Shown here piece by piece: positions 1 to 64,000 of a DNA stretch of 64,000 nucleotides. Every line of letters starts with the position of its first letter. Position 1 is the first letter of the stretch. The stretch lies in NCBI RefSeq assembly GCF_009363655.1, contig NZ_CP045393.1, positions 186,001 through 250,000 on the forward strand, written 5' to 3'. The translations under genes were made by a program, and so were the position numbers. Origin of the DNA: Roseovarius sp. THAF27. GTDB taxonomy: Bacteria > Pseudomonadota > Alphaproteobacteria > Rhodobacterales > Rhodobacteraceae. Below the pieces are notes generated by a model. That model was not told the DNA's origin. It saw only the letters and a program-made list of their open reading frames with translations, and did not search any database.

Positions 1-1
1 G

Positions 2-1036
2 GCCGCATCGGCGGAAGCGGAGGTGCGTCCGCAGGTCAACGGGATCATCACGGAACGGCTGTTCCGGGAAGGCGCATTTGTCGAGGCCGGCGACGCGCTT
101 TATCGCATCGATTCCGCCACTTACTCCGCCGCGGTCGAACAGGCGCAGGCGGCGGTGACGCAGGCGCGGGTGCAGCTGGACGCGGCGGAGGTCGAGGCCG
201 AACGGCTCGTGGAGCTGCGCGAGCGCAACGTGACGAGCGAACGGGCCTTCGACGAGGCAAAGGCGGTTCGGGACACCGCCGCGGCAGCGGTGGAGGTGGC
301 CGAGGCGCAGTTGCGCTCGGCGGAGATCGAGCTGGAACGCACCACGATCAAGGCCCGCCTTTCGGGCGAGATCGGCTTGGCGCGGACCAGCCCCGGCGCG
401 CTGGTGACGGCCAGCCAGGCCGAGCCGCTTGCCGTGATCCGGGAGATCGACCCGGTCTACGTGGACGTGACCCAATCGGCTGCCGACCTGCTGCGGTGGA
501 CGCGCGGACAGACCGAGGACCAGTTGACCAACGCCGATACGACGGTGCGGCTGACGCTGGCGGACGGGTCGGAATATGACGAGACCGGCACGATCACCGC
601 CGCGGAGCCGAACGTGGATCCGCAGACCGGCGTGGTGGTGCTGCGCCTGCAGTTCGACAACCCCGACCGGCTGCTCTTGCCGGGGATGTACGTTCAGGTC
701 GAGATGCCTGTCGGTACCGCCGAGGACGTGCTGCTGGTGCCGCAGGAAGCTGTTCAGCGCGACCGGCGCGGGCGCCCGTTTACATGGGTTGTGACGGCCG
801 AGAATGTGGTCGAGGAGCGCCAGGTGAGCATCCTTCAGGACCGCGGTGCCGACTGGGTGGTCAACGGCGGCCTGCAGGACGGCGACCGCGTGGTCGTCGC
901 CGGGTTCCAGAAGACCGGCGTCGGTGCCACCGTGGCCCCCGAGGAACGCCCGGCCCCCGAGGCCGAGGCGACCGGCGACGCAACCGGCGACGCAACCGAA
1001 GAGCCTGCCGAGGCGGGCGAGAAGACATCCCCATAA
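2..1036 (+). CDS. RND efflux periplasmic adaptor subunit (5' end outside window)
   Basis: Periplasmic membrane-fusion subunit of a tripartite RND efflux pump, linking the inner-membrane pump to an outer-membrane channel. The frame is open from base 2, so the start codon and signal peptide lie upstream of the window; the 344 visible residues begin inside the lipoyl half-motif (EVRPQVNGIITERLF). An Ala/Glu-rich coiled-coil hairpin follows at about residues 40-110, then beta-barrel and membrane-proximal domains, and an acidic Ala/Glu/Thr-rich tail. The pump gene starts 12 bases downstream, so the two are cotranscribed. The substrate cannot be told from sequence. Confidence 0.93.
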   Translation, partial: AASAEAEVRPQVNGIITERLFREGAFVEAGDALYRIDSATYSAAVEQAQAAVTQARVQLDAAEVEAERLVELRERNVTSERAFDEAKAVRDTAAAAVEVAEAQLRSAEIELERTTIKARLSGEIGLARTSPGALVTASQAEPLAVIREIDPVYVDVTQSAADLLRWTRGQTEDQLTNADTTVRLTLADGSEYDETGTITAAEPNVDPQTGVVVLRLQFDNPDRLLLPGMYVQVEMPVGTAEDVLLVPQEAVQRDRRGRPFTWVVTAENVVEERQVSILQDRGADWVVNGGLQDGDRVVVAGFQKTGVGATVAPEERPAPEAEATGDATGDATEEPAEAGEKTSP

Positions 1037-1048
1037 GGATCATATCCC

Positions 1049-4000
1049 ATGGCGCGCTTTTTCATTGATCGCCCGGTTTTTGCCTGGGTCATCGCGATCC
1101 TGATCATGGGGGTCGGGGTTCTGGCGATCCGCATCCTGCCGATCGCGCAATACCCGGAAATCGCGCCGCCTTCGGTCTCGATCAACGCGACCTATCCCGG
1201 CGCCTCTGCCGAGACGGTGGCCAACACGGTGACGCAGGTCATCGAACAACAGATGACCGGGCTGGACGGGTTGCGGTATTTCTCGTCCAACTCGACATCG
1301 GCGGGGCAGTCGAGCATCACGCTGACCTTCGAGACCGGCACGGATGCCGATATCGCGCAGGTGCAGGTGCAGAACAAGCTGTCGCGGGCCACGCCCCTGC
1401 TGCCGGAAACCGTGCAGCGGCAGGGCGTGACGGTCGAGAAATCCTCGGCCGGCTTCCTGATGGTGATCGGGATGATCTCGCGCGGAGATAGCTTCGATCA
1501 GGTGGACCTGTCGGATTATATGGTCACCAACCTGGTCGACGAGCTGAGCCGGGTCGAGGGGGTCGGATCGGTCCAGGTGTTCGGCGCGCAATACGCGATG
1601 CGGATTTGGCTGGATCCGTCCAAGCTGGCCGCCTTTGAATTGACGCCTGCCGACGTGGTGAACGCCGTGTCGGCGCAGAACGCCCAGATCTCGGCGGGGG
1701 CGTTCGGCACTCGGCCGACGGTCGAAGGCCAGCAGCTGAATGCCACGATCACCGCGCAGTCGCTGCTGACCTCGCCCGAGGATTTCCGGCAGATCGTCCT
1801 GCGGGCCGAGACCGATGGCGGGCTGGTGTTGCTGGACGATGTGGCGCGTGTCGAGATCGGTGCCGAGAATTATGCCACCATCGCGCGCTTCAACCAGGAC
1901 CCGGCGGCGGGCCTTGCCGTCAGCCTGGCCCCGGGGGCCAACGCGCTGGACACCGCCGAGGCGGTGAAGGCGCGGATGGCCGAATTCGCGGAGTTCTTTC
2001 CCGAAGGCGTGGAATACGTCATTCCCTATGACACCACGCCCTTCGTGCTGATCTCGATCGAGGAGGTCATCAAGACGCTGTTCGAGGCGATCATCCTGGT
2101 CTTCCTGGTGATGTTCCTGTTCATGCAGAACCTGCGCGCAACGCTTATTCCGACGCTGGCGGTGCCGGTGGTCCTGCTGGGCACGTTCGGCGTTCTGGCG
2201 GCGGCCGGGTTTACCATCAACACGCTGACGATGCTGGCGATGGTGCTGGCGATCGGCCTCTTGGTCGACGACGCCATCGTGGTGGTCGAGAACGTCGAGC
2301 GGATCATGGAGGAAGAGGGTCTGCCGCCCCGCGAGGCGACCTACAAGTCGATGGGGCAGATCACCGGCGCGCTGATCGGGATCGCGCTGGTGCTGTCGGC
2401 GGTGTTCGTGCCGATGGCGTTCTTTCCCGGCTCGACCGGGGTGATCTACAAGCAGTTCGCGATCACCATCGTGTCGGCGATGGCGCTGTCGGTGGTGGTG
2501 GCGCTGACCCTGACGCCCGCGCTGTGCGCGACGATCCTGAAGCACAAGGACCGCGACAAGACCAAGGGCGCGTTCGGCTGGTTCAACCGCGGGTTCGACG
2601 CGCTGCTGAAGCGTTATGGCGGCACCGTCGCCTGGAGCGTCAAGCGGCCCTTCCGGGTGGGGCTGGTCTATCTGGCGCTGGCGGTCGCGATGGCCTTCCT
2701 GTTCACGCGCACGCCGACCGGGTTCCTGCCGGAAGAGGACCAGGGCATCCTCTTCACCCTGATCCAGACACCGACCGGCGCCACCGCGGAGCGGACGCTG
2801 GATGTGCTGGAGCAGGTTGAGGAGTATTACCTGACCCAGGAGACGGAGACGGTGAATTCGATGTTCGGCGTCGTCGGGTTCAGCTTTGCCGGCAGTGGCC
2901 AGAACATGGGTATCGCCTTTGTGCAGCTGAAGGACTGGGAGGAGCGCAAGTCGCCCGACCAGAGCGTGCAGGCCCTGGCGGGACGGGCCTATGGCGCGCT
3001 CAGCGGCATCAGGGACGCGATGGTGTTCCCGATCGTGCCGCCCTCGGTGATCGAGCTTGGCAACGTGTCGGGCTTTGACGTGTACCTTCAGGCGCGCGGG
3101 GGGCAGAGCCACGAGGAATTGCTGCAGGCCCGCAACCAGCTCTTGGGGATGGCCGCGCAGAGCGAGCTGATCGCGTCGGCCCGGCCCAACGGGCTGGAGG
3201 ATGCGTCGCAGTTCAACCTGGATATCGACTGGCGCAAGGCGGGCGCAATGGGCGTGACGGCCAGCGACGTCGGTCAGCTGCTGACGGTGGCCTGGGCCGG
3301 GTCCTACGTGAACGACTTCATAGACCAGGGCCGGATCAAGCGCGTCTACGTGCAGGGCGACGCGCCGGATCGCGCGATTCCGTCCGACATCGACAAGTGG
3401 CGGGTGCGCAATGCCAGCGGCGGCCTGGTGCCGTTCTCTAATTTCGCGAAGGGCTCGTGGAACTACGGACCGCAGGGGCTCTACCGCTTCAACGGCATCC
3501 CGTCGATGCAGTTGCAGGGCGCGCCGGCCCCCGGCGTGTCGACCGGCGCCGCGATGGCCGAGATGGAGCGCCTGGCCGCGGAGCTGCCACCGGGTTTCGC
3601 GCTGTCCTGGACCGGCCTGTCGCTGGAGGAACGGCAATCGGGCAACCAGGCGCCGCTGCTCTATGCGCTATCGCTTGCGGCGGTGTTCCTGTCGCTCGCG
3701 GCCCTCTATGAAAGCTGGTCGATCCCGTTCGCGGTCATGCTGGCCATGCCGATCGGCGTCGTGGGCGCGTTGTCGGCGGCCTTCTTTGGCGGATTCGACA
3801 ATGGCGTCTTTTTTCAGGTCGGGCTGCTGACCGTGATCGGCCTGACCGGCAAGAACGCGATCCTGATCGTGGAGTTCGCGCGCGACAGGCACGTGGCGGG
3901 GGAGCGTGTCATCGACGCTGTGGTGGAGGCGGCAAGGCAACGCTTTCGTCCGATCATCATGACCTCGATGGCGTTCTCGCTTGGGGTTCTGCCGCTTGTG

Positions 4001-4171
4001 CTGAGCTCTGGCGCGGGGTCCGGCGGGCGCAACGCGATCGGGTCGGGTGTTCTTGGCGGCACGATTTCCGGCACGGTGCTGGGCGTCATTTTCGTGCCGC
4101 TGTTCTTCGTGATCGTGACCAGGTTGTTCAGGTTCGGACGCGGTTCCGCCAAAGACACCGACGCGGGATAG
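1049..4171 (+). CDS. RND multidrug efflux permease, AcrB/HAE1 type
   Basis: Proton-driven inner-membrane pump of 1040 residues, full length for the hydrophobe/amphiphile (HAE1) RND family. It starts with the family signature [16 protein letters not shown]. The paired Asp residues of TM4 are present in [13 protein letters not shown] at residues 407-408, the same numbers as in E. coli AcrB, and the conserved Lys of TM10 is at about residue 935 ([10 protein letters not shown]). These three carry the proton relay, so the pump looks functional. No outer-membrane channel gene follows; the adaptor lies just upstream. Likely drug, bile-like or solvent efflux; substrate unknown. Confidence 0.96.
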
Positions 4172-4388
4172 GGACGGGCCGGGGTTCGCTCGTGGTTGCC
4201 CTGCTCTGAACGGGCAGGCGGCCGCTGTGCCGCGACGCTCCCGTTCCGCGACGGGGTCACGTTCCGGAGGTCCTTCCCGCTATGGTGCTTGTTCGACAGG
4301 GCCTGTCCTGGGCGCCCCATGACGGCGGGACGCGTGCTGCCGGCGAGGGCCGGAGACGCCGAGACTCATCCTGGGTATCTGATTTCAG

Positions 4389-4464
4389 TGGTGAGCCGTG
4401 CAGGATTCGAACCTGCGACCCACTGATTAAAAGTCAGTTGCTCTACCAACTGAGCTAACGGCCC
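4389..4464 (-). tRNA. tRNA-Lys (anticodon UUU)
   Basis: Complete cloverleaf on the minus strand. The 7-bp acceptor stem pairs GGGCCGT (4464-4458) with ACGGCTC, followed by discriminator A and a genome-encoded CCA (4391-4389). The D arm is AGCTCAGTTGGTAGAGC, the anticodon loop CTTTTAA gives anticodon TTT, and the T arm contains GGTTCGAATCC. It is divergent from dapF and stands alone. Confidence 0.98.
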
Positions 4465-4571
4465 ACTAGGCGGCCTATCTAGAAAGAGGGGAGAGGGGGG
4501 TCAAGCCCCAATTGCACGGAATTTTCCGCTGTGGCTGGATTCGTCTGCGCGGGCGCTTTATATGCGCGGCC

Positions 4572-5405
4572 ATGAGCGTTGCGCAGGATACCGGATTGCC
4601 CTTCATGAAGATGCACGGGCTGGGAAACGACTTTGTCGTCCTGGACGGGCGTGCGCGTGACGTGGAGGTGACGCCGGGGCTGGCGCGGGCCATCGGCGAC
4701 CGGCATCGCGGGATCGGATGCGACCAGCTCGCGGTGATCCGCGAGGGTGCGGGCGATGCGCATCTGGAGTTCTGGAACAGCGATGGCACGACGGCCGCCG
4801 CCTGCGGGAACGCGACGCGGTGCATTGCCCGGTATCTGCTGGACGAGACGGGCAAGGAAAGCCTGCACCTGACCACGTCGCGTGGGGATCTTCATGCCGT
4901 CGATGCGGGGGATGGGCTGACCTCGGTGAACATGGGCGCGCCGTTCCTGGACTGGCAGGGCGTGCCGCTGGCCGAGGAGATGGACACGCTGGAACTGCCC
5001 ATAGAGGGCGGGCCGGTGGCCACGGGCATGGGCAATCCGCACTGCACGTTCTTCGTTGAGGATGCCGAGGCGATCCCGTTGGAAACATTCGGTCCACGGT
5101 ACGAGCATCACCCGCTCTTCCCCGAGCGCACCAACGTGCAGGTGGCCAGTGTCATCGGCCCCGATTACATCCGGATGCGGGTGTGGGAGCGGGGCGTGGG
5201 TCTGACGTTGGCCTCGGGGTCGTCGTCTTGCGCGGTCGCGGTGGCCGCGGCGCGGCGCGGGCTGACTGGGCGGGATGTGCGGGTCGATCTGGACGGAGGC
5301 ACGCTGCGGGTGGAGTGGCGCGAGGATGGCGTCTGGATGACAGGCCCGACGATGCATGTTTGCGACGGCATGCTGACGGCGGATTTCCTGAGGGCTGCGT
5401 CATGA
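4572..5405 (+). CDS. dapF: Diaminopimelate epimerase
   Basis: Cytosolic enzyme converting LL- to meso-diaminopimelate for lysine and peptidoglycan synthesis. 277 residues from ATG 4572; the frame is open further upstream, but this ATG precedes the family N-terminus FMKMHGLGNDFVVLD. The first catalytic cysteine is present (ACGNATRC, Cys78). The second motif reads LTLASGSSSCA instead of the usual ACGSGACA, so Ser215 sits where the second catalytic Cys is expected. The first motif also has GNAT in place of GNGA. It may be a divergent but active lineage form. The stop overlaps the mtaB start as ATGA. Confidence 0.93.
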   Translation: MSVAQDTGLPFMKMHGLGNDFVVLDGRARDVEVTPGLARAIGDRHRGIGCDQLAVIREGAGDAHLEFWNSDGTTAAACGNATRCIARYLLDETGKESLHLTTSRGDLHAVDAGDGLTSVNMGAPFLDWQGVPLAEEMDTLELPIEGGPVATGMGNPHCTFFVEDAEAIPLETFGPRYEHHPLFPERTNVQVASVIGPDYIRMRVWERGVGLTLASGSSSCAVAVAAARRGLTGRDVRVDLDGGTLRVEWREDGVWMTGPTMHVCDGMLTADFLRAAS

Positions 5406-6670
5406 GCGCGCCGGTCTTCACCACGCTGGGGTGCCGGCTGAACGCCTACGAGACGGAAGCGATGAAGGAGCTTGCCGGCGCGGTGGGGCTGGAGAACGCC
5501 GTGGTGGTGAACACTTGCGCCGTGACCGCCGAGGCGGTGCGCAAGGCGCGGCAGGAGATCCGCAAGCTGCGGCGAGAGAACCCGGAGGCGCGGCTGATCG
5601 TGACGGGCTGTGCGGCGCAGACGGAGCCCGAGACGTTTTCGGCCATGGCCGAGGTGGATGCCGTCATTGGCAATACCGAGAAGATGGTGCGCGACACCTG
5701 GGCTGGCCTTGCCGCCGATTTTATCGGCGAGACCGAGGCGGTGCAGGTCGACGACATCATGAGCGTTACCGAGACCGCGGGTCACCTGATCGACGGGTTC
5801 GGCACGCGGAGCCGGGCCTATGTGCAGGTTCAGAACGGGTGTGACCATCGCTGCACCTTCTGCATCATTCCTTACGGTCGCGGCAATTCGCGCAGCGTGC
5901 CGGCGGGCGTGGTGGTGGACCAGATCAAGCGGCTGGTGGATCGCGGTTATAACGAGGTGGTGCTGACCGGGGTGGACCTGACAAGCTGGGGCGCGGACCT
6001 GCCGGCGGAACCGCGCCTGGGCGACCTGGTGATGCGGATTCTGAAGCTTGTGCCGGACCTGCCGCGCTTGCGGATTTCGTCGATCGATTCGATCGAGGTG
6101 GACGAGAACCTGATGCAGGCGATTGCCACCGAACGCCGCCTGATGCCGCATCTGCATCTGAGCCTTCAGCATGGTGACGACCTGATTCTGAAGCGGATGA
6201 AGCGACGGCATTTGCGGGACGATGCGATCCGGTTTGCCGAGGACGCGCGCAAGTTGCGCCCCGACATGACGTTTGGCGCGGACATCATCGCAGGCTTTCC
6301 GACCGAGACAGAGGCGGCGTTCGAGAACTCGCTGCGGCTGGTCGAGGAGTGCGGGCTGACCTGGCTGCATGTCTTTCCCTACAGCCCGCGCCCGGGCACG
6401 CCGGCGGCGCGGATGCCGCAGGTGGACGGGCGGGCGATCAAGGACCGGGCGGCACGGCTGCGGGCGGCGGGCGAGGCGCGCGTGGCGCGGCATCTGGATG
6501 AACAGCAGGGGCGGGTGCACCGGGTTCTGCTCGAGAATGCCCGGATGGGACGGACCGAGCAGTTCACGGAAGTGGCCTTTGGCACGGATCAGCCCGAGGG
6601 GCAGATCGTTACCGCGAAGGTGACCGGGCACGACGCGGCGCGGCTGACGGCGGACCCGGCCCTGTGCTAG
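5402..6670 (+). CDS. mtaB: tRNA t6A37 methylthiotransferase
   Basis: Radical-SAM enzyme adding a methylthio group to N6-threonylcarbamoyladenosine at position 37 of ANN-decoding tRNAs. 422 residues. The N-terminal UPF0004 domain begins TTLGCRLNAYETE. The radical-SAM Fe-S motif CxxxCxxC is at Cys147, Cys151 and Cys154 (NGCDHRCTFC), and a TRAM-like RNA-binding tail ends the protein. ATG 5402 overlaps the dapF stop (ATGA), which fixes the start and indicates translational coupling. Confidence 0.95.
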   Translation: MSAPVFTTLGCRLNAYETEAMKELAGAVGLENAVVVNTCAVTAEAVRKARQEIRKLRRENPEARLIVTGCAAQTEPETFSAMAEVDAVIGNTEKMVRDTWAGLAADFIGETEAVQVDDIMSVTETAGHLIDGFGTRSRAYVQVQNGCDHRCTFCIIPYGRGNSRSVPAGVVVDQIKRLVDRGYNEVVLTGVDLTSWGADLPAEPRLGDLVMRILKLVPDLPRLRISSIDSIEVDENLMQAIATERRLMPHLHLSLQHGDDLILKRMKRRHLRDDAIRFAEDARKLRPDMTFGADIIAGFPTETEAAFENSLRLVEECGLTWLHVFPYSPRPGTPAARMPQVDGRAIKDRAARLRAAGEARVARHLDEQQGRVHRVLLENARMGRTEQFTEVAFGTDQPEGQIVTAKVTGHDAARLTADPALC

Positions 6671-6701
6671 TCTGAGGGCGATCGGCCCTTGGGAGGCTCA
6701 C

Positions 6702-7091
6702 ATGCGGACGCAGGATGTTATCGAAAAGGCGGTCGAGGCCTATGCGGGTGGGGATAGCGCCACGCTGGATGCGTTGTTGGCCGAGGATTTGCGGTATCGG
6801 ATCAACGGCCAGCCGGATTGCGGGAAATTCACCTGTGACGTGTCGGGCAAGGCGGCGTTCTATGACGCCGTGGGCGCGATCCTGGCGCGGTGGGAGATCA
6901 CCGGCTACCGGATCGTGGACCTGATCGTGAGCGGTGAGCGGGCGGCGGCGCAGGTCGCGCATCATGCCACGCACAAGGGGACGGGGCGGCAGTTCGACAC
7001 GCGTCTGGCGCTGTTCTTTGCCGTGAAGGACGAGCAGATCACCGAGATCGTGGAGTATCACGATACCGCCGCGCTGGCGCGGGAGCCGTGA
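6702..7091 (+). CDS. NTF2-like / SnoaL-like domain protein
   Basis: Protein of 129 residues with the cone-shaped alpha+beta fold pattern of the NTF2/SnoaL superfamily: an N-terminal helix (IEKAVEAYAGGDSATLDALLAEDLRY) followed by strands ending in the usual DEQITEIVEYHDTAAL motif. The start follows GGGAGG with 8-base spacing. Members range from isomerases to small-molecule binders, and no catalytic residue lets me assign a reaction. It is monocistronic or the tail of the mtaB unit. Confidence 0.8.
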   Translation: MRTQDVIEKAVEAYAGGDSATLDALLAEDLRYRINGQPDCGKFTCDVSGKAAFYDAVGAILARWEITGYRIVDLIVSGERAAAQVAHHATHKGTGRQFDTRLALFFAVKDEQITEIVEYHDTAALAREP

Positions 7092-7174
7092 CGCGCCGCG
7101 ATTGTGACGGGGACAATTCTTTGCTGGCCTTGAGCGGCGCCACCGCGACATGGTGAGCGTGAAGGAGACCCGCC

Positions 7175-7795
7175 ATGCATCCCAACCCGATCTTTCGCCA
7201 GACGCCCGAGGCGCGGAACATCGCATTCGCGCGGGCGCAGGCGTTCGGGATGCTGGCGGTTGGCACCGAGGACGCTCCGCTGGTGAGCCACATCCCGTTC
7301 CTGTTGTCGGAGGATGGCGCGGTCGCGGAGTTTCATCTTGTGCGGTCGAACCCCATCGCGCGGGCGCTCTCCGCGCCTTTGCATGCGCGGCTGGCTGTGG
7401 TGGGGCCGTATTCTTATGTCTCGCCGGACTGGTACGGGGTGGAGGACCAGGTGCCGACGTGGAATTACGTTGCAGTGCACCTGGTAGGGGAGGTGGAATT
7501 GCGGCCAGAGGCCGAGCTGCGGGACCTTCTGGATCGGCAATCGGCGCATTTCGAGGATCAGCTGTTGCCGAAGGCACCCTGGACGTCCGACAAGATGACG
7601 CCGGACGTCATGGCGCGGATGATGCGGCAGATCGTGCCCTGCCGGATGCGGGTGGACGAGATCCACGGCACCTGGAAGCTGAACCAGAACAAGGACGATG
7701 ACGTGCGGCTGCGGGCCGCCGACGCGGTGGAGGCGTCGGGGATGGGCGTCGAGGTCGGGGCACTCGCGGCGCTGATGCGGGATGCGACAGGCTAG
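7175..7795 (+). CDS. FMN-binding PaiB-family protein
   Basis: 206 residues matching the PaiB/FMN-binding split-barrel family: an N-terminal MHPNPIF, then a VSHIPFLLSE strand and the HLVRSNPIARAL segment. PaiB of Bacillus was described as a negative regulator of protease and sporulation genes, but most relatives look like flavin- or heme-binding reductase-like proteins, so a regulatory role is not implied here. A GGAGA ribosome site precedes ATG 7175. Unlinked in function to its neighbours as far as I can see. Confidence 0.85.
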   Translation: MHPNPIFRQTPEARNIAFARAQAFGMLAVGTEDAPLVSHIPFLLSEDGAVAEFHLVRSNPIARALSAPLHARLAVVGPYSYVSPDWYGVEDQVPTWNYVAVHLVGEVELRPEAELRDLLDRQSAHFEDQLLPKAPWTSDKMTPDVMARMMRQIVPCRMRVDEIHGTWKLNQNKDDDVRLRAADAVEASGMGVEVGALAALMRDATG

Positions 7796-7855
7796 ACCGC
7801 TGGACCGGGCGCCATGAAGGGCGTAGCGTCCGGAAAAACCGGAAGGACATGAACG

Positions 7856-8458
7856 ATGCATCTGATTTCCGCCAAACCGTCGCCCTATGTGCGCAAGGTG
7901 AAGGTGACCCTGATCGAGACCGGGCTGATCGACGAGGTCGAGATGGTCGAGGTGTCGACCACGCCGGTGGCGACCGATGCCACCGTGGCGGCGGCGAACC
8001 CGGTGGGCAAGATCCCGGCGCTGATCCGGGACGAGGGGCCGACGCTCTATGACAGCCGGGTGATCTGCCGCTACCTGGATGCGCGGGCGGGGACGAAGCT
8101 GTATCCGCAAGGGCGGATCTGGGAGACGCTGACGCTGGAGGCGACGGCGGACGGGATTTTGGACGCGGCGCTTGCCATGGTCTACGAGCGGCGGGTGCGG
8201 CCCGAGAACATGGTCTACGAGCCATGGATCGAGGCGCAGTGGGAGAAGGTCGCGCGCAGCGTGGCGGCGATCAACGCACGGTGGATGAGCCATCTGCGCG
8301 GCCCGCTTGATGCCGGGCAGATCGCGGTGGGCTGTGCGCTGGGGTATCTGGATTTCCGGCTGGGTGACCGGGGGTGGCGCAAGGGGAATGACGCGCTGGA
8401 CGACTGGTTCGCGGCGTTTTCCGAGCGCGACAGCATGAAATCCAGCGCGCCGGAGTGA
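7856..8458 (+). CDS. Glutathione S-transferase family protein
   Basis: 200 residues with an N-terminal thioredoxin-like domain and an all-helical C-terminal domain. The start MHLISAKPSPYVRKVKVTL has the Ser-Pro-Tyr/Val-Arg-Lys pattern of bacterial GSTs, and NPVGKIPALI carries the cis-Pro loop; DSRVICRYL follows as in the glutathione gamma-glutamyl site. The substrate is unknown. A GGAAGGA ribosome site lies 9 bases upstream, and an out-of-frame ATG at 7849 is not used. The gene ends one base before the convergent RTX gene. Confidence 0.9.
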   Translation: MHLISAKPSPYVRKVKVTLIETGLIDEVEMVEVSTTPVATDATVAAANPVGKIPALIRDEGPTLYDSRVICRYLDARAGTKLYPQGRIWETLTLEATADGILDAALAMVYERRVRPENMVYEPWIEAQWEKVARSVAAINARWMSHLRGPLDAGQIAVGCALGYLDFRLGDRGWRKGNDALDDWFAAFSERDSMKSSAPE

Positions 8459-8459
8459 G

Positions 8460-9161
8460 TCAGAAGATGAAATCGTCGGCGGCAAGCGGCGCTTCGAGGC
8501 CGGTGAAGATGATCGTGTCGCCATTGCCGAAGTCGATCAGCGCCTGATCGCCGGAATAGGTGATAAGCCCTTCGATATCGGCGAAGGAGGTGAAGCCGAA
8601 GCCGCCGATGCCGACCTGGTCGATCCCGATCTCGAAATTGTCGATCACGTCGTTGCCGTTGCCCTGGATGAAATAGACGCTGTCCACGTCGCCGTCGTCG
8701 GTCAGGAAGATGAAATCGTCCCCTGTGCCGCCAAAGACGATATCGGCGCCTTCGCCGGTGTGGATGCTGTCGTTGCCGGCCTCGCCGTAGAGGTTGTCGT
8801 CGCCCTCGCCGCCAACGATCACGTCGTTGCCGCCATTGGCGATGATCACGTCTTTGCCCAGCCCGCCGAAGACGCTGTCATTTCCCGCGCCGGTTTCGAT
8901 CGTGTCGTCGCCGGCGAAGCCGTAGTATCGCGAGCCATCGGCGGTATTGGTGTCGAAGATATGGTCGTCGCCTTTCGTTCCGTGCACCTCGCCGGGCAGG
9001 ACGCGGCCTCCGGGTGCGCCATCGTGGCTGTCTTCGCCATCGGTGAAGTCGCCGGGCAGGTCGGGACGGCCGCCCAAGCTGAAAATGCCGTCATTGGGGG
9101 ACTTCGTGCCGGTGAGGTCGTCGCTGGCACTGCCGAAGAACTGGAAGCTGTCGCGTTTCAT
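8460..9161 (-). CDS. RTX calcium-binding protein (hemolysin-type repeats)
   Basis: 233 residues with several Gly/Asp nonapeptides of the GGxGxDxUx type at about residues 80-150 (for example GGEGDDNLYG, GGTGDDFIFL), which form a calcium-loaded parallel beta-roll. The C-terminus ends LAADDFIF, a hydrophobic tail like type I secretion signals. No enzymatic domain precedes the repeats. ATG 9161 is chosen for its AGAGGA ribosome site; ATG 9185 is in frame but worse placed. No type I secretion genes are in the window. Confidence 0.88.
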   Translation of the reverse strand: MKRDSFQFFGSASDDLTGTKSPNDGIFSLGGRPDLPGDFTDGEDSHDGAPGGRVLPGEVHGTKGDDHIFDTNTADGSRYYGFAGDDTIETGAGNDSVFGGLGKDVIIANGGNDVIVGGEGDDNLYGEAGNDSIHTGEGADIVFGGTGDDFIFLTDDGDVDSVYFIQGNGNDVIDNFEIGIDQVGIGGFGFTSFADIEGLITYSGDQALIDFGNGDTIIFTGLEAPLAADDFIF

Positions 9162-9265
9162 AATGTGGTCCTCTGCGTTGAACATGATCCTGTGTCGGGT
9201 CGCAGAGCGGAAGCGTTCAAAGAAAGCGGCCCGGGGTGGAGAATCCCCGGGCCATTCCATGTGGT

Positions 9266-10672
9266 TCAGCTTAGCAGGCGTCGCAGCGGCGGGATGCGGG
9301 AAATGACCAATACATCGAGTGCGATCACCGCGATCAGGGTCAGGCCCGCCAGCGGGAAGGCCAGGGACACCAAGAGACCCACCAGCACCGCGCCGGACCA
9401 GAGCGGCATGTTGGACGGCATCGGCGGCGGGGCGAGGCGGGCGCTGCCGGATGGGCGGCGTTTCCACCACATCACCACCGCCGTGACGCAGAGCATCAGC
9501 ACGGTCAGGCAGAAGGCGGTGTTGGCCAGAACGCTCCACAGGCCCAGCGTGCCCATGTGCAACGCGATGCCCACGGCCATGGCCTTGCCCGCGAGCGCGT
9601 AATCCTCGTAGCGGATATCGGCGAGGATCCTGCCGGTGTAGCGGTCCACGTGCGTCGTGCGGTCGGTGGTGGGGTTTACGTCGTCGGTGTTCATCGAATC
9701 CCGCCCGAAGGTGTAGACGCCGGTTTTGCCCGAGGGCAGGTTCATCTGGTAGCGCCCGTCAAAGCCGATCTGGCGCGCGAGCGCATCCATGCTGTCGATA
9801 TTGACAGGCGTGCCGGGGGCGAGGACGTCTGTGCCGGCTTGGCTGCCCGAGGCCGGCAGGGGCGTCTGTTCCAGCACCCAGGGCACATCGGCGCGGCCGG
9901 CATTGAGGCTGGCATGGGTGGCGTCGGAAAGGGGGACGTTGTCCCATTTCTCGGCGGGGAACTGGCTCCAGGCCTGGACCATTTTCGCGCCCCATACACC
10001 CGTCCAAGAGAGGCCCGAAAGCAGGAAGAAGATCAGGATGATCGAGATCCAGAAGCCGGCTGCGCCGTGCAGGGAGCGCCAGCCGGCGCGACCTTTGCCA
10101 AGCCGGGGCAACAGAGCGTCGCGCCAGGTGCTGCCGCCGCGGGGCCACCACATGTATAGGCCGGTGGCGATCAGGACCATGCCGATCGAGGCGGCGATTT
10201 CCAGCATCCGGTCGCCGGTGACGCCCAGCATCAGGTCGCTGTGCAGGTTGTCGGCAAAGTCGTACCAGCCGCTGCGGCGCGGCCAGCTTTGGATGACCTG
10301 GGCGGTGTAGGGATCGACGGCGACCATTTGCGGGCCGGTGGTATCGTCGACGCGGAAGACGGCGGCGACATCGCCGGTGCGGGGCGCGATATATGCGCGG
10401 AGATCGCCATCGGGGATGGCGGCGAGGGCGGCCTTGGCTTGCTCGGAAAGGGCGACGGGGGCGTCGAGGGCCGTGACCGGGATGCGTTCGCCGTCGCGGC
10501 CATCAAGATGCGCGATCCAGAGCATCATCATGCTGGTGATGGCCAGAAGGGCGAAGAAGGGGATGACGTAGAGCCCGGCGTAGAAGTGCCAGCGCCACGC
10601 GGCGCGGTAGAGTTTTTGCGGGTCATGCGCGGCGGTCGGGGCCGCGCCCATGGGAGTAGGGTCGGAAACCAT
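9266..10672 (-). CDS. PepSY-associated TM helix protein
   Basis: 468-residue inner-membrane protein. It starts with the family hallmark RAWRWHFYAGLYVIPFFALL (TM1), followed by a PepSY periplasmic domain, then TM segments near SIGMVLIATGLYMWWPRG and FWISIILIFFLLSGLSW, a second PepSY-like region, and four C-terminal helices. Relatives are linked to TonB-dependent siderophore uptake and ferric reduction. Here it follows a DUF2946-like gene by 44 bases, with an AAAGGAG ribosome site, so the two probably form one unit. No TonB receptor is nearby. Confidence 0.9.
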   Translation of the reverse strand: MVSDPTPMGAAPTAAHDPQKLYRAAWRWHFYAGLYVIPFFALLAITSMMMLWIAHLDGRDGERIPVTALDAPVALSEQAKAALAAIPDGDLRAYIAPRTGDVAAVFRVDDTTGPQMVAVDPYTAQVIQSWPRRSGWYDFADNLHSDLMLGVTGDRMLEIAASIGMVLIATGLYMWWPRGGSTWRDALLPRLGKGRAGWRSLHGAAGFWISIILIFFLLSGLSWTGVWGAKMVQAWSQFPAEKWDNVPLSDATHASLNAGRADVPWVLEQTPLPASGSQAGTDVLAPGTPVNIDSMDALARQIGFDGRYQMNLPSGKTGVYTFGRDSMNTDDVNPTTDRTTHVDRYTGRILADIRYEDYALAGKAMAVGIALHMGTLGLWSVLANTAFCLTVLMLCVTAVVMWWKRRPSGSARLAPPPMPSNMPLWSGAVLVGLLVSLAFPLAGLTLIAVIALDVLVISRIPPLRRLLS

Positions 10673-10716
10673 GAGGTTCTCCTTTGAAATGAAGCAGTTG
10701 GGTAAGTGCAGTCAGA

Positions 10717-11109
10717 TCAAAGGTATGCGGGGGGTGCGCGGGGTTGCGCCGGGGGGAAGCCGGGGCGCGGAAGCGGGGCTGCCGCGTGATAGACGACGGC
10801 GTTGCGGTGGGTGGCGCGGATCGTATGTGCCGCGACGATCGGGGAGACGGCCGGATCGGCGGCCTTGGCATGGGTGACCCAGGGGCAAGGCACGTCCTGC
10901 GCCTCGACCGGGGTGCCGTTTTCATCGACGGTGATGCTGCGCTGGGCGTCGCCGGTACACAGAACGACGGTGATGCCGCCGGGCTGGAACTGGGGCATGG
11001 TTCCCGGCGCGAAGGACGAAAAGGCGGTGAAGACGGAAACGAACGCCCAGAGCAGCATCAGGCCGATGCTGCGTGTCGCGCCGGAGCGGGGAGGGCGTTT
11101 CGGTTTCAT
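10717..11109 (-). CDS. DUF2946-like small protein, likely exported
   Basis: 130 residues with an N-terminal hydrophobic segment (SIGLMLLWAFVSVFTAFSSFAP), then an extracytoplasmic region with two cysteines (VLCTGDAQ and VPCPWVTHAK) and a proline-rich tail. The layout of a membrane anchor, a CTGD-like and a CPxxxxHA-like motif, and the position directly upstream of a PepSY gene resemble DUF2946 proteins, which occur near metal-uptake genes. The assignment rests mainly on context and these motifs. No function is assigned. Confidence 0.65.
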   Translation of the reverse strand: MKPKRPPRSGATRSIGLMLLWAFVSVFTAFSSFAPGTMPQFQPGGITVVLCTGDAQRSITVDENGTPVEAQDVPCPWVTHAKAADPAVSPIVAAHTIRATHRNAVVYHAAAPLPRPGFPPAQPRAPPAYL

Positions 11110-11149
11110 GTGGGGTCAATAGCGCGCCCCGGCGGGGGCGCGCCAGATC

Positions 11150-11830
11150 TTAGAAGCTGTAGCTGATGCCGACATTGACCGCGTGGGTCAGCAGGTCGGT
11201 GCTGAGTTTGCCGTCAGGCTGGCCGGGATCGCCGTCGATGGTGATGTCGTTCTCGGAATAGGTCATCTGATATTCGCCGAAGAGCGCCCAGCGGTCGGTG
11301 AAATTGTACTTGATGCCGGCGATGCCGCGCACCGCGACGCCGGTGTTTTCGTAGTCGTAGGTGCGGTTGGTGGCGCCCACAGCCAATGCGTCGACATGTG
11401 GGATGGCAACGCCGAGACCACCGCCGACATAGGGCGTGAAGCGGCCCTGGTTGAAGGCGCCGGGCCAGCGTTTCATGACGTTGGCGGTGAAGATGTTGTG
11501 GCCGTCCGACAGCTCGAACCGGGTGAGGCCGACGGCAGCGGCGTCACCGCTGGGCATGTAGGCCTTGGTGTGCGTGCCCTCGAGCCCGAAGCCCCAGTTG
11601 GTGTCGGTCCAGTACATCGCGCGGCCGCCGTAATAGATGGGCGCGTCGAAAGGCTTGCCTTCCCAGCCGATGTTGCGGTTGAACGCGGCGCCACCGTTGG
11701 GCAGGACGCCACTGGCGGAGCTTTCGCTCGCGCCTTGCGCGCCAAGATAGAAGCTGAGCTCGATCTCGGCGGCGGCAGGGCTGGCCATGGCGAAGAGGGC
11801 AAACAGGGAAACTCGGACGGAATTCAGCAT
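11150..11830 (-). CDS. Outer-membrane beta-barrel protein
   Basis: 226 residues with a signal peptide (MLNSVRVSLFALFAMASPAAAE, cleavage after AAA), alternating amphipathic strands and a C-terminal aromatic residue (VNVGISYSF) typical of outer-membrane barrels inserted by BAM. The repeated pattern Tyr-Gly-Gly with a strand and FTPYVGGGLGVAIP fits an 8-stranded OmpA/Opa-type barrel. The start is the ATG at the signal peptide; the frame is open further upstream but without a ribosome site. It is divergent from petABC. Confidence 0.85.
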   Translation of the reverse strand: MLNSVRVSLFALFAMASPAAAEIELSFYLGAQGASESSASGVLPNGGAAFNRNIGWEGKPFDAPIYYGGRAMYWTDTNWGFGLEGTHTKAYMPSGDAAAVGLTRFELSDGHNIFTANVMKRWPGAFNQGRFTPYVGGGLGVAIPHVDALAVGATNRTYDYENTGVAVRGIAGIKYNFTDRWALFGEYQMTYSENDITIDGDPGQPDGKLSTDLLTHAVNVGISYSF

Positions 11831-12054
11831 GATACGGGCCTTTTCAGCGACAGGTCGGGTCGCGCCGTGCTTACACCCGCTGTTCAGACGCCACAAGCGC
11901 GACACATGAGCGCCCTGGTCAAATGATTGGCATTGTGCACTGGACGCCTCAGTCATCGTTGGATAATAACCCGATTGACCGCGGCACGGGGAGTCGTCCG
12001 TTCGCCGCTTGCGGGAGTTTGCCGAGAAGGCTCAGACAGATTGGAGATTGGCTC

Positions 12055-12633
12055 GTGTCCCACGCAGAAGATCACGAAGGCACACGCAGAGATTTCATCT
12101 ACTACGCGACCGGCGGCGCCGGCGCCGTGGCGGTCGGGGCAGCCGTTTGGCCGCTGATCGACCAGATGAACCCCTCTGCCGACGTTCAGGCGCTCAGCTC
12201 GATCCGGGTGGATGTCTCGGGCGTCGACCAGGGCTCGCAGCTGACGGTGAAATGGCTGGGCAAGCCGGTTTTCATCCGCCGCCGCACCGAGGCCGAGATC
12301 GAGGCCGCGCGTGACGTGGATGTCTCGAGCCTGCCGGACCCGATTGCCCGGAACGAGAACCTGCAGGGCGAGGCCGATGCCACCGACCAGAACCGCGCGC
12401 TGGACGAGACCGGCGAGTGGCTGGTGCAGATCGGCGTCTGCACGCACCTGGGCTGCGTGCCGCTGAGCAATGCCGGCGATTACGTGCTGGACAGCGGTGT
12501 GGGCGGTTGGTTCTGCCCCTGCCACGGGTCGCACTACGACACGGCGGGACGCATCCGCAAGGGACCCGCGCCGGAGAACCTGCCGGTGCCGGTGGCCGAA
12601 TTCGTCGATGAAACGACCGTTAAGCTGGGATAA
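12055..12633 (+). CDS. petA: Ubiquinol-cytochrome c reductase, Rieske iron-sulfur subunit
   Basis: Rieske 2Fe-2S subunit of the cytochrome bc1 complex. 192 residues from a GTG start that lies 8 bases after GGAG. A Tat-type N-terminus ([12 protein letters not shown]) leads into the single membrane anchor. Cluster ligands are Cys129 and His131 (CTHLGC) and Cys154 and His157 (CPCHGSH), with the disulfide pair Cys134-Cys156. First gene of petABC; petB follows after 12 bases. Confidence 0.97.
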
Positions 12634-12645
12634 GGAATAACAACG

Positions 12646-13986
12646 ATGGCTGGAATTCCTCACGACCATTACGAACCGAAAACCGGCGGTGAAAAGTGGC
12701 TGAACCGCCGCCTTCCCATTGTCGGTCTTCTGTACGACACGATCATGATCCCCACGCCCAAGAACCTGAACTGGATGTGGATCTGGGGCATCGTGCTGAC
12801 CTTCTGCCTGGCGTTGCAGATCATCACCGGGATCGTGCTGGTGATGCACTATACGCCGCATGTGGATTACGCGTTCTCGTCGATCGAGCACATCATGCGC
12901 AACGTCAATGGCGGGCACATGATCCGGTACCTGCACATGAACGGCGCATCGCTGTTCTTCTTCGCGGTCTACCTGCACATCTTCCGCGGGCTCTATTACG
13001 GTTCCTACAAGGCTCCGCGCGAGATCACATGGATCGTGGGCATGCTGATCTACCTGATGATGATGGGCACGGCCTTCATGGGCTACGTGCTGCCCTGGGG
13101 GCAGATGTCGTTCTGGGGTGCCACGGTGATTACCGGCCTCTTCGGGGCGATCCCGCTGATCGGTGAGCCGATCCAGACCTGGCTGCTGGGTGGTCCGGCG
13201 GTGGACAACGCCACGCTGAACCGCTTTTTCAGCCTGCATTACCTGCTGCCCTTCGTGATTGCCGCGCTGGTCGCGGTGCATATCTGGGCGTTCCACACCA
13301 CGGGCAACAACAACCCCACGGGTGTCGAAGTGCGCCGCACCTCGAAGGCCGAGGCCGAGAAGGACACCGTTCCGTTCTGGCCCTACTTCGTGATCAAGGA
13401 CCTTTTTGCGCTGGCCGTGATCTTGGCGGTGTTCTTTGCCATCGTCGGCTTCATGCCGAACTACTTGGGCCACCCCGACAACTATATCGAAGCCAACGCC
13501 CTGGCGACGCCGGCGCATATCGTGCCCGAATGGTATTTCCTGCCGTTCTACGCGATCCTGCGGGCGTTCACGTCGGAAGTGTGGGTGGTGCAGTTCGCAT
13601 CGTTCATCACCGGCGGCATCATCGACGCCAAGTTCTTTGGCGTGCTGGCGATGTTCGGCGCGATTGCCGTGATGGCGCTGGCGCCCTGGCTGGACACCTC
13701 GATGGTGCGGTCGGGTCGGTATCGCCCGATGTTCAAGTGGTGGTTCTGGCTCTTGGCGGTCGACTTTGTCGTCTTGATGTGGCTGGGCGCGCGTCCGGCG
13801 GAAGAGCCCTACGCGACCTACTCGCTGATCGCGTCGGCCTACTGGTTCGCCTACTTCCTGATCATCCTGCCCCTGCTGGGCGTGATCGAGAAACCGTTGC
13901 CGCAGCCCGAGACCATCGAGGCGGATTTCGAGGCGCACAAGGCGGCAAGCGGCGGCACGGCCACCGTTGCCAGCCCGGCCGAGTAA
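12646..13986 (+). CDS. petB: Cytochrome b of the bc1 complex
   Basis: 446 residues, the normal length for Rhodobacter-type cytochrome b, with eight transmembrane helices and four heme-ligating histidines in the first half. The quinol-oxidation motif PEWY is in [13 protein letters not shown], and [18 protein letters not shown] marks the Qo-site helix. It carries electrons between the Qo and Qi sites in the respiratory (and, if present, photosynthetic) chain. petC starts 17 bases after its stop. Confidence 0.98.
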
Positions 13987-14003
13987 GAGAAAGGACGAGG
14001 CAA

Positions 14004-14792
14004 ATGTTCAAGACAGTCGCGATCAGCGCAGTTACCGCCCTGGCCCTTTCGACCGGCGGCGTGATGGCCGCGGGCGGCGAGGGCCACGTAAAGGACGTGG
14101 ACTTCTCGTTCGAGGGGCCGTTCGGCAGCTTCGACCAGTTCCAGCTTCAGCGCGGCCTGCAGGTCTATACCGAGATCTGTTCGGCGTGCCACGGCCTGCA
14201 ATACGTGCCGCTGCGCACGCTGGGCGATGAAGGCGGACCGCATTTCTCGGAGGCCGAGGTGCGCGCCTATGCCGAGAATTACGAGGTTTTCGACGAGGAA
14301 CTGGATGATTTCCGCGCGGCACGCCCGGTCGACCATTTCCCCGGCTCGAACATGGAGAACGCGCCGGACCTGAGCCTGATGGCCAAAGCCCGCGCCGGGT
14401 TCCACGGGCCGGAAGGCACCGGGATCAACCAGCTTGTGAAAGGTATGGGCGGCCCGGAATACATCTATTCGCTGCTGACCAGCTATACCGGCGAGACCAA
14501 GGAAGAAGCCGGCACCACGTTCTATGAGAACGAGGCGTTCCCCGGCGGCTGGATCGCCATGGCGCCGCCGCTTTACGGTGAGGACGTGGAGTATGCCGAC
14601 GGTCACGAGAACGACCTGAGCGCGATCTCCAAGGACGTCGCGGCCTTCCTGATGTGGACGGCGGAACCCAAGATGATGGATCGCAAGCAGGCGGGCCTGA
14701 CCGGGGTGATCTTCCTGACGCTGCTGTCGGTGCTGCTGTACCTGACGAACAAGCGGATCTGGAAGCCGATCAAGAAGAAATACGAAAGCTGA
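14004..14792 (+). CDS. petC: Cytochrome c1 of the bc1 complex
   Basis: 262 residues with a cleavable signal peptide ending VMA-AGGEG, a single c-type heme site CSACH (Cys59, Cys62, His63) and one C-terminal membrane anchor followed by a basic stop ([16 protein letters not shown]). It passes electrons from the Rieske protein to soluble or membrane cytochrome c. ATG 14004 follows GACGAGG. Last gene of petABC; a clear terminator follows. Confidence 0.97.
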
Positions 14793-14821
14793 ACGACCGG
14801 CCTTCGCTGAGATATGGAATT

Positions 14822-14848
14822 CCCCGTTGCGATGCAGCGGGGGTTTTT
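14822..14848 (+). terminator. Rho-independent terminator of petABC
   Basis: A 9-bp stem (CCCCGTTGC with GCAGCGGGG, one G-U pair), a 3-base loop, then five T residues. It sits 30 bases after the petC stop. Confidence 0.85.
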
Positions 14849-14911
14849 GCTTGGGGAGTGGGGATTGGCGATGCGCGCTTGCTGCGCCTCGATCCCGTGT
14901 AGGGTCGACGA

Positions 14912-16072
14912 CTAACGCGGGAGCGGGTTCAGCGCCTTGTTGTAGGGCTCCCAGTCGGTGATCTCGGGGTAGTATTTCTCGCGCCAGCGGCGGACGCGGG
15001 GGTTCATGACCCGGCGCCAGAGCGGCGGGATCATCGCGGCCACTGTCATCACCGGGTAGCCATAGGGCAGTTGCGGCGCCTCGTCCTCGGAGTAGTTCTG
15101 CAGGAGCGGGAAGCGGCGGTTGGGCTTGTAGTGGTGGTCGGAATGGCGTTGCAGGTTGATCAGCAGCCAGTTCGACGCCTTCTGCGCGGCGTTCCAGCTG
15201 TGCTGGGGTTTGACGTGCTCGTACTTGCCGTCGCCCAAGTGCTTGCGGGTGAGGCCGTAATGTTCGACGTAGTTGACCAGTTCCAGCTGCCAGATGGCTA
15301 TGAAGGCCTGCCAGACAAAGAGCGCCAACCCAATCCAGCCGCCGATGAGCGCGGCGAGGAGCAGCATGAAGGCCTGCAAGCCCCAGTATTTCCAGAACGG
15401 GTTCTTGAGGTCCCACCACGGCTTGCCCTTGCGGGCCAGCAGGGCCTTTTCGGCTTTCCACGAGGACATCAGGCTTTCGCGCAGGACGCGGGGGAAGAAG
15501 CGGTGGAAGCCCTCGTTGTAGCGGGCCGTCACGGGGTCGCGCGGGGTGCCGACGTGGCGGTGATGGACCTGAAGGTGCTCGGACCGGAAATGCGAGTAGA
15601 GCACCATCGACAGGAGCGCGTCGCCCAGGAAACGCTCGCCCTTGCCTTTCTGGTGCATGAGTTCGTGCGAGAAGTTGATGCCGACCGTGCCGGAAATCAC
15701 GCCCATGCCGAAGAACAGAAGGATGGTTTCCAAAGCGTTCAGATGCGCGTCGCCGGGGCCGGTGGCGTACCAGATCATCCAGAAAAGCAGGCAGAACTGC
15801 ACCGGCGGCCAGAGCACGGTGACGGCGGTGTACATGCGGATATGCTGCTGGCGCGTTTCGGGGTCGAGATTGTCGAGCTCCAGCCCTAGCACGGCGTCGA
15901 GCGCGGCGAAGAAATACCAGGTGAAGAGCGGCAGCAGGAAGACCGTCCAGCCGCCCTGGGTGGCGCTGATGACGGCCAGCGGGACAAGTGAGAAGGCGGC
16001 CCAGAAGGGCAGCGCGCGCCGGAGGGTTTCGACCTTGTCGGCGGGAAGGTATTTGGGCGTGGTGGTCTGCAT
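14912..16072 (-). CDS. alkB: Alkane 1-monooxygenase
   Basis: Integral-membrane non-heme di-iron hydroxylase that oxidises the terminal carbon of medium-chain alkanes. 386 residues from ATG 16072, which follows AAGGTGAAGG. All histidine boxes are present: HELMH, EHLQVHHRHVGTPRDP, NYVEHYGL and LQRHSDHHYKPN, with paired membrane helices between. Rubredoxin and rubredoxin reductase, its electron donors, are not encoded nearby. Xylene-monooxygenase-like relatives share the boxes, but the NYVEHYGL motif favours AlkB. Confidence 0.92.
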   Translation of the reverse strand: MQTTTPKYLPADKVETLRRALPFWAAFSLVPLAVISATQGGWTVFLLPLFTWYFFAALDAVLGLELDNLDPETRQQHIRMYTAVTVLWPPVQFCLLFWMIWYATGPGDAHLNALETILLFFGMGVISGTVGINFSHELMHQKGKGERFLGDALLSMVLYSHFRSEHLQVHHRHVGTPRDPVTARYNEGFHRFFPRVLRESLMSSWKAEKALLARKGKPWWDLKNPFWKYWGLQAFMLLLAALIGGWIGLALFVWQAFIAIWQLELVNYVEHYGLTRKHLGDGKYEHVKPQHSWNAAQKASNWLLINLQRHSDHHYKPNRRFPLLQNYSEDEAPQLPYGYPVMTVAAMIPPLWRRVMNPRVRRWREKYYPEITDWEPYNKALNPLPR

Positions 16073-16138
16073 GGCCTTCACCTTTTTGCCCGCGATTGTA
16101 GCGTGATGCGCGGGTGCGGGACGATTGCGCAAATCGCC

Positions 16139-17218
16139 TCAGGACGGGTTCGCGGCGCAGTCTTGCAAGGGTTCGCGGGCCAAGTCAAAAACCTTGCGCA
16201 TGACGGTGGGTAAGTCGGTCGGTTTGAAGGCGTGGGCGGGGACGAAGCGGGTGGTGTCGGAGGGACTGTCCGCGTCCGGGCCAAGGCAGGCAAGGGCGAT
16301 TTTCAGGCGCAGGTGGAAATGGGTGAAGGTATGGCGCGCCTCGGCCTCCAGCAACTGCCAGTCGGCCTCCAGCGGCGGGGCGGGGGTGGGCGCGTCGGAC
16401 CAGTCGCTGCCGGGCCAGCCGAGCATCCCGCCCAGAAGGCCGCTGTCGGGGCGGCGTTCCAGCAGCCAGGCGCCATCGGCACGGCGAGCGACATATGCGA
16501 TGCCGAGCCGCGTGGGCTTGGCCTTTTTCGGGGTCTTTTTGGGCAGATCGACCTGCGTGCCATTCATGCGCGCGGCGCAGGGGGTGCGCCAGGGGCAGAT
16601 GCCGCAGGCGGGACTGCGGGGCGTGCAGATGGTGGCGCCGAGGTCCATCACCGCTTGGGCATAGTCGCCGGGGCGGTCCCGGGGCGTGAGGGTTGCCGCG
16701 GCCTCGGTCAGTTCGGGCTTGGCGGCGGGCAGAGGGGTGTGGATGTCGTAGAGGCGGGCCATGACCCGCTCGACATTGCCGTCGACCACCACCGAAGTCT
16801 GATCGAAGGCGATGGCCGAGATGGCGGCGGCGGTGTAGGGGCCGATGCCGGGGAGTTTTTGCAACTCGGCGGCGGTGCCGGGGAACCGTCCATCATGATC
16901 GGACGCCACCACGCGGGCGCATTTCAACAGGTTGCGGGCGCGGGCATAATATCCCAGGCCCGCCCATTCTCCCATCACCTGCGCATCCTCGGCGGCGGCG
17001 AGGTCGGTGACGGTGGGCCAGAGCGCGGTGAAGCGTTCGAAATAGCTTTTGACGGCGGCGACGGTGGTTTGTTGCAGCATGACCTCGGAGAGCCAGACGG
17101 CGTAGGGGTCCGGGCGCACCCCGGCCTTTTTCGCATCCGGGGGCACGCGCCACGGCATCTGGCGTGCGTGGCGGTCGTACCAGTCCAGCAAGGCCGTGCT
17201 CATCTCGGTGTCACGCAT
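16139..17218 (-). CDS. mutY: A/G-specific adenine glycosylase
   Basis: Removes adenine mispaired with 8-oxoguanine in base-excision repair. 359 residues. Glu45 (SEVMLQQT) and Asp146 (VVVDGNVER) are the catalytic pair, the helix-hairpin-helix is LPGIGPYTAAAI, and the 4Fe-4S cluster ligands follow the C-x6-C-x2-C-x5-C spacing near residue 200. The C-terminal NUDIX-like domain reads 8-oxoG. A second in-frame ATG lies five codons in (17203). Divergent from the DciA-like gene. Confidence 0.95.
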   Translation of the reverse strand: MRDTEMSTALLDWYDRHARQMPWRVPPDAKKAGVRPDPYAVWLSEVMLQQTTVAAVKSYFERFTALWPTVTDLAAAEDAQVMGEWAGLGYYARARNLLKCARVVASDHDGRFPGTAAELQKLPGIGPYTAAAISAIAFDQTSVVVDGNVERVMARLYDIHTPLPAAKPELTEAAATLTPRDRPGDYAQAVMDLGATICTPRSPACGICPWRTPCAARMNGTQVDLPKKTPKKAKPTRLGIAYVARRADGAWLLERRPDSGLLGGMLGWPGSDWSDAPTPAPPLEADWQLLEAEARHTFTHFHLRLKIALACLGPDADSPSDTTRFVPAHAFKPTDLPTVMRKVFDLAREPLQDCAANPS

Positions 17219-17301
17219 CTGTTATCCCGCCTTTGCCAGCTTTGCGTTTGTCGTTCATCCTCATACCCTCTACATTAGGGCGAGGAAACGGGAGGTCAGC
17301 C

Positions 17302-17820
17302 ATGCCCGCGTATCGGGGCACGACGAAAGGCTTCAAGCGCAGCGGTGCCCTGTTGGGGGCGCGGATCCGGAAAGCCTCGGAAAGCCGGGGCTTTGCGGTG
17401 TCGCGCGTGGTGACGCACTGGCCCGAGATCGCGGGGGAAGAGATCGCCGCGATATGCCGACCCGTCAAGGTGACCTATCCCCGTCATGGCCTGGGCGCGA
17501 CGCTGGTCGTGCTGACCACGGGCGCGCAGGCGCCGATGCTGGAAATGCAGAAGGAAACGCTGCGCGAGCGGGTGAACACCGCATATGGCTATAACGCCAT
17601 CGCGCGCGTTCAGATCACCCAGACCGCTCCCACCGGGTTTGCCGAAGGGCAGGCGAGCTTCGAGCACCGGCCCAAGCCGGCAGCCAAGCCCGCGCCCAGC
17701 GAAATGACCGTGGCCGCGGCCGCCAAGCTGGCGCAGCCCGTGGGCGATGCCGGGCTGCGCGATGCGCTGGAAATGCTGGGCCGCAACGTACTATCGAAAA
17801 GCAACACGCAGAAATCGTAA
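17302..17820 (+). CDS. DUF721 / DciA-like protein
   Basis: 172 residues with the DUF721 core: an N-terminal basic region (KGFKRSGALLGARIRKA), then the conserved WPEIAGEEIAAICRPVKV and LVVLTTGAQAPMLEMQKETLRERVN segments. DciA proteins of this family load the replicative helicase in many bacteria. The family match is clear; the helicase-loading role is inferred. ATG 17302 has a strong GGGAGG site 6 bases upstream. The DsbA-like gene follows after 9 bases, the usual Rhodobacterales order after mutY. Confidence 0.82.
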   Translation: MPAYRGTTKGFKRSGALLGARIRKASESRGFAVSRVVTHWPEIAGEEIAAICRPVKVTYPRHGLGATLVVLTTGAQAPMLEMQKETLRERVNTAYGYNAIARVQITQTAPTGFAEGQASFEHRPKPAAKPAPSEMTVAAAAKLAQPVGDAGLRDALEMLGRNVLSKSNTQKS

Positions 17821-17829
17821 GGTGATGAG

Positions 17830-18531
17830 ATGAAAAACGTGCTTCTTTCCGGGGCCGCGGCCCTTGTCCTGGCGGCCGGCGGCGGCTGGTGGCTGAGCGG
17901 GCAGACCGGAAAACTCACCGAAAGCAGCGGTGTGATCGACCTGCCGGGTGCCGCCAATGCGCAGGAGGGGTCGGACGCGCCGGCGGAAGAGATCGACACG
18001 TCCTCGATCGTGGAAATGACCCTGGGCGAGGAAAGCGCGCCGGTGAAGATCGTCGAATACGCGTCCTTCACCTGTCCGCATTGCGCGAATTTCCACGAGA
18101 ACCAGTTCAAGCAGCTGAAGTCCGAGTATATCGACGCGGGGAAGGTGCATTTCACCTATCGCGATGTCTATTTCGACCGCTATGGCCTGTGGGCGTCGAT
18201 GGTGGCGCGCTGCGGCGGCGAAGAGCGGTTCTTTGGCATCACCGAGATGATCTATGACCAGCAGAAGGACTGGATCGGCGACGGGCAGGACCCGGTGGCC
18301 ATCTCGGAGCGGCTGCGCAAGATCGGCAAGGTCGCGGGGCTGGACGACGACCAGCTGGATGCCTGCCTGAACGATGCCGACAAGGCCAAGACGTTGGTGG
18401 CCTGGTTCCAGGAGAATGCCGAGGCCGACGACGTGAATTCGACGCCGACGCTGGTGATCAACGGCGAGACGCATTCCAACATGTCCTATGACGAGTTGAA
18501 GGCGATGATCGACGACCAACTGGCGGAATGA
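17830..18531 (+). CDS. DsbA-family thiol-disulfide protein (DSBA-like thioredoxin)
   Basis: 233 residues with an N-terminal hydrophobic segment (NVLLSGAAALVLAAGGGWWL) that serves as signal or membrane anchor, then a thioredoxin fold with helical insert. The redox site is Cys82-Pro-His-Cys85 (SFTCPHCANFH), the oxidising DsbA type, and the cis-Pro loop is NSTPTLVIN. It acts in the periplasm on exported proteins. The stop overlaps the CoA-transferase start as ATGA. Confidence 0.9.
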   Translation: MKNVLLSGAAALVLAAGGGWWLSGQTGKLTESSGVIDLPGAANAQEGSDAPAEEIDTSSIVEMTLGEESAPVKIVEYASFTCPHCANFHENQFKQLKSEYIDAGKVHFTYRDVYFDRYGLWASMVARCGGEERFFGITEMIYDQQKDWIGDGQDPVAISERLRKIGKVAGLDDDQLDACLNDADKAKTLVAWFQENAEADDVNSTPTLVINGETHSNMSYDELKAMIDDQLAE

Positions 18532-19649
18532 AGCCCGCACCGCTGGCCGGGCTGAAGGTCGTCGAGCTAGCCCGAATCCTGGCCGGCCCCTGGGCCGGGC
18601 AGGTTCTGGCGGACCTGGGCGCAGAGGTGATCAAGGTGGAAAGCCCCGCGGGCGACGATACGCGCCAGTGGGGGCCTCCGTTCATCGAGCGTGACGGCGA
18701 CCGCTCGGCCGCCTATTTCCATTCGTGCAACCGTGGCAAGCAGAGCGTCACGGTGGATTTCCGCACCGGGGCGGGACAGGCCCGTGTCCGTGAGCTGGTG
18801 GCGGAGGCCGACATCCTGATCGAGAATTTCAAGGTCGGCGGTCTGGCGAAATACGGGTTGGATTACCCGAGCCTTGCGACAGTGAACCCGGGGTTGATCT
18901 ATTGCTCGATCACCGGGTTCGGGCAGGACGGGCCCTATGCGGGCAAGGCCGGGTATGACTATATCATCCAGGGCATGTCGGGGCTGATGAGCATGACCGG
19001 CGATCCCGAAGGCCAGCCGGTGAAGGTGGGCGTGGCGGTGACGGATATCTTCACCGGCGTCTATGCCAGCACCGCGATCCTGGCCGCATTGCACCAGCGG
19101 CAGGCGACGGGCAAGGGCCAGCATATCGACATGGCGCTTCTGGATACGGCGGTGGCGGTGACCGCGAACCAGGCGATGAATTATCTGGCCACGGGCACGC
19201 CGCCGCAAAGGCTGGGCAACCAGCATCCGAACCTGTCGCCCTACCAGGTGTTCGAATGTTCGGACGGTTTCCTGATCGTGGCGGTGGGCAACGACGTGCA
19301 GTTCGGGCGGTTCTGCGACGTGCTGGGCGCGACGGACGTCAAGGCGGCGCCGGACTATGCCACCAATGCCGACCGGGTGGCGCATCGCGATGCGCTGACA
19401 GAGGCGCTGACCGGGTACACCAAGGGGCTGAGCAAGGCCGCGTTGCAAGCCGGGTGCGAGGCGCAGGGCGTGCCGGTGGGGCCGATCAACGACATGGAAG
19501 AGGTATTTGCCGATCCGCAGGTCGTTGCGCGGGGGCTGATGGTGGAGGTTGACGGGGTGCCGGGCGTGCGCAGCCCGATGCGGTTTTCCGATGCGGATCT
19601 GTCGCTGGGACGCGCCTCGCCGAAGCTGGGCGAGGATGACCCGGCGTGA
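18528..19649 (+). CDS. CaiB/BaiF-type CoA-transferase (family III)
   Basis: 373 residues of the class III CoA-transferase family, which moves CoA between acyl groups and a carboxylate. Family marks are GLKVVELARILAGPWAGQVLADLGAEVIKVE at the start, CNRGKQSVTVD, and AGYDYIIQGMSGLM with Asp144 as the probable nucleophile. Substrate unknown; relatives act on carnitine, oxalate, succinate or 2-methylacyl-CoA. Overlap with the DsbA-like gene suggests one transcript, though the functions are unrelated. Confidence 0.88.
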   Translation: MKPAPLAGLKVVELARILAGPWAGQVLADLGAEVIKVESPAGDDTRQWGPPFIERDGDRSAAYFHSCNRGKQSVTVDFRTGAGQARVRELVAEADILIENFKVGGLAKYGLDYPSLATVNPGLIYCSITGFGQDGPYAGKAGYDYIIQGMSGLMSMTGDPEGQPVKVGVAVTDIFTGVYASTAILAALHQRQATGKGQHIDMALLDTAVAVTANQAMNYLATGTPPQRLGNQHPNLSPYQVFECSDGFLIVAVGNDVQFGRFCDVLGATDVKAAPDYATNADRVAHRDALTEALTGYTKGLSKAALQAGCEAQGVPVGPINDMEEVFADPQVVARGLMVEVDGVPGVRSPMRFSDADLSLGRASPKLGEDDPA

Positions 19650-19656
19650 TCAAATT

Positions 19657-19683
19657 GTGTGGCTGCGCCACGCTCTATTTTTT
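19657..19683 (+). terminator. Probable terminator after the CoA-transferase gene
   Basis: A 7-bp stem GTGTGGC/GCCACGC (one G-U pair) with a 3-base loop, followed by TCTATTTTTT, 8 bases after the stop codon and immediately before the A+T-rich repeat. Confidence 0.65.
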
Positions 19684-19711
19684 GATTTGAGTATTTAGGG
19701 CAAGAAAAAGC
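19684..19711 (+). repeat. A+T-rich dispersed element, copy 1
   Basis: 28 bases reading GATTTGAGTATTT then AGGGCAAGAAAAAGC. Near-identical copies lie at 47364-47392 and, inverted, at 52634-52662. This copy lies between the converging ends of the CoA-transferase and lpxK genes. Confidence 0.85.
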
Positions 19712-19715
19712 CGGA

Positions 19716-20708
19716 TCAGAGGCCGAGGTTTTCCAGCTTGGCATCCAGCGGCGCCCAGTCGGACAGCGTCAGCCGGACCGGCAAGGTCAGGACCTTGCGG
19801 CGGAAGGCCGGGGGCAGGCGGACCGCGTCCTTTTCGGTGGTGACGAGCTGGGCGTGAATGAGCGCGGCCTCGTTTTCCAGCCGGGTCATCAGAGCCTCGG
19901 TCAGGGGCTGGTGATCGTCCAGCGCCTCGGCCCGCGAAAGGTCGGCGCCGAGGCCGCGCAGGGTGGCGAAGAATTTCTCCGGGTGGCCGATGCCCGCGAA
20001 GGCGAGAAAGCGCGTGCCGGTCCAGTCCATGCCGGTCTGCAACGGGTCCAGCCTGCCGTTCACGTGGGGGATCAGGATGACGTGGCCCCAGGTCTTGCGA
20101 AACGCGATCTGCGCGGCGTCGGGGCCGATCGACAGCAGAAGATCGGCGCGGTCGAGGCCGGTTTCCACGGGCTCGCGCAGGGGGCCGGCCGGCAGGCAAC
20201 GGCCATTGCCGAAGCCCTTGACCGCATCGACCACGACAAGCGACAGGTCGCGCGCCACGGACGGGTTCTGGTGACCGTCATCCATGATGATCACATCCGG
20301 GTTCGAGGCCGCTGCCGCCCTTGCTGCGGCGGCCCTGTCGCGGGCGATCCAGGTGCGGGTGAAGGCGGCGACCAGCAGGGGTTCGTCGCCGACATCCCGG
20401 GCAGTGTGAGTGCGCTCGTTCACCTCGACGGGGCCGTCGAGCGCGCCGCCGTGGCCGCGGGAAATGACGGCAACGGTCCTGCCGCGCGATTGCAAGTGCT
20501 GGACGAGCGCGATCACCGTCGGCGTCTTGCCGGTGCCGCCGGCATTGAGGTTGCCGACGCAGATCACCGGAACCTCTGCGCGGAACTCCGGCGCCCTGGC
20601 CACGCGGCGGGCGGTGGCGCGGGCATAGGCGCGGCCCAGGGGCGACAGAAGCCGTGCCCGTAGTCCGGGCCGGTCGGGGGTGCTGTCCCAGAAGCCGGGT
20701 GCGCGCAT
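19716..20708 (-). CDS. lpxK: Tetraacyldisaccharide 4'-kinase
   Basis: Inner-membrane kinase that phosphorylates the 4' position of the lipid A precursor disaccharide. 330 residues. The Walker A loop is [12 protein letters not shown] at about residues 53-63, and MDDGHQNPS is the conserved Asp-His motif of the family. The start ATG overlaps the waaA stop by one base (TGATG), so the frame open further upstream is not part of the gene. Paired with waaA for the inner core of LPS. Confidence 0.95.
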
Positions 20709-21928
20709 CAATGTTCCTCCAGCCGGTCGAGCCGGTCGTTCAGCAGGTCGGCGATACGGTCGGTCAGCCCGGCGCTGCGCGAGGCGACCTCCCAGGCCGC
20801 ATGGGCCATGCCGGCGGACTGATCGGGGGGGATCAGGCGTTTGACCGCGGCGGCCAGGGTTTCGGCATCGCGAACGATGCGGGCCGCGCCGGCCTCGGCA
20901 AAGCGGGAATAGCTGTTGAGATACCGGCGGATATTGGGGCCGTAAAGGATGGCCGAGCCGTGCGCCGCGGGTTCGTTCGGGTCGTATCCATGCGCGCCGG
21001 AGACCAGCGAACTGCCGAGAAAGGTGGTCGGCGCAAGGCGGTACCAAAGCCCCATTTCGCCGCGTGTGTCGGCCAGGATCACCTGGGTGGTCTCGTCCGG
21101 CAGCGCGCCTTCGGACCAGGTGATATGCCGCATTCCGGCGTCGCCCAGCGCGGCGCGGAAAGGCGCCGTCTCCTCCGGGGTTTCGGGCGCCATGACCAGC
21201 AGGGTCCGGTGCGAGAAACGGCTGATCTCACGATGGGCGTCAAGCACGGTCTCGATCTCTTCGGGGCGGATCATCGCGGCCAGCCAGATCGGACGGCCCA
21301 GCAAGGTGGCGGCGAGGTCGGCGCGGTCGGACTCGTTGTAGGGCAGGGACACGGTGCCTTCGAGCAGCGGGCCGGTGACCGAGACCACGCGTTCGGGCAC
21401 GCCCATGCGGCGCAGAAAGCGGGCCGAGGCCTCGTCTCGGGCCATGACGAACTCGAACTGGCGCAACAGGGCGCGGGGCAGGTCGGGAAACCAGCGCCAG
21501 GCGGGACGCGCCAGCGCGGATTCGGTGGCATCGACGAGCGCGATGGGAATGTGCATCTCCGCGGTGCGATCCAACAGGGCGGGCTGAAGGCCGCCACCTG
21601 TCCAGAGGGCGATGTCGGGACGCCAGCAGCCAAGAAACGCCTCGGCGGTGGCGACACTGTCTTCGGGCAGCTGTTCGAAGATGACTTCGGTCCGGTCCCG
21701 ATAGGGCGTTGCCGGGGGCGTGTCCGTCGAGGTCAGCAGAAGCGAGAGTTTCGGACGGTAGAGGCGCAGGCGGTCGAAGAGCTGCAGCAAGGCGCCGGCG
21801 TGGCCGCTGTCGGCGGCATGAGCCCAGAACAACGGGCCGGAGGGGCGCTCCCGGCTGGGGGTGTAGGGCCGGGCCGGTCCGCGACGGGCATAGGCGAGAT
21901 ACGCCGCGAGGCTGAGGGAGCGGCTCAT
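20708..21928 (-). CDS. waaA: 3-deoxy-D-manno-octulosonic acid (Kdo) transferase
   Basis: Glycosyltransferase family 30 enzyme that adds Kdo to lipid A precursor at the cytoplasmic face. 406 residues, normal length. The N-terminal segment [29 protein letters not shown] and [23 protein letters not shown] are characteristic, the last holding the conserved Glu and Gly of the CMP-Kdo site. First gene of a waaA-lpxK pair. Confidence 0.94.
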
Positions 21929-22120
21929 GCCGGACCCCTTGCGATGCGTAATAACGCCGTGAAATCATGTCTGTAGCAGAATGGCACCGTTGCATTCCTC
22001 GCGGCGGCCGGTCGTGGCGCAGGGTATTCTATTGCCAAGCGGGGTCAAGGGATGCGGGTGGGTTGACCTGCGCGCCGGAATGAGGCCAATGGACAGGACC
22101 CCTTGCCGGAGCCATGGACC

Positions 22121-22864
22121 ATGACCAAGCCTTTCCTGATCCTGCAACTGCGCCCGGAAACCGAGGCGTCCGATGACGAGTTCGCGGCGATCCTGCGCAA
22201 GGGCGGATTGGAGGCCGGCGCCGCGCGGCGGATCCGGATGGACCGGGAGAGGTTGCCGGAAGACATTGATCTGGATGCTTTTTCGGGTGTGATCGTCGGG
22301 GGCGGTCCGGGCTGTGTGAGCGATGCGCCGGAGCAAAAATCCGAGATCGAGGCGCGGATCGAGGCGGATGTTCTGGGGCTGATGCCCAAGGTGACGGAGC
22401 GGGATTTTCCTTTCCTGGGTTGCTGTTACGGGATCGGAATCCTTGGGGCGCACCTGCAGGGCGATGTCAGCAAGCGGGCCTTTGGCGAGGCGGTGGGCAC
22501 ATCGGCCTGCGAAGTCACGCCGGAGGGCAAGGACGATGCGCTGCTGGCGGGCGTTCCGACGGCGTTCGACGCGTTCGTGGGGCACAAGGAGGCCTTGCAG
22601 GACCTGCCGGAAGAATGCGTGCATCTTGTGAGATCCGAGGCGTGTCCATACCAGATGTTGCGGTACAAAGAGAATGTCTATGCCACGCAGTTCCACCCCG
22701 AGGCGGATGCGGACGGGTTCGAGACGCGGATCAGGATCTACCGCGATCGGGGCTATTTCCCGCCCGAGGACGCGGAGGATCTGATCGCCATGTGCCGCGC
22801 GGCGGACGTGTTCGCACCCGAGATGATCCTGCGGAATTTCGTACAGAGGTACGGCAAGGGTTAA
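22121..22864 (+). CDS. Class I glutamine amidotransferase-like protein
   Basis: 247 residues forming a stand-alone class I glutaminase domain. The nucleophile is Cys102 in LGCCYGIGILG and the His-Glu pair is His192 and Glu194 (ATQFHPEAD), so the triad is complete. The family includes GuaA-like glutaminases and gamma-glutamyl hydrolases acting on small molecules (for example PuuD-type). No synthetase partner lies next to it. ATG 22121 is preferred because the protein begins TKPFLILQLRPE. Confidence 0.88.
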   Translation: MTKPFLILQLRPETEASDDEFAAILRKGGLEAGAARRIRMDRERLPEDIDLDAFSGVIVGGGPGCVSDAPEQKSEIEARIEADVLGLMPKVTERDFPFLGCCYGIGILGAHLQGDVSKRAFGEAVGTSACEVTPEGKDDALLAGVPTAFDAFVGHKEALQDLPEECVHLVRSEACPYQMLRYKENVYATQFHPEADADGFETRIRIYRDRGYFPPEDAEDLIAMCRAADVFAPEMILRNFVQRYGKG

Positions 22865-22988
22865 GCCCGCCGGGGCGTCCGAAACCGCGTCGGTATCGCG
22901 TCGGTATCCGGGTGGTATCGCGGCGGTGCAACTGTCAGGCGCCGGTTGGTTAACGGAAGGTGCGGAGGGTCGGCGCATGTCCGGGAGG

Positions 22989-23007
22989 TCCCGGGTCAAG
23001 CCCGGGA
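22989..23007 (+). repeat. Hairpin of the TCAAG-loop family
   Basis: TCCCGGG and CCCGGGA pair around a TCAAG loop. It lies in the gap between the amidotransferase and the MFS gene (22865-23100), which otherwise shows no gene. Confidence 0.7.
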
Positions 23008-23100
23008 GGGGGGGTGATGATAGCGGCCCGGTCGGCCAGGTGGACTGTCGGCTTCGAGCGCTCTTTGACGAGTGCTGTACTTTGAACGAATGGCGGCTCA

Positions 23101-24516
23101 TTAAGCAACAGGCGTTACGCCACGCGAGCGACCGGCACGGTCGTAGATCGCCAAACTCAACGTGACCATTGCCAAACTTGCGGCGACGACAAACGTCAGG
23201 GAAAAGGCATGTGCCACATCCCTCGCCGATGCTTCCGCGACATTGCCTGTGCCAAGGAACCCGACAAACAAGGCGGGGATAGCGGAAGCACCCGTCATCA
23301 GCCCCAGGTTTCGCGACAAGCCAAGCAAACCCGAGAGACGGCCACGTTGCTTTTTGTCGGACCCCACCATCACGAGTGTGTTGTTGGCGGCTAGAAACAG
23401 CTGAAAGGCCGGGGTCAGCACGACAAGCGCCACGACATACCCGCCAACCCCAAAAAATAGGGGTAGAAAAGCAAGACACAGCAATCCGAAGACAGCCTGC
23501 AGGAGGCCGATCAGGATCACGCGGGATGCGCCCACCCGATCCGTCAATCGGCCCGCTGGAACGCCGGAAAGCGCGGATACGGCTGGACCGACGGCCAGAA
23601 CCAACCCGACCAGCGCGACGTTCAATCCAAGAGAAAATGCCAGGAAAAATGGCCCGACGACGAGGGTGGACATCATGACGGTGCCAACCGTCATGTTCAT
23701 GACAAAGCCAATACAGGTTGTGCGGTCGCGAAGCAGTCTCAGCGGAACGAGCGGTGAAGACACCCTGGTTTCGACAATCACAAACAAGGCGATCCCGATC
23801 AGGGCAACTGCGAACAGCATCATGGGCTGAATCAGGATGCCGGCCGCGTCACCGCTTGTCGCAAGCGCATAGGCAGACAGAGCAATAGCCAGTACAAATG
23901 TTCCCGGCAGATCCAGTTCCTTGATGGATGCGACCCGCGTTGCGGGATTTCGGGGCAACGCGGTGACGGCAAGAATGAGTGTGGCAGTTCCAAGCGCTGC
24001 AAGGAGCCAAAAGGCCATCCGCCAATCGCTCCAAGAGAGCAGTCCACCGCCAAGCGAGGGACCAGGTGCGGTGCCTGCGGCGGAGGTCGTACCCAGTAAC
24101 CCCATTGCCGTGCCAAGCCGCTCGGTCGGAACAAGATCGCGCGCCATCGACATCGGAAGCGCGATCAGAACAGCGCCGCCTAGCCCTTGCAATGCACGTC
24201 CGGCGATCAGCACGCCAAGGTCTGGCGCGGTGGTGCAGAGAACCGATGCGACGATGAAGATCAAGAGACCGCAGGTGAACACGCGGCGATGACCGTACAG
24301 GTCGCCCAACCGTCCGGCCGGGACGATGGCGATGGTTATGGACATGAGGTAGATCAGCACAATCCATTGGACGCCCGAGACCGTCGCCGAGAAGACCTGT
24401 GTAAGTTTCGGGAGCAAGACCGACGCGATGCTTATGCCCAGAGATGCGGTCAGCGTGGCGGCGGCAAGAGTGATCAACGTGGCAATGGGCAATCGGGTCT
24501 GTTCGGTTCTGGTCAT
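23101..24516 (-). CDS. MFS efflux transporter (DHA2-like, about 14 TM)
   Basis: 471-residue major-facilitator drug:proton antiporter. Signature motifs include AGRLGDLYGHRRVF (motif A, loop 2-3) and RALQGLGGAVLIALPMSMARDLVP; the length and extra helices fit the 14-TM DHA2 group. Third codon positions are visibly richer in A and T than in flanking genes, suggesting acquisition. Divergent from a MerR-family regulator whose dyad operator lies in the shared intergenic region, which predicts inducible expression. Drug or toxic organic efflux is likely; substrate unknown. Confidence 0.9.
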   Translation of the reverse strand: MTRTEQTRLPIATLITLAAATLTASLGISIASVLLPKLTQVFSATVSGVQWIVLIYLMSITIAIVPAGRLGDLYGHRRVFTCGLLIFIVASVLCTTAPDLGVLIAGRALQGLGGAVLIALPMSMARDLVPTERLGTAMGLLGTTSAAGTAPGPSLGGGLLSWSDWRMAFWLLAALGTATLILAVTALPRNPATRVASIKELDLPGTFVLAIALSAYALATSGDAAGILIQPMMLFAVALIGIALFVIVETRVSSPLVPLRLLRDRTTCIGFVMNMTVGTVMMSTLVVGPFFLAFSLGLNVALVGLVLAVGPAVSALSGVPAGRLTDRVGASRVILIGLLQAVFGLLCLAFLPLFFGVGGYVVALVVLTPAFQLFLAANNTLVMVGSDKKQRGRLSGLLGLSRNLGLMTGASAIPALFVGFLGTGNVAEASARDVAHAFSLTFVVAASLAMVTLSLAIYDRAGRSRGVTPVA

Positions 24517-24559
24517 AGGGGGCGCTCTTGTTCTTGATGCGGTCGGTTGCTACATTGCC

Positions 24560-24579
24560 ACTTCAAGTCAACTTGAGGT
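24560..24579. promoter_or_regulatory. MerR/SoxR-type dyad operator
   Basis: Near-palindrome ACTTCAAGTCAACTTGAGGT with 8 of 10 arm positions symmetric, very like the SoxR box. On the minus strand a -35-like TTGACC (24582-24577) overlaps one arm, which would place the dyad in the long spacer of the MFS promoter as MerR activators require; I do not see a good -10. The dyad ends 5 bases before the regulator's own ATG. Confidence 0.6.
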
Positions 24580-24584
24580 CAACC

Positions 24585-24995
24585 ATGAAACTGCTTGATA
24601 TCGGTGTGCTGTCGGAAAAGAGCGGCCTGCCTCCCTCGACGTTGCGATATTACGAGGAAATCGGACTGATCCGGTCGGTCGGAAGGCACGGCCTGCGACG
24701 ACAGTTCGACGCCCCGGTCGTTACCCAGATTGCGTTGATTTCACTTGGCAAAATGGCTGGGTTCTCGCTTGAGGACATCAAAGCGATGTTCGCCCGGGAT
24801 GGATCACCGCAGTTGCCTCGCGCGGAGTTGCATCTTCGTGCAGACGCGCTTGATGACCAGATACGCGGCCTCACCAGACTGCGCGATGCGCTGCGGCACG
24901 TGGCGGATTGCCCGGAGGAGAACCATATGGATTGCCCAAAATTCAAACGCCTCATGCAGTTTGCAGCGCGCTCTATGAGCGCCGGGAAGCGATGA
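24585..24995 (+). CDS. MerR-family transcriptional regulator
   Basis: 136 residues. The winged helix-turn-helix LDIGVLSEKSGLPPSTLRYYEEIGLI is followed by the conserved RRQFDAPVVTQIALI and a dimerising coiled coil. The C-terminus has two cysteines (DCPEENHMDCPKFKRLM), different from the SoxR Fe-S motif, so an effector-binding or metal/thiol role is possible but unassigned. Likely controls the divergent MFS gene through the dyad directly upstream. Confidence 0.9.
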   Translation: MKLLDIGVLSEKSGLPPSTLRYYEEIGLIRSVGRHGLRRQFDAPVVTQIALISLGKMAGFSLEDIKAMFARDGSPQLPRAELHLRADALDDQIRGLTRLRDALRHVADCPEENHMDCPKFKRLMQFAARSMSAGKR

Positions 24996-25097
24996 GTTCG
25001 CAGCCGGTCTGAAAGCCGACGTCGCCAGGTCGGAACGCATTGGAAACTTCGCCTGGATGGTGGACCGGCACGCGGTAAAGCTGCCGCCGCTGAAACG

Positions 25098-25757
25098 TCA
25101 GATCCGCAGGAAGGGCTGCGCGATGCGGGGCAGGAAGCCGCGGAAGCGCAGGGGGGCGTCGGTGACGGCGAGGCAGATGCAGTCGGCGCCCACTTCGGCC
25201 ACGGGCGTGTGGTCGAGCTCTTCGCCCGCGATCTCGATATCGCCGGGGCCGAAGCGGTCGACCTCGTCGGCGAAGGCGCCTTGCAGCACCAGTGTCAGTT
25301 CCGTGCCGCGGTGGCCGTGGTCGGGGACGGCGGCGCCGGCGGGGATGAAGAGGAGGCGGGCCGTGGCCTCGCGCGAGGTGGGCAGGATCGCCTGTTTCAC
25401 GCCCATGCCGACGGATTTCCATTTGACCGCGTCGAGGTCGCCGCCGATATAGTCCTGCACCGGGCGCGGCAACGTGCCGGAGGCCCTCTGGGTAGGCTCG
25501 GGCGCGGAGAGGTCGGCGGCGTCGATCAGGGCCAGGGTGTCCTGGAACGCGGTGTCGGACAGGGCGGCATCGCCGCAATCCTCCATCAGGGCGCCGCCGA
25601 CCGCGTCGAAGGACGCAAGACGGGCGCGGCATTCGTCGCACATGGAGATATGCGCGGCCACCGCGAGACTGAACGCCTCGGGCAGGGTGCCCGCGGAATA
25701 GCCCATGAGCAGCTTGTCACTCAGGTGGTGTTTGATCGTGTCTGTCATCGTCGTCAT
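25098..25757 (-). CDS. chrR: ChrR-family anti-sigma factor
   Basis: Zinc-binding anti-sigma factor that holds RpoE until singlet oxygen triggers its loss. 219 residues. The N-terminal ZAS domain keeps its ligands His11, His36, Cys40 and Cys43 (HISMCDEC), and the C-terminal cupin domain keeps His147, His149, Glu153 and His183 (DHGHRGTE and LDHTP). These match R. sphaeroides ChrR as I remember it, with a constant 5-6 residue offset. ATG 25757 overlaps the rpoE stop (TGATG), so the pair is coupled. Confidence 0.95.
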   Translation of the reverse strand: MTTMTDTIKHHLSDKLLMGYSAGTLPEAFSLAVAAHISMCDECRARLASFDAVGGALMEDCGDAALSDTAFQDTLALIDAADLSAPEPTQRASGTLPRPVQDYIGGDLDAVKWKSVGMGVKQAILPTSREATARLLFIPAGAAVPDHGHRGTELTLVLQGAFADEVDRFGPGDIEIAGEELDHTPVAEVGADCICLAVTDAPLRFRGFLPRIAQPFLRI

Positions 25758-26308
25758 CACTTCATCTGGTGGCGCAGGCGGTCCAGCGCCAGTCTGATCC
25801 TCGATTTGATGGTCCCGAGCGGGAGGCCGGTTTCCTCGGCGATCTCGGAATGGGTGAGATCCCCGAAATAGGCCTTTTCTATCAGGTCCTTCTGTTTTTC
25901 GGGCAGCTGCGCAATGGCGGCGCCCAGTTTTTCGCTCTCCTGTTGCAGGGCCAGGGCATCGGCCTGGTCCGGTTCCTGCTCCGGGCCCCAGGGCAAATCC
26001 TCGGGCTCGGGTCGTCTTTGCTTGCGGATCGCGTCAATCCTGCGGTTCCGCGCGATGGTGAAGATCCAGGTCGCCGCGCTGGCGCGGGAGGGATCGAACA
26101 TGTGGGCCTTCTGCCAGAGGGTCGCCATGACCTCCTGTGCGCATTCCTCGGCCAGTGACGCGTCGGTGCCGGACTTCATCAGGAAGGCTTTGACCCGCGG
26201 CGCGAAATGCGAGAACAGCCGCTGAAAGGCGGCGCGGTCGCGCTGGTCGCGTATCCGGTCGATGATTTGCTCCCAGTCCTGGGTATGCTCTTCCGTCTTC
26301 TCGATCAC
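25757..26308 (-). CDS. rpoE: ECF sigma factor RpoE (singlet-oxygen response)
   Basis: Group IV sigma factor. Sigma-2 includes ECAQEVMATLWQKAHMFDPSRASAATWIFTIARNRRID and sigma-4 ends LTHSEIAEETGLPLGTIKSRIRLALDRLRHQ. I choose GTG 26308 (183 residues, close to the 178 of R. sphaeroides RpoE, with AAGAG 9 bases upstream) because the likely autoregulated promoter would start RNA near 26414. ATG 26416, giving 219 residues, is in frame and would suit a promoter further upstream. The gene is coupled to chrR. Confidence 0.92.
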   Translation of the reverse strand: MIEKTEEHTQDWEQIIDRIRDQRDRAAFQRLFSHFAPRVKAFLMKSGTDASLAEECAQEVMATLWQKAHMFDPSRASAATWIFTIARNRRIDAIRKQRRPEPEDLPWGPEQEPDQADALALQQESEKLGAAIAQLPEKQKDLIEKAYFGDLTHSEIAEETGLPLGTIKSRIRLALDRLRHQMK

Positions 26309-26420
26309 CGGTTCAATACTCTTGCCTTTGCCACGGATCGAAAGGAGCACGCCCGCCTGAGGCGGGGTGTCGGCACGGAGGCCGGTGATATCGATGGCGT
26401 CAGCGTCACTGAACATGTCC

Positions 26421-26450
26421 TTGCTACGCGACCGTTGCCGGATCGGATCA
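26421..26450 (-). promoter_or_regulatory. RpoE-type promoter upstream of rpoE-chrR
   Basis: On the minus strand, TGATCC (26450-26445) is separated by 18 bases from TAGCAA (26426-26421). The -35 is identical to the R. sphaeroides RpoE consensus as I recall it, and the -10 is close to its TAAGAA-like form. This fits sigma autoregulation. On the plus strand a weaker CGATTT-N18-TAAGCA (about 26477-26506) could serve the divergent operon. Confidence 0.65.
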
Positions 26451-26531
26451 AAAAATTCAGTCGGTTTCTTTGCATCCGATTTCGACGCATGGTCGTACCT
26501 TAAGCAGGGACAATTAAAGGTACTACACGGA

Positions 26532-27830
26532 ATGCCAGTTACGAAAGTTGCGCCGTTGCGCAAGAAAGTCGCAGTTATCGGCGCGGGGATCAGTGGATTG
26601 GGGGCCGCGTGGCGGCTGGCCGGCGCGTGCGATGTGACGCTTTTCGAGGCCGAGCCGCGGCTGGGCGGACATGCGCGGACCAGGATGGCAGGCAAGGACG
26701 GGACGCAGCCGGTGGATACCGGGTTCATCGTGTTCAACTATGCTAATTACCCGCATCTGGCAGAGCTGTTCGCGGCGCTGGACGTGCCGGTGGTGGAAAG
26801 CAAGATGAGCTTTGGCGCGTCGTTCCGGGACACGCGGTTCGAATACGGGCTGGACGGGGCGCAGGCGTTCTTTGCCCAGACGCGCAACGTGCTGGACCCG
26901 CGCATGTGGATGATGCTGCGCGATATCTTCCGGTTCAACGCGCGGGCGGTGCGCACGGCGGAGGCGCATCCCGAGGCCAGCATCGGCGAGCTGTTGCGGA
27001 CGATGGGGCTGGGGAAGTGGTTTCGCGAGCGGTACCTGAGCCCGTTTACCGGCGCGATCTGGTCGACGCCGACCGAGAAGGTGATGGATTTCCCGGCGCA
27101 TGCGCTGATCCGTTTCATGGAGAACCACGCGCTGCTTGGCTATGAGGGGCAGCACCAGTGGTACACCGTTCAGGGCGGGTCGATCGCGTATGTGACGCGG
27201 CTGGAGGCGGCGTTGCTGGGTTTTGGTGTGCACATCCGTACCGGTGCGCCGATTGCCGGAGTGCGGCGGGCGCAGGATGGTGTCGAAGTTCGGGCGCATG
27301 GGGCCGAGTGGGAGGCATTCGACGAAGTGATCTTTGCCACCCATGGCGACGACAGCCTGAAGATGCTGGAAGACCCGACGCCCGAGGAACGTGCCGCGTT
27401 GGGCCGCGTGAAATACCAGCCCAACGACGTTGTGCTGCATTGCGACACATCCGTCATGCCGAAGCGGCGGGCGGTGTGGTCGTCGTGGAATTACATGGAA
27501 GGGCCGGCCAAGCAGGACGGGCAGATCGACCTGACCTACTGGATGAACTCTTTGCAGCCCATTCCGATGGACGATCCGCATTTCGTGACGCTGAACAGTA
27601 CGCGGCCCATCCGCGAGGAGATGATCTATGACCAGACGGTGCTGCGGCACCCGGTCTATGACATGGACATGCTGCGGGCGCAGGCCGAGGTGGCGCGGAT
27701 CAATGGCGACACCGCCACGTGGTTCTGCGGGGCCTGGATGAAGAACGGGTTTCACGAGGACGGGCTCTCGAGCGCCTATGACGTGGCCGATGCGATCCTT
27801 GCGCGGGACAGCGCGGCGGCGGCGGCGTGA
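26532..27830 (+). CDS. NAD(P)/FAD-dependent oxidoreductase of the RpoE-ChrR regulon (RSP_1091-like)
   Basis: 432-residue flavoprotein of the amine oxidase/desaturase type, with an N-terminal dinucleotide-binding loop VAVIGAGISGLGAAWRL (residues 13-29) and the GG-R motif PRLGGHARTR. First gene of a five-gene coupled operon divergent from rpoE, in the order I recall for RSP_1091 to RSP_1087 of R. sphaeroides, where the first two products affect ChrR turnover and the oxidoreductase has been linked to furan fatty acid synthesis. These roles are transferred by synteny. ATG 26532 follows AAAGG. Confidence 0.88.
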   Translation: MPVTKVAPLRKKVAVIGAGISGLGAAWRLAGACDVTLFEAEPRLGGHARTRMAGKDGTQPVDTGFIVFNYANYPHLAELFAALDVPVVESKMSFGASFRDTRFEYGLDGAQAFFAQTRNVLDPRMWMMLRDIFRFNARAVRTAEAHPEASIGELLRTMGLGKWFRERYLSPFTGAIWSTPTEKVMDFPAHALIRFMENHALLGYEGQHQWYTVQGGSIAYVTRLEAALLGFGVHIRTGAPIAGVRRAQDGVEVRAHGAEWEAFDEVIFATHGDDSLKMLEDPTPEERAALGRVKYQPNDVVLHCDTSVMPKRRAVWSSWNYMEGPAKQDGQIDLTYWMNSLQPIPMDDPHFVTLNSTRPIREEMIYDQTVLRHPVYDMDMLRAQAEVARINGDTATWFCGAWMKNGFHEDGLSSAYDVADAILARDSAAAAA

Positions 27831-28582
27831 ATGGGCCCGAACATATCGCGGGCCACACGTGGCATGGCCGCAAGGGCGAGGTCCGCAACGCGTTCCGGTA
27901 CAGTATCGACTATGTGATGGTCGATGCGGAGGCCGCGTTGCCGAAGAGCCGTGTGTTCGGGCGCAACCGCGCCGGCCTCTTCAGCTTGCGGGACCGGGAT
28001 CATGGCGGCCCGCCGGGGCAGGGGCGTGGCGCGGCCTGGGTGCGCGAGGTGCTGGAGGCGCACCAGTTCGCGGCCCCCGTTCGGATCGAGCTGTTGGCCC
28101 AACCGCGGGTGCTGGGGCATACCTTCAACCCGGTGTCGTTCTGGCTGTGTTACAACGCGGCGGATGACCTGATGGTGGTGATCGCGGAAGTGACCAACAC
28201 CTATGGCGACAGGCATTCGTACCTGTGTCACCACGATGATCGCAGCCCCATAGGCCCGGAGGACCGGCTGCGGGCGAAGAAGGTGTTTCATGTCTCGCCG
28301 TTTCAGACGATTGAGGGCGACTACACGTTCCGGTTCGATATCCGGCCCGACCGGATCGGGATCTGGATCGACCTGAGCCGGGGCAAGGACGGGGTGATCG
28401 CGACGCTGGTGGGGGACCGCAGGCCCTTGACCACGGCGGGTGTTCTGAAGGCGCTGGCGCGGCGGCCGCTGGGGTCGCGCCGGGTGCTGGCGCTGATCCA
28501 CTGGCAGGCGCTGAAGCTGTGGTGGAAGGGCGCGAAATTCCAGAACCGGCCCGAGCCGCCGACACGGGAAGTGAGCCGATGA
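27827..28582 (+). CDS. DUF1365 family protein (RSP_1090-like)
   Basis: 251 residues of the DUF1365 family: HTWHGRKGEVRNAFRYSIDYVMVDAE at the start, then RVFGRNRAGLFSLRDRDHG, and FNPVSFWLCYN, a strongly conserved motif. GTG 27827 overlaps the previous stop (GTGA). The biochemical activity is unknown; in R. sphaeroides I recall the orthologue being needed for singlet-oxygen-triggered ChrR loss. Possibly lipid-related, given its partners. Confidence 0.86.
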   Translation: MNGPEHIAGHTWHGRKGEVRNAFRYSIDYVMVDAEAALPKSRVFGRNRAGLFSLRDRDHGGPPGQGRGAAWVREVLEAHQFAAPVRIELLAQPRVLGHTFNPVSFWLCYNAADDLMVVIAEVTNTYGDRHSYLCHHDDRSPIGPEDRLRAKKVFHVSPFQTIEGDYTFRFDIRPDRIGIWIDLSRGKDGVIATLVGDRRPLTTAGVLKALARRPLGSRRVLALIHWQALKLWWKGAKFQNRPEPPTREVSR

Positions 28583-29844
28583 GCGGGGCCGGCAAATCGC
28601 CGCGCCTGCCGGCCTTTGCGCTGTTCGCGGCGATGCTGTCGGCGGCTGGGCTGCCGCTGTACATGCACGCGCCGAAGTTTTTCGTCGACGAGTACAGCGT
28701 GTCGCTGGCGGCGCTGGGGACGGTGCTGGGGGTGCTGCGCTTGCTGGATTTCGTGCAGGACCCTGTTTTGGGGCGGGTGTCGGCGATGACGGCGGGCTAT
28801 CGCGGGCTGACCGTGCTGATCGCCGGGGTGGCGATGATCGCGGGGATGCTGGGGCTGTTCGCGGTGGAGCCGGTGTTGCCGCCCTTGTGGTGGTTCGCTG
28901 TGATGCTGACGCTGGTGTTTTCGGCGTTCAGCTACCTGACGATCTGTTTCTATGCGCAGGGCGTGTCGGTGGCAGGCCGTATGGGCACGGGCGGGCACCT
29001 GCGCGTGGCGCGGTGGCGCGAGACCGGGGCGCTGTTGGGGATCTGTGCCGCCGCCGTGGCCCCCGTGGCGCTGGGCGGGTACGCGGCCTTTGCCGTGGCC
29101 TTTGCCGGGCTGGGGCTGGTGGCGCTGTGGGCGATGGGCACCGAATGGCGCGGGCAGCCGCCGGAGGAGGGCGTGACCTCGCAATTGGGGACGGTGCTGC
29201 GCGATGCGAAAGCGCGGCGGCTGTTGCTGGTGGCCTTGGCCAACTCGGCGCCGGTTGCGGTGAGTTCGACGCTGTTTTTGTTCTATGTCGAGGACCGGCT
29301 GGCGGCGCCGGGCTGGGAAGGGCCGCTTCTGTTGGTCTTTTTCCTGAGTGCTGCTGCGGCGGCGCCGATGTGGGGCAAGCTGGCCGAGAGTTATGGCGCG
29401 CGGCGGGTGCTGATCTGGGCGATGGTGCTGGCCATCGTGGCCTTCGCGTTTGCCGTGATGCTGGGCGCGGGCGACATCTGGGCGTTTGCCGTGATCTGCG
29501 TGCTGACCGGCGTGGCGCTGGGGGCGGACATGACGCTGTTGCCGGCGCTTTTTGCCGACCGGATGGCGGAGGTGTCGCCGGGGGCTGCCGAGGGCTTCAG
29601 CCTGTGGTCCTTCGTGTCGAAGATCACGCTGGCGATTGCGGCGGTGGGCCTGCTGCCGCTGCTGGAGTCGGTCGGCTATGCCTCGGGGCAGGAGAATTCG
29701 GAAGATGCGTTGTGGGCGCTGGGCCTGCTGTACGGGGCGGTGCCGTGCGTTCTGAAACTGGCGGCGATCGCGCTGCTGGCAACGGTGCCCGGGGGCGGGG
29801 ACGCGCCCCAGGGGGCCATGGTTGAAGCGGGGAGACGGAGATGA
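28579..29844 (+). CDS. MFS transporter, glycoside-pentoside-hexuronide cation symporter type
   Basis: 421 residues with about 12 transmembrane helices. The segment YMHAPKFFVDEYSVSLAALGTVLGVLRLLDFVQDPVLGRVSAMT is typical of the GPH/MelB-like fold, with the conserved Asp of the family in LLDFVQDP. The start overlaps the DUF1365 stop (ATGA). In this operon it more likely moves a lipid or stress metabolite than a sugar; that is inference from position. Confidence 0.85.
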   Translation: MSGAGKSPRLPAFALFAAMLSAAGLPLYMHAPKFFVDEYSVSLAALGTVLGVLRLLDFVQDPVLGRVSAMTAGYRGLTVLIAGVAMIAGMLGLFAVEPVLPPLWWFAVMLTLVFSAFSYLTICFYAQGVSVAGRMGTGGHLRVARWRETGALLGICAAAVAPVALGGYAAFAVAFAGLGLVALWAMGTEWRGQPPEEGVTSQLGTVLRDAKARRLLLVALANSAPVAVSSTLFLFYVEDRLAAPGWEGPLLLVFFLSAAAAAPMWGKLAESYGARRVLIWAMVLAIVAFAFAVMLGAGDIWAFAVICVLTGVALGADMTLLPALFADRMAEVSPGAAEGFSLWSFVSKITLAIAAVGLLPLLESVGYASGQENSEDALWALGLLYGAVPCVLKLAAIALLATVPGGGDAPQGAMVEAGRRR

Positions 29845-30425
29845 TGTTCGAAGGATTTCTGATCATGTGCGGCGCGGCGCTGGCGACCGGGGTTGCGGTG
29901 CTGCGCAATCGGTTCGCCGGGTTTCGGGCGCAAAGCGTCGAGGATTATGCCGAGACACTGCCGCGGTTCGACCTGCGCCAGCATCTGAACGGGCCGATGC
30001 GTTGCGAGGGAGTTATATATGGACCGCTGGGGCGCGTGGCCTCGCGGTTTTCCGCCCGGTTCGATGCGAGATGGGACGGCAACAAGGGCGTGATGGCCGA
30101 ACGGTTTACCTATGACAGCGGCACGGTGCAGGAGCGCGAGTGGCGGCTGGAGCTGGGCAATGACGGGCGCATCCGGGCCGAGGCCGATGACGTGGTCGGC
30201 ACCGGGCAGGGCCGGCACGCGGGGGCGGCGGTGCAATTGTGCTATGATATACGCCTGCCCGCCGATGCGGGTGGTCATGTTCTGAGCGTCGAGGACTGGA
30301 TGTACCTGACGCCGGCTGGAACCATTGTGAACCGCAGCCAGTTCCGCAAGTATGGGATCAAGGTCGCCGAGCTTGTGGCGACCCTGCAAAAGTTGGACGA
30401 TACGGATATTCAGAAAGCGGCATAA
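29841..30425 (+). CDS. DUF3833 family protein
   Basis: 194 residues with a short hydrophobic N-terminus (FLIMCGAALATGVAVL), then a lipocalin-like beta-rich domain typical of DUF3833 (LNGPMRCEGVIYGPLGRVASRFSARF, WMYLTPAGTIVNRSQFRKYGIKVAEL). Its start overlaps the MFS stop as ATGATG. Function unknown; fourth gene of the RpoE-linked operon. Confidence 0.85.
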   Translation: MMFEGFLIMCGAALATGVAVLRNRFAGFRAQSVEDYAETLPRFDLRQHLNGPMRCEGVIYGPLGRVASRFSARFDARWDGNKGVMAERFTYDSGTVQEREWRLELGNDGRIRAEADDVVGTGQGRHAGAAVQLCYDIRLPADAGGHVLSVEDWMYLTPAGTIVNRSQFRKYGIKVAELVATLQKLDDTDIQKAA

Positions 30426-31156
30426 TGGACTGGACTGGAAAACGCTATTGGCTGGTGGGTGCCAGCGAAGGCCTTGGCGCGGCATTGGCACGGAAACTGA
30501 GCGCGGTGGGGGCGGAGGTGATCCTGTCGGCGCGCAGCGAGGACCGGCTGAAAGAGGTGGCGGAGATGCTGCCGGGGCGATCCAGTATCGTGACCGTGGA
30601 CGTGACCGACGAGGAAAGCGTAAAGGCCGCCGCCGAAGAGGTGGGCGAGATCGACGGGGTGGTGACGCTCGCCGGGGTCTATTGGCCGATGAAGGCGACC
30701 GAGTGGGAGCCTGAGCAGGTGACCGCCATGGCGGACGTGAATTTCACCGGCACGGTGCGGGTGCTGAACCACGTGGTGCCCAAGATGGTTACGCGGGACC
30801 ACGGGCACATCGTTGTGACTGGCTCGCTGGTGGGCTTTCGCGGGCTGCCGGGGGCCATTGGATATGGCGCGTCGAAGGCCGGGATCATGTCGCTGGCGCA
30901 GAGTATGCGGGCGGATTTGTGGCGCACGGGCGTGCTGGTGCAATGCGCCAACCCGGGTTTCATCCGCACGCGGCTGACCGATAAGAACGATTTCAAGATG
31001 CCGGGGCTGATGGAGCCCGAAGAGGCCGCTCAGATCATGTTCGAGCTGATGAACGACGAGAACGCGTTCGACCGGAACTTTCCCAGCTGGTTCAGCCTTG
31101 TATTTCGCGGCGCGCGGTTCCTGCCCAACTGGTTATATTTCCGCCTGTTTGCGTGA
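30425..31156 (+). CDS. Short-chain dehydrogenase/reductase (RSP_1087-like)
   Basis: 243-residue Rossmann-fold oxidoreductase. The nucleotide loop is GASEGLGAALA (residues 14-24), the catalytic Ser is in VVTGSLVGF and the Tyr-x3-Lys pair in YGASKAG. The C-terminus NWLYFRLF is hydrophobic and could touch the membrane. ATG overlaps the DUF3833 stop (TAATG). Last gene of the operon coupled end to end from 26532. Confidence 0.88.
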   Translation: MDWTGKRYWLVGASEGLGAALARKLSAVGAEVILSARSEDRLKEVAEMLPGRSSIVTVDVTDEESVKAAAEEVGEIDGVVTLAGVYWPMKATEWEPEQVTAMADVNFTGTVRVLNHVVPKMVTRDHGHIVVTGSLVGFRGLPGAIGYGASKAGIMSLAQSMRADLWRTGVLVQCANPGFIRTRLTDKNDFKMPGLMEPEEAAQIMFELMNDENAFDRNFPSWFSLVFRGARFLPNWLYFRLFA

Positions 31157-31226
31157 GATCAAGGTCGCGGCCTGTTTTCGAGACCAGATTTCCGCTAGAC
31201 TGAAATACGGAAAAGGAGGTCGGGAC

Positions 31227-31553
31227 ATGCTGGATATCAGCACGTACAAAGTCGCCCAGGTGATCCTCATGTCGCGCGAACTGGACCGCGCGGAAGGAGA
31301 GCTGAGGGCGTTCATCGAGCGGCTGGCCGAGGACGAGCAGGCCAGCCTGGTGGCGTTGATGTGGATCGGGCGCGGCAGCTTCGGGGCCGACGAGATCGAA
31401 GAGGCCAAGGCGACCGCGCGGGAGGAGGCCACGACGCCGACGGCGGATTACCTTCTGGGCACGCCGCATTTGTCGGATCATCTGGAAAACGGGTTGGACG
31501 AGCTGGGCCTGTCGGCGCAGGACGACGAGGACGACCTGGTGCGCGGTGGGTGA
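31227..31553 (+). CDS. DUF3775 family protein
   Basis: 108 residues, acidic, starting MLDISTYKVAQVILMSRELD and containing LVALMWIGRGSF, both DUF3775 marks. Start ATG 31227 has a near-perfect AAAGGAGGT site 6 bases upstream, suggesting strong, independent translation 70 bases after the SDR gene. Function unknown. A triple hairpin array begins 12 bases after its stop. Confidence 0.82.
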   Translation: MLDISTYKVAQVILMSRELDRAEGELRAFIERLAEDEQASLVALMWIGRGSFGADEIEEAKATAREEATTPTADYLLGTPHLSDHLENGLDELGLSAQDDEDDLVRGG

Positions 31554-31565
31554 TTTTCGCGGCGT

Positions 31566-31625
31566 GGTGGGTTTTCACCCACCACAGGTGGGTTCTCACC
31601 CACCACAGGTGGGTTCTCACCCACC
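31566..31625. repeat. Triple tandem hairpin array (CCTACG-family stems)
   Basis: Three copies of a 21-base unit, each holding the hairpin GGTGGGTTYTCACCCACC followed by ACA (the third runs into CGA). Copies start at 31566, 31587 and 31608. It lies in the 192-base gap between the DUF3775 and beta-barrel genes and lacks the CCTACG tail seen at single copies. Confidence 0.9.
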
Positions 31626-31745
31626 CGACGCAGTGTTGCGCCTTTGCCCGCGGGGCCGGGAAATTGCAGCCGGCCGCGCGGAGAGTGCCCGAAACGGCGC
31701 GGAATGTGGTATGCTCCGGGGCAAAGGCGTTTTCAGGAGGATGAA

Positions 31746-32360
31746 ATGAAAACATCTGTCGTCGTCGCAGCCATCGTTTCAATCACGGCCGCCCCCGCAC
31801 TGGCAGGCAACCTAACGCCGCCGGCGGATCCCTACGTGCCGCCGCCGCCCGTGCCGGTTTCGGACTGGGCCGGGCCGTATGTCGGTGTGCAGCTGGGTTT
31901 CGGCGATTTCGATTTTGACGCAACCTTGCCTCCGCCTGCCGGGGCGAACATTCCGCAGGTCATCAACCTTGACGACGATGGCTTCCTGGGCGGTGTTCAC
32001 GCCGGATACAACTGGGATCGCGGCACGCTGGTCTACGGCGTCGAGGGGGATATCGACTTTACCGATATCTCGTTCAACACCGTGGATGTCGACTCGATTT
32101 CCCGCCTGCGCCTGCGCGTCGGTCTCGATACCGGCAGCGCGTTCGTCTACGGCACCGGCGGCGCGGCCTACATGAGCGGTGGCGGCGGTGCGGTCAGCAT
32201 CGACAGCTGGGGCTGGGTGGCGGGTGCCGGGGTGGATTTCAAGCTGAGCGAGAAATGGGTCGCGGGCGCCGATGCGCTGTACCACGAGTTCGACGACGTG
32301 TCCCCGTCGGGCAGCGTCGACGGCATGACCTATCGTCTGCGGATGTCCTATCGGTTCTAG
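31746..32360 (+). CDS. Outer-membrane beta-barrel protein (Omp25/Opa-like)
   Basis: 204 residues with a signal peptide (MKTSVVVAAIVSITAAPALAG), a proline-rich linker (PPADPYVPPPPVPVSD) and an eight-stranded barrel starting WAGPYVGVQLGFGDF, with FLGGVHAGYNWDRGTLVYGVEGD and a C-terminal Phe (RLRMSYRF). This is the rhizobial/Rhodobacterales surface-antigen type. The ribosome site AGGAGG precedes ATG 31746; a second ATG at 31741 is out of frame. Confidence 0.9.
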   Translation: MKTSVVVAAIVSITAAPALAGNLTPPADPYVPPPPVPVSDWAGPYVGVQLGFGDFDFDATLPPPAGANIPQVINLDDDGFLGGVHAGYNWDRGTLVYGVEGDIDFTDISFNTVDVDSISRLRLRVGLDTGSAFVYGTGGAAYMSGGGGAVSIDSWGWVAGAGVDFKLSEKWVAGADALYHEFDDVSPSGSVDGMTYRLRMSYRF

Positions 32361-32389
32361 GACCGGGGCCACAGTGGCGAGGGTGGCGC

Positions 32390-32411
32390 GTGGGCTTGCG
32401 CCCACCCTACG
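32390..32411 (+). repeat. CCTACG-family hairpin
   Basis: GTGGGC-TTGC-GCCCAC followed directly by CCTACG, 30 bases after the beta-barrel gene. The stem differs from GTGGGT/ACCCAC copies at one pair and stays complementary. Confidence 0.85.
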
Positions 32412-32426
32412 CCTTTTGCAAGGCCG

Positions 32427-33569
32427 TCAGCCGAGGTGGTCCACGACCTGAAGGTGCTGCGCCAGCCGGTCGACCTCTGACAGCAGGCGTTCCACCAGCC
32501 TCGGGTCGTTGGGTGCGGGGCTGACGCCGGCGGGGATTTGGCCTTGCGCCACAGCCTCGACCGCGAGGGACACCGGGACCGACACCAGCCGCGACATCGC
32601 CGTGCCGCGCGCGTCGCCCCAGGCATCCATGACAAAGGTCTTGTGCCAGACGGCGTCGCCGCCGCGTTCGGCCTTGAGGTCGACACAGAGCACGACGCGG
32701 TCGGGGTCATCCTCGCCATAGGCGTTGTCGCGCCAGAACTGGTCGGACATTTCCTTGAGCCTTGTCTCGCCTTCGGGGCCTTCGAGCGTTTCGATTTCGG
32801 CGAAGACATCGGCCCAGGCGTCGGACCAGCCGTTGAGGCGCAGTGTGCCGCGGACGAATTCCTTGACCCGCCACGCGGGCTCGAAGCCGTAATCGTCGAG
32901 GAAGGGCAGGCTGTCGCGGTTGGGGTAGACCTCGAACGTTTCGGGCGTGGGCAGGGGCGCGGTGTAGGTGCCGAGCGCGTCCCAGGGGCGCTGGACGTTC
33001 AACTCCGAGTAGTTGCGGATCGAGCGGGAGGGCGAGCGCAGGGCCTTGAGCACGCCCAGGGGCGACCAGCTGAATTTGTAGCGGAAGGGGTTGGGGTTTT
33101 GGGGGATGCCGCCGCAATAGCTGAGAAAGCTGAGGTCGTTTTCGGGGTTGAAGGCCGCCGAGGCGCGGTAGTCGGCCATCAGGTGGTGGGCCATCAGGTG
33201 GTCGATGCCGGGATCGAGGCCGATTTCGTTGACCACGGAAACGCCGCGCAGGAGCGCCTTGGCGTGGAGTTCGCGCATCTCGGGGGCGATGTAGGAGCTT
33301 GAGACGAAGTGTGCGCCCTTGTTGATGCACATCTCGGCGATGGGCACGTGCCAGTCGCCGGGGAGCATGGACACCACGATGTCGCCCTCCTGAACCTCGG
33401 ACGAGAGCATGTCGAAATCGAAGGCGCGGATGCGGTTCGTGAGGTCGCCCACGGCGGCCTCGGCCTTGTCCAGAGAGCGGTTCCAGACGGTGACGGAATG
33501 GCCCGTCTCGATCAGCCTGCGCAGGCCGGGCACCGCCGAAAGGCCGGTGCCACACCAGTGGATTGTCAT
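32427..33569 (-). CDS. Saccharopine dehydrogenase-like reductase (Lys9-like)
   Basis: 380 residues with an N-terminal Rossmann domain (WCGTGLSAVPGLRRLIETGHSVTVWNR) and the large alpha/beta domain of glutamate-forming saccharopine dehydrogenase: GLDPGIDHLMAHHLM and FLSYCGGIPQNPNPFRYKFSWSP are family hallmarks. It would interconvert saccharopine with 2-aminoadipate semialdehyde and glutamate. The neighbouring gene is the lysine-forming partner, so the pair encodes both steps of the saccharopine route; direction (lysine breakdown or synthesis) is not decided by sequence, though dapF is also present here. Confidence 0.86.
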   Translation of the reverse strand: MTIHWCGTGLSAVPGLRRLIETGHSVTVWNRSLDKAEAAVGDLTNRIRAFDFDMLSSEVQEGDIVVSMLPGDWHVPIAEMCINKGAHFVSSSYIAPEMRELHAKALLRGVSVVNEIGLDPGIDHLMAHHLMADYRASAAFNPENDLSFLSYCGGIPQNPNPFRYKFSWSPLGVLKALRSPSRSIRNYSELNVQRPWDALGTYTAPLPTPETFEVYPNRDSLPFLDDYGFEPAWRVKEFVRGTLRLNGWSDAWADVFAEIETLEGPEGETRLKEMSDQFWRDNAYGEDDPDRVVLCVDLKAERGGDAVWHKTFVMDAWGDARGTAMSRLVSVPVSLAVEAVAQGQIPAGVSPAPNDPRLVERLLSEVDRLAQHLQVVDHLG

Positions 33570-33582
33570 GTTGGTGTCCCCT

Positions 33583-34629
33583 TCAAACGTGCTCGCGGAA
33601 GGTCCGTTCCGCGCGCGCCCATACTCCGGCGTCCAGTTTGTCCAGTGTTTTCAGGGATGGCAAGAGTTGGCTGGCATAGTCCTGCGAGGATTCCAGCGGC
33701 AGGAGCGAGGGCAGGTTGTCGATCGCCATGACGTCGAGCGGGGGCGCGTCGTGCACGCGGGTCACCGGCGCGTCCCAGGTGGTGGCCTGGGAGTAGACCG
33801 GCACGGGGTTGTAATCGCTGTCGGGGTCGCAGGCGACGTCGCCGATGACGGTCAGGCGGCGGGGGGCGGTCAGGGCCTCTGCCGGCACGAAGACGGGCGT
33901 GCCGGGGCGGGCGAAGATGCAGTTGAGAAAAAGGTCGTGGTCCAGGATCTCGGGGAAGGGGCCGCCATGGGCGGTTTCGTCCATGTCCCACCGGGTGGGG
34001 GTGACGTCCATCGCGGTGCAGAGGTCGGCGGCGCCGGTGCCGACGCGGCCGAGCGCGCCGATGACGATGGCGGAAGGACGGTCGTGGCCGGTGGTGTCGA
34101 GCGCCTGCGCCAGGTCGGTCAGCAGCGCGTCCTTGTCCGGGTAGGCTGAGACGGGGCCGCAGGTCCGGCGCTGTTGCTGGGCGGCCCAGGCGAAGAGGCT
34201 GACGGCGGCGCCCGCATAGCCCGCCCAGTAGCCGAAGGCGGCGACGCGGCGGCCCTGTTCATCCACCAGGTATTCCAGGTCGTAGAGCGTGCCGCCCCCG
34301 GACTTGAAGCGGTCCAGCAGGCGGCGGCCGGAATGCTGGCCCTTGAAGGCGTGGCCGAACATGATGTGGCGGTGCGGCAGGGGTGTGCCGTCGTCGGGCA
34401 GTTCCTTGAGCCCGAAGATGATGGCGTCGCGGGGCGCGTCGGGCCAGCTGTTCTGCGGCACGATGGTGGCGCCTACGTCAGCATAGCGGTCGGTGGGGAT
34501 GATGCGGTCGGGGCTGTCCTCGACACTGAGGATCATGCCTTGCGCGATGAGCGCCGCCGCGCCCTCGGGGGTGAGGCCGGTGCGGTCTTCGTTGTCGCGC
34601 TGTTCGGCGCGGAGCCAGAGGTGGGTCAT
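33583..34629 (-). CDS. Saccharopine dehydrogenase, lysine-forming type (Lys1-like)
   Basis: 348 residues of the alanine dehydrogenase/saccharopine dehydrogenase fold. The start THLWLRAEQRDNEDRTGLTPEGA, the HIMFGHAFKGQ segment and AIVIGALGRVGTGAADLC (dinucleotide loop) match fungal-type Lys1. Predicted reaction: saccharopine to lysine and 2-oxoglutarate, or the reverse. ATG 34629 overlaps the GST stop as ATGA, and the Lys9-like gene starts 13 bases downstream. Confidence 0.86.
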   Translation of the reverse strand: MTHLWLRAEQRDNEDRTGLTPEGAAALIAQGMILSVEDSPDRIIPTDRYADVGATIVPQNSWPDAPRDAIIFGLKELPDDGTPLPHRHIMFGHAFKGQHSGRRLLDRFKSGGGTLYDLEYLVDEQGRRVAAFGYWAGYAGAAVSLFAWAAQQQRRTCGPVSAYPDKDALLTDLAQALDTTGHDRPSAIVIGALGRVGTGAADLCTAMDVTPTRWDMDETAHGGPFPEILDHDLFLNCIFARPGTPVFVPAEALTAPRRLTVIGDVACDPDSDYNPVPVYSQATTWDAPVTRVHDAPPLDVMAIDNLPSLLPLESSQDYASQLLPSLKTLDKLDAGVWARAERTFREHV

Positions 34630-35255
34630 GCGAAGTCTTTCGTCAGCAGGCCGTAGGCGCGGATGGCTGCGGCCGAGGGGCGGGCGGATATCATGGCGCG
34701 GTGGGCCTTGATCTTGGGGAAACGGTCCACGTCGACATTGTCGGTCTCGAGCCAGCAGCAGATGGCGAAGAGCCAAGGATCGGCGATGGTCATTTCTTCG
34801 CCCATGATGAAGGGGGCGAGGGCGCAGTTTTCCTCGATGAAGGTGCAGCTGTCGGCCATGGTTTGGGGCATCTTGGCCTTCATGTCGGCCAGTGCCGCGT
34901 CGCTGTCGGCCCAGCGGATGCCCCGGGGGCCATGGGCGTGGTTCACGTGCATTGTCGCGGCGAGGTAGTAGCAGACGCTGCGCATCTGGGCGGCCTGCCA
35001 CGGGTCGGCGGGGACGAGGTTTTTTTCCGGGGCGAGGCTGGCCACGTATTCGGCGATGGCACCGGTTTCGGTGAGGACGCCCTGATCGGTGACCAGTGCC
35101 GGGACGCGGCCCTTGGGGTTGAGCGCGAGGTAGTCGGGTTTGGTCTGGTCGCCATCGGCGAAGCTGAGCGCGACAGGCGTATGGTCCACGCCCGCCTCTT
35201 GCAGAAGCAGGCCGGTGGCGACGGAGATGGTGCCGGGGGCGTAGTAGAATTTCAT
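34626..35255 (-). CDS. Glutathione S-transferase family protein
   Basis: 209 residues: thioredoxin-like N-domain MKFYYAPGTISVATGLLLQEAG, NPKGRVPALVTDQGVLTETGAIAEYVA with the cis-Pro and glutathione-binding Glu-Thr, and a helical C-domain. The pattern is the bacterial beta/YfcG-like group. Overlaps the Lys1-like gene and starts 13 bases after the phosphatase stop, forming a four-gene unit. Its role with the saccharopine enzymes is unclear. Confidence 0.88.
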   Translation of the reverse strand: MKFYYAPGTISVATGLLLQEAGVDHTPVALSFADGDQTKPDYLALNPKGRVPALVTDQGVLTETGAIAEYVASLAPEKNLVPADPWQAAQMRSVCYYLAATMHVNHAHGPRGIRWADSDAALADMKAKMPQTMADSCTFIEENCALAPFIMGEEMTIADPWLFAICCWLETDNVDVDRFPKIKAHRAMISARPSAAAIRAYGLLTKDFA

Positions 35256-35268
35256 GGGCGTGGGTCCT

Positions 35269-35919
35269 TCAGACATAGGTGCGGGCATGGGCCCGGTCGG
35301 GACGATCGAGATGCGGGATGGCATTGAAGCCCGCGACCATCAGCGTGTCGTGCACGTAGCTGAGGCGGTGCATCGAGGCGTTGTTGATTTGCAGCATGAC
35401 GCGGGCCATCGCGGTGTTGTCGAGGTCGAGCACGTGGCGCAGGGCCATGCCGATGACCCCGCCGGAGGTGACCAGAAGGGTGCGGCCCGCGTCGGCGCAT
35501 TGCTCGGTCAGGACCTCGACGATGCGGGCGGCGAAGGCGTCGAAGCTTTCGGGGACGCCGGGCAGGTCGCCGGTGGTCCATAGGGTGATGACACGGGGCA
35601 GATGCGTGGCGAATTGCGAGGGGTCGGTGGGCACCGGGATGGCATGGGCGTCGAAGGCGGCCTGTGCGAGGGCGAAATAGCTGAGCTCGTTCAGGCGCGG
35701 GTCCCGGGTGGTGACGGTGACGCCCATGTGGTGGGCGGTGTCGACCTGGCGTTGCAGCGTGCCGGTGAGGACGCGGTCGAAATGCGGGTTGGTGGCGGCC
35801 AGATGCTCGCCCAGCCAGCGGGCCTGGTCGGCGCCGAGGTCGGAGAGTTGGTCGTAGCTGTCTTCGTCGGTGGCGTGGCTGTTGGCCTGTCCGTGCCGCA
35901 CAAGGATGAGTTCCGCCAA
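35269..35919 (-). CDS. Histidine phosphatase family protein
   Basis: 216 residues of the phosphoglycerate-mutase-like superfamily: ELILVRHGQANSH carries the phosphate-binding RHG with the catalytic His, ending with LVTSGGVIGMALRHVL. The substrate is not indicated. No ATG exists; TTG 35919 (ALAELILVRHG context) is the likely start, with TTG 35952 as an alternative. First gene of the GST-saccharopine unit. Confidence 0.82.
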   Translation of the reverse strand: MAELILVRHGQANSHATDEDSYDQLSDLGADQARWLGEHLAATNPHFDRVLTGTLQRQVDTAHHMGVTVTTRDPRLNELSYFALAQAAFDAHAIPVPTDPSQFATHLPRVITLWTTGDLPGVPESFDAFAARIVEVLTEQCADAGRTLLVTSGGVIGMALRHVLDLDNTAMARVMLQINNASMHRLSYVHDTLMVAGFNAIPHLDRPDRAHARTYV

Positions 35920-36016
35920 GGTGGGTGCTTTCGTCGTGTCAGATGCGGGCAACCTAGCGCCGCGGCGCGGGAGGGTGAAGGCGGTTGGGGCGGATTATTT
36001 CGGGGGACGGGGACGC

Positions 36017-36038
36017 GTGGGTTTTCACCCACCCTACG
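36017..36038 (+). repeat. CCTACG-family hairpin
   Basis: GTGGGT-TTTC-ACCCAC followed by CCTACG, in the 244-base space between the phosphatase and response-regulator genes. Confidence 0.88.
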
Positions 36039-36127
36039 TGGTGGTTGTGACGGGTCTGGAATGAGTCGCGGCAGGATGGATCGGAGGGCGTTGGTGGCGG
36101 GTGAGGGGTGTTTCGGGGTGGGGGCGC

Positions 36128-36149
36128 GTGGGTTGTCACCCACCCTACG
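36128..36149 (+). repeat. CCTACG-family hairpin
   Basis: GTGGGT-TGTC-ACCCAC followed by CCTACG, 111 bases from the previous copy in the same orientation and 15 bases before the response-regulator stop. Confidence 0.88.
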
Positions 36150-36163
36150 CGGTTGCGCGTGCG

Positions 36164-36877
36164 TTATGCAGGGCCCCAGCTGACATCGCCGAGGAAGATA
36201 TAGCCCGCGCCGTAGATCGTCTTGATCAGGCGGGGGTTCTTGGGGTCTTCGCGCAGCTTGGTGCGCAGGCGCGAGATGCGGACGTCCATGGCGCGGTCGA
36301 AGCTTTCGCCGGCGGCGCCGCCCAGGGCCTCTTGCATGGCCTGGCGCGAGATCAGGCGCTTGGGGCGGTCGAGGAAGAGGCGCAGCACCTCGCCCTCGGC
36401 ATGGGAAAAGGGTGTTTCCTGCCCGGTGTCGTCTTCCAGCACGTAGCGGTCGAAATGCGCGGTCCAGGGACCGAAGCGGGCGGTGTTGCCGATCTGCGAG
36501 GTGGGCGCGTCGCGGCGCAGGCGGGCGCGGATGCGGGCCACGACCTCGGCCGGATCGAAGGGTTTGATGATGTAGTCGTCGGCGCCAAGCTCCAGCCCGG
36601 TGACGCGGTCCTGCACCTCGGCGCGGCCGGAGATGATGATGACACGCGCGCCCTGTTCCAGCGCCAGGCGATGCACCAGCGTCAGCCCGTCGCGGTCGGG
36701 CAGCGAGAGGTCCACGAGGCAGATATCGGGCGAGGTGGAGCGCAGCGCGGCCTCGAATTCGGTCGCGCGGGCGAAGGTGAGCGTGCGAAAGCCGGCCTCT
36801 TCCAGGGTCTGGGCCAGCATGGTGCGAATGGCCGGCTCATCATCGAGGATGGTGACGAGAGGGCACGTGTCGGTCAT
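36164..36877 (-). CDS. OmpR/PhoB-type response regulator
   Basis: 237 residues: receiver domain with acidic pair Asp12-Asp13, phospho-acceptor Asp56 (CLVDLSLPD) and the conserved Lys in DDYIIKPFD, then a winged-helix output domain (SRLRTKLREDPKNPRLIKTIYGAGYIF). The start overlaps the stop of the hybrid kinase (ATGA), so they are a cognate pair. The nearby acyl-CoA ligase and ABC transporter genes are the most likely targets. Confidence 0.93.
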   Translation of the reverse strand: MTDTCPLVTILDDEPAIRTMLAQTLEEAGFRTLTFARATEFEAALRSTSPDICLVDLSLPDRDGLTLVHRLALEQGARVIIISGRAEVQDRVTGLELGADDYIIKPFDPAEVVARIRARLRRDAPTSQIGNTARFGPWTAHFDRYVLEDDTGQETPFSHAEGEVLRLFLDRPKRLISRQAMQEALGGAAGESFDRAMDVRISRLRTKLREDPKNPRLIKTIYGAGYIFLGDVSWGPA

Positions 36878-38775
36878 GGTGTCGCTCCGCCAGACAGGGC
36901 GGCGCGCAGGGCGCCGGGTTGGAACGGTTTGCGCAGCACCGGCGCGCGGGCGAGGGCGGCGGCGTGCAGCGGATCGGAGGGCGGCAGCGAGGTCATGAGC
37001 ACCGCGGGCGGGTGCCGCGCCGGCAGGGCGTCGATGAGGTCGAGCCCGGTTGCCTCGCCTTCGAGGGTGATGTCGCTGAGGATGGCGGTGATCTCGGGCA
37101 GGCCGTTCAGCAGCGCCTGCGCCTCGGTCGCGCTGGTGGCCTCGATCACCTGATGGCCGTCGGCGCGCAGCATGGCGCGGATGCTTTCGCGCAGGTCGGC
37201 GCTGTCCTCGACCAGGAGGACGAAGCCGGGAGTGTCGTCGGCGCTGGCCTCGCGCAGGGGCAGGCGCAGGGTGACCTGGCCGCCCGCGTCGGTGTTGTCG
37301 ATCATGACGCGACCACCGGCGAGCTTGGTCATGTTGTAAACCATGGTGAGGCCCAGTCCCGAGCCTTCGCCGCCCTTGGTGGTGAAGAACGGATCGAACG
37401 CGTGGCTGCGGACGTGGTCGGAAAAGCCGGGGCCGGTGTCGGAGACGGAGACGTCAAGCCAGGTGTCCTGCACGGTGGTGACGGCAAGCGTGATGCGGCC
37501 CGGCCCCGCGATGGCGTCGCGGGCGTTGAGCAGGAGATTGATCAGAGAATCCTGCAACATGCCGGGATCGAGCAGGCAGGTGCGGGGCGCGTCGGCGGGG
37601 AGGATATCGAGGGTGATCGTGTCGGGCAGGACCGAGCGGGCCAGCGGTTCCAGGTCGTTGAGGAAGGCGGGCAGGTCGGTGGGCACGGGCGTGTGTTCGC
37701 GCGGGCCGGTCATGTCGGCGATGCGGTCGAGCAGGGTGCCGCCGCGCCGCGCCGCGCCCAAGGTGGCGGCGATGAGGTCGGCGGCCTCCTCGGGCAGGGA
37801 CATGGATTGCAGGCGGGACTGCATCCCGAGGATGATGGTCAGCAGGTTCGAGAAATCATGGGCGAGGCCCGATGTCAGCTGGGCGGCCATTTCGCGGCGG
37901 CGGTGCTGGCCCAGGGCGGCGCGGGTCTGGGCCTCTTCGGTGATGTCCATGGACAGGATGTAGACCCCGCCGGTGGCCGGATCGGGGGTGAGCGCGACCC
38001 GGATGCGGCGGGAACTGGCGGCGTGGGTGAACTCGAAGACCGACGGCTCGCCGTCATAGGCGCGGTCGAGATGCGGGGCGATGATGGCATTGGTCTCGTC
38101 CCCCAGCGCGTCGGCGGGGTGAAGGCCGACCGGGTCGGCGGTGCTGCCCGGCATGACCAGCGACAGGCGGCGGTTGGAATAGGTGTAGCGCCGGTCGGGG
38201 CCGACATGGGCGATATGGGCGGGCACCATCTCGGTCGTCAGGCGCATTCGGGCCTCGGCCTCGGACGCCTGGCGCTTGGCCTCTTCCAGCGCGATGATGG
38301 TGGATTCCAGTTGCCGGTTGGCCGCCGCGAGGTCGTCGGAATAGGTGACCAGCCGGTCCGACAGTTCCTCGGACCGGGCGGCGAGCAGCGCCTCCTGCTG
38401 CTTGGCGCGGGAGATGTCGGTGTAGACGGTGACCCAGCCGCCCTGGGGCAGGGGCGAGCCTTCGACGCTGATGGTGCGGCCGTTGGCGCGGGTGCGTTCC
38501 ATGTAATGCGGCTCGAACGCGCGGGCGGTCTCGACCCGGTCGGCGACGAAACGGTCGAGGTCGGTCACCTCGCCATAGTCGCCGCGCTCGGCCAGAAAGC
38601 GGATGGTGTCCTCGAAATGCGCGCCGGGGGTGACCAGCCGGTCGGGCAGGTCGAACATCTCCTGGAAGCGGCGGTTGCAGACGGCGAGATCGAGATTGGC
38701 GTCGTAGATCGTCAGGGCCTGCTGGATGAGGTTGAGGCCCGCCGTTGTCATCTGCGTGGTATCGCGCGGGCTCAT
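36874..38775 (-). CDS. PAS-containing hybrid sensor histidine kinase
   Basis: 633 residues with no obvious membrane helices, so probably cytoplasmic. Two PAS domains (about 12-125 and 175-280) are joined by a coiled coil. The dimerisation/phosphoacceptor motif LAHDFSNLLTIILG has His306, followed by an HATPase domain (PFFTTKGGEGSGLGLTMVYN). The C-terminal receiver has Asp568 (ILSDITLEG) and Lys in RKPFQPG. It overlaps the response regulator downstream and the isomerase upstream, each by ATGA. Confidence 0.93.
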   Translation of the reverse strand: MSPRDTTQMTTAGLNLIQQALTIYDANLDLAVCNRRFQEMFDLPDRLVTPGAHFEDTIRFLAERGDYGEVTDLDRFVADRVETARAFEPHYMERTRANGRTISVEGSPLPQGGWVTVYTDISRAKQQEALLAARSEELSDRLVTYSDDLAAANRQLESTIIALEEAKRQASEAEARMRLTTEMVPAHIAHVGPDRRYTYSNRRLSLVMPGSTADPVGLHPADALGDETNAIIAPHLDRAYDGEPSVFEFTHAASSRRIRVALTPDPATGGVYILSMDITEEAQTRAALGQHRRREMAAQLTSGLAHDFSNLLTIILGMQSRLQSMSLPEEAADLIAATLGAARRGGTLLDRIADMTGPREHTPVPTDLPAFLNDLEPLARSVLPDTITLDILPADAPRTCLLDPGMLQDSLINLLLNARDAIAGPGRITLAVTTVQDTWLDVSVSDTGPGFSDHVRSHAFDPFFTTKGGEGSGLGLTMVYNMTKLAGGRVMIDNTDAGGQVTLRLPLREASADDTPGFVLLVEDSADLRESIRAMLRADGHQVIEATSATEAQALLNGLPEITAILSDITLEGEATGLDLIDALPARHPPAVLMTSLPPSDPLHAAALARAPVLRKPFQPGALRAALSGGATP

Positions 38776-39374
38776 GCGGGATGCTCCTTGGCCCAGGCGA
38801 GGGCGGTGTCGAGCTGGTCGTCACCCCAGAAGAGCTCTTCGCCCACGGTGAAGCTGGGCGCGCCGAAGATGCCGCGGCGCATGGCCTCTTCGGTGGTGTC
38901 GCGCAGGCGGTGCTTGTTGGCGTCGGCCTGGGCCTTGTCGATCAGGTCGGCTGGGAGGTTGGCCGCCGAAAGGCAGGCGGCGATGACGTCCGCATCGGCG
39001 ATGTTCAGGCCTTCGGCGAACTGCATGAGATAGAGGTTCTGGCAAAAGGCGATGCCCTGGGGGTGTTCGAGCGCCAGCTGCGCGGTGCGGGCGGCCAGCA
39101 CGCTGTGCTGGGGCATGGTGTCGGAGCGTTTGAACGTGAGGCCGAGGGCGGCGCAGCGGCGTTCCATGTCGCGCCACATGTAATTGCCCTTGGCGGCGTA
39201 GATCTTGAACGGCGAGGTGTCCCAGCCCTGCGCGGCGAAGATCGGGCCGAGCAGGAAGGGGCGCCAGCGGACGGCCACACCGGCCTGCGTCGCGCGGGCG
39301 GGCAGGCGCATGACGCTGAGATAGGAGTAGGTCGAGGCGAATTCGAACCAGAAATCCATCCGTGGTTTCGTCAT
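38772..39374 (-). CDS. 2-hydroxychromene-2-carboxylate isomerase family protein (kappa-GST/DsbA fold)
   Basis: 200 residues of the DsbA-like kappa-GST family without a CxxC: the N-terminal DFWFEFASTYSYLSVMRLP has the Ser-Tyr glutathione-binding pattern, and GIFGAPSFTVGEELFWGDDQLD closes the protein as in HCCA isomerase. True HCCA isomerases act in naphthalene breakdown; many relatives have unknown substrates. Its stop overlaps the kinase start, tying it to the sensing system. Confidence 0.88.
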   Translation of the reverse strand: MTKPRMDFWFEFASTYSYLSVMRLPARATQAGVAVRWRPFLLGPIFAAQGWDTSPFKIYAAKGNYMWRDMERRCAALGLTFKRSDTMPQHSVLAARTAQLALEHPQGIAFCQNLYLMQFAEGLNIADADVIAACLSAANLPADLIDKAQADANKHRLRDTTEEAMRRGIFGAPSFTVGEELFWGDDQLDTALAWAKEHPA

Positions 39375-39454
39375 GGTGGCGATCCTCTTGCGAGAGGGGC
39401 AATCGACGGGGAAATGGCGGGTATGTCAAGGGTGGGGCTGCGCTGGGGCAGGAG

Positions 39455-39475
39455 ATCCCGGATCAAGTCCGGGAT
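39455..39475 (+). repeat. Hairpin of the TCAAG-loop family
   Basis: ATCCCGGA and TCCGGGAT pair over 8 bp around a TCAAG loop, followed by GACGG. Confidence 0.8.
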
Positions 39476-39793
39476 GACGGTTGGTAATGGCCTGCGCGGA
39501 ATCGAGGCCGCAGGCCGCCGCGCGATCGTCCGCTGACCGAAAGGCAATTGCCTGCAATCGCCGAAAGGGGGCCGCCCGTCACGCCAAAGGCGTGCCGACT
39601 ATTAACTGCGCACCTGAGGTGCGACGGGCTGGCGATTGGGGGACGTGGGCGCGTCGAATGCAGGTTTTGCGGATTTGGCGTGGATAAAGCGCGCTGATGG
39701 AAGGTCGCTCGCCAGCCCGCGGTCTGGCAATCGCACGGCTTACGTGGCGTCTGTTACAATTCGTAAGGATTGGGAAAAGATCAGGAAAAAGTT

Positions 39794-39806
39794 GACGCTC
39801 AGCGTC
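39794..39806. promoter_or_regulatory. Candidate operator dyad upstream of the acyl-CoA ligase
   Basis: Perfect GACGCT-C-AGCGTC symmetry sharing bases with TTGACG (39792-39797), a -35-like hexamer. A plausible target for the divergent response regulator; no -10 is convincing. Confidence 0.35.
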
Positions 39807-39892
39807 GGCTGCGCACTCTATGGTGGATCAAGAATCGTCCCCAGGGGGAGCGGTCTGTTCGCGGGAGAGAGCGGACAAAGGGAGGACAAAAT

Positions 39893-41866
39893 TTGGCACA
39901 GTCGTCGAGAGGCGCGGATGGGCTTGGGTCCATTCCGGCGCTTTTGCAGCGCAACGCCGCCCAGTTCGGCAACCGCCCCGCCTATCGGGAGAAGGAATAC
40001 GGGATCTGGCAAAGCTGGACCTGGGCCGAGGCGGAGCAGGAGATCGAGGCGCTGGCGCTGGGGCTGTTGAAGCTTGGCGTCGATAAAGGCGACTTCATTG
40101 CCATCATCGGGCGCAACCGGCCCTATTTCTACTGGTCGATGGTCGCCGCGCAGTCGGTGGGCGCGATCCCGGTGCCGGTCTATCAGGACAGCGCCAGCGA
40201 CGAGATGGCCTATGTGCTGGACCATTGCGGCGCGCGGTTCGCCATTGTCGAGGACCAGGAGCAGGTCGACAAGATCATCGACATCCAGGACCAGCTGCAT
40301 CAGTTCGAGCACATGATCTATGTCGATCCGAGGGGTCTGCGGAAGTACGATCATGGCAAGCTGCATCCCTTTACGGAGGTTCAGGAACAGGGGCGTGAGG
40401 CGAAGGACACGCTGATGTCCGAGCTCAAGGCGCGGCGCGAGGCCCTGGATTATGACAGCACTTGCGTGATGCTGTATACCTCGGGCACCACAGGCAAGCC
40501 CAAGGGCGTGGTGCTGTCGAACCGCAACATCATCGAGGCGTCGAAATCGTCGTCGGAGTTCGATCACCTGACGCGGAACGAGGAAGTGCTGGCCTACCTG
40601 CCGATGGCCTGGGTGGGGGATTTCATCTTTTCCATCGGGCAGGCCTATTGGTGCGGGTTCTGCGTGAACTGCCCCGAGAGCCCGGACACGATGCAGGTGA
40701 ACCTGCGCGAGATCGGGCCGACCTATTATTTCGCTCCGCCGCGCGTGTTCGAGACGCAGCTTACGAACGTGATGATCCGGATGGAGGATGCCAGCCGGAT
40801 GAAGCAATGGCTGTTCCATACCTTCATGGCGCACGCGCGGAAGGTGGGGCCGGCGATCCTGGACGGCAAGAGCGTCAGCGGGTGGGACCGGCTGAAATAC
40901 AAGCTGGGTGGGCTGCTGGTGTACGGGCCGCTGAAGGATACGCTGGGATTTGGCCGCGTGCGCGTGGGCTATACCGCCGGGGAAGCGATCGGGCCGGAGA
41001 TTTTCGATTTCTACCGCTCCTTGGGCATCAACCTGAAGCAGCTTTACGGGCAGACCGAGGCGTCGGTGTTCATCACGCTTCAGCCCGATGGCGAGGTCTA
41101 TAGCGATACGGTGGGCGTGGCCGCGCCGGGGGTGGAGTTGCGCATCGCCGAGAGTGGCGAGGTGTTCTATCGCGGCGATGGTGTGTTCGAGGAGTATTAC
41201 AAGAACGCCGAGAGCACGGCGAGCACCAAGGATGCCGAGGGCTGGGTCGCGACGGGCGATGCCGGGTTCATCGACGAGGCGACCGGGCATCTGAAGATCA
41301 TCGACCGCGCCAAGGATGTGGGCAAAATGGCCGATGGCAGCCTGTTTGCCCCGAAATACGTGGAAAACAAGCTGAAATTCTATCCCAACATCCTGGAGGC
41401 CGTGGTGTTCGGCAATGGGCGGGAGCAGTGCACGGCCTTCATCAACATCGACCTGAATGCCGTCGGCAACTGGGCCGAGCGGAACAATATCGGCTATGCC
41501 TCCTACCAGGAATTGGCGGGGCATCCGCGCGTGCTGGCGACGGTGAAGGAACACGTGGAAGAGGTGAACCGGAGCCTTTCCGAGGACCCGATGCTGGCGC
41601 ATTGCCAGGTGCACCGCTTCCTTGTGCTGCACAAGGAGCTGGATGCGGATGACGGTGAAATGACCCGGACGCGGAAGGTGCGGCGGGGGGTCATTTCGGA
41701 GAAGTTCGAGGAGTTGCTTGGGGCGCTTTATGACGGCTCGACTGAGAAGTTCACCACGACGGAAGTCACCTATGAGGATGGGCGCAAGGGCAGCATCTCG
41801 GCCACGCTGAAGATCGTGGACGCCGAGGTGGTGCCGGTGGCGCAGGAGAAGGTGGCGGCGGAATGA
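39893..41866 (+). CDS. AMP-binding long-chain-type acyl-CoA synthetase
   Basis: 657 residues of the ANL superfamily, activating a carboxylic acid to its CoA thioester via an acyl-AMP. The phosphate loop is YTSGTTGKPKGVVLSN, the Tyr-Gly-Gln-Thr-Glu motif is LYGQTEASVFI, and AEGWVATGDAGFIDEATGHLKIIDRAKD holds the hinge Asp. Size and order fit the group of ligases that travel with Liv-type ABC transporters. TTG 39893 follows a strong GGGAGGA at 6-7 bases; no ATG fits. First gene of the transporter operon. Confidence 0.92.
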   Translation: MAQSSRGADGLGSIPALLQRNAAQFGNRPAYREKEYGIWQSWTWAEAEQEIEALALGLLKLGVDKGDFIAIIGRNRPYFYWSMVAAQSVGAIPVPVYQDSASDEMAYVLDHCGARFAIVEDQEQVDKIIDIQDQLHQFEHMIYVDPRGLRKYDHGKLHPFTEVQEQGREAKDTLMSELKARREALDYDSTCVMLYTSGTTGKPKGVVLSNRNIIEASKSSSEFDHLTRNEEVLAYLPMAWVGDFIFSIGQAYWCGFCVNCPESPDTMQVNLREIGPTYYFAPPRVFETQLTNVMIRMEDASRMKQWLFHTFMAHARKVGPAILDGKSVSGWDRLKYKLGGLLVYGPLKDTLGFGRVRVGYTAGEAIGPEIFDFYRSLGINLKQLYGQTEASVFITLQPDGEVYSDTVGVAAPGVELRIAESGEVFYRGDGVFEEYYKNAESTASTKDAEGWVATGDAGFIDEATGHLKIIDRAKDVGKMADGSLFAPKYVENKLKFYPNILEAVVFGNGREQCTAFINIDLNAVGNWAERNNIGYASYQELAGHPRVLATVKEHVEEVNRSLSEDPMLAHCQVHRFLVLHKELDADDGEMTRTRKVRRGVISEKFEELLGALYDGSTEKFTTTEVTYEDGRKGSISATLKIVDAEVVPVAQEKVAAE

Positions 41867-41930
41867 CGGGACGACGCTCAGCTGCGCTTTCGCCCCGCCC
41901 GCCATCCCGTGGCGTTTTGGGAGAGTTTTG

Positions 41931-42749
41931 ATGCTTGATCAGACCGAAGGTTACACCACCGAGGATGGTCGCAAGATTGGCGGCGTGGTGATGGAGATGA
42001 AGAACATCACGCTGCGTTTCGGCGGGGTGGTGGCGATCCAGGACATCAGCTTTGACGTGCGCGAGGGCGAGATCCGGGCGATCATCGGGCCCAATGGTGC
42101 GGGCAAGTCCTCGATGCTGAATGTCATCAGTGGCTTCTACAATCCGCAGGAGGGCGAGGTCTGGTACAAGGGCGAGAAGCGCCCGCAGATGAAGCCCTAT
42201 CAGGTGGCGCAGCAGGGGATTGCGCGGACGTTCCAGAACATCGCGCTCTTCGAGGGGATGAGCGTGCTGGACAACGTGATGACAGGGCGCATCCGGCAGA
42301 TGAAATCGGGGCTGTTTTCGCAATCGCTGTGGAAAGGCAAGGCCGAGCGCGAGGAGGTCGAGAACCGGGCTTTCGTGGAGCGGATCATCGACTTTCTGGA
42401 AATCCAGCATATTCGCAAGACGCCGGTTGGGCGGCTGCCCTATGGCCTGAAAAAACGGGTGGAATTGGCGCGGGCGCTGGCCGCCGAGCCGTCGATCCTG
42501 CTGCTGGACGAGCCGATGGCGGGGATGAACGTCGAGGAGAAGGAGGACATGAGCCGCTTTGTCCTTGATGTGAATGACGAGTTCGGGACGACGATTGTTC
42601 TGATCGAGCATGACATGGGCGTGGTGATGGATTTGTCCGACCGTGTGGTTGTGATGGATTACGGCAAGAAGATCGGGGATGGCACGCCTGACGAGGTGCG
42701 CAGCAACCAGGCGGTGATCGACGCCTATCTGGGGGTGGCGCATGATTGA
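41931..42749 (+). CDS. Branched-chain amino acid-type ABC transporter, ATP-binding protein (LivG-like)
   Basis: 272 residues: Walker A IGPNGAGKSSMLN, a LivG-type signature YGLKKRVELARAL, Walker B ILLLDEPMAGMN and a switch His in VLIEHDMGVVM. The 20-residue N-terminal addition (LDQTEGYTTEDGRKIGG) before the usual LivG start is a little long. Partner of the LivF-like ATPase at 47433. The next transporter gene follows only after a repeat-rich 188-base gap. Confidence 0.94.
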   Translation: MLDQTEGYTTEDGRKIGGVVMEMKNITLRFGGVVAIQDISFDVREGEIRAIIGPNGAGKSSMLNVISGFYNPQEGEVWYKGEKRPQMKPYQVAQQGIARTFQNIALFEGMSVLDNVMTGRIRQMKSGLFSQSLWKGKAEREEVENRAFVERIIDFLEIQHIRKTPVGRLPYGLKKRVELARALAAEPSILLLDEPMAGMNVEEKEDMSRFVLDVNDEFGTTIVLIEHDMGVVMDLSDRVVVMDYGKKIGDGTPDEVRSNQAVIDAYLGVAHD

Positions 42750-42764
42750 TGCGGGACGGTCTGC

Positions 42765-42828
42765 GTGGGTTTTCACCCACCAAAGATGGGTTTCCACCCA
42801 TCAAAGATGGGTTTCCACCCATCCTACG
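42765..42828. repeat. Triple hairpin array between livG-like and livH-like genes
   Basis: GTGGGT-TTTC-ACCCAC at 42765-42780, then two copies of ATGGGT-TTCC-ACCCAT (42786-42801 and 42807-42822) at a 21-base period, the last followed by CCTACG (42823-42828). The change of outer pair from G-C to A-T occurs on both sides of the stem. Confidence 0.9.
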
Positions 42829-42858
42829 GGGCGCATGGTCGATGTCCGGCGGTCCGCC

Positions 42859-42879
42859 GTCCCGGCCTTGAGCCGGGAC
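42859..42879 (-). repeat. Hairpin of the TCAAG-loop family, inverted
   Basis: GTCCCGGC and GCCGGGAC pair around CTTGA, the complement of TCAAG, so this copy is in the opposite orientation to the one 16 bases downstream. Confidence 0.75.
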
Positions 42880-42894
42880 CTCGGTGGCCGGGAG

Positions 42895-42915
42895 GCCCCG
42901 GATCAGGTCCGGGGC
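42895..42915 (+). repeat. Hairpin of the TCAAG-loop family
   Basis: GCCCCGGA and TCCGGGGC pair over 8 bp around TCAGG, a one-base variant of the TCAAG loop, 22 bases before the livH-like start. Confidence 0.78.
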
Positions 42916-42937
42916 GGGAATGCGAAGGAGGTTCGTG

Positions 42938-43927
42938 ATGCCTGATCAACTGATATTCGGCATGGAAGTGTTCCTGAACGGTCTGATGGCCGGGGTGCTC
43001 TATGCGCTGGTCGCGCTGGGCTTCGTGCTGATCTACAAGGCCAGCGGCATCTTCAATTATGCGCAAGGGGTCATGGCGCTGTTCGCGGCGCTGACGCTGG
43101 TGGGGATCATGGAAGGGCAGGTGCCATTCAGCCACCTGATCAACGCGATCTTCGGCACGGAAATCCACCATTTCGGCTGGCACGTGCCGGCACTGGCGGC
43201 GATCCTGTTGACGATGGTGGTGATGGTCGCGCTGGCCTGGGTGGTGAATGTGCTGATCTTCAAGCACCTGGTGAACCAGGAGCCGATCATCCTGTTCATG
43301 GCCACGATCGGGCTTGCCTATTTCCTCGAAGGGTTCGGGGACATGATGTGGGGGTCGGACATCAAGACGATGGATGTGGGCCTGCCGCAGGGGATCAACG
43401 AGGTGATCGACGAGACCACGGCGGGGTGGTTTGGATACGGCTTTTTCATCGACAACCTGGATATCGTGGCGACGGTGATCGCGGCCGCGCTGGTCTTCAC
43501 GCTGATCGTGTTCGCGCAATACACCAAACAGGGGCGCGCGATGCGGGCCGTGGCGGACGATCACCAGGCGGCGCTGTCGGTGGGCATTTCGCTGAATTTC
43601 ATCTGGGTGATGGTGTGGTCGCTGGCCGGGTTCGTGGCGCTGGTCGCGGGGATCATGTGGGGCACCAAGTCGGGCGTGCAGTTCTCGCTGTCGCTGATCG
43701 CGCTGAAGGCGCTTCCGGTGTTGATGCTGGGCGGCTTCACCTCGATCCCCGGGGCCATCGTGGGCGGTTTGCTGATCGGGGTGGGCGAGAAGCTCTTCGA
43801 GTTCGCCATCGGCGCGCCCTACCTCGGCGGGGCGACGGAGATCTGGTTTGCCTATGTGCTGGCGCTGATCTTCCTGGTGTTCCGACCGCAGGGCCTTTTT
43901 GGCGAGAAGATCATCGAGAGGGTATGA
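42938..43927 (+). CDS. Branched-chain amino acid-type ABC permease (LivH-like)
   Basis: 329-residue inner-membrane permease with about eight helices. LNGLMAGVLYALVALGFVLIYKASGIFNYAQG is the LivH family signature, and TKQGRAMRAVADDHQAALSVGI marks the coupling loop. ATG 42938 has GAAGGAGG upstream, which excludes the earlier in-frame start. Works with the LivM-like permease at 44874 and the two ATPases. Confidence 0.94.
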   Translation: MPDQLIFGMEVFLNGLMAGVLYALVALGFVLIYKASGIFNYAQGVMALFAALTLVGIMEGQVPFSHLINAIFGTEIHHFGWHVPALAAILLTMVVMVALAWVVNVLIFKHLVNQEPIILFMATIGLAYFLEGFGDMMWGSDIKTMDVGLPQGINEVIDETTAGWFGYGFFIDNLDIVATVIAAALVFTLIVFAQYTKQGRAMRAVADDHQAALSVGISLNFIWVMVWSLAGFVALVAGIMWGTKSGVQFSLSLIALKALPVLMLGGFTSIPGAIVGGLLIGVGEKLFEFAIGAPYLGGATEIWFAYVLALIFLVFRPQGLFGEKIIERV

Positions 43928-43930
43928 GCG

Positions 43931-44143
43931 GTGCGCCTTGAGCAGAGCATAGACTGCCCGGATTGCGGCACGCCCATCGCGATAGAGACGCGGGCGCTGA
44001 TGGAGGGGGCATCTTTTGCCTGCGGCACTTGCGGCGCGGAGATTTCCATGGCGGGGCGCGCCGAGGAAAGCTGGGGCGCGGCGCAGGCGAAGTTCGCGGC
44101 GCTGAAGGCGGATATGCTGAAGGACGGGGAGAGCGGGGCATGA
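43931..44143 (+). CDS. Small zinc-ribbon protein
   Basis: 70 residues starting at GTG 43931, 3 bases after the permease stop, with GAGAGG upstream. Two CxxC knuckles (CPDCGTPIAIET and CGTCGAEISM) 16 residues apart predict one zinc-ribbon; an amphipathic helix follows. The stop overlaps the VOC gene start (ATGA). I do not recognise a named family. Possibly a small adaptor of the transporter system or a redox/zinc protein. Confidence 0.72.
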   Translation: MRLEQSIDCPDCGTPIAIETRALMEGASFACGTCGAEISMAGRAEESWGAAQAKFAALKADMLKDGESGA

Positions 44144-44529
44144 CCCACAAGGCGCGCATCAGCGTGGTCTGCATCGACTGCCAGACCGACGACCTGTCGG
44201 AGGCGACGGCGTTCTGGTCGGCGGCGCTGGGCAAGGACGCAAAGATCGACGAACGCGGGAAATACACCGAGTTCGACGGGCATCGCGGGCACCCGAAGGT
44301 GTTGCTGCAGGCGGTGGATCACGCGCCGCGGGTGCATCTGGATATCGAGACCGACGACCAGGAGGCGGAGTGCGCGCGGCTGACGGCGCTGGGCGCGCGC
44401 GAGGTCGACCGGCTGCGCGGCTGGATCGTGATGGAGGCGCCGACCGGGCACAGGTTCTGCCTGGTGGGGCCGCAGGGCGACGACTGGCCCGGCGACGCGG
44501 CCACGTTCGAGGAAGAGGCCGGGGCATGA
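44140..44529 (+). CDS. VOC-superfamily protein (glyoxalase/bleomycin-resistance fold)
   Basis: 129 residues with paired beta-alpha-beta-beta-beta modules: ISVVCIDCQTDDLSEATAFWSAALG, then PRVHLDIETDDQEAECARLTALGAREV and a closing HRFCLVGPQG. Family members bind metal and act as isomerases, dioxygenases or binders. Metal ligands are not certain: His in VHLDI is a candidate. Coupled by ATGA overlap to genes on both sides within the transporter operon. Confidence 0.85.
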   Translation: MTHKARISVVCIDCQTDDLSEATAFWSAALGKDAKIDERGKYTEFDGHRGHPKVLLQAVDHAPRVHLDIETDDQEAECARLTALGAREVDRLRGWIVMEAPTGHRFCLVGPQGDDWPGDAATFEEEAGA

Positions 44530-44774
44530 GACAGCTGATCGCGATTTTGAACGTGGTCGCATGGTCGGGGTTCTGGGCTTTCGGGTACCTGGCGCTGACT
44601 GCGGGCGTGGAGTCGGCTGGCCAGATGGTGGTGGCTGCGGTCCTTGCGGCGCTGGGCGGCGGCACGGGGATGCTGGCGTATTTCTGGCTGGTGCGGCACG
44701 CGGAGGAGACGGGCTATGCCAGGCCTGCGAACCGCGTGGCGAAGCGGGAGGATGACGATGCCGAACCTGTTTGA
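44526..44774 (+). CDS. Small two-helix membrane protein, unknown function
   Basis: 82 residues: two hydrophobic helices (LIAILNVVAWSGFWAFGYLALT and GQMVVAAVLAALGGGTGMLAYFWLV) and a charged C-terminus (RPANRVAKREDDDAEPV). ATG overlaps the VOC stop. I do not recognise a family. The position inside the ABC operon suggests an accessory of the permease. Confidence 0.72.
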   Translation: MRQLIAILNVVAWSGFWAFGYLALTAGVESAGQMVVAAVLAALGGGTGMLAYFWLVRHAEETGYARPANRVAKREDDDAEPV

Positions 44775-44873
44775 GCGGCCCCGTGCGGGCGACCGCGTGT
44801 CCCTGCGGGCCACGGCACCCGCCCGCCCGGGACCTTCGTCCGGGGCATGTGACTTTGGTGGAGGAGAGATCTG

Positions 44874-45950
44874 ATGTTTTATCGTGAGGCGGGCGACTTC
44901 AAGACGTCCTACGTGGCGGACAGCCAGACCTTTCCGATCAAGTTCGACAGGTTTCGCTATTACGCGGTGTTGCTGGTGGCGTTCGCCATCGTGCCCTTCG
45001 TGATCAACGACTACTGGGTAAACGCGGTTTTCCTGCCGTTCCTGATATATTCGATCGCGGCGATCGGACTGAATATCCTGGTGGGTTATTGCGGGCAGGT
45101 GAGCCTGGGCACCGGGGGGTTCATGGCCGTGGGGGCCTATGCCTGTTACAAGCTGATGACCGGATTCCCGGAGGTGAGTATCTTTTTCCACGTGATCATC
45201 TCGGGCGGGATCACGGCGGGGGTCTGCGTGCTCTTTGGTCTGCCCAGTTTGCGGATCAAGGGGTTCTACCTGGCGGTGGCGACGCTGGCGGCGCAATTTT
45301 TCCTCGTGTGGCTCTTCAACCGGGTAGGGTGGTTCTACAATTACTCGGCCTCGGGTCAGATCAACGCGCCCGAGCGCACGGTGCTGGGCGTGCCCATTAC
45401 CGGTGCTGAGACGGCGCCTTGGGCGGCGTATCTGTTTTGCCTGGTATTCACCGTGGTTTGCGCGCTTGTCGCGCGGAACCTGACGCGGGGGATGCAGGGG
45501 CGGCAGTGGATGGCCATTCGGGATATGGACATCGCGGCCGAGATCATCGGGGTCAATCCGCTGAAGGCCAAGCTGAGCGCCTTTGCCGTGTCGGGCTTTT
45601 TCGTGGGCATTGCCGGCGCGCTGTTCTTTGCCGTCTACCTGGGCGCCGTGGAAGTGGGCGAGGTTTTCGGCATCAACAAGTCGTTCCTGGTGCTGTTCAT
45701 GGTGATCATCGGGGGGCTTGGGTCGATCTTCGGGTCCTTCGCCGGGGCGGCGTTCCTGGTGCTGTTGCCGGTGTTGTTGAAAAACGTGCTGGTGGGGGGG
45801 CTGGGCTGGCCCACGGACCTGGCGGCGCATTTCGAGTTCATCATAGTGGGCGGGCTGATCGTGATATTCCTGGTGGCCGAGCCGCACGGGCTGGCGCAGC
45901 TGTGGCGCGTGGCGAAGGAGAAACTGAGACTATGGCCGTTTCCGCATTAG
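44874..45950 (+). CDS. Branched-chain amino acid-type ABC permease (LivM-like)
   Basis: 358-residue permease with about nine or ten helices. SIAAIGLNILVGYCGQVSLGTGGFMAVGAYACY is the LivM signature, and RNLTRGMQGRQWMAIRDMDIAAEIIGVNPLKAKLSAFAVSGF is its coupling region. A GGAGGAGA ribosome site precedes ATG 44874. The 99-base gap before it carries no clear element. Confidence 0.94.
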   Translation: MFYREAGDFKTSYVADSQTFPIKFDRFRYYAVLLVAFAIVPFVINDYWVNAVFLPFLIYSIAAIGLNILVGYCGQVSLGTGGFMAVGAYACYKLMTGFPEVSIFFHVIISGGITAGVCVLFGLPSLRIKGFYLAVATLAAQFFLVWLFNRVGWFYNYSASGQINAPERTVLGVPITGAETAPWAAYLFCLVFTVVCALVARNLTRGMQGRQWMAIRDMDIAAEIIGVNPLKAKLSAFAVSGFFVGIAGALFFAVYLGAVEVGEVFGINKSFLVLFMVIIGGLGSIFGSFAGAAFLVLLPVLLKNVLVGGLGWPTDLAAHFEFIIVGGLIVIFLVAEPHGLAQLWRVAKEKLRLWPFPH

Positions 45951-45961
45951 GGGGCGGCGTG

Positions 45962-45984
45962 GCGGGATGAAATCCCGCCCTACG
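45962..45984 (+). repeat. CCTACG-family hairpin, GCGGGAT stem
   Basis: GCGGGAT-GAA-ATCCCGC followed by CCTACG and GGTTGG. The stem sequence differs wholly from GTGGGT copies but pairs perfectly; tail and position are kept. A second hairpin (GGGCGC-TC-GCGCCC) follows. Confidence 0.85.
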
Positions 45985-46041
45985 GGTTGGGCGCTCGCGC
46001 CCATGACAAGACATCGGACATACCAAGGGAGGAACAAACCG

Positions 46042-47322
46042 ATGAAACAGAGACTGCTGACAGCGATTGCAGCTGTGGCGATGGTGGCGAGCCCCGCGCT
46101 TGCGGAGCTGACCATCGTCGATACCAGCTATCGCACCGGGCCTTATGCGGCGAACGGCATTCCGTTCTCGGATGGCTACCAGGACTATTTCACCCTGCTG
46201 AACGAGCGTGACGGCGGTATCGGGGGCGAGAAGATCAACCTGATCGAGTGCGAGACCGGATACAATACCGAGAAGGGCGTGGAGTGCTACGAGGCCACCA
46301 AGGGCGAAGGCGCGCTGGTGTATCAGCCGCTGTCCACGGGCATCACCTATCAGCTGATCCCGAAGGCGACGGCCGATGGCATCCCGCTTCATACGATGGG
46401 CTATGGCCGCACCAGCGCCAAGGCCGGCGAGGTGTTCAAATGGGTGTTCAACTATCCCGCCAACTATTGGGACGGCGCAAGCCTCGCGATCACGCACCTG
46501 GCGGAGCAGAACGAGGGCGACCTGAGCGGCAAGAAGGTGGCGCTGGTCTATCACAACTCGGCCTATGGCAAGGAGCCGATCCGCACGCTGGAGAAGCTGG
46601 CCGAGAAGCATGGTTACGAGCTGATGCTGCTGCCGGTGGATCACCCGGGCCAGGAGCAGAAATCTCAGTGGTTGCAGGTGCGCCAGCAGCGCCCGGATTA
46701 CGTGATCATGTGGGGTTGGGGCGTGATGAACCAGGTCGCGATCCAGGAAGCCGTGAACATCCGGTTCCCGATGGAGAACTTCATCGGTATCTGGTGGTCC
46801 GGCTCGGAGAACGACGTGAAATCGGCGGGCGCCGGCGCCGATGGGTACAAGGCGCTGACCTTCCACAACCTGGGGTCCGATTACCCGGTCTATGACGATA
46901 TCCAGCAGTATGTCGTGGATACCGGCAATGCCGCGGGTGCGGGCGACCAGATCGGCTCGGTCCTGTATAACCGGGGCATGTATGCCGCGATGCTGGCCGC
47001 CGAGGCGATCAAGACTGCGCAGGAGATGCATGGTACCGCCGCGATCAACGCAGCGCAGATGCGCGACGGTATGGAGAACCTGGAAATGACCGAGGAGAAG
47101 ATGGCCGCGCTTGGCCTTCCGAATTTCGGCCCCGAGTTCAAGGTGTCGTGCGAGAACCATGGCGGCAACGGCTTTGGCGCCGTGTCGCAGTGGAACGCGG
47201 AGGCCGGCGCGTTCGACCTGATCACCGAGTACTACCAGTCGGACCAGGAGGTCATCCAGCCGCTGGTGGAAGAGGATTCGGCGGCGTTCGCGGAAGAGAA
47301 CGGCATCGAGCCGGGCTGCTGA
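46042..47322 (+). CDS. ABC transporter substrate-binding protein (Liv-type, type 1 periplasmic fold)
   Basis: 426 residues with signal peptide MKQRLLTAIAAVAMVASPALA and the two-lobe fold of Leu/Ile/Val-binding proteins: YRTGPYAANGIPFSDGYQDYFTLLNERDGGIGGEKI. Longer than LivJ/LivK and typical of the group that travels with acyl-CoA ligases, so the ligand is probably an aromatic or branched carboxylate rather than an amino acid. A strong AAGGGAGGAA site precedes ATG 46042. A stem-loop 12 bases after the stop may limit read-through. Confidence 0.92.
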   Translation: MKQRLLTAIAAVAMVASPALAELTIVDTSYRTGPYAANGIPFSDGYQDYFTLLNERDGGIGGEKINLIECETGYNTEKGVECYEATKGEGALVYQPLSTGITYQLIPKATADGIPLHTMGYGRTSAKAGEVFKWVFNYPANYWDGASLAITHLAEQNEGDLSGKKVALVYHNSAYGKEPIRTLEKLAEKHGYELMLLPVDHPGQEQKSQWLQVRQQRPDYVIMWGWGVMNQVAIQEAVNIRFPMENFIGIWWSGSENDVKSAGAGADGYKALTFHNLGSDYPVYDDIQQYVVDTGNAAGAGDQIGSVLYNRGMYAAMLAAEAIKTAQEMHGTAAINAAQMRDGMENLEMTEEKMAALGLPNFGPEFKVSCENHGGNGFGAVSQWNAEAGAFDLITEYYQSDQEVIQPLVEEDSAAFAEENGIEPGC

Positions 47323-47334
47323 TCTGACCTTTCT

Positions 47335-47361
47335 CCGGCCGCCGCACGCGGTGGCGGCCGG
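47335..47361 (+). terminator. Stem-loop after the binding-protein gene (attenuator-like)
   Basis: A 9-bp G+C stem CCGGCCGCC/GGCGGCCGG with a 9-base loop, then GATTTCGAGTATTTTT of the A+T-rich element. Partial termination here would give more binding protein than LivF, a common stoichiometry. Confidence 0.6.
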
Positions 47362-47363
47362 GG

Positions 47364-47392
47364 GATTTCGAGTATTTTTGGCAAGAAAAAGC
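47364..47392 (+). repeat. A+T-rich dispersed element, copy 2
   Basis: 29 bases, GATTTCGAGTATTTTT then GGCAAGAAAAAGC. It lies between the binding-protein stem-loop and the LivF start. Confidence 0.85.
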
Positions 47393-47432
47393 GCGGGTCG
47401 CATGCGGGACCCGGCGCGATGGAGACCGAAGC

Positions 47433-48260
47433 ATGGCCGAGGCTGCTGTCCAGACCGAAGAGAACCTGCTTGAGGTGAACAATATCGAGGTGATCTACAA
47501 CCACGTGATCCTCGTGCTGAAGGGCGTGAGCCTGAGCGTGCCGAAGGGCGGGATCACCGCGCTTTTGGGCGGCAACGGTGCGGGCAAGACCACCACGCTG
47601 AAGGCGGTTTCCAACCTGCTGAAATCCGAGCGGGGCGAGGTGACCAAGGGTAATATCCGGTACCGCGGGGAGCGGGTGCAGGACCTTGTGCCGTCGGAGC
47701 TGGTGAAGAAGGGCGTGATCCAGGTGATGGAGGGGCGCCATTGCTTCGAGCACCTGACGGTGGAGGAGAACCTGTTGACGGGGGCCTATACGCGCGGGTC
47801 GAGCAAGGGGGAGATCGAGAAGGATCTGGACCTTGTGTACGAATATTTTCCACGCCTGAAGGAGCGGCGGCGGAGCCAGGCGGGATACACGTCCGGCGGG
47901 GAGCAGCAGATGTGTGCCATCGGGCGCGCGCTGATGTCGCGGCCCGAGACGATCCTGCTGGACGAGCCGAGCATGGGGCTGGCGCCGCAGTTGGTGGAGC
48001 AGATCTTCGGCATCGTGAAGTCGCTGAACGAGGAGGAGGGCTATACCTTTCTGCTGGCGGAGCAGAACACGAACGTGGCGCTGCGGTTCGCGCAGTATGG
48101 GTATATTCTGGAGTCGGGGCGCGTGGTGATGGACGGGCCCGCGAAGGAGCTTCGCGAGAACCCGGATGTGAAGGAATTCTACCTGGGCATGTCGGACGAG
48201 GGTCGCAAATCGTTCCGCGACGTGCGCAGCTATCGCCGGCGGAAGCGGTGGCTTTCATGA
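47433..48260 (+). CDS. Branched-chain amino acid-type ABC ATP-binding protein (LivF-like)
   Basis: 275 residues: Walker A GGNGAGKTTTLKAV, signature SGGEQQMCAIGRAL, Walker B ILLDEPSMGL and the switch region LAEQNTNVALRFA. The YGYILESGRVVMDGPA motif is typical of LivF. ATG 47433 follows a GGAGACC region. The stop overlaps the next gene (ATGA). Confidence 0.94.
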   Translation: MAEAAVQTEENLLEVNNIEVIYNHVILVLKGVSLSVPKGGITALLGGNGAGKTTTLKAVSNLLKSERGEVTKGNIRYRGERVQDLVPSELVKKGVIQVMEGRHCFEHLTVEENLLTGAYTRGSSKGEIEKDLDLVYEYFPRLKERRRSQAGYTSGGEQQMCAIGRALMSRPETILLDEPSMGLAPQLVEQIFGIVKSLNEEEGYTFLLAEQNTNVALRFAQYGYILESGRVVMDGPAKELRENPDVKEFYLGMSDEGRKSFRDVRSYRRRKRWLS

Positions 48261-48844
48261 GCGACCATGTCTGGTTCTTTGCCTATCCGGAACCGACGCC
48301 GCCGAACGCCCGAGCCTTGCTGAGCGGCACGATTGCCGATCTGGTTGGGCAGGGGATCATCCGGCGGGACCGGGACCCGGAGTCCATTCTGGGTGAGCCC
48401 AGGGGGCCTGTGCATCGTCCGGCAGACGGGGCTATCGCGCTTGCCCGACCTTACGACTCCTTTGCGGAACTGCTGACCAACGGTGCGGAGTTTTGCGGGT
48501 CGCTGATCTTCAACCACGGTCCGTTGAATACCGAGACGCTGGAATGTCCCCGGTGCGGGATGACGGTTTCGGCCAGGGAGGTGGAGGCGTTCAATGACCA
48601 GCTCGAGCAGATCGGAGAGGCGGTGGCCGATGCCGATTTCTCCGACACGGCTGTCACGTGCATCGCCTGCGGGGCCGAGACATCGGTGAATGAATGGGCG
48701 TCCGAGGGCGGCTTTATCATCGCGGGGTTCGGCGTGGGGTTGTGGAACTGGCCTTATGGCACGCCGGTGATGGATGCGGTCAGGGACAGCCTGGAGCGGA
48801 ATGTGGGGCGACCGGGGCTCGCATCGGACGGGTACCGGATATGA
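48257..48844 (+). CDS. Conserved protein with two CxxC knuckles, unknown function
   Basis: 195 residues. CPRCGMTVSAREVEAFND and CIACGAETSVNEWASEG form a likely zinc ribbon at about residues 100-145; the N-terminal half (VWFFAYPEPTPPNARALLSGTIADLVGQGII) and the C-terminal Gly/Trp-rich segment GFGVGLWNWPYGTP are not familiar. ATG overlaps the LivF stop, so it belongs to the operon. Second zinc-ribbon protein in this system; no function assigned. Confidence 0.72.
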   Translation: MSDHVWFFAYPEPTPPNARALLSGTIADLVGQGIIRRDRDPESILGEPRGPVHRPADGAIALARPYDSFAELLTNGAEFCGSLIFNHGPLNTETLECPRCGMTVSAREVEAFNDQLEQIGEAVADADFSDTAVTCIACGAETSVNEWASEGGFIIAGFGVGLWNWPYGTPVMDAVRDSLERNVGRPGLASDGYRI

Positions 48845-48887
48845 AAGCGGTTGGACGCAGAGACCTTGGCCAGCGGAGGGCCGACAG

Positions 48888-50108
48888 ATGAGCCAGTATT
48901 TCGACGATCTTGAAACACGGGACCCCGGGGACCGGGCATCGGTGCTGGCGCGTGCCTTGGGCGCGCAGATCGAACGGGCGCAAGGCTTGCCAGGTTACGG
49001 TGACACGCTGGCGGGGGTCGCTCCGGGGGATATCAAGAGCGTGGCCGATCTGGCCGGGTTGCCAGTGCTGCGCAAGGCGGACCTGGGACAGGCGCAGAAG
49101 GCTGAGCCGCCCTTTGGCGGGCTGACGGCGGAGCCGGTCTCGGGCTTTGCGCATGTGTTCCAGAGCCCCGGGCCGATCTACGAGCCGGGCGGGGCCGGGG
49201 GCGACTGGTGGCGGATGGGCCGGTTCCTGCACGCCTGCGGGATCGGTGCGGGGGATATCGTGCAGAACTGTTTCGGCTATCACCTGACGCCTGCCGGCAT
49301 GATGTTCGAGAACGGGGCGCGGGCCGTGGGGGCCACGGTGTTGCCCGCCGGGACCGGGCAGACAGAGTTGCAGGTGCAGGCGGCGCATGACATCGGGACA
49401 ACGGCTTATGCCGGGACGCCGGATTACCTGAAGGTGATCCTGGACAAGGCGGACGAGATGGGGCTGGCTTTGAAGATAACCAAGGCCGCCGTGGGGGGCG
49501 GGGCGCTGTTTCCGTCGCTGCGGCAGGAATATGCGGACAGGGGCATTCAGTGTCTGCAATGCTATGCCACCGCCGATCTGGGCAACATCGCCTATGAAAG
49601 CGCGGCTCAGGAGGGGCTGATCGTCGACGAGGGCGTGATCGTGGAGATCGTGACGCCGGGCACGGGCGACCCGGTGACACCCGGCGCGGTGGGCGAGGTG
49701 GTGGTGACCACGCTGAACCCGGATTATCCGCTGATCCGCTTTGCCACCGGAGACCTGAGCGCGGTGATGGAAGGGGAAAGCCCCTGCGGGCGGACCAACA
49801 TGCGGATCAAGGGCTGGATGGGGCGCGCCGACCAGACCACCAAGATCAAGGGCATGTTCGTGCGCCCCGAGCAGGTGGCCGCGCTGGTCGCCAAGCATGA
49901 CGAGATTGCGCGCGCCCGGGTGGTGGCCAGTCGCGAGGGCGAGATGGACGTGATGACCGTGCAGATCGAGGCCGATGGCGGTGCGCCCGAGGCCTATGCG
50001 GCGACGGTGAGCGACGTGCTGAAGCTGAAGGGCAAGATCGAGGTCGTGGCCCGGGGCAGCCTGCCGAACGATGGCAAGGTGATCGAGGATTTGCGCAGTT
50101 ACGAGTGA
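48888..50108 (+). CDS. Phenylacetate-CoA ligase-like AMP-binding protein with altered phosphate loop
   Basis: 406 residues of the PaaK branch of the ANL superfamily. Retained motifs: LIRFATGDLSA (A7-like), GRADQTTKIKGMFVRPEQVA (A8 hinge), and the C-terminal catalytic Lys397 in LPNDGKVIEDL. The usual SSGTTG phosphate loop near residue 93 is replaced by FQSPGPIYEPGG, which I recall as a subfamily trait but cannot verify here. It may use a different acyl or nucleotide binding mode. ATG 48888 follows GGAGGG. Confidence 0.86.
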   Translation: MSQYFDDLETRDPGDRASVLARALGAQIERAQGLPGYGDTLAGVAPGDIKSVADLAGLPVLRKADLGQAQKAEPPFGGLTAEPVSGFAHVFQSPGPIYEPGGAGGDWWRMGRFLHACGIGAGDIVQNCFGYHLTPAGMMFENGARAVGATVLPAGTGQTELQVQAAHDIGTTAYAGTPDYLKVILDKADEMGLALKITKAAVGGGALFPSLRQEYADRGIQCLQCYATADLGNIAYESAAQEGLIVDEGVIVEIVTPGTGDPVTPGAVGEVVVTTLNPDYPLIRFATGDLSAVMEGESPCGRTNMRIKGWMGRADQTTKIKGMFVRPEQVAALVAKHDEIARARVVASREGEMDVMTVQIEADGGAPEAYAATVSDVLKLKGKIEVVARGSLPNDGKVIEDLRSYE

Positions 50109-50306
50109 GGGTGTGGGCCGCTGGGCGTTTCCGGGGCGCGCGCGTTCAACGCCGAGGCGAAGCCCAAGGCGACCACGCCCCAGGAGCCGCGCGGGCCAGA
50201 CGCTTTTGCACGTGTCCGGTATCGACCGGGACAGGCCTGCTTGGAAGGTTGATCCGCGCCTGCGTGCCGTGCCGGCCCTTCAGGCGACCTGTTCCGAGTG
50301 CTACGC

Positions 50307-50774
50307 CTATGCGGCGATTCGCGCTTCCAGATCGAGCCGCATGGTGGCCATGCCGTGGCGACGCGACAGTTCTTCGTAACCGGCCGAGAGATAGGCGTTG
50401 AAGGCTGGCGCGTTATCGGTCTCTACCTTCAGGGTCAGGACCAGCGCACCGAGATCCTCTGCCGCCTGCTCGACGATCTTGGCCAATTCGGCGCCCGCGC
50501 CGCCGCGCATCTCTTCGCGGAGGTAGACGTAGGTCAGGTGCCGCACTTCCGGGCCGATACCTTCGCGCAGGGCGAAAAAACCAACGTCGTGCCCTTCCGC
50601 GTCAAGAAGGTAGAAGGAGACATCCGAAGACTCGCCGAGCCAGTTGCGATGCCATTCCATCTCGTCGAAGGGCACCTTTGCGCTGGGGTTGAGCAAGGGA
50701 ATTTCCGTGTCCGGCAGCATCTTTGCCAACGGGGCCAGATCGCGGTCGTGGTTGCGGCGCAGGGTGAGTGTCAT
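50307..50774 (-). CDS. GNAT-family N-acetyltransferase
   Basis: 155 residues with the GNAT fold: VRHLTYVYLREEMRGGAGAELAKIVEQAAEDLG gives the acetyl-CoA-binding loop (R-x-x-G-x-G/A pattern slightly altered), followed by LKVETDNAPAFNAYLSAGYEELSRR. Substrate unknown. The 198-base stretch before its end (50109-50306) holds no gene that I see. Confidence 0.85.
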   Translation of the reverse strand: MTLTLRRNHDRDLAPLAKMLPDTEIPLLNPSAKVPFDEMEWHRNWLGESSDVSFYLLDAEGHDVGFFALREGIGPEVRHLTYVYLREEMRGGAGAELAKIVEQAAEDLGALVLTLKVETDNAPAFNAYLSAGYEELSRRHGMATMRLDLEARIAA

Positions 50775-51094
50775 TGGTCCTTCCTTCGGCTGGTCGCGGC
50801 GCCAACGCGCCGGAGAGTGTCATTGAAACCGTGCGCCTGACATGGAAGGCCCGCTCGCGTCAACCATAGTCGCAAAGCCCGGCACCTGGATGCGCGTCGG
50901 GCGCTCCAAGGTGAAAGCCGGCTCTGCCCGGTCGTGCTGAAAGGCCGGCCCGGTGTCGAGGCCGGGGCTTGCGACGGTCTGGAAAGGTCCGCGCGCCGGG
51001 CCTTCCGAGCCGCCTGTTCGCCATGCCCTCCATCGTTGCGAAATCCGAGCCGCCGGTCTTTACATTCTGATCAAATTCCGGGCAGTTATTCCTT
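50775..51094. other. 320-base intergenic region without a visible gene
   Basis: Between the GNAT and EamA genes, which are divergent. It is G+C-rich with short, imperfect GCCGG-type stems but no recognisable repeat, promoter or RNA gene. Confidence 0.6.
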
Positions 51095-51952
51095 ATGAAT
51101 GCGCATCTCAAAGGGCTGCTGCTGACCACGCTGGGCGTGTTGTTCGTGGTGCCCGATTCCCTGTTCGTGCGGCTGATCGAGGCGGAGCCGCTGGTCGTGG
51201 CCTTCTGGCGCGGGATCACCGCCGGGGTTTTCATCCTGGTGGGCGTGCTGGCCTTCATGCCGCGCGGGTCGACCCGCGCCGCGCTCAGCACCGGGTGGCC
51301 GGGGGTGATCTACATCGTGCTGATGGGCTCGACCGCGCCGGGATTCGTGCTGGCGGTGACGCAGACCAGCGTGGCGAACGTGGTGTTCATCTTTGCCTCG
51401 ATGCCGGTGTTCGCCGCCCTTTTCGGCAAGGTATTCCTGGGCGAGGGGATCAGCAAGCGCATGGTGCTGACCATGCTGGGGGTGTTCGCCGGGCTGGCGA
51501 TCATCGCCTATGGCTCGGGCGAGAACGAGATCGCCAGCTGGAAGGGCGACATCTGGGCGGTGATCGTCTGCGCCTCTTACGCCGGTGCGCTGACGGCGGT
51601 GCGGCAGTTGAAGGATGTCTCGATGATCCCGGCCATCCCGGTGGCCTATATCGGCGCGGGGCTGGTGGTGCTGCCCTTCGTGTCGCCATGGGTGCCGGTG
51701 GCGGCGCAATGGCATCTGTTTGCGCTGCACGGGGCGTTCATCGCGGTCGCCACGTGCTTTCTGACGTTGGGCCCGCGCTATATCAGCTCGGCGGAGGTGT
51801 CTTTGCTGATCTTGCTGGAATCGGTGCTGGCGCCGCTGCTGGTCTGGGCCGTGGTGGGCGAGGACCCGGGGCGCTGGGCCATCGTCGGCGGCGCGGTGGT
51901 GATCGGGGCGCTCGTGGTGTCGAACATGGTGGCACTCAGGCGGCGGCGATGA
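51095..51952 (+). CDS. EamA-family (DMT superfamily) transporter
   Basis: 285 residues with about ten helices in two EamA repeats: the first starts LKGLLLTTLGVLFVVPDSLFVRLI, the second DIWAVIVCASYAGALTAVRQLK. Such carriers export amino acids or small metabolites; the substrate is not predictable. The stop overlaps the cyclo-ligase start (ATGA). Confidence 0.9.
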   Translation: MNAHLKGLLLTTLGVLFVVPDSLFVRLIEAEPLVVAFWRGITAGVFILVGVLAFMPRGSTRAALSTGWPGVIYIVLMGSTAPGFVLAVTQTSVANVVFIFASMPVFAALFGKVFLGEGISKRMVLTMLGVFAGLAIIAYGSGENEIASWKGDIWAVIVCASYAGALTAVRQLKDVSMIPAIPVAYIGAGLVVLPFVSPWVPVAAQWHLFALHGAFIAVATCFLTLGPRYISSAEVSLLILLESVLAPLLVWAVVGEDPGRWAIVGGAVVIGALVVSNMVALRRRR

Positions 51953-52611
51953 GCGGCGCGGAGGATGACCCGGGTGGTGAGCCGCCGTGTTTCGCGCAGA
52001 ACCTGGTGGGCGGCCATATCGTGGATGCGCAGACATGGGCCGACGTGGCGCAGTTTCGCAAGAGTGACCGCGCACGGCTTTATGCCCTGCGAAAGGAGCT
52101 GTCGCAGGACGAGCTGGCCGGACAGGCGGCGGCGGCGATGGCCACGCTGACCCGTGTTCTGGGGGATGTCGCTGGCCAGACCGTGGCCGGGTATTGGCCG
52201 ATCCGGGGCGAACTGGACCTGCGGCCTTGGCTGCGCCGGGCGATTGCGGCGGGGGCGCAGGTGGCGCTGCCCGTGGTGGTGGAAAAGGGCCGGGCGGTGG
52301 CGTTTCACCTGTGGCACCCCGGCGCGAAAATGACGCGTGGCATCTGGAATATTCCGGTTCCCGCCGAGGCGCGCGCCGTCACGCCCGATATCGTCATCGC
52401 GCCGCTTCTGGGGGTCGATGACGGCTGCTACAGGCTGGGCAACGGGGGTGGCTATTACGACATGACGCTGGCCGGGCTGGCGCCGCGGCCAAGGGTGATC
52501 GGGGTGGGGCATGATTTCTGCCCAGTGCAGACGATCTTTCCGCAGCCCTGGGACGTGCCGATGGATGAGGTGATCCTGGGCGACGGGTCGCATGTGCGCC
52601 GCGCGGCGTGA
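51949..52611 (+). CDS. 5-formyltetrahydrofolate cyclo-ligase family protein
   Basis: ATP-dependent conversion of 5-formyl-THF to 5,10-methenyl-THF. 220 residues. Family motifs are RKSDRARLYALRKEL at about 37-51, VAGYWPIRGELDLRPWL, and the C-terminal LGNGGGYYDMTLA (ATP loop). The first 35 residues are an extension before the usual start, kept because ATG 51949 overlaps the EamA stop. A downstream start cannot be excluded. Confidence 0.9.
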   Translation: MSGAEDDPGGEPPCFAQNLVGGHIVDAQTWADVAQFRKSDRARLYALRKELSQDELAGQAAAAMATLTRVLGDVAGQTVAGYWPIRGELDLRPWLRRAIAAGAQVALPVVVEKGRAVAFHLWHPGAKMTRGIWNIPVPAEARAVTPDIVIAPLLGVDDGCYRLGNGGGYYDMTLAGLAPRPRVIGVGHDFCPVQTIFPQPWDVPMDEVILGDGSHVRRAA

Positions 52612-52633
52612 CAGCTTTACGCGCCGCCCTGCT

Positions 52634-52662
52634 GCTTTTTCTTGCCGAAAATACTCAAAATC
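52634..52662 (-). repeat. A+T-rich dispersed element, copy 3 (inverted)
   Basis: 29 bases; read on the minus strand GATTTTGAGTATTTT then CGGCAAGAAAAAGC. It lies between the converging ends of the cyclo-ligase and mipZ genes. Confidence 0.85.
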
Positions 52663-52684
52663 TGCCGCGTGCGGCCCCGTGCCG

Positions 52685-53494
52685 TCAGAATTCCACCGTC
52701 ACGCCGGGCAGGTTCAGGGCCTTGATGAGGTCGCGCAGTTCCTGGCGCGCGGCAACGTTGGAGATGTTGAGGCCCTTGACGCCGATATCCTTGAGGTCCA
52801 GCAGGGTGAGGCCGCGCGGAAACAGCTCTCGGAAGATGACCCGTTCGTTGAAGCCCGGCGCGGTGCGGAAGCCGATGCGCTTGGCGAGGTTTTCAAGCGC
52901 CGCGCCCATCTTTTCCTTGTTCACCATCTGCTGAGCGCCGAGGCGGTTGCGCACCACGATCCAGTCGATCGGTTTCAGCCCGGCCTGCGCGCGCAGCTGC
53001 CGCGCGTTCCAGACCATTTCGGAATAGACGGACGGCCCCAGGATCTTGAGCCCGTCGGTGTCGACATGCGCCAGGAGGTCGAAATCGACGAAGCTGTCGT
53101 TGAGGGGCGTGACCAATGTATCGGCCAGCGAATGGGCCACTTGGCTGAGCCGCGTGTGCGAGCCGGGGCAGTCGATCACGATGAAGTCGCTGTCGGGTTC
53201 CAGCTCGGCCACCGCCGCAGACAGACGGCGGTCATAGACGTTCTCGCCGGGCTTCAGCTTGTCGGGGTCGACCTCGGGCAGATCGTGGTAATGCGGGCCG
53301 GGCAGGTCGAGCCCTTCCTTGGCCAGGTAGGCCGTCCGGTTGTGGGCGTAGCGGCCGAATGTCTTTTGCCGCAGGTCGAGGTCGAGCGCGCTGACGTTGT
53401 GGCCCATCCGGGCGAGCGCGGTCGCGACATGCATCGAGACGGTGGATTTGCCCGCCCCGCCCTTTTCGTTTCCGACGACGATGATATGTGCCAT
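52685..53494 (-). CDS. mipZ: Division-plane positioning ATPase MipZ
   Basis: ParA/MinD-type ATPase that, in alphaproteobacteria, forms a gradient from the ParB-parS poles and keeps FtsZ at midcell. 269 residues. The deviant Walker A motif EKGGAGKSTVSMH starts at about residue 10; DFIVIDCPGSHTRLSQVAHSLADTLVTPLNDSFVDFDLL is characteristic of MipZ. ATG 53494 is the first residue before the P-loop strand; the frame is open upstream without a ribosome site. Confidence 0.93.
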   Translation of the reverse strand: MAHIIVVGNEKGGAGKSTVSMHVATALARMGHNVSALDLDLRQKTFGRYAHNRTAYLAKEGLDLPGPHYHDLPEVDPDKLKPGENVYDRRLSAAVAELEPDSDFIVIDCPGSHTRLSQVAHSLADTLVTPLNDSFVDFDLLAHVDTDGLKILGPSVYSEMVWNARQLRAQAGLKPIDWIVVRNRLGAQQMVNKEKMGAALENLAKRIGFRTAPGFNERVIFRELFPRGLTLLDLKDIGVKGLNISNVAARQELRDLIKALNLPGVTVEF

Positions 53495-53640
53495 GCCCCT
53501 TGCCCTTTTGCCCCGCTTTTGACCCGGCGAATTGCCTTGCAGGTTTGGACGCCACTTTATGGTGTATGACGGCCCGGTTGAAGCCGGTTCGACACGATCT
53601 CGTGGAAATATTGCATTTGCGCCATGCCGGGGGTGCAAAC

Positions 53641-53671
53641 AAAAAACGCCGCCCCGGGCGGAGCGGCGTTT
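53641..53671 (-). terminator. Rho-independent terminator of rplS-rpmE
   Basis: Read on the minus strand: AAACGCCGC, 10-base loop, GCGGCGTTT then further T residues, 23 bases after the rpmE stop. Confidence 0.88.
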
Positions 53672-53693
53672 CGATGGTGCTGGCGCGGCTGGC

Positions 53694-53915
53694 TTAGAAG
53701 CCGAGGCCCGCGTACTTGTTCTTGAACTTCGACACGCGGCCGCCGGAGTCCATCAGGCGGGTGCCGCCGCCGGTCCAGGCGGGGTGCACGGAGGGGTCGA
53801 CGTCGAGCGACAGGGTGTCGCCTTCGCTACCCCAGGTCGAGCGCATCTGGACGATGGTGCCGTCGGTCATCTTCACGTCGATGAAGTGGTAATCGGGGTG
53901 CAGATCTTTTTTCAT
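53694..53915 (-). CDS. rpmE: 50S ribosomal protein L31
   Basis: 73 residues, [34 protein letters not shown]. It is the cysteine-free (C-) form, which does not bind zinc and often dominates under zinc limitation in species that have both forms. Starts 12 bases after rplS and ends the translation block with a terminator. Confidence 0.97.
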
Positions 53916-53927
53916 GCTATCCGCTCC

Positions 53928-54311
53928 TTACGCGTTTGCGCCCGACTTGGGCTTGTAGTTGGAAACCTCTGCGATCCGGGCCGACTTGCCGCGGCGCTGG
54001 CGCAGGTAATACAGCTTGGCGCGGCGAACGCGGCCACGGCGTACGACTTCGATGCTGTCGATGTTGGTCGAGTAGAGCGGGAACACCCGTTCCACGCCTT
54101 CACCGAAGGAAATCTTGCGTACGGTGAACGAGCCGGCGATGCCTTCGCCGTTCTTGCGGCTGATGCAGACGCCTTCGAACATCTGCACACGGCTGCGGGT
54201 GCCCTCGGTCACCTTGAAGCCGACGCGCACGGTGTCGCCGGCCTTGAAATCGGGGATGGTTTTCCCCAGTTCGGCGATTTGTTCCGCCTCGATTTCAGCG
54301 ATCAGGTCCAT
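53928..54311 (-). CDS. rplS: 50S ribosomal protein L19
   Basis: 127 residues from ATG 54311 ([17 protein letters not shown], the usual start). A GTG three codons upstream is in frame but not needed. Core [29 protein letters not shown] and [23 protein letters not shown] are conserved. It is separated from trmD by 355 bases that include three contiguous palindromes, unlike the tight spacing in many bacteria. Confidence 0.97.
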
Positions 54312-54587
54312 CTGATCCACTCCTATGTTGCTTGCGGTTGTCCCGCAAAGGTGATGCGCGGCCTAGAGAGCTCCTGGTCTTCTATCGGGTCCACTGGGAA
54401 GTGCCCGCCGGAGGTCAGGTCGTCATGTCTTTTTCTCTGCGCTGCGTGCCGGGCGGGACGGGTGCCGAAGAAAGCAGGCCCTTCGTGCCAAACAAACAGG
54501 TCCGGACGACTCGGTCGAGCCCCGGACGGGCGGTGTATAGGGGGAAACGGTGTGTCGATCAAGAGCAGTGTTGAGCGCGGGGCGGAA

Positions 54588-54655
54588 CCGTTTTCTGCGC
54601 AGAAAACGGGATAGAAAATACGTATTTTCTATCGCGGAATTTGCGCAAATTCCGC
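54588..54655. repeat. Three contiguous perfect palindromes
   Basis: 54588-54609 (22 bp, arm CCGTTTTCTGC), 54610-54633 (24 bp, arm GATAGAAAATAC) and 54634-54655 (22 bp, arm GCGGAATTTGC). They abut with no spacer. All three are exactly self-complementary, and have A+T-rich arms with short G+C ends. They start 11 bases after the trmD stop, in the space before rplS; no T-run follows on either strand. Confidence 0.95.
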
Positions 54656-54666
54656 TGGCGCGGGGG

Positions 54667-55464
54667 TCAGTCGTCGCGCTTTGAAAGTGCGCTCCACAGA
54701 TCCGGCCGGCGCTGTTTTGTCAATTCCTCGGACTTGGCCTTGCGCCACTTGGCGATCTCGCCGTGGTGGCCGGACATCAGCACGTCGGGGATCTTGCGCC
54801 CCTGCCATTCGGCGGGGCGGGTGTACTGGGGATGTTCGAGCAGGCCGTCGGAGAAGCTTTCCTCCTCGGTGGAGGCCTCGTTGCCCAGGACACCGGGCAG
54901 AAGGCGCACGGTCGCGTCGATCATGGCCTGCGCGGCGAGGTCGCCGCCGGTGAGGACGAAATCGCCCAGCGAGACCTCCTGAATGTCGTAATGCTCGATG
55001 ACGCGCTGGTCGAGGCCCTCGAAACGGCCGCAGATCATCGTCACGCCGGGGCGGGTGGCCCAGTGGCGGGCCATGCCTTGGGTGAAGGGCGTGCCGCGCG
55101 GGCTGAGGTAGACCAGCGGCGCGCCTTTGGGCGCACGCGGCAGGGCGTGGTCGAGGGCGCGGCCCATCACGTCTGCCCGCAGGACCATCCCCGCGCCGCC
55201 ACCGGCGGGGGTGTCGTCGACGTTGCGGTGCTTGCCCTCGCCGAAACCACGCAGGTCGATCGTGTCGAGTTGCCAAAGATCGTCCTTCAGCGCCTTGCCG
55301 GTCAGGCTGTGGCCCAGGATGCCGGGAAACGCGTCGGGCAAGAGGGTGATGACCTGTGCCGACCACGCCCGGGCGAGGCGTTCGGGGCCGTCCATCAGGC
55401 TGCGCGGTTTCAGCGATGCGGTGATCGACTTGCGACCGTGGGATTTCGAGGCTTTGTCGGACAT
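54667..55464 (-). CDS. trmD: tRNA (guanine37-N1)-methyltransferase
   Basis: 265-residue SPOUT methyltransferase that makes m1G37 and prevents frameshifting. The knot region includes YLSPRGTPFTQGMARHWA, MICGRFEGLDQRVIEHYDIQEVSLGDFVLTGGDLAAQAMIDA. ATG 55464 precedes a 23-residue Lys/Ser-rich N-terminal addition (SDKASKSHGRKSITASLKPR) before the usual start. Downstream of a sulfotransferase-like gene rather than rimM. Confidence 0.96.
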   Translation of the reverse strand: MSDKASKSHGRKSITASLKPRSLMDGPERLARAWSAQVITLLPDAFPGILGHSLTGKALKDDLWQLDTIDLRGFGEGKHRNVDDTPAGGGAGMVLRADVMGRALDHALPRAPKGAPLVYLSPRGTPFTQGMARHWATRPGVTMICGRFEGLDQRVIEHYDIQEVSLGDFVLTGGDLAAQAMIDATVRLLPGVLGNEASTEEESFSDGLLEHPQYTRPAEWQGRKIPDVLMSGHHGEIAKWRKAKSEELTKQRRPDLWSALSKRDD

Positions 55465-55495
55465 GGGGCTATGTGCGGTGCAAATCCGGGTCGCG

Positions 55496-56311
55496 TCAAG
55501 CGGGCGTGGCGCGGGTCTGGCGCGTGGCGCCGGCGGCGCGGTAGCGTTTGAGCACGGCGCGCTTGGCCTCGGCCAGGTCCGTGTCGGACAGGGCGGATCG
55601 GTTGAGCGCCAAGAGCTCCTCGGCGGCGCCATCGGGCTGCACGTTGTGTGCGGGCAGGGGCGGAAGCCCGTCGCGGGGCACCTCGAGATGATCGAGGGCA
55701 AGGCCCAGGGGCCCGAGAGGGTCGGCGCCGGTTTCTTCGATGCGGGCGTCGAGAACGGTGGCGCGGTGGCGGATGCGCGCCTCGACACTGTCGACGATCG
55801 TGGCGAGGTCGGCGGCACCGGAGAGGTGGGCGCGGTAGGTCTCGAAATCCTCGGTCAGGCGCAGGGCGCGCAAGTTCTGCCACCAGACGCTGCGCTGCCA
55901 GTGGCGTGGCGCGCGGGTGGTGAAGAGCACACCGAGCGGGGCGTCGGGGCCGAAATGGGCCGCCAGAACGGCGGTGGCGACGTTCATCAGCGGGGCCGCG
56001 GCGGCGTAGGTCGTGACGCCGTGGTTGCCGGGGATATAGCCGCAAAGATCCTCGGAGGTGATCATCAGGGCGCGCGGGTCGCTCGCGTCGACGCGCCGGA
56101 TGGCGGCGGTGAACGTGTCGGCAAAACGGTTCAGGTCGGCATGGTCGCCATAGGCCGAAAAGCGTTTGGCCATGCGGGTGGCGTCGATGAGGTCCTGGGT
56201 GAAGATCAGCCGCAGATGCGGGCGCAGGGTGCGCTGCAGGTCCGCCGCGCCGCGTTGCAGGGAGGAGGTGCCGGTCTTGTGAAACCCCGGATGCAGCAGG
56301 AGGCGCGGCAT
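55496..56311 (-). CDS. Sulfotransferase-like protein inserted between rimM and trmD
   Basis: 271 residues. The N-terminus LLLHPGFHKTGTSSLQRGA is the 5'-phosphosulfate-binding loop of the PAPS-dependent sulfotransferase fold (HxGxHKTGTS), and TRAPRHWQRSVWWQNLR resembles the 3'-phosphate-binding arginine/serine region (R-x(7-8)-S). The acceptor is unknown; bacterial relatives modify polysaccharide, lipids or proteins. It lies 31 bases upstream of trmD and 2 bases after rimM, so it is probably cotranscribed with ribosome-assembly genes. Confidence 0.75.
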   Translation of the reverse strand: MPRLLLHPGFHKTGTSSLQRGAADLQRTLRPHLRLIFTQDLIDATRMAKRFSAYGDHADLNRFADTFTAAIRRVDASDPRALMITSEDLCGYIPGNHGVTTYAAAAPLMNVATAVLAAHFGPDAPLGVLFTTRAPRHWQRSVWWQNLRALRLTEDFETYRAHLSGAADLATIVDSVEARIRHRATVLDARIEETGADPLGPLGLALDHLEVPRDGLPPLPAHNVQPDGAAEELLALNRSALSDTDLAEAKRAVLKRYRAAGATRQTRATPA

Positions 56312-56313
56312 GG

Positions 56314-56820
56314 TCAGAACAGGCCCTCGGGCGGGTCGGCGACGATGCGGCCCGAGGCGAGGTCGACGGTGGGCACGGCCTCGAGCGTGAAGGGCAGCAG
56401 GACGGTGGCCTTCAGCCCCGGCCCGTGGATTTCGAGGATGTCCGACGCGCCGTGGTTCTGGACCGACTTGACGCGGCCCAGGAGGGTGCCGCCGGTGTCG
56501 TATACGTCCAGCCCGATGAGGTCGGCGTGGTAATATTCATCGTCCGGCAGCGCGGGCAGGCGGTCACGCTCGACGAAGAGACGCAGGCCGCGCAGGGCGT
56601 CGGCCTGTTCCTTGGTGGCGACACCGGACAGCCGCGCGATGAGCGCGCCCTTGGTGGACTGGCCGGTGAGGGTGATGGTGTAGCTTTGTGTGCCGTCCTC
56701 GGAGGTGACAGGTCCGTAGGTGGCGATATCCTCGGGCGTGGCGGTGAAGGATTTCAGCCGCAGCTCGCCCCGGACGCCGAACGCGCCGGCGACGGCGCCT
56801 ATGCAGATAAGGTCGGTCAT
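56314..56820 (-). CDS. rimM: 16S rRNA processing protein RimM
   Basis: 168 residues. The N-terminal RimM barrel starts [21 protein letters not shown] and the C-terminal PRC-like barrel has [36 protein letters not shown]. Assembly factor for the 30S head, binding S19. Followed after 2 bases by the sulfotransferase-like gene; divergent from the peptidoglycan-binding gene. Confidence 0.96.
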
Positions 56821-56915
56821 CTAGATATGGTCTTGTTTCGGGGCTGCCGTGTCATGGCGGGTGATGTACCGCAATCACAGCGGGGTGCCTACGGGAAATC
56901 CGCTCCTTTTTCACG

Positions 56916-56932
56916 GTTAACGATCTGTTAAC
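56916..56932. promoter_or_regulatory. CtrA-type binding site
   Basis: GTTAAC-N5-GTTAAC, equivalent to TTAA-N7-TTAA, the full CtrA consensus of alphaproteobacteria. It is 42 bases upstream of ATG 56974 and about 96 bases from the rimM start on the other strand. Confidence 0.7.
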
Positions 56933-56973
56933 GGAGAACGCGCAGTTTGGCGCATAGCGGTGAGGGAGGTTAT

Positions 56974-58260
56974 ATGCGGGTCTTGTTGCTGGTTCTTGTC
57001 TTGTCGGGGATTATGCCAGGGGTTGCCCCGGCGCAGGAGGACGCGTTGAGCCGCGAGATCGCGGCGATCGACGCGCAGGTCGCCGAAGTGGATGCAACGA
57101 TTGCGCGCTACGACGGCGGGTTGGTGCGTGACCTTGCCGTTGCGCGCCGCGAAGCGCTGTTGCTGGCGCGGCAGATGGTGGAGAATCGCGCGCAGGCCGA
57201 CCGTGGCGATGCGACGGTGGACGTCGTCGTGGCGGCGGTGACCCCTGACCCCGCCAAGGCGGACAGATTGCTTGGGGAAATGGCCGCGGCCCAGGAGCGG
57301 ATCGCCGAGGCGGAAGCGGAGGCAAAACGCTCCGGCGGGTTGATCCAGGCGGTGGCGCTGAGCCGGGCCGAGACCGAAAAACTGACACTGGCGCAATTGC
57401 AGATGGCCTATTTGCAGGCAAAATACGGGATTGCCTTTCCGGCCCCGGCCCCTGTCACCACCACAGAACCTGGCGCGACAGCCGCTTTGTCCGAGACCGA
57501 GTCGCAAGACGGCGCGGCCAATGACGGGGCCGCATCGGCGCTCGACTGGGCCGATCCGCGCTATCCAAAGGTGGATTATACGCTGAGGCCCTTCGAGCAG
57601 GCCAGCGATGACGGTGACGAGATTTCCGGCTGGTGGACGATCGAACGAGAGCGCGCGGCGATTGACGACAGTCCGATGGTGACGGCGATCAATTACTCGG
57701 AGTATGACCCGCAGGCCTTTGCCGGGGTGACGGCGCTGCTGGCGCGGTGCAGCGAGGGACAGACGGCCTTTATCTTCATCCAGGATGATTTCCTGATCGG
57801 CGACTACCGGCGTCAGGCGTTCGACATGACGATCCGGATCGACGAGCAGGAGGCCCGGACCGAGAGCTGGAGTTCTCTGACCAACAACAAGGGCGCGGGC
57901 CTGTTCGGCGCAAAGGCCGAGCGGATGATGCGGCGGATCTATGAGGCCGAGACACTGTTCCTGCGCCTGGTGGAAAAGAACGGTGAGCGGCACGACGCAT
58001 CCTTCGACCTGGCCGGGCACCGTGATGCGATCGAGGCCGTGGCCAGGGCGTGCGGCTGGTCGACGCTGGAGTTGAGCCGTGAGGATTACAAGGCGATCCA
58101 GACCCTGCTGAATGCGGGCGGATTCGATGCGGGTGTCGCGGATGGACAGTGGGGGCCGGGATCGCGCGCGGCGATGAAACGTTTCCAGTCCGCGAAGGGT
58201 CTGCCGGAAACCGGCGCGCCGGACCGCAAGACGCTGTCGACGCTGGGTCTCGCGGAATAG
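56974..58260 (+). CDS. Exported peptidoglycan-binding-domain protein
   Basis: 428 residues: signal peptide (RVLLLVLVLSGIMPGVAPAQ), a coiled-coil region of about 100 residues rich in Ala/Glu, a middle domain of unknown type (about 180-350), and a C-terminal PG_binding_1 domain (LQTLLNAGGFDAGVADGQWGPGSRAAMKRFQSAKGL-like) that recognises peptidoglycan. Likely acts in cell-wall organisation. Strong GAGGGAGG site; CtrA-type box upstream, implying cell-cycle control. Confidence 0.85.
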   Translation: MRVLLLVLVLSGIMPGVAPAQEDALSREIAAIDAQVAEVDATIARYDGGLVRDLAVARREALLLARQMVENRAQADRGDATVDVVVAAVTPDPAKADRLLGEMAAAQERIAEAEAEAKRSGGLIQAVALSRAETEKLTLAQLQMAYLQAKYGIAFPAPAPVTTTEPGATAALSETESQDGAANDGAASALDWADPRYPKVDYTLRPFEQASDDGDEISGWWTIERERAAIDDSPMVTAINYSEYDPQAFAGVTALLARCSEGQTAFIFIQDDFLIGDYRRQAFDMTIRIDEQEARTESWSSLTNNKGAGLFGAKAERMMRRIYEAETLFLRLVEKNGERHDASFDLAGHRDAIEAVARACGWSTLELSREDYKAIQTLLNAGGFDAGVADGQWGPGSRAAMKRFQSAKGLPETGAPDRKTLSTLGLAE

Positions 58261-58350
58261 CGGCGGTTCGCCGTTAACCTGAGGTATCAGCGAAGGGCGA
58301 AAAGCTGGCAGCGATTGATTCTTGCGCGACGTTTCTCGATACGCGGCGGT

Positions 58351-58503
58351 TCAGTTCGCCCCGGTGTTTTGCACCACGCACAGCCCGTCGGTTGCGAGGC
58401 CACCCTGCGCCGTGCAGGCCTCGGAGACGTTGTGACGTTCGAAGAAGACGCCCGCGACGAAGGTCAGAGAACTGAGAACGACAAGGCGTATGAGGCCGAA
58501 CAT
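58351..58503 (-). CDS. Small single-helix membrane protein, Rhodobacterales type
   Basis: 50 residues from ATG 58503: one transmembrane helix (FGLIRLVVLSSLTFVAGVFFE) followed by ERHNVSEACTAQGGLATDGLCVV with two cysteines that could form a disulfide outside the membrane. This pattern is familiar from Rhodobacterales genomes as a conserved hypothetical protein. Function unknown. Confidence 0.65.
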   Translation of the reverse strand: MFGLIRLVVLSSLTFVAGVFFERHNVSEACTAQGGLATDGLCVVQNTGAN

Positions 58504-58596
58504 TTGGGATGTCCCGAAAGCGAAAGCGGTGCGTGCCGCCCCGGCTGAACGCAAGGGCGGCACGGAGATCAGAGCGCTGAAAGCGGCAGGTGCGGA

Positions 58597-59013
58597 TCAG
58601 CTTTCGCTGGTTTCTTCCGCGGCGGCCTCTTCGGCCGGGGCTTCCTCGGCGGGGGCGTTGGCGGCCTCGGCGGCCTCGGCGGCCTTGGCGGCTTTTTCCT
58701 CGGCGCGGTCCTTGGCTTTCTGGCCCGGCTCGGCCTTCTTCATGTTGGCGCGCTCTTTCTTTTCCAGAACGCCGGCGGCCTCAAGAAAGCGCGAGATGCG
58801 GTCGGAGGGCTGTGCGCCGTGGTCCAGCCAGTGTTGCACGCGCTCCATGTTCATCTTGACGCGGTCTTCGCTGTCCTTGGGCAGGAGCGGGTTGTAGGTG
58901 CCCAGCTTCTCGATGAAGCGGCCGTCGCGCGGCATGCGGCTGTCGGCGGCGACGATCGAGTAGTGAGGGCGTTTCTTGCTGCCACCACGGGCAAGGCGGA
59001 TTTTCATGGCCAT
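58597..59013 (-). CDS. rpsP: 30S ribosomal protein S16
   Basis: 138 residues. The core [41 protein letters not shown] is S16; residues from about 85 on form a long Ala/Glu/Lys-rich tail ([12 protein letters not shown] then [10 protein letters not shown]), common in alphaproteobacteria. It is separated from rimM by 1776 bases that contain an opposite-strand gene, unlike the usual rpsP-rimM-trmD-rplS string. Confidence 0.97.
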
Positions 59014-59044
59014 TGGTGTTCTCCTTTTGAATGGCGTTGGGATG

Positions 59045-59066
59045 GCGGGGTGAACCCCGCCCTACG
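59045..59066 (+). repeat. CCTACG-family hairpin, GCGGGG stem
   Basis: GCGGGG-TGAA-CCCCGC followed by CCTACG and GGTTGG, in the 107-base space between chorismate mutase and rpsP. Confidence 0.85.
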
Positions 59067-59120
59067 GGTTGGTTTGGCGGATGCTTCCCGCCGGGGTTGG
59101 TCTGGCGGGGGGATCCCGCG

Positions 59121-59420
59121 TCAGGTCTGGTGTTGCTTATGGTGCTGAATCACTTCAGCGATGATGAAGTTGAGGAATTTCTTGGCGAATTCCGGGTCGA
59201 GGTCGGCGCGGTGCGCCAGGTCTTCGAGCCGTGCGATCTGTTGCGCCTCGCGGGCGGGATCGGACGGGGGAAGGTCGTGTTCGGCCTTGAGCGCACCCAC
59301 GGCCTGGGTGTGCTTGAAGCGTTCACCCAGGGTATAGACGAGGATGGCATCGAGCCGGTCGATGCTTTCGCGGTGCCCCTTCAGAAGGGCCGCGGCGCGG
59401 GAGGTGTCGGCGTCAGTCAA
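59121..59420 (-). CDS. Chorismate mutase, AroQ type
   Basis: 99 residues, all helical: RESIDRLDAILVYTLGERFKHTQAVGALKAEHDLPPSDPAREAQQIARLEDLA resembles the AroQ mutase (Arg11, Lys39 and Arg-type residues of the site in HRESIDRLD and KAEH). It rearranges chorismate to prephenate for Phe/Tyr. Overlaps the upstream GNAT gene by 8 bases. Upstream of rpsP. Confidence 0.92.
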   Translation of the reverse strand: MTDADTSRAAALLKGHRESIDRLDAILVYTLGERFKHTQAVGALKAEHDLPPSDPAREAQQIARLEDLAHRADLDPEFAKKFLNFIIAEVIQHHKQHQT

Positions 59421-60018
59421 TGGGCATCCCCTTCGGTTTGAAGAGCGGGTCGCGGTAGTGGCCGATTTCCAGCTCGATCCCGTCGCGGATCTGGCCGGAT
59501 TTCAGGGTGGCGGGCGACGGGTGGCGATAGACCGCGTCGGAGCCGTCGATGCTGGGCGCCTCGTGGTCCTTGGTGCAGCCGAGGCGCTCGGCCAGGCGGA
59601 TGGAATCGAGGTTCTTGGGGTCGATATAGCTGACCGCGCTGTCCCAGCCGGCGGTGGAAAAGAGGTGGTCGCGGACCTTGTGCGTGGCTTCGAGTGCGAA
59701 GCCCTTGCCGGCCTTGTCGGGCCAGATGATCCAGGCGATTTCGCGTTCCGGCCACTTGGCGGGGAACCAGCCGCCGGCCATGCCGACGGTCTCGTCCGTG
59801 TCGCGCAGGTGGATCATCCACATGCCGTAGCCGCGGATTTCCCAGTGGCCGATTTCGGCGGCATAGAGCATCCATGCCTCGTAAGGGTTGAGCGGGCCGC
59901 CCATGAAACGCGAGCGGTAGGAGGCGAAGGTGGCCTTGAAGTCGGGGTAATCCTGCGCCTCGGGGCCGCGCAGGACGAGGCGCCCGGTTTCCAGCACGGG
60001 GATGTCGCGGTGTCCCAT
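59413..60018 (-). CDS. GNAT-family N-acetyltransferase (RimJ/RimL-like), third of three
   Basis: 201 residues. IPVLETGRLVLRGPEAQDYPDF starts the fold and IAWIIWPDKAGKGFALEATHKVRDHLF holds the acetyl-CoA loop, with NLDSIRLAERLGCTKDHEAP after it. Its segment GHWEIRGYGMWMIHL is nearly the same as in the next gene upstream, showing tandem duplication. The substrate is unknown; RimJ/RimL enzymes acetylate ribosomal protein N-termini. Confidence 0.88.
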   Translation of the reverse strand: MGHRDIPVLETGRLVLRGPEAQDYPDFKATFASYRSRFMGGPLNPYEAWMLYAAEIGHWEIRGYGMWMIHLRDTDETVGMAGGWFPAKWPEREIAWIIWPDKAGKGFALEATHKVRDHLFSTAGWDSAVSYIDPKNLDSIRLAERLGCTKDHEAPSIDGSDAVYRHPSPATLKSGQIRDGIELEIGHYRDPLFKPKGMPID

Positions 60019-60019
60019 G

Positions 60020-60562
60020 TCAGGCCTCCGCCGGCTGTGCGGTAGGCTGGGCCACGCGGGGGTGGCGCCAGACCTGGCAGGGGGTGCCGACCACGGTGCC
60101 GTCGCGCTCGTGCTTGGCGCCGAGGCGGTCTGCGAGACGAAGCGAGCGGGTGTTGGTGGCGTCGATATAGGAGATGACGCCGTCGAGGCCAAAATGGCGT
60201 GCAGCGTGGTCGCGGGCGGCGATGGCGGCCTGGTAGGCGTATCCCTTGCCTTCGAACCCGTCGTAGATGTGCCAGCCGAGTTCCGGCTCGTCCCAGCCAT
60301 CGTTCAGGATCATGCCGACGCGGCCTGCGACACTGCCCGTGGCGCGATGTTCGATCATCCACATGCCGTAGCCGCGCAGGGCCCAGTGGCCGATACCGGC
60401 CATGAAGGCGCGCCAACTGTCCCAGCGGGTGTGCGGGCCGCCGACATAGGCCGCGCGGTCGGACGTGCCGAAGGCGGCGAAGGCCTCGAAATCGGCCTCG
60501 TCATAGCCGCGCAGGATCAGGTCCTCGGTTTCGAGCACGGGGATGTCGACGGTGGTTTTCAT
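60020..60562 (-). CDS. GNAT-family N-acetyltransferase (RimJ/RimL-like), second of three
   Basis: 180 residues: DIPVLETEDLILRGYDEADFEAF, the shared GHWALRGYGMWMIEH, and the acetyl-CoA loop LGWHIYDGFEGKGYAYQAAIAARDHA. It ends 1 base before its downstream paralogue and its start overlaps the upstream one (ATGA). Confidence 0.88.
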   Translation of the reverse strand: MKTTVDIPVLETEDLILRGYDEADFEAFAAFGTSDRAAYVGGPHTRWDSWRAFMAGIGHWALRGYGMWMIEHRATGSVAGRVGMILNDGWDEPELGWHIYDGFEGKGYAYQAAIAARDHAARHFGLDGVISYIDATNTRSLRLADRLGAKHERDGTVVGTPCQVWRHPRVAQPTAQPAEA

Positions 60563-61128
60563 GCGTAGGCCTCGGGGGAGCCGTCGGCGTCGCAGTCGAG
60601 GCCCAGTTCGGACGGGCCGGGGTGGCGATAGAGGTAATCCTCTCCCATCTCGACATTCTGGTAGGTCTTCTCGTACTGCGCGCCGAGGCGTTCGGCCAGC
60701 GCGATGGAGCGCGTGTTGCCGGGCACGATGTTAGAGGTGAGCGTCGTCAGGCCCAGATCCTGATAGGCCCAGCGGCGGGCGCGTTCGGCGCCTTCGAAGG
60801 CGATGCCGCGGCCCTCGAACCTGTCATAGACGACCCAGCCCAGTTCCGGTTCGGGCCAGCCTTCGGGCGCCCAGATGCCGGTGATGCCGCAGGGCTGGCC
60901 GGTTTCCTTCCATTCCATGGTGAAATAGCCGAAGCCGTGCAGCGCCCAGTGGCCGATGGACATGGCGAACCAGCGCCAGGCGCGGGACATGTTCTTTTCC
61001 GTGCCGAAGCCCCAGGAGCGCTCGCGGTCCAGCAGGAAGCCGGCCAGCGGTTCGAAATCGCTGGCTTCCGGCCCGCGCAGGACGAGGCGCTCGGTCTCGA
61101 TCCGGGGGATGTCGAGCCGCAGGGTCAT
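60559..61128 (-). CDS. GNAT-family N-acetyltransferase (RimJ/RimL-like), first of three
   Basis: 189 residues: DIPRIETERLVLRGPEASDFEPL, GHWALHGFGYFTMEW, and acetyl-CoA loop LGWVVYDRFEGRGIAFEGAERARRWA. ATG 61128 is preferred over the in-frame ATG 61152. Paralogue of the two following genes; 99 bases downstream of ffh. Confidence 0.88.
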   Translation of the reverse strand: MTLRLDIPRIETERLVLRGPEASDFEPLAGFLLDRERSWGFGTEKNMSRAWRWFAMSIGHWALHGFGYFTMEWKETGQPCGITGIWAPEGWPEPELGWVVYDRFEGRGIAFEGAERARRWAYQDLGLTTLTSNIVPGNTRSIALAERLGAQYEKTYQNVEMGEDYLYRHPGPSELGLDCDADGSPEAYA

Positions 61129-61227
61129 GCGGCACCTTCCGATGAAGCGCACGACCGCGCGCCGCTGCCGCGCGCCAAGGCGGACAGAGGACGGATTGCG
61201 TATGTGAGCCGAGCGAAGGACATGGCG

Positions 61228-62730
61228 TTATTTCTTTTTCCCAAAGCCGGAAAGACCGGGGGGCAGTCCGCCACCGCCGCCCATGCCGGGAAAGCCGCCG
61301 CCGGGCATCCCCTTGCCCATCTGCTTGGCGGCTTTTTCGAGCGCCTTGGGGTCCATGCCCTGGGCCATGTCCTCGGGCGAGGGGCCGCCTTTGTCGAACA
61401 TGCCTTTCATGGCCTGTTTCAGCATCCCGCCCTTGCCCATCTTCTTCATCATGTCGCCCATTTGGCGCTGCATCTTCAGAAGCTTGTTGAGCTCGGAGAC
61501 TTCCAGCCCCGCGCCTTGCGCGATGCGTTTCTTGCGGCTGGCCTGGAGGAGCTTGGGATTGGCGCGTTCCTTCTTGGTCATGGAATTGACCAGCGCGATC
61601 TGGTGGGCGATGACCTTGTCGTCGATGCCCGCGCCTTCCATCTGCTTGGCCATCTTGCCCATGCCGGGCATCATGCCCATCACGCCTTCCATGCCGCCCA
61701 TCTTCTGCATCTGTTCCAGCTGCATCTTGAGGTCGTTCATGTTGAACTGACCCTTCTGGAAGCGGCGCATCATCTTTTCGGCCTGTTCGGCCTCGATGGT
61801 CTGTTGCGCCTTTTCCACGAGGCTGACGATGTCACCCATGCCCAAGATTCGGCCCGCGATGCGCTCGGGCTCGAAGGTCTCGATGGCGTCCATTTTCTCG
61901 CCCAGGCCGACGAAGCGGATGGGTTTGCCGGTGACCGCGCGCATCGAAAGGGCCGCACCGCCGCGGCCGTCGCCGTCCATCCGGGTGAGCACGACGCCGG
62001 AGACGCCGATCTTGTCGTCGAATTCGGTGGCGACGTTCACTGCGTCCTGGCCGGTGAGGCCGTCGACCACCAGCAGGGTCTCGCGCGGGTTGGCGACGTC
62101 GCGCACCGCGGCGGCCTGGGCGATGAGTTCCTGGTCGATGTGCAACCGACCGGCCGTGTCGAGCATGTAGACGTCATAGCCGCCGAGGCCCGCCTGCGTC
62201 TTGGCGCGCTTGGCGATGGTGACCGGATCCTCGCCCTTGACGATGGGCAGGGTGTCGACGCCGATTTGACGCCCGAGGATTTCAAGCTGTTCCATGGCGG
62301 CGGGACGGTTGACGTCGAGCGAGGCCATCAGCACGCGCTTGCCGTCGCGGTCCTTGAGACGCTTGGCGAGCTTGGCGGTGGTGGTGGTTTTACCAGAGCC
62401 CTGCAGGCCCACCATCAGGATTGGCGCGGGCGGGTTGTCGATCTTCAGCGCGCCGGGGTCCTCGGACCCGGTGAGCGTGTCGACGAGCGCGTCGTGGACG
62501 ATCTTGACGACCTGCTGGCCGGGGGTGACGGAGCGGGTGACGGCCTGGCCGGTGGCTTGGTCCTGCACGCGTTTGACGAAATCGCGGGCGACAGGCAGGG
62601 AAACGTCGGCCTCGAGCAGGGCGACGCGGACCTCGCGCAGGGCGGTCTTGACGTCTTCTTCGCTCAGCGCGCCCTGTTTGGTCAGCCGGTCGAAGACGCC
62701 GGAGAGACGTTCGGAAAGATTTTCAAACAT
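61228..62730 (-). CDS. ffh: Signal recognition particle protein Ffh
   Basis: 500-residue SRP GTPase that delivers nascent membrane proteins to FtsY. N domain begins FENLSERLSGVFDRL; the G domain has GLQGSGKTTTTAKLA and DTAGRLHID; the M domain is Met-rich (MQLEQMQKMGGMEGVMGMMPGMGKM) and the C-terminus is Gly-Pro-rich ending GFGKKK. ATG 62730 is the standard start. No 4.5S RNA gene is seen next to it. Heads the minus-strand translation block. Confidence 0.97.
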   Translation of the reverse strand: MFENLSERLSGVFDRLTKQGALSEEDVKTALREVRVALLEADVSLPVARDFVKRVQDQATGQAVTRSVTPGQQVVKIVHDALVDTLTGSEDPGALKIDNPPAPILMVGLQGSGKTTTTAKLAKRLKDRDGKRVLMASLDVNRPAAMEQLEILGRQIGVDTLPIVKGEDPVTIAKRAKTQAGLGGYDVYMLDTAGRLHIDQELIAQAAAVRDVANPRETLLVVDGLTGQDAVNVATEFDDKIGVSGVVLTRMDGDGRGGAALSMRAVTGKPIRFVGLGEKMDAIETFEPERIAGRILGMGDIVSLVEKAQQTIEAEQAEKMMRRFQKGQFNMNDLKMQLEQMQKMGGMEGVMGMMPGMGKMAKQMEGAGIDDKVIAHQIALVNSMTKKERANPKLLQASRKKRIAQGAGLEVSELNKLLKMQRQMGDMMKKMGKGGMLKQAMKGMFDKGGPSPEDMAQGMDPKALEKAAKQMGKGMPGGGFPGMGGGGGLPPGLSGFGKKK

Positions 62731-63094
62731 GCCTCGGCCTCCTTCGCCGGTTTCTGTCATGCCGTCCCAACATAGGGATGACGGTTCAAACGATAAACGC
62801 CCCCACGGCATTCAAACGAGAAGCGCCCCCACGGGCGACACTCGCTGGTGGGGGGCGATCCCGGGCTGCGCCCAAGGGACCGGAAGAGCGCTGTCTTCCG
62901 TGATGTTGGGCGGCTGATAGGCTTTTGCGGGGGGCGAGTCAATATAGTGCAGCGCGTCGGGCCGGACTTGGCGGCACTGGTGCTGATGCAGGACCGCCAC
63001 CGCGCGAGGCCGGCTGGCGTCATGGACATGTAAAGCGTTGGCAGGGGGCGTCGGGCAGGAATAGACTTCGGCCATTGCTTTAGGGGATTTCGCG
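62731..63094. other. 364-base region upstream of ffh, with tandem direct repeat
   Basis: No gene seen. Two imperfect 26-base direct repeats (62785-62810 and 62811-62836; both begin TTCAAACGA and share CGCCCCCACGG, 22 of 26 identical) abut 55-80 bases upstream of the ffh start. A CCCCCAC/GTGGGGG stem spans about 62826-62855. It might be an ffh leader or regulator site. Confidence 0.6.
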
Positions 63095-64000
63095 ATGGAA
63101 GCGCTGGTTCTTATCTTTGCGGAGATCATCCTGGCGTGCATGGCGCCGGTGATCGCCATTTTGGGCGCCATCGTGGGGGCGGTGATCGAAGGCATCTTCC
63201 TGCTGTTCGGCGGGGTGTTCGCGGAATGGGTCCAGGCCCGGCGGGCGCGGCGTGCCTCTGCGAGGGGCAAATCCTCGCCGCCGCGCAAGCCTTTGATCCC
63301 GCGCAAGGTGGTGCATTGGGTGGCCGGCGGCAGCGCGGTGCTGGGCGTGCTGGGGGTCGTGGCGACATACGTCTTTTTCCAGCCGATCCTGCGAACGGTG
63401 ATCGAGACCGCGAGCGAGAAGGCCGGGATGCGCGTGAGCTATGCCGGGGCCAGCGGATCGCTTCTGGGAGGGCACGTGGTGCTGGAGGGGCTGGAAATGA
63501 CGCGGGCGCACGAGACCGGGCTGGCCTTTGATCTGGCTGTGGCGCGGGCGGAGGCGGATGTGGACCTGTGGAGCCTGCTGGGTGATACGTCGCGTCTGGA
63601 GCTGGGGCAGGTCGAGGGGGTGGAAGGATATGTCATTCCGCCGCTTCCCAAGGAGGGACAAGCGGCCGAGGATCTTGGCCTGCCCAAGCCGCGCCGGGCG
63701 TTCAAGGCTGATCGGCTGGCGGTCGAGGGTGTCGACGTGGAGATCCGGCCGCGTGGGACCGAGCGCTACACGCTGGCGATCGAGACCGGGGAGGTGGCGC
63801 CGTTTCGCAGCGGGCTGGCGCTCTTTGATCTGCTGTTCCGGTCGAACCTGAAGGCCGAGGTGGCGGGGCAGCCGCTGTTGGTGGAGACGCGCGAGATCAC
63901 CGAGCAGGGGCGCGAGACGCGCTGGGCTTTCGAGGATGTGGACGCGGCACAGCTGAAGCGGATGGTGCCGCGCGCGCCTCTGACATGGATCGAGACGGGC
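63095..64000 (+). CDS. AsmA/TamB-like envelope protein, 3' end outside window
   Basis: The frame is open to the end of the window (302 residues seen). Two hydrophobic stretches (ALVLIFAEIILACMAPVIAILGAIVGAVIEGIFLLF and HWVAGGSAVLGVLGVVATYVFFQP) flank a basic linker; after that a beta-rich region with a repeated pattern of strands (GSLLGGHVVLEGLEMTRAHETGLAFDLAVARAEADVDLWSLL) is typical of AsmA/TamB/DUF-type bridge proteins that link inner and outer membranes. The start ATG 63095 lies after GGGGATTTCGCG, without a strong ribosome site. Confidence 0.7.
   Translation, partial: MEALVLIFAEIILACMAPVIAILGAIVGAVIEGIFLLFGGVFAEWVQARRARRASARGKSSPPRKPLIPRKVVHWVAGGSAVLGVLGVVATYVFFQPILRTVIETASEKAGMRVSYAGASGSLLGGHVVLEGLEMTRAHETGLAFDLAVARAEADVDLWSLLGDTSRLELGQVEGVEGYVIPPLPKEGQAAEDLGLPKPRRAFKADRLAVEGVDVEIRPRGTERYTLAIETGEVAPFRSGLALFDLLFRSNLKAEVAGQPLLVETREITEQGRETRWAFEDVDAAQLKRMVPRAPLTWIETG

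Follow-up and report, generated by a model that had tools for sequence, protein, structure and literature searches.

A triple-hairpin array between trmD and rplS of Roseovarius sp. THAF27 is one copy of a dispersed, REP-like repeat of the Rhodobacteraceae

Three perfect palindromes joined end to end between two genes of a bacterial chromosome raise the questions of what kind of element they form and what this element might do at such a place. In Roseovarius sp. THAF27 they are located between trmD and rplS, within a stretch of 64,000 nucleotides which was analysed as a whole and is referred to below as the window. Re-reading of the sequence and a script both recovered the abutting palindromes of 22, 24 and 22 bp that had been described in an earlier note on this DNA; they occupy positions 54588–54655 with a spacer of 0. 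Their arms are CCGTTTTCTGC/GCAGAAAACGG (54588–54609), GATAGAAAATAC/GTATTTTCTATC (54610–54633) and GCGGAATTTGC/GCAAATTCCGC (54634–54655), and the view that the three units are not duplicates of one was upheld. Perfect even-centred palindromes whose arms reach 8 bases or more number five in the window; arms of at least 10 occur in the trio alone, and the other two palindromes have arms of 8 and 9 bases. On the basis of the window's base composition, with bases taken as independent, 0.035 palindromes with arms of at least 11 and 2.8 × 10−15 joined trios are expected per window, in agreement with the earlier judgement that a chance origin is very unlikely.

Both neighbouring genes are encoded on the minus strand, and the array is therefore read in the order H1 (22 nt, 54655–54634), H2 (24 nt, 54633–54610) and H3 (22 nt, 54609–54588). 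Along the transcript, the stop codon of trmD (54667–55464, minus strand; NF000648/TIGR00088) is followed by 11 nt, H1 (GCGGAATTTGCGCAAATTCCGC), H2 (GATAGAAAATACGTATTTTCTATC), H3 (CCGTTTTCTGCGCAGAAAACGG), 267 nt and rplS (53928–54320, minus strand; TIGR01024). The products of the upstream and downstream cistrons, TrmD and ribosomal protein L19, both score above the curated cut-offs. Each hairpin is documented by direct reading, by the script and by the stem coupling described below. The 68 nt are predicted to fold as RNA into three hairpins (−30.7 kcal/mol, z −6.6) and to adopt a stable fold as a DNA strand as well (−23.6 kcal/mol, z −7.95).

The array is not confined to this place. When the trio and its surroundings (161 bases) were compared by blastn with 60 relatives, nine genomes including that of THAF27 matched, all from one genus, and many of the matches were limited to the ca. 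67 bases of the trio. A covariance model, R1, was built from an alignment of 30 copies (A1) and scored the element at 54588–54655 (minus strand) with 97.1 bits as its sole match in the window at E ≤ 5. In the THAF27 genome R1 produced 71 matches at E ≤ 1, both strands counted, and ca. 28 distinct places by hand count at E ≤ 10−3, all on the 4.2-Mb chromosomal contig. Matches were obtained in 51 of 84 Roseovarius genomes at E ≤ 0.01, in very uneven numbers per genome, and in 77 of 395 genomes (70 of 351 genera) of the family at E ≤ 10−3, with 12 candidates scored per genome. From a class-wide sample of 387 genomes two matched, that of THAF27 and one of the same family, while the 381 genomes of other families yielded none; the family-wide matches are thus not noise. 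Recurrence of the trio as a set, the test fixed beforehand in the earlier note, was accordingly found, in place of the lone, unconserved copy that would have spoken against it. In a census of 400 kb of the chromosome all eight trio palindromes were intergenic by our own gene calls. The Rfam families contained no match to the element, neither for the window at gathering thresholds, which returned tRNA and ffh elsewhere in it, nor for eight element loci at E ≤ 1, and an 84-base query carrying Roseovarius letters only found no match in plasmid and phage collections. The trio at trmD|rplS is one copy of a dispersed repeat that extends throughout the family Rhodobacteraceae. At trmD|rplS itself, the best-matching named L19 locus, that of Roseovarius atlanticus R12B, carries the trio at the same place, and over 37 trmD–rplS loci (the window and 36 of 80 named loci) the matches of R1 were limited to the window, R. 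atlanticus and a metagenome-assembled genome of Roseovarius (L048, 30 bits).

The detailed analysis was based on 161 copies from 45 genomes, comprising 23 from THAF27 (of the 28 places), 80 from the rest of the genus and 58 from other genera. They represent a selection among the high-scoring matches listed and do not include the earlier copies of genomes G006 and G012, a copy at a contig end (L136), one identical with the array L153 (L161) and one on a short locus (L189). The arm letters outside Roseovarius are under-sampled because R1 was built on Roseovarius copies.

Of the 161 copies, all found with a three-hairpin model, 153 are resolved into three hairpins and eight into two, the latter being excluded from the loop, wobble and arm-letter counts; the spacers between hairpins are mostly 0–3 nt long. 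Rows of two and of five hairpins also occur, three being present in most copies found with R1. By eye, five hairpins in a row were seen between convergent genes of THAF27 (L153, G000:C1:2573300–2573417). In A1, 94.2% of 812 stem cells are paired and 13 of the 28 pairs are changed on both sides; the covariation score amounts to 0.266 compared with 0.122 for shuffled and at most 0.103 for slid alignments. The coupling of the bases was analysed position by position on distinct 16-base centres (63 for H1, 68 for H2 and 53 for H3). Positions 3–8 from the hairpin centre are paired to 92–100% and position 2 to 66–79%, compared with 28–39% after shuffling. In contrast, the innermost pair is uncoupled in H2, weakly coupled in H1 (.65 versus.55 shuffled) and moderately in H3 (.60 versus.42, a value reached by 0 of 500 shuffles), although 223 of 379 4-nt loops had looked palindromic before position-wise shuffling. 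Moreover, 75 of 459 hairpins have loops of odd length. As the stems covary, the inner bases are weakly coupled and the loop length varies, the units are true hairpins with small loops and not duplex dyads. The three RNA hairpins with tiny loops envisaged in the earlier note are in line with this coupling and with the predicted RNA and DNA folds, whereas its dimeric protein bound at three sites becomes less likely; a dyad-symmetric protein site was rejected as the main reading on account of the weakly coupled or uncoupled innermost pair and the odd-centred hairpins. An excess of G-U pairs, as a wobble signature of selection at the RNA level, was sought in the co-directional copies and was absent: on the transcribed strand of 82 copies 10 G-U pairs stand against nine A-C pairs besides 2202 Watson-Crick pairs, and in 57 independent sites seven against five besides 1522. 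Since G-U and A-C are equally rare, RNA and DNA are not separated as the selected form.

The position of the element relative to genes was derived from gene calls of a home-made codon-usage script for 159 copies, two of the 161 not having both neighbours called. These copies lie between 89 co-directional, 59 convergent and 11 divergent gene pairs, compared with 160, 36 and 41 background pairs at least 20 nt apart in an even 400-kb sample of the THAF27 chromosome (chi-square p = 5 × 10−7; 4 × 10−6 on 110 independent sites); the pairs within the element loci, element pairs included, number 178, 67 and 56. The element favours convergent and avoids divergent gene pairs. Its co-directional copies are located at a median of 11 nt from the stop codon and 85 nt from the next start codon, and 70 of 89 lie within 30 nt of the stop codon. 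Their orientation is neutral (47 versus 42), and near-palindromes do not need a fixed one. For THAF27 alone, the distribution of 17 co-directional, four convergent and two divergent copies is near background and too small for a class bias; 13 of the 17 co-directional copies are closer to the stop codon.

Orthologous copies could be compared between THAF27 and three relatives (G006, G066 and G035, with nine, eight and seven pairs). The identity of the element is.966,.906 and.914, respectively, that of the flanking intergenic DNA.856,.719 and.671 and that of the flanking coding DNA.905,.853 and.888, a comparison biased insofar as orthologous copies were detected because they still match. Where orthologues were compared in this match-selected manner, the element is better conserved than its intergenic flanks. 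In 21 of the 24 pairs (three were gapped or 69 bases long) the stems contain 36 single and 12 double changes, and all 12 double changes lead from pair to pair.

Conservation is accompanied by turnover of sites. The trio at dnaN|recF, a junction whose genes were named on the THAF27 copy, is found in seven sampled genomes of four genera, and R1 arrays, including two-hairpin forms and one double pair, are present at 12 of 59 DnaN loci, of which 30 stem from the genus (82 of 83 genomes matched) and 29 from other genera (31 genomes searched, THAF27 included); two close relatives of THAF27, G066 and G012, lack the array there. THAF27 also contains the trio between ybeY and a gene that resembles phoH below the cut-off; of 16 relatives three have the trio at this PhoH-like|ybeY site, four two hairpins, three a GC-rich hairpin element and one nothing, five being unreadable. 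Behind a weak lookalike of an acyl-homoserine-lactone synthase gene (below cut-off), the trio is present in THAF27 and four of 16 relatives, missing in six and unreadable in six, a pattern for which acquisition within the R. atlanticus group is the best explanation. A further site is empty in THAF27 but holds hairpins in another Roseovarius and in another genus. The same site can thus hold different hairpin numbers, other hairpins or nothing in relatives, and the element is not indispensable because some sites are empty. Two other gene-end elements, one of the GCCTCCGGCGGGAGTATTTTT type and one of the CCGGGGGC..GCCCCCGGACCCCCGGGATATTT type, were also noticed at dnaN|recF (L308, L321, L327) and PhoH-like|ybeY (L371, L374); in several genomes they fill junctions that hold the hairpin array in other species.

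In most of the other genera compared, copies are most alike within a genome. In five of six such genera, the gap-aware identity among copies of one genome is.77–.87, while comparison with any other genome yields.79 at most and in each case less than within the genome itself. The exceptions are G312 (.74 within,.74 with G016 and G182) and THAF27 (.75 within,.78 with G016). A first, ungapped distance was replaced by the gap-aware version because unequal loop lengths shift the register and exaggerated these dialects. Even at the shared junction dnaN|recF, the copies of G431, G493 and G375 are closer to other copies of their own genomes (.78,.89 and.83) than to their orthologues (at most.68,.84 and.82), whereas the orthologues are nearer (.97–1.0) in the Roseovarius genomes G075, G008 and G032, and the THAF27 copy has no preference.

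In a broad sense the element is REP-like, as it consists of short palindromes with many extragenic copies near the 3′ ends of genes. REP and BIME elements of enterobacteria and pseudomonads, associated with RAYT, are described as short dispersed extragenic palindromes, often in groups (PMC2817692), a description that also applies here; the Rhodobacteraceae element, however, is composed of three distinct hairpins in fixed order and not of one unit alternating in orientation. The Y1 transposase domain (PF01797, Y1_Tnp) was found in none of 18 element-rich genomes, in two of 14 genomes without R1 matches and in five of 14 control genomes, and a Y1 (RAYT) transposase was consequently rejected as the mover. 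A conserved GTAG/GTGG head is absent from the consensus and appears in the 10-nt edge windows of just 22 of the 161 copies; neither the transposase nor the head of RAYT-linked REP/REPIN elements is thus seen in these genomes and copies. Visual inspection of 30 copies with flanks of 40 nt brought no target-site duplication, as the mark of a MITE, to notice, and the empty sites are too diverged to reveal a clean insertion.

The closest published analogue is Br-REP1 of Bradyrhizobium and Rhodopseudomonas, which combines three palindromes in one repeat that forms three RNA stem-loops, was originally noticed where the 3′ UTRs of convergent genes overlap and has many intergenic copies distributed unevenly among species (PMC5082802). 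Its published central stem, CCGGAAT..ATTCCGG, is similar to H1 (PMC5082802), but the central palindrome CCGGAATCTCGAGATTCCGG has no exact match in the THAF27 genome. This core has 13 exact matches in another alphaproteobacterial genome, where the eight copies inspected by eye show it as the central hairpin within a longer imperfect inverted repeat, a layout different from three equal abutting hairpins. A doubled Br-REP1 query gave only partial matches to 11 plasmid records, 10 of them haloarchaeal, which are without bearing. The RIME and A/B/C palindromic mosaics of Sinorhizobium meliloti are likewise alphaproteobacterial intergenic mosaics of several palindromes, a resemblance at the level of their description. 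The open-access literature provided no description of such a repeat in Rhodobacterales, subscription papers being mostly outside this search. The element is a variant of the known REP-like repeats which differs in layout from Br-REP1 and has no detectable Y1 transposase.

Further repeats were seen beside it. Two single perfect palindromes of the THAF27 chromosome with arms of 15 and 16 bases, both intergenic and centred on TTCGTACGAA (L210:13951–13980 and L220:9708–9739), possibly represent a further kind of hairpin at gene ends in THAF27; a second hairpin, ATTATTCGTGCGAATAAT, stands a few bases behind the one in L210. A dispersed repeat of ca. 170 bp with inverted CGCGCGATCGCCAGACCG-like parts (L024:4536–4717, L022:1342–1511, L220:11492–11664 and 18750–18921) looks like a MITE because it is extra DNA at L024 (G006) relative to THAF27.

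What the array might do is suggested by its neighbourhood. We infer, with a probability of roughly 0.55, that it functions as a REP-like gene-end element whose tandem hairpins behind stop codons shield the ends of the upstream mRNAs. A row of hairpins in RNA would form a barrier to 3′-to-5′ exonucleases and act as a decay terminator comparable to the intercistronic hairpins of the puf and maltose operons. Transcription would largely read through the row, and after a downstream cut the exonucleases would halt at the hairpins, so that the upstream cistron, here trmD, might outlast the downstream one. The copies may have been spread and homogenised by a route other than a Y1 (RAYT) transposase. 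Intercistronic hairpins of E. coli operons are described to stop 3′-to-5′ exonucleases, whereby the upstream cistron survives longer (PMC5927463), REP elements to block 3′-to-5′ decay (PMC5082802, introduction) and the puf mRNA of Rhodobacter to be processed stepwise by RNase E (PMC6238624). In G157, from another genus of the family, two-hairpin forms are present at rpoB|rpoC (L394) and rplL|rpoB (L395); its rpoB and rpoC genes run off the ends of the loci and thus fall short of the cut-offs for full-length genes. These read-through sites, together with the position behind stop codons, are the reason for favouring the intercistronic-hairpin mechanism. For trmD and rplS themselves, we infer the link between the structure and the half-life of the mRNA; the different mRNA stability of the two genes suggested in the earlier note fits the place of the element behind stop codons and inside operons. 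The intercistronic puf hairpin of Rhodobacter capsulatus was reportedly presented, by title, as an mRNA decay terminator (by Chen in 1988 and Klug in 1987). It resembles the element in lying between cistrons and belonging to the same bacterial family, a likeness at the level of description, and is to our knowledge the hairpin of a single operon.

The enrichment of convergent pairs could also be understood if the element were a U-less, direction-neutral terminator or a Rho-assisted pause site which closes genes from both sides, and some relatives indeed have GC-rich hairpins, several with a T-run, replacing the array at dnaN|recF and PhoH-like|ybeY. An intrinsic terminator, however, is composed of a GC-rich hairpin followed by a T-run, and the element does not have this form. 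No T-run was found in the sequence behind the array at trmD|rplS, as remarked in the earlier note, which had concluded that the array is no ordinary terminator, and T-run terminators follow the element at just three of 158 ends. Compared with the remaining gene ends in these loci (8 of 240, p = 0.54), this is not significantly rarer, and the T fraction is.166 compared with.177 at the control ends. An apparent exclusion at dnaN|recF had suggested that the array replaces T-run terminators; this idea was abandoned in view of the flat wider count. T-run flags were raised at 15 of 47 DnaN loci without and four of 12 with the array, and in the latter four the sequence shows nothing but the hairpins of the array itself and its T-rich arms. 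Another comparison, of 35 of 341 THAF27 gene ends with three of 156 copies, was dropped as the windows were of unequal length. A strong terminator is unlikely because RNA polymerase must read through the sites between rplL, rpoB and rpoC of G157, where strong termination should be harmful. Altogether, we consider a terminator or pause site rather improbable.

Somewhat less probable still is an element acting at the DNA level, in the form of extruded or single-stranded hairpins or as sites of a nucleoid protein or gyrase where supercoils collect at gene ends. It would agree with the neutral orientation, with ca. 99% Watson-Crick pairs in the parsed stems without G-U excess (the parse itself penalising mismatches), with the stable DNA fold and with the likeness of copies within the genomes of most other genera compared. 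On the other hand, the weakly coupled or uncoupled innermost pair and the variable loop length argue against a dimer on duplex DNA, and no finding points to the protein. The patchy presence in the genus (51 of 84 genomes) and the gain at the synthase-like site are features expected from a selfish miniature repeat that serves no host function and is tolerated behind genes as the least harmful place; but conservation above the flanking intergenic DNA with compensatory changes, and occupation of the same junction, dnaN|recF, across genera make this explanation quite unlikely. More speculatively, and with about the same small chance that we grant the terminator, the arm letters might be lineage dialects of a gene-end code read by a co-evolving trans-acting factor, with housekeeping operons swapping such modules one hairpin at a time to tune neighbouring genes. 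Such a factor might be a protein binding RNA or DNA hairpins, or a non-Y1 mobiliser, and would homogenise even the copies at the shared dnaN|recF junction.

Roseobacters are abundant marine bacteria. In the genome of THAF27, the repeat marks ca. thirty gene ends, including those at trmD|rplS and dnaN|recF, and in a relative those at rplL|rpoB|rpoC. Sister species provide natural on/off sites, by which the role of intercistronic hairpins becomes testable. As no Y1 transposase has been detected for this REP-like family, the manner of its spread and of its near-perfect upkeep is itself a testable question.
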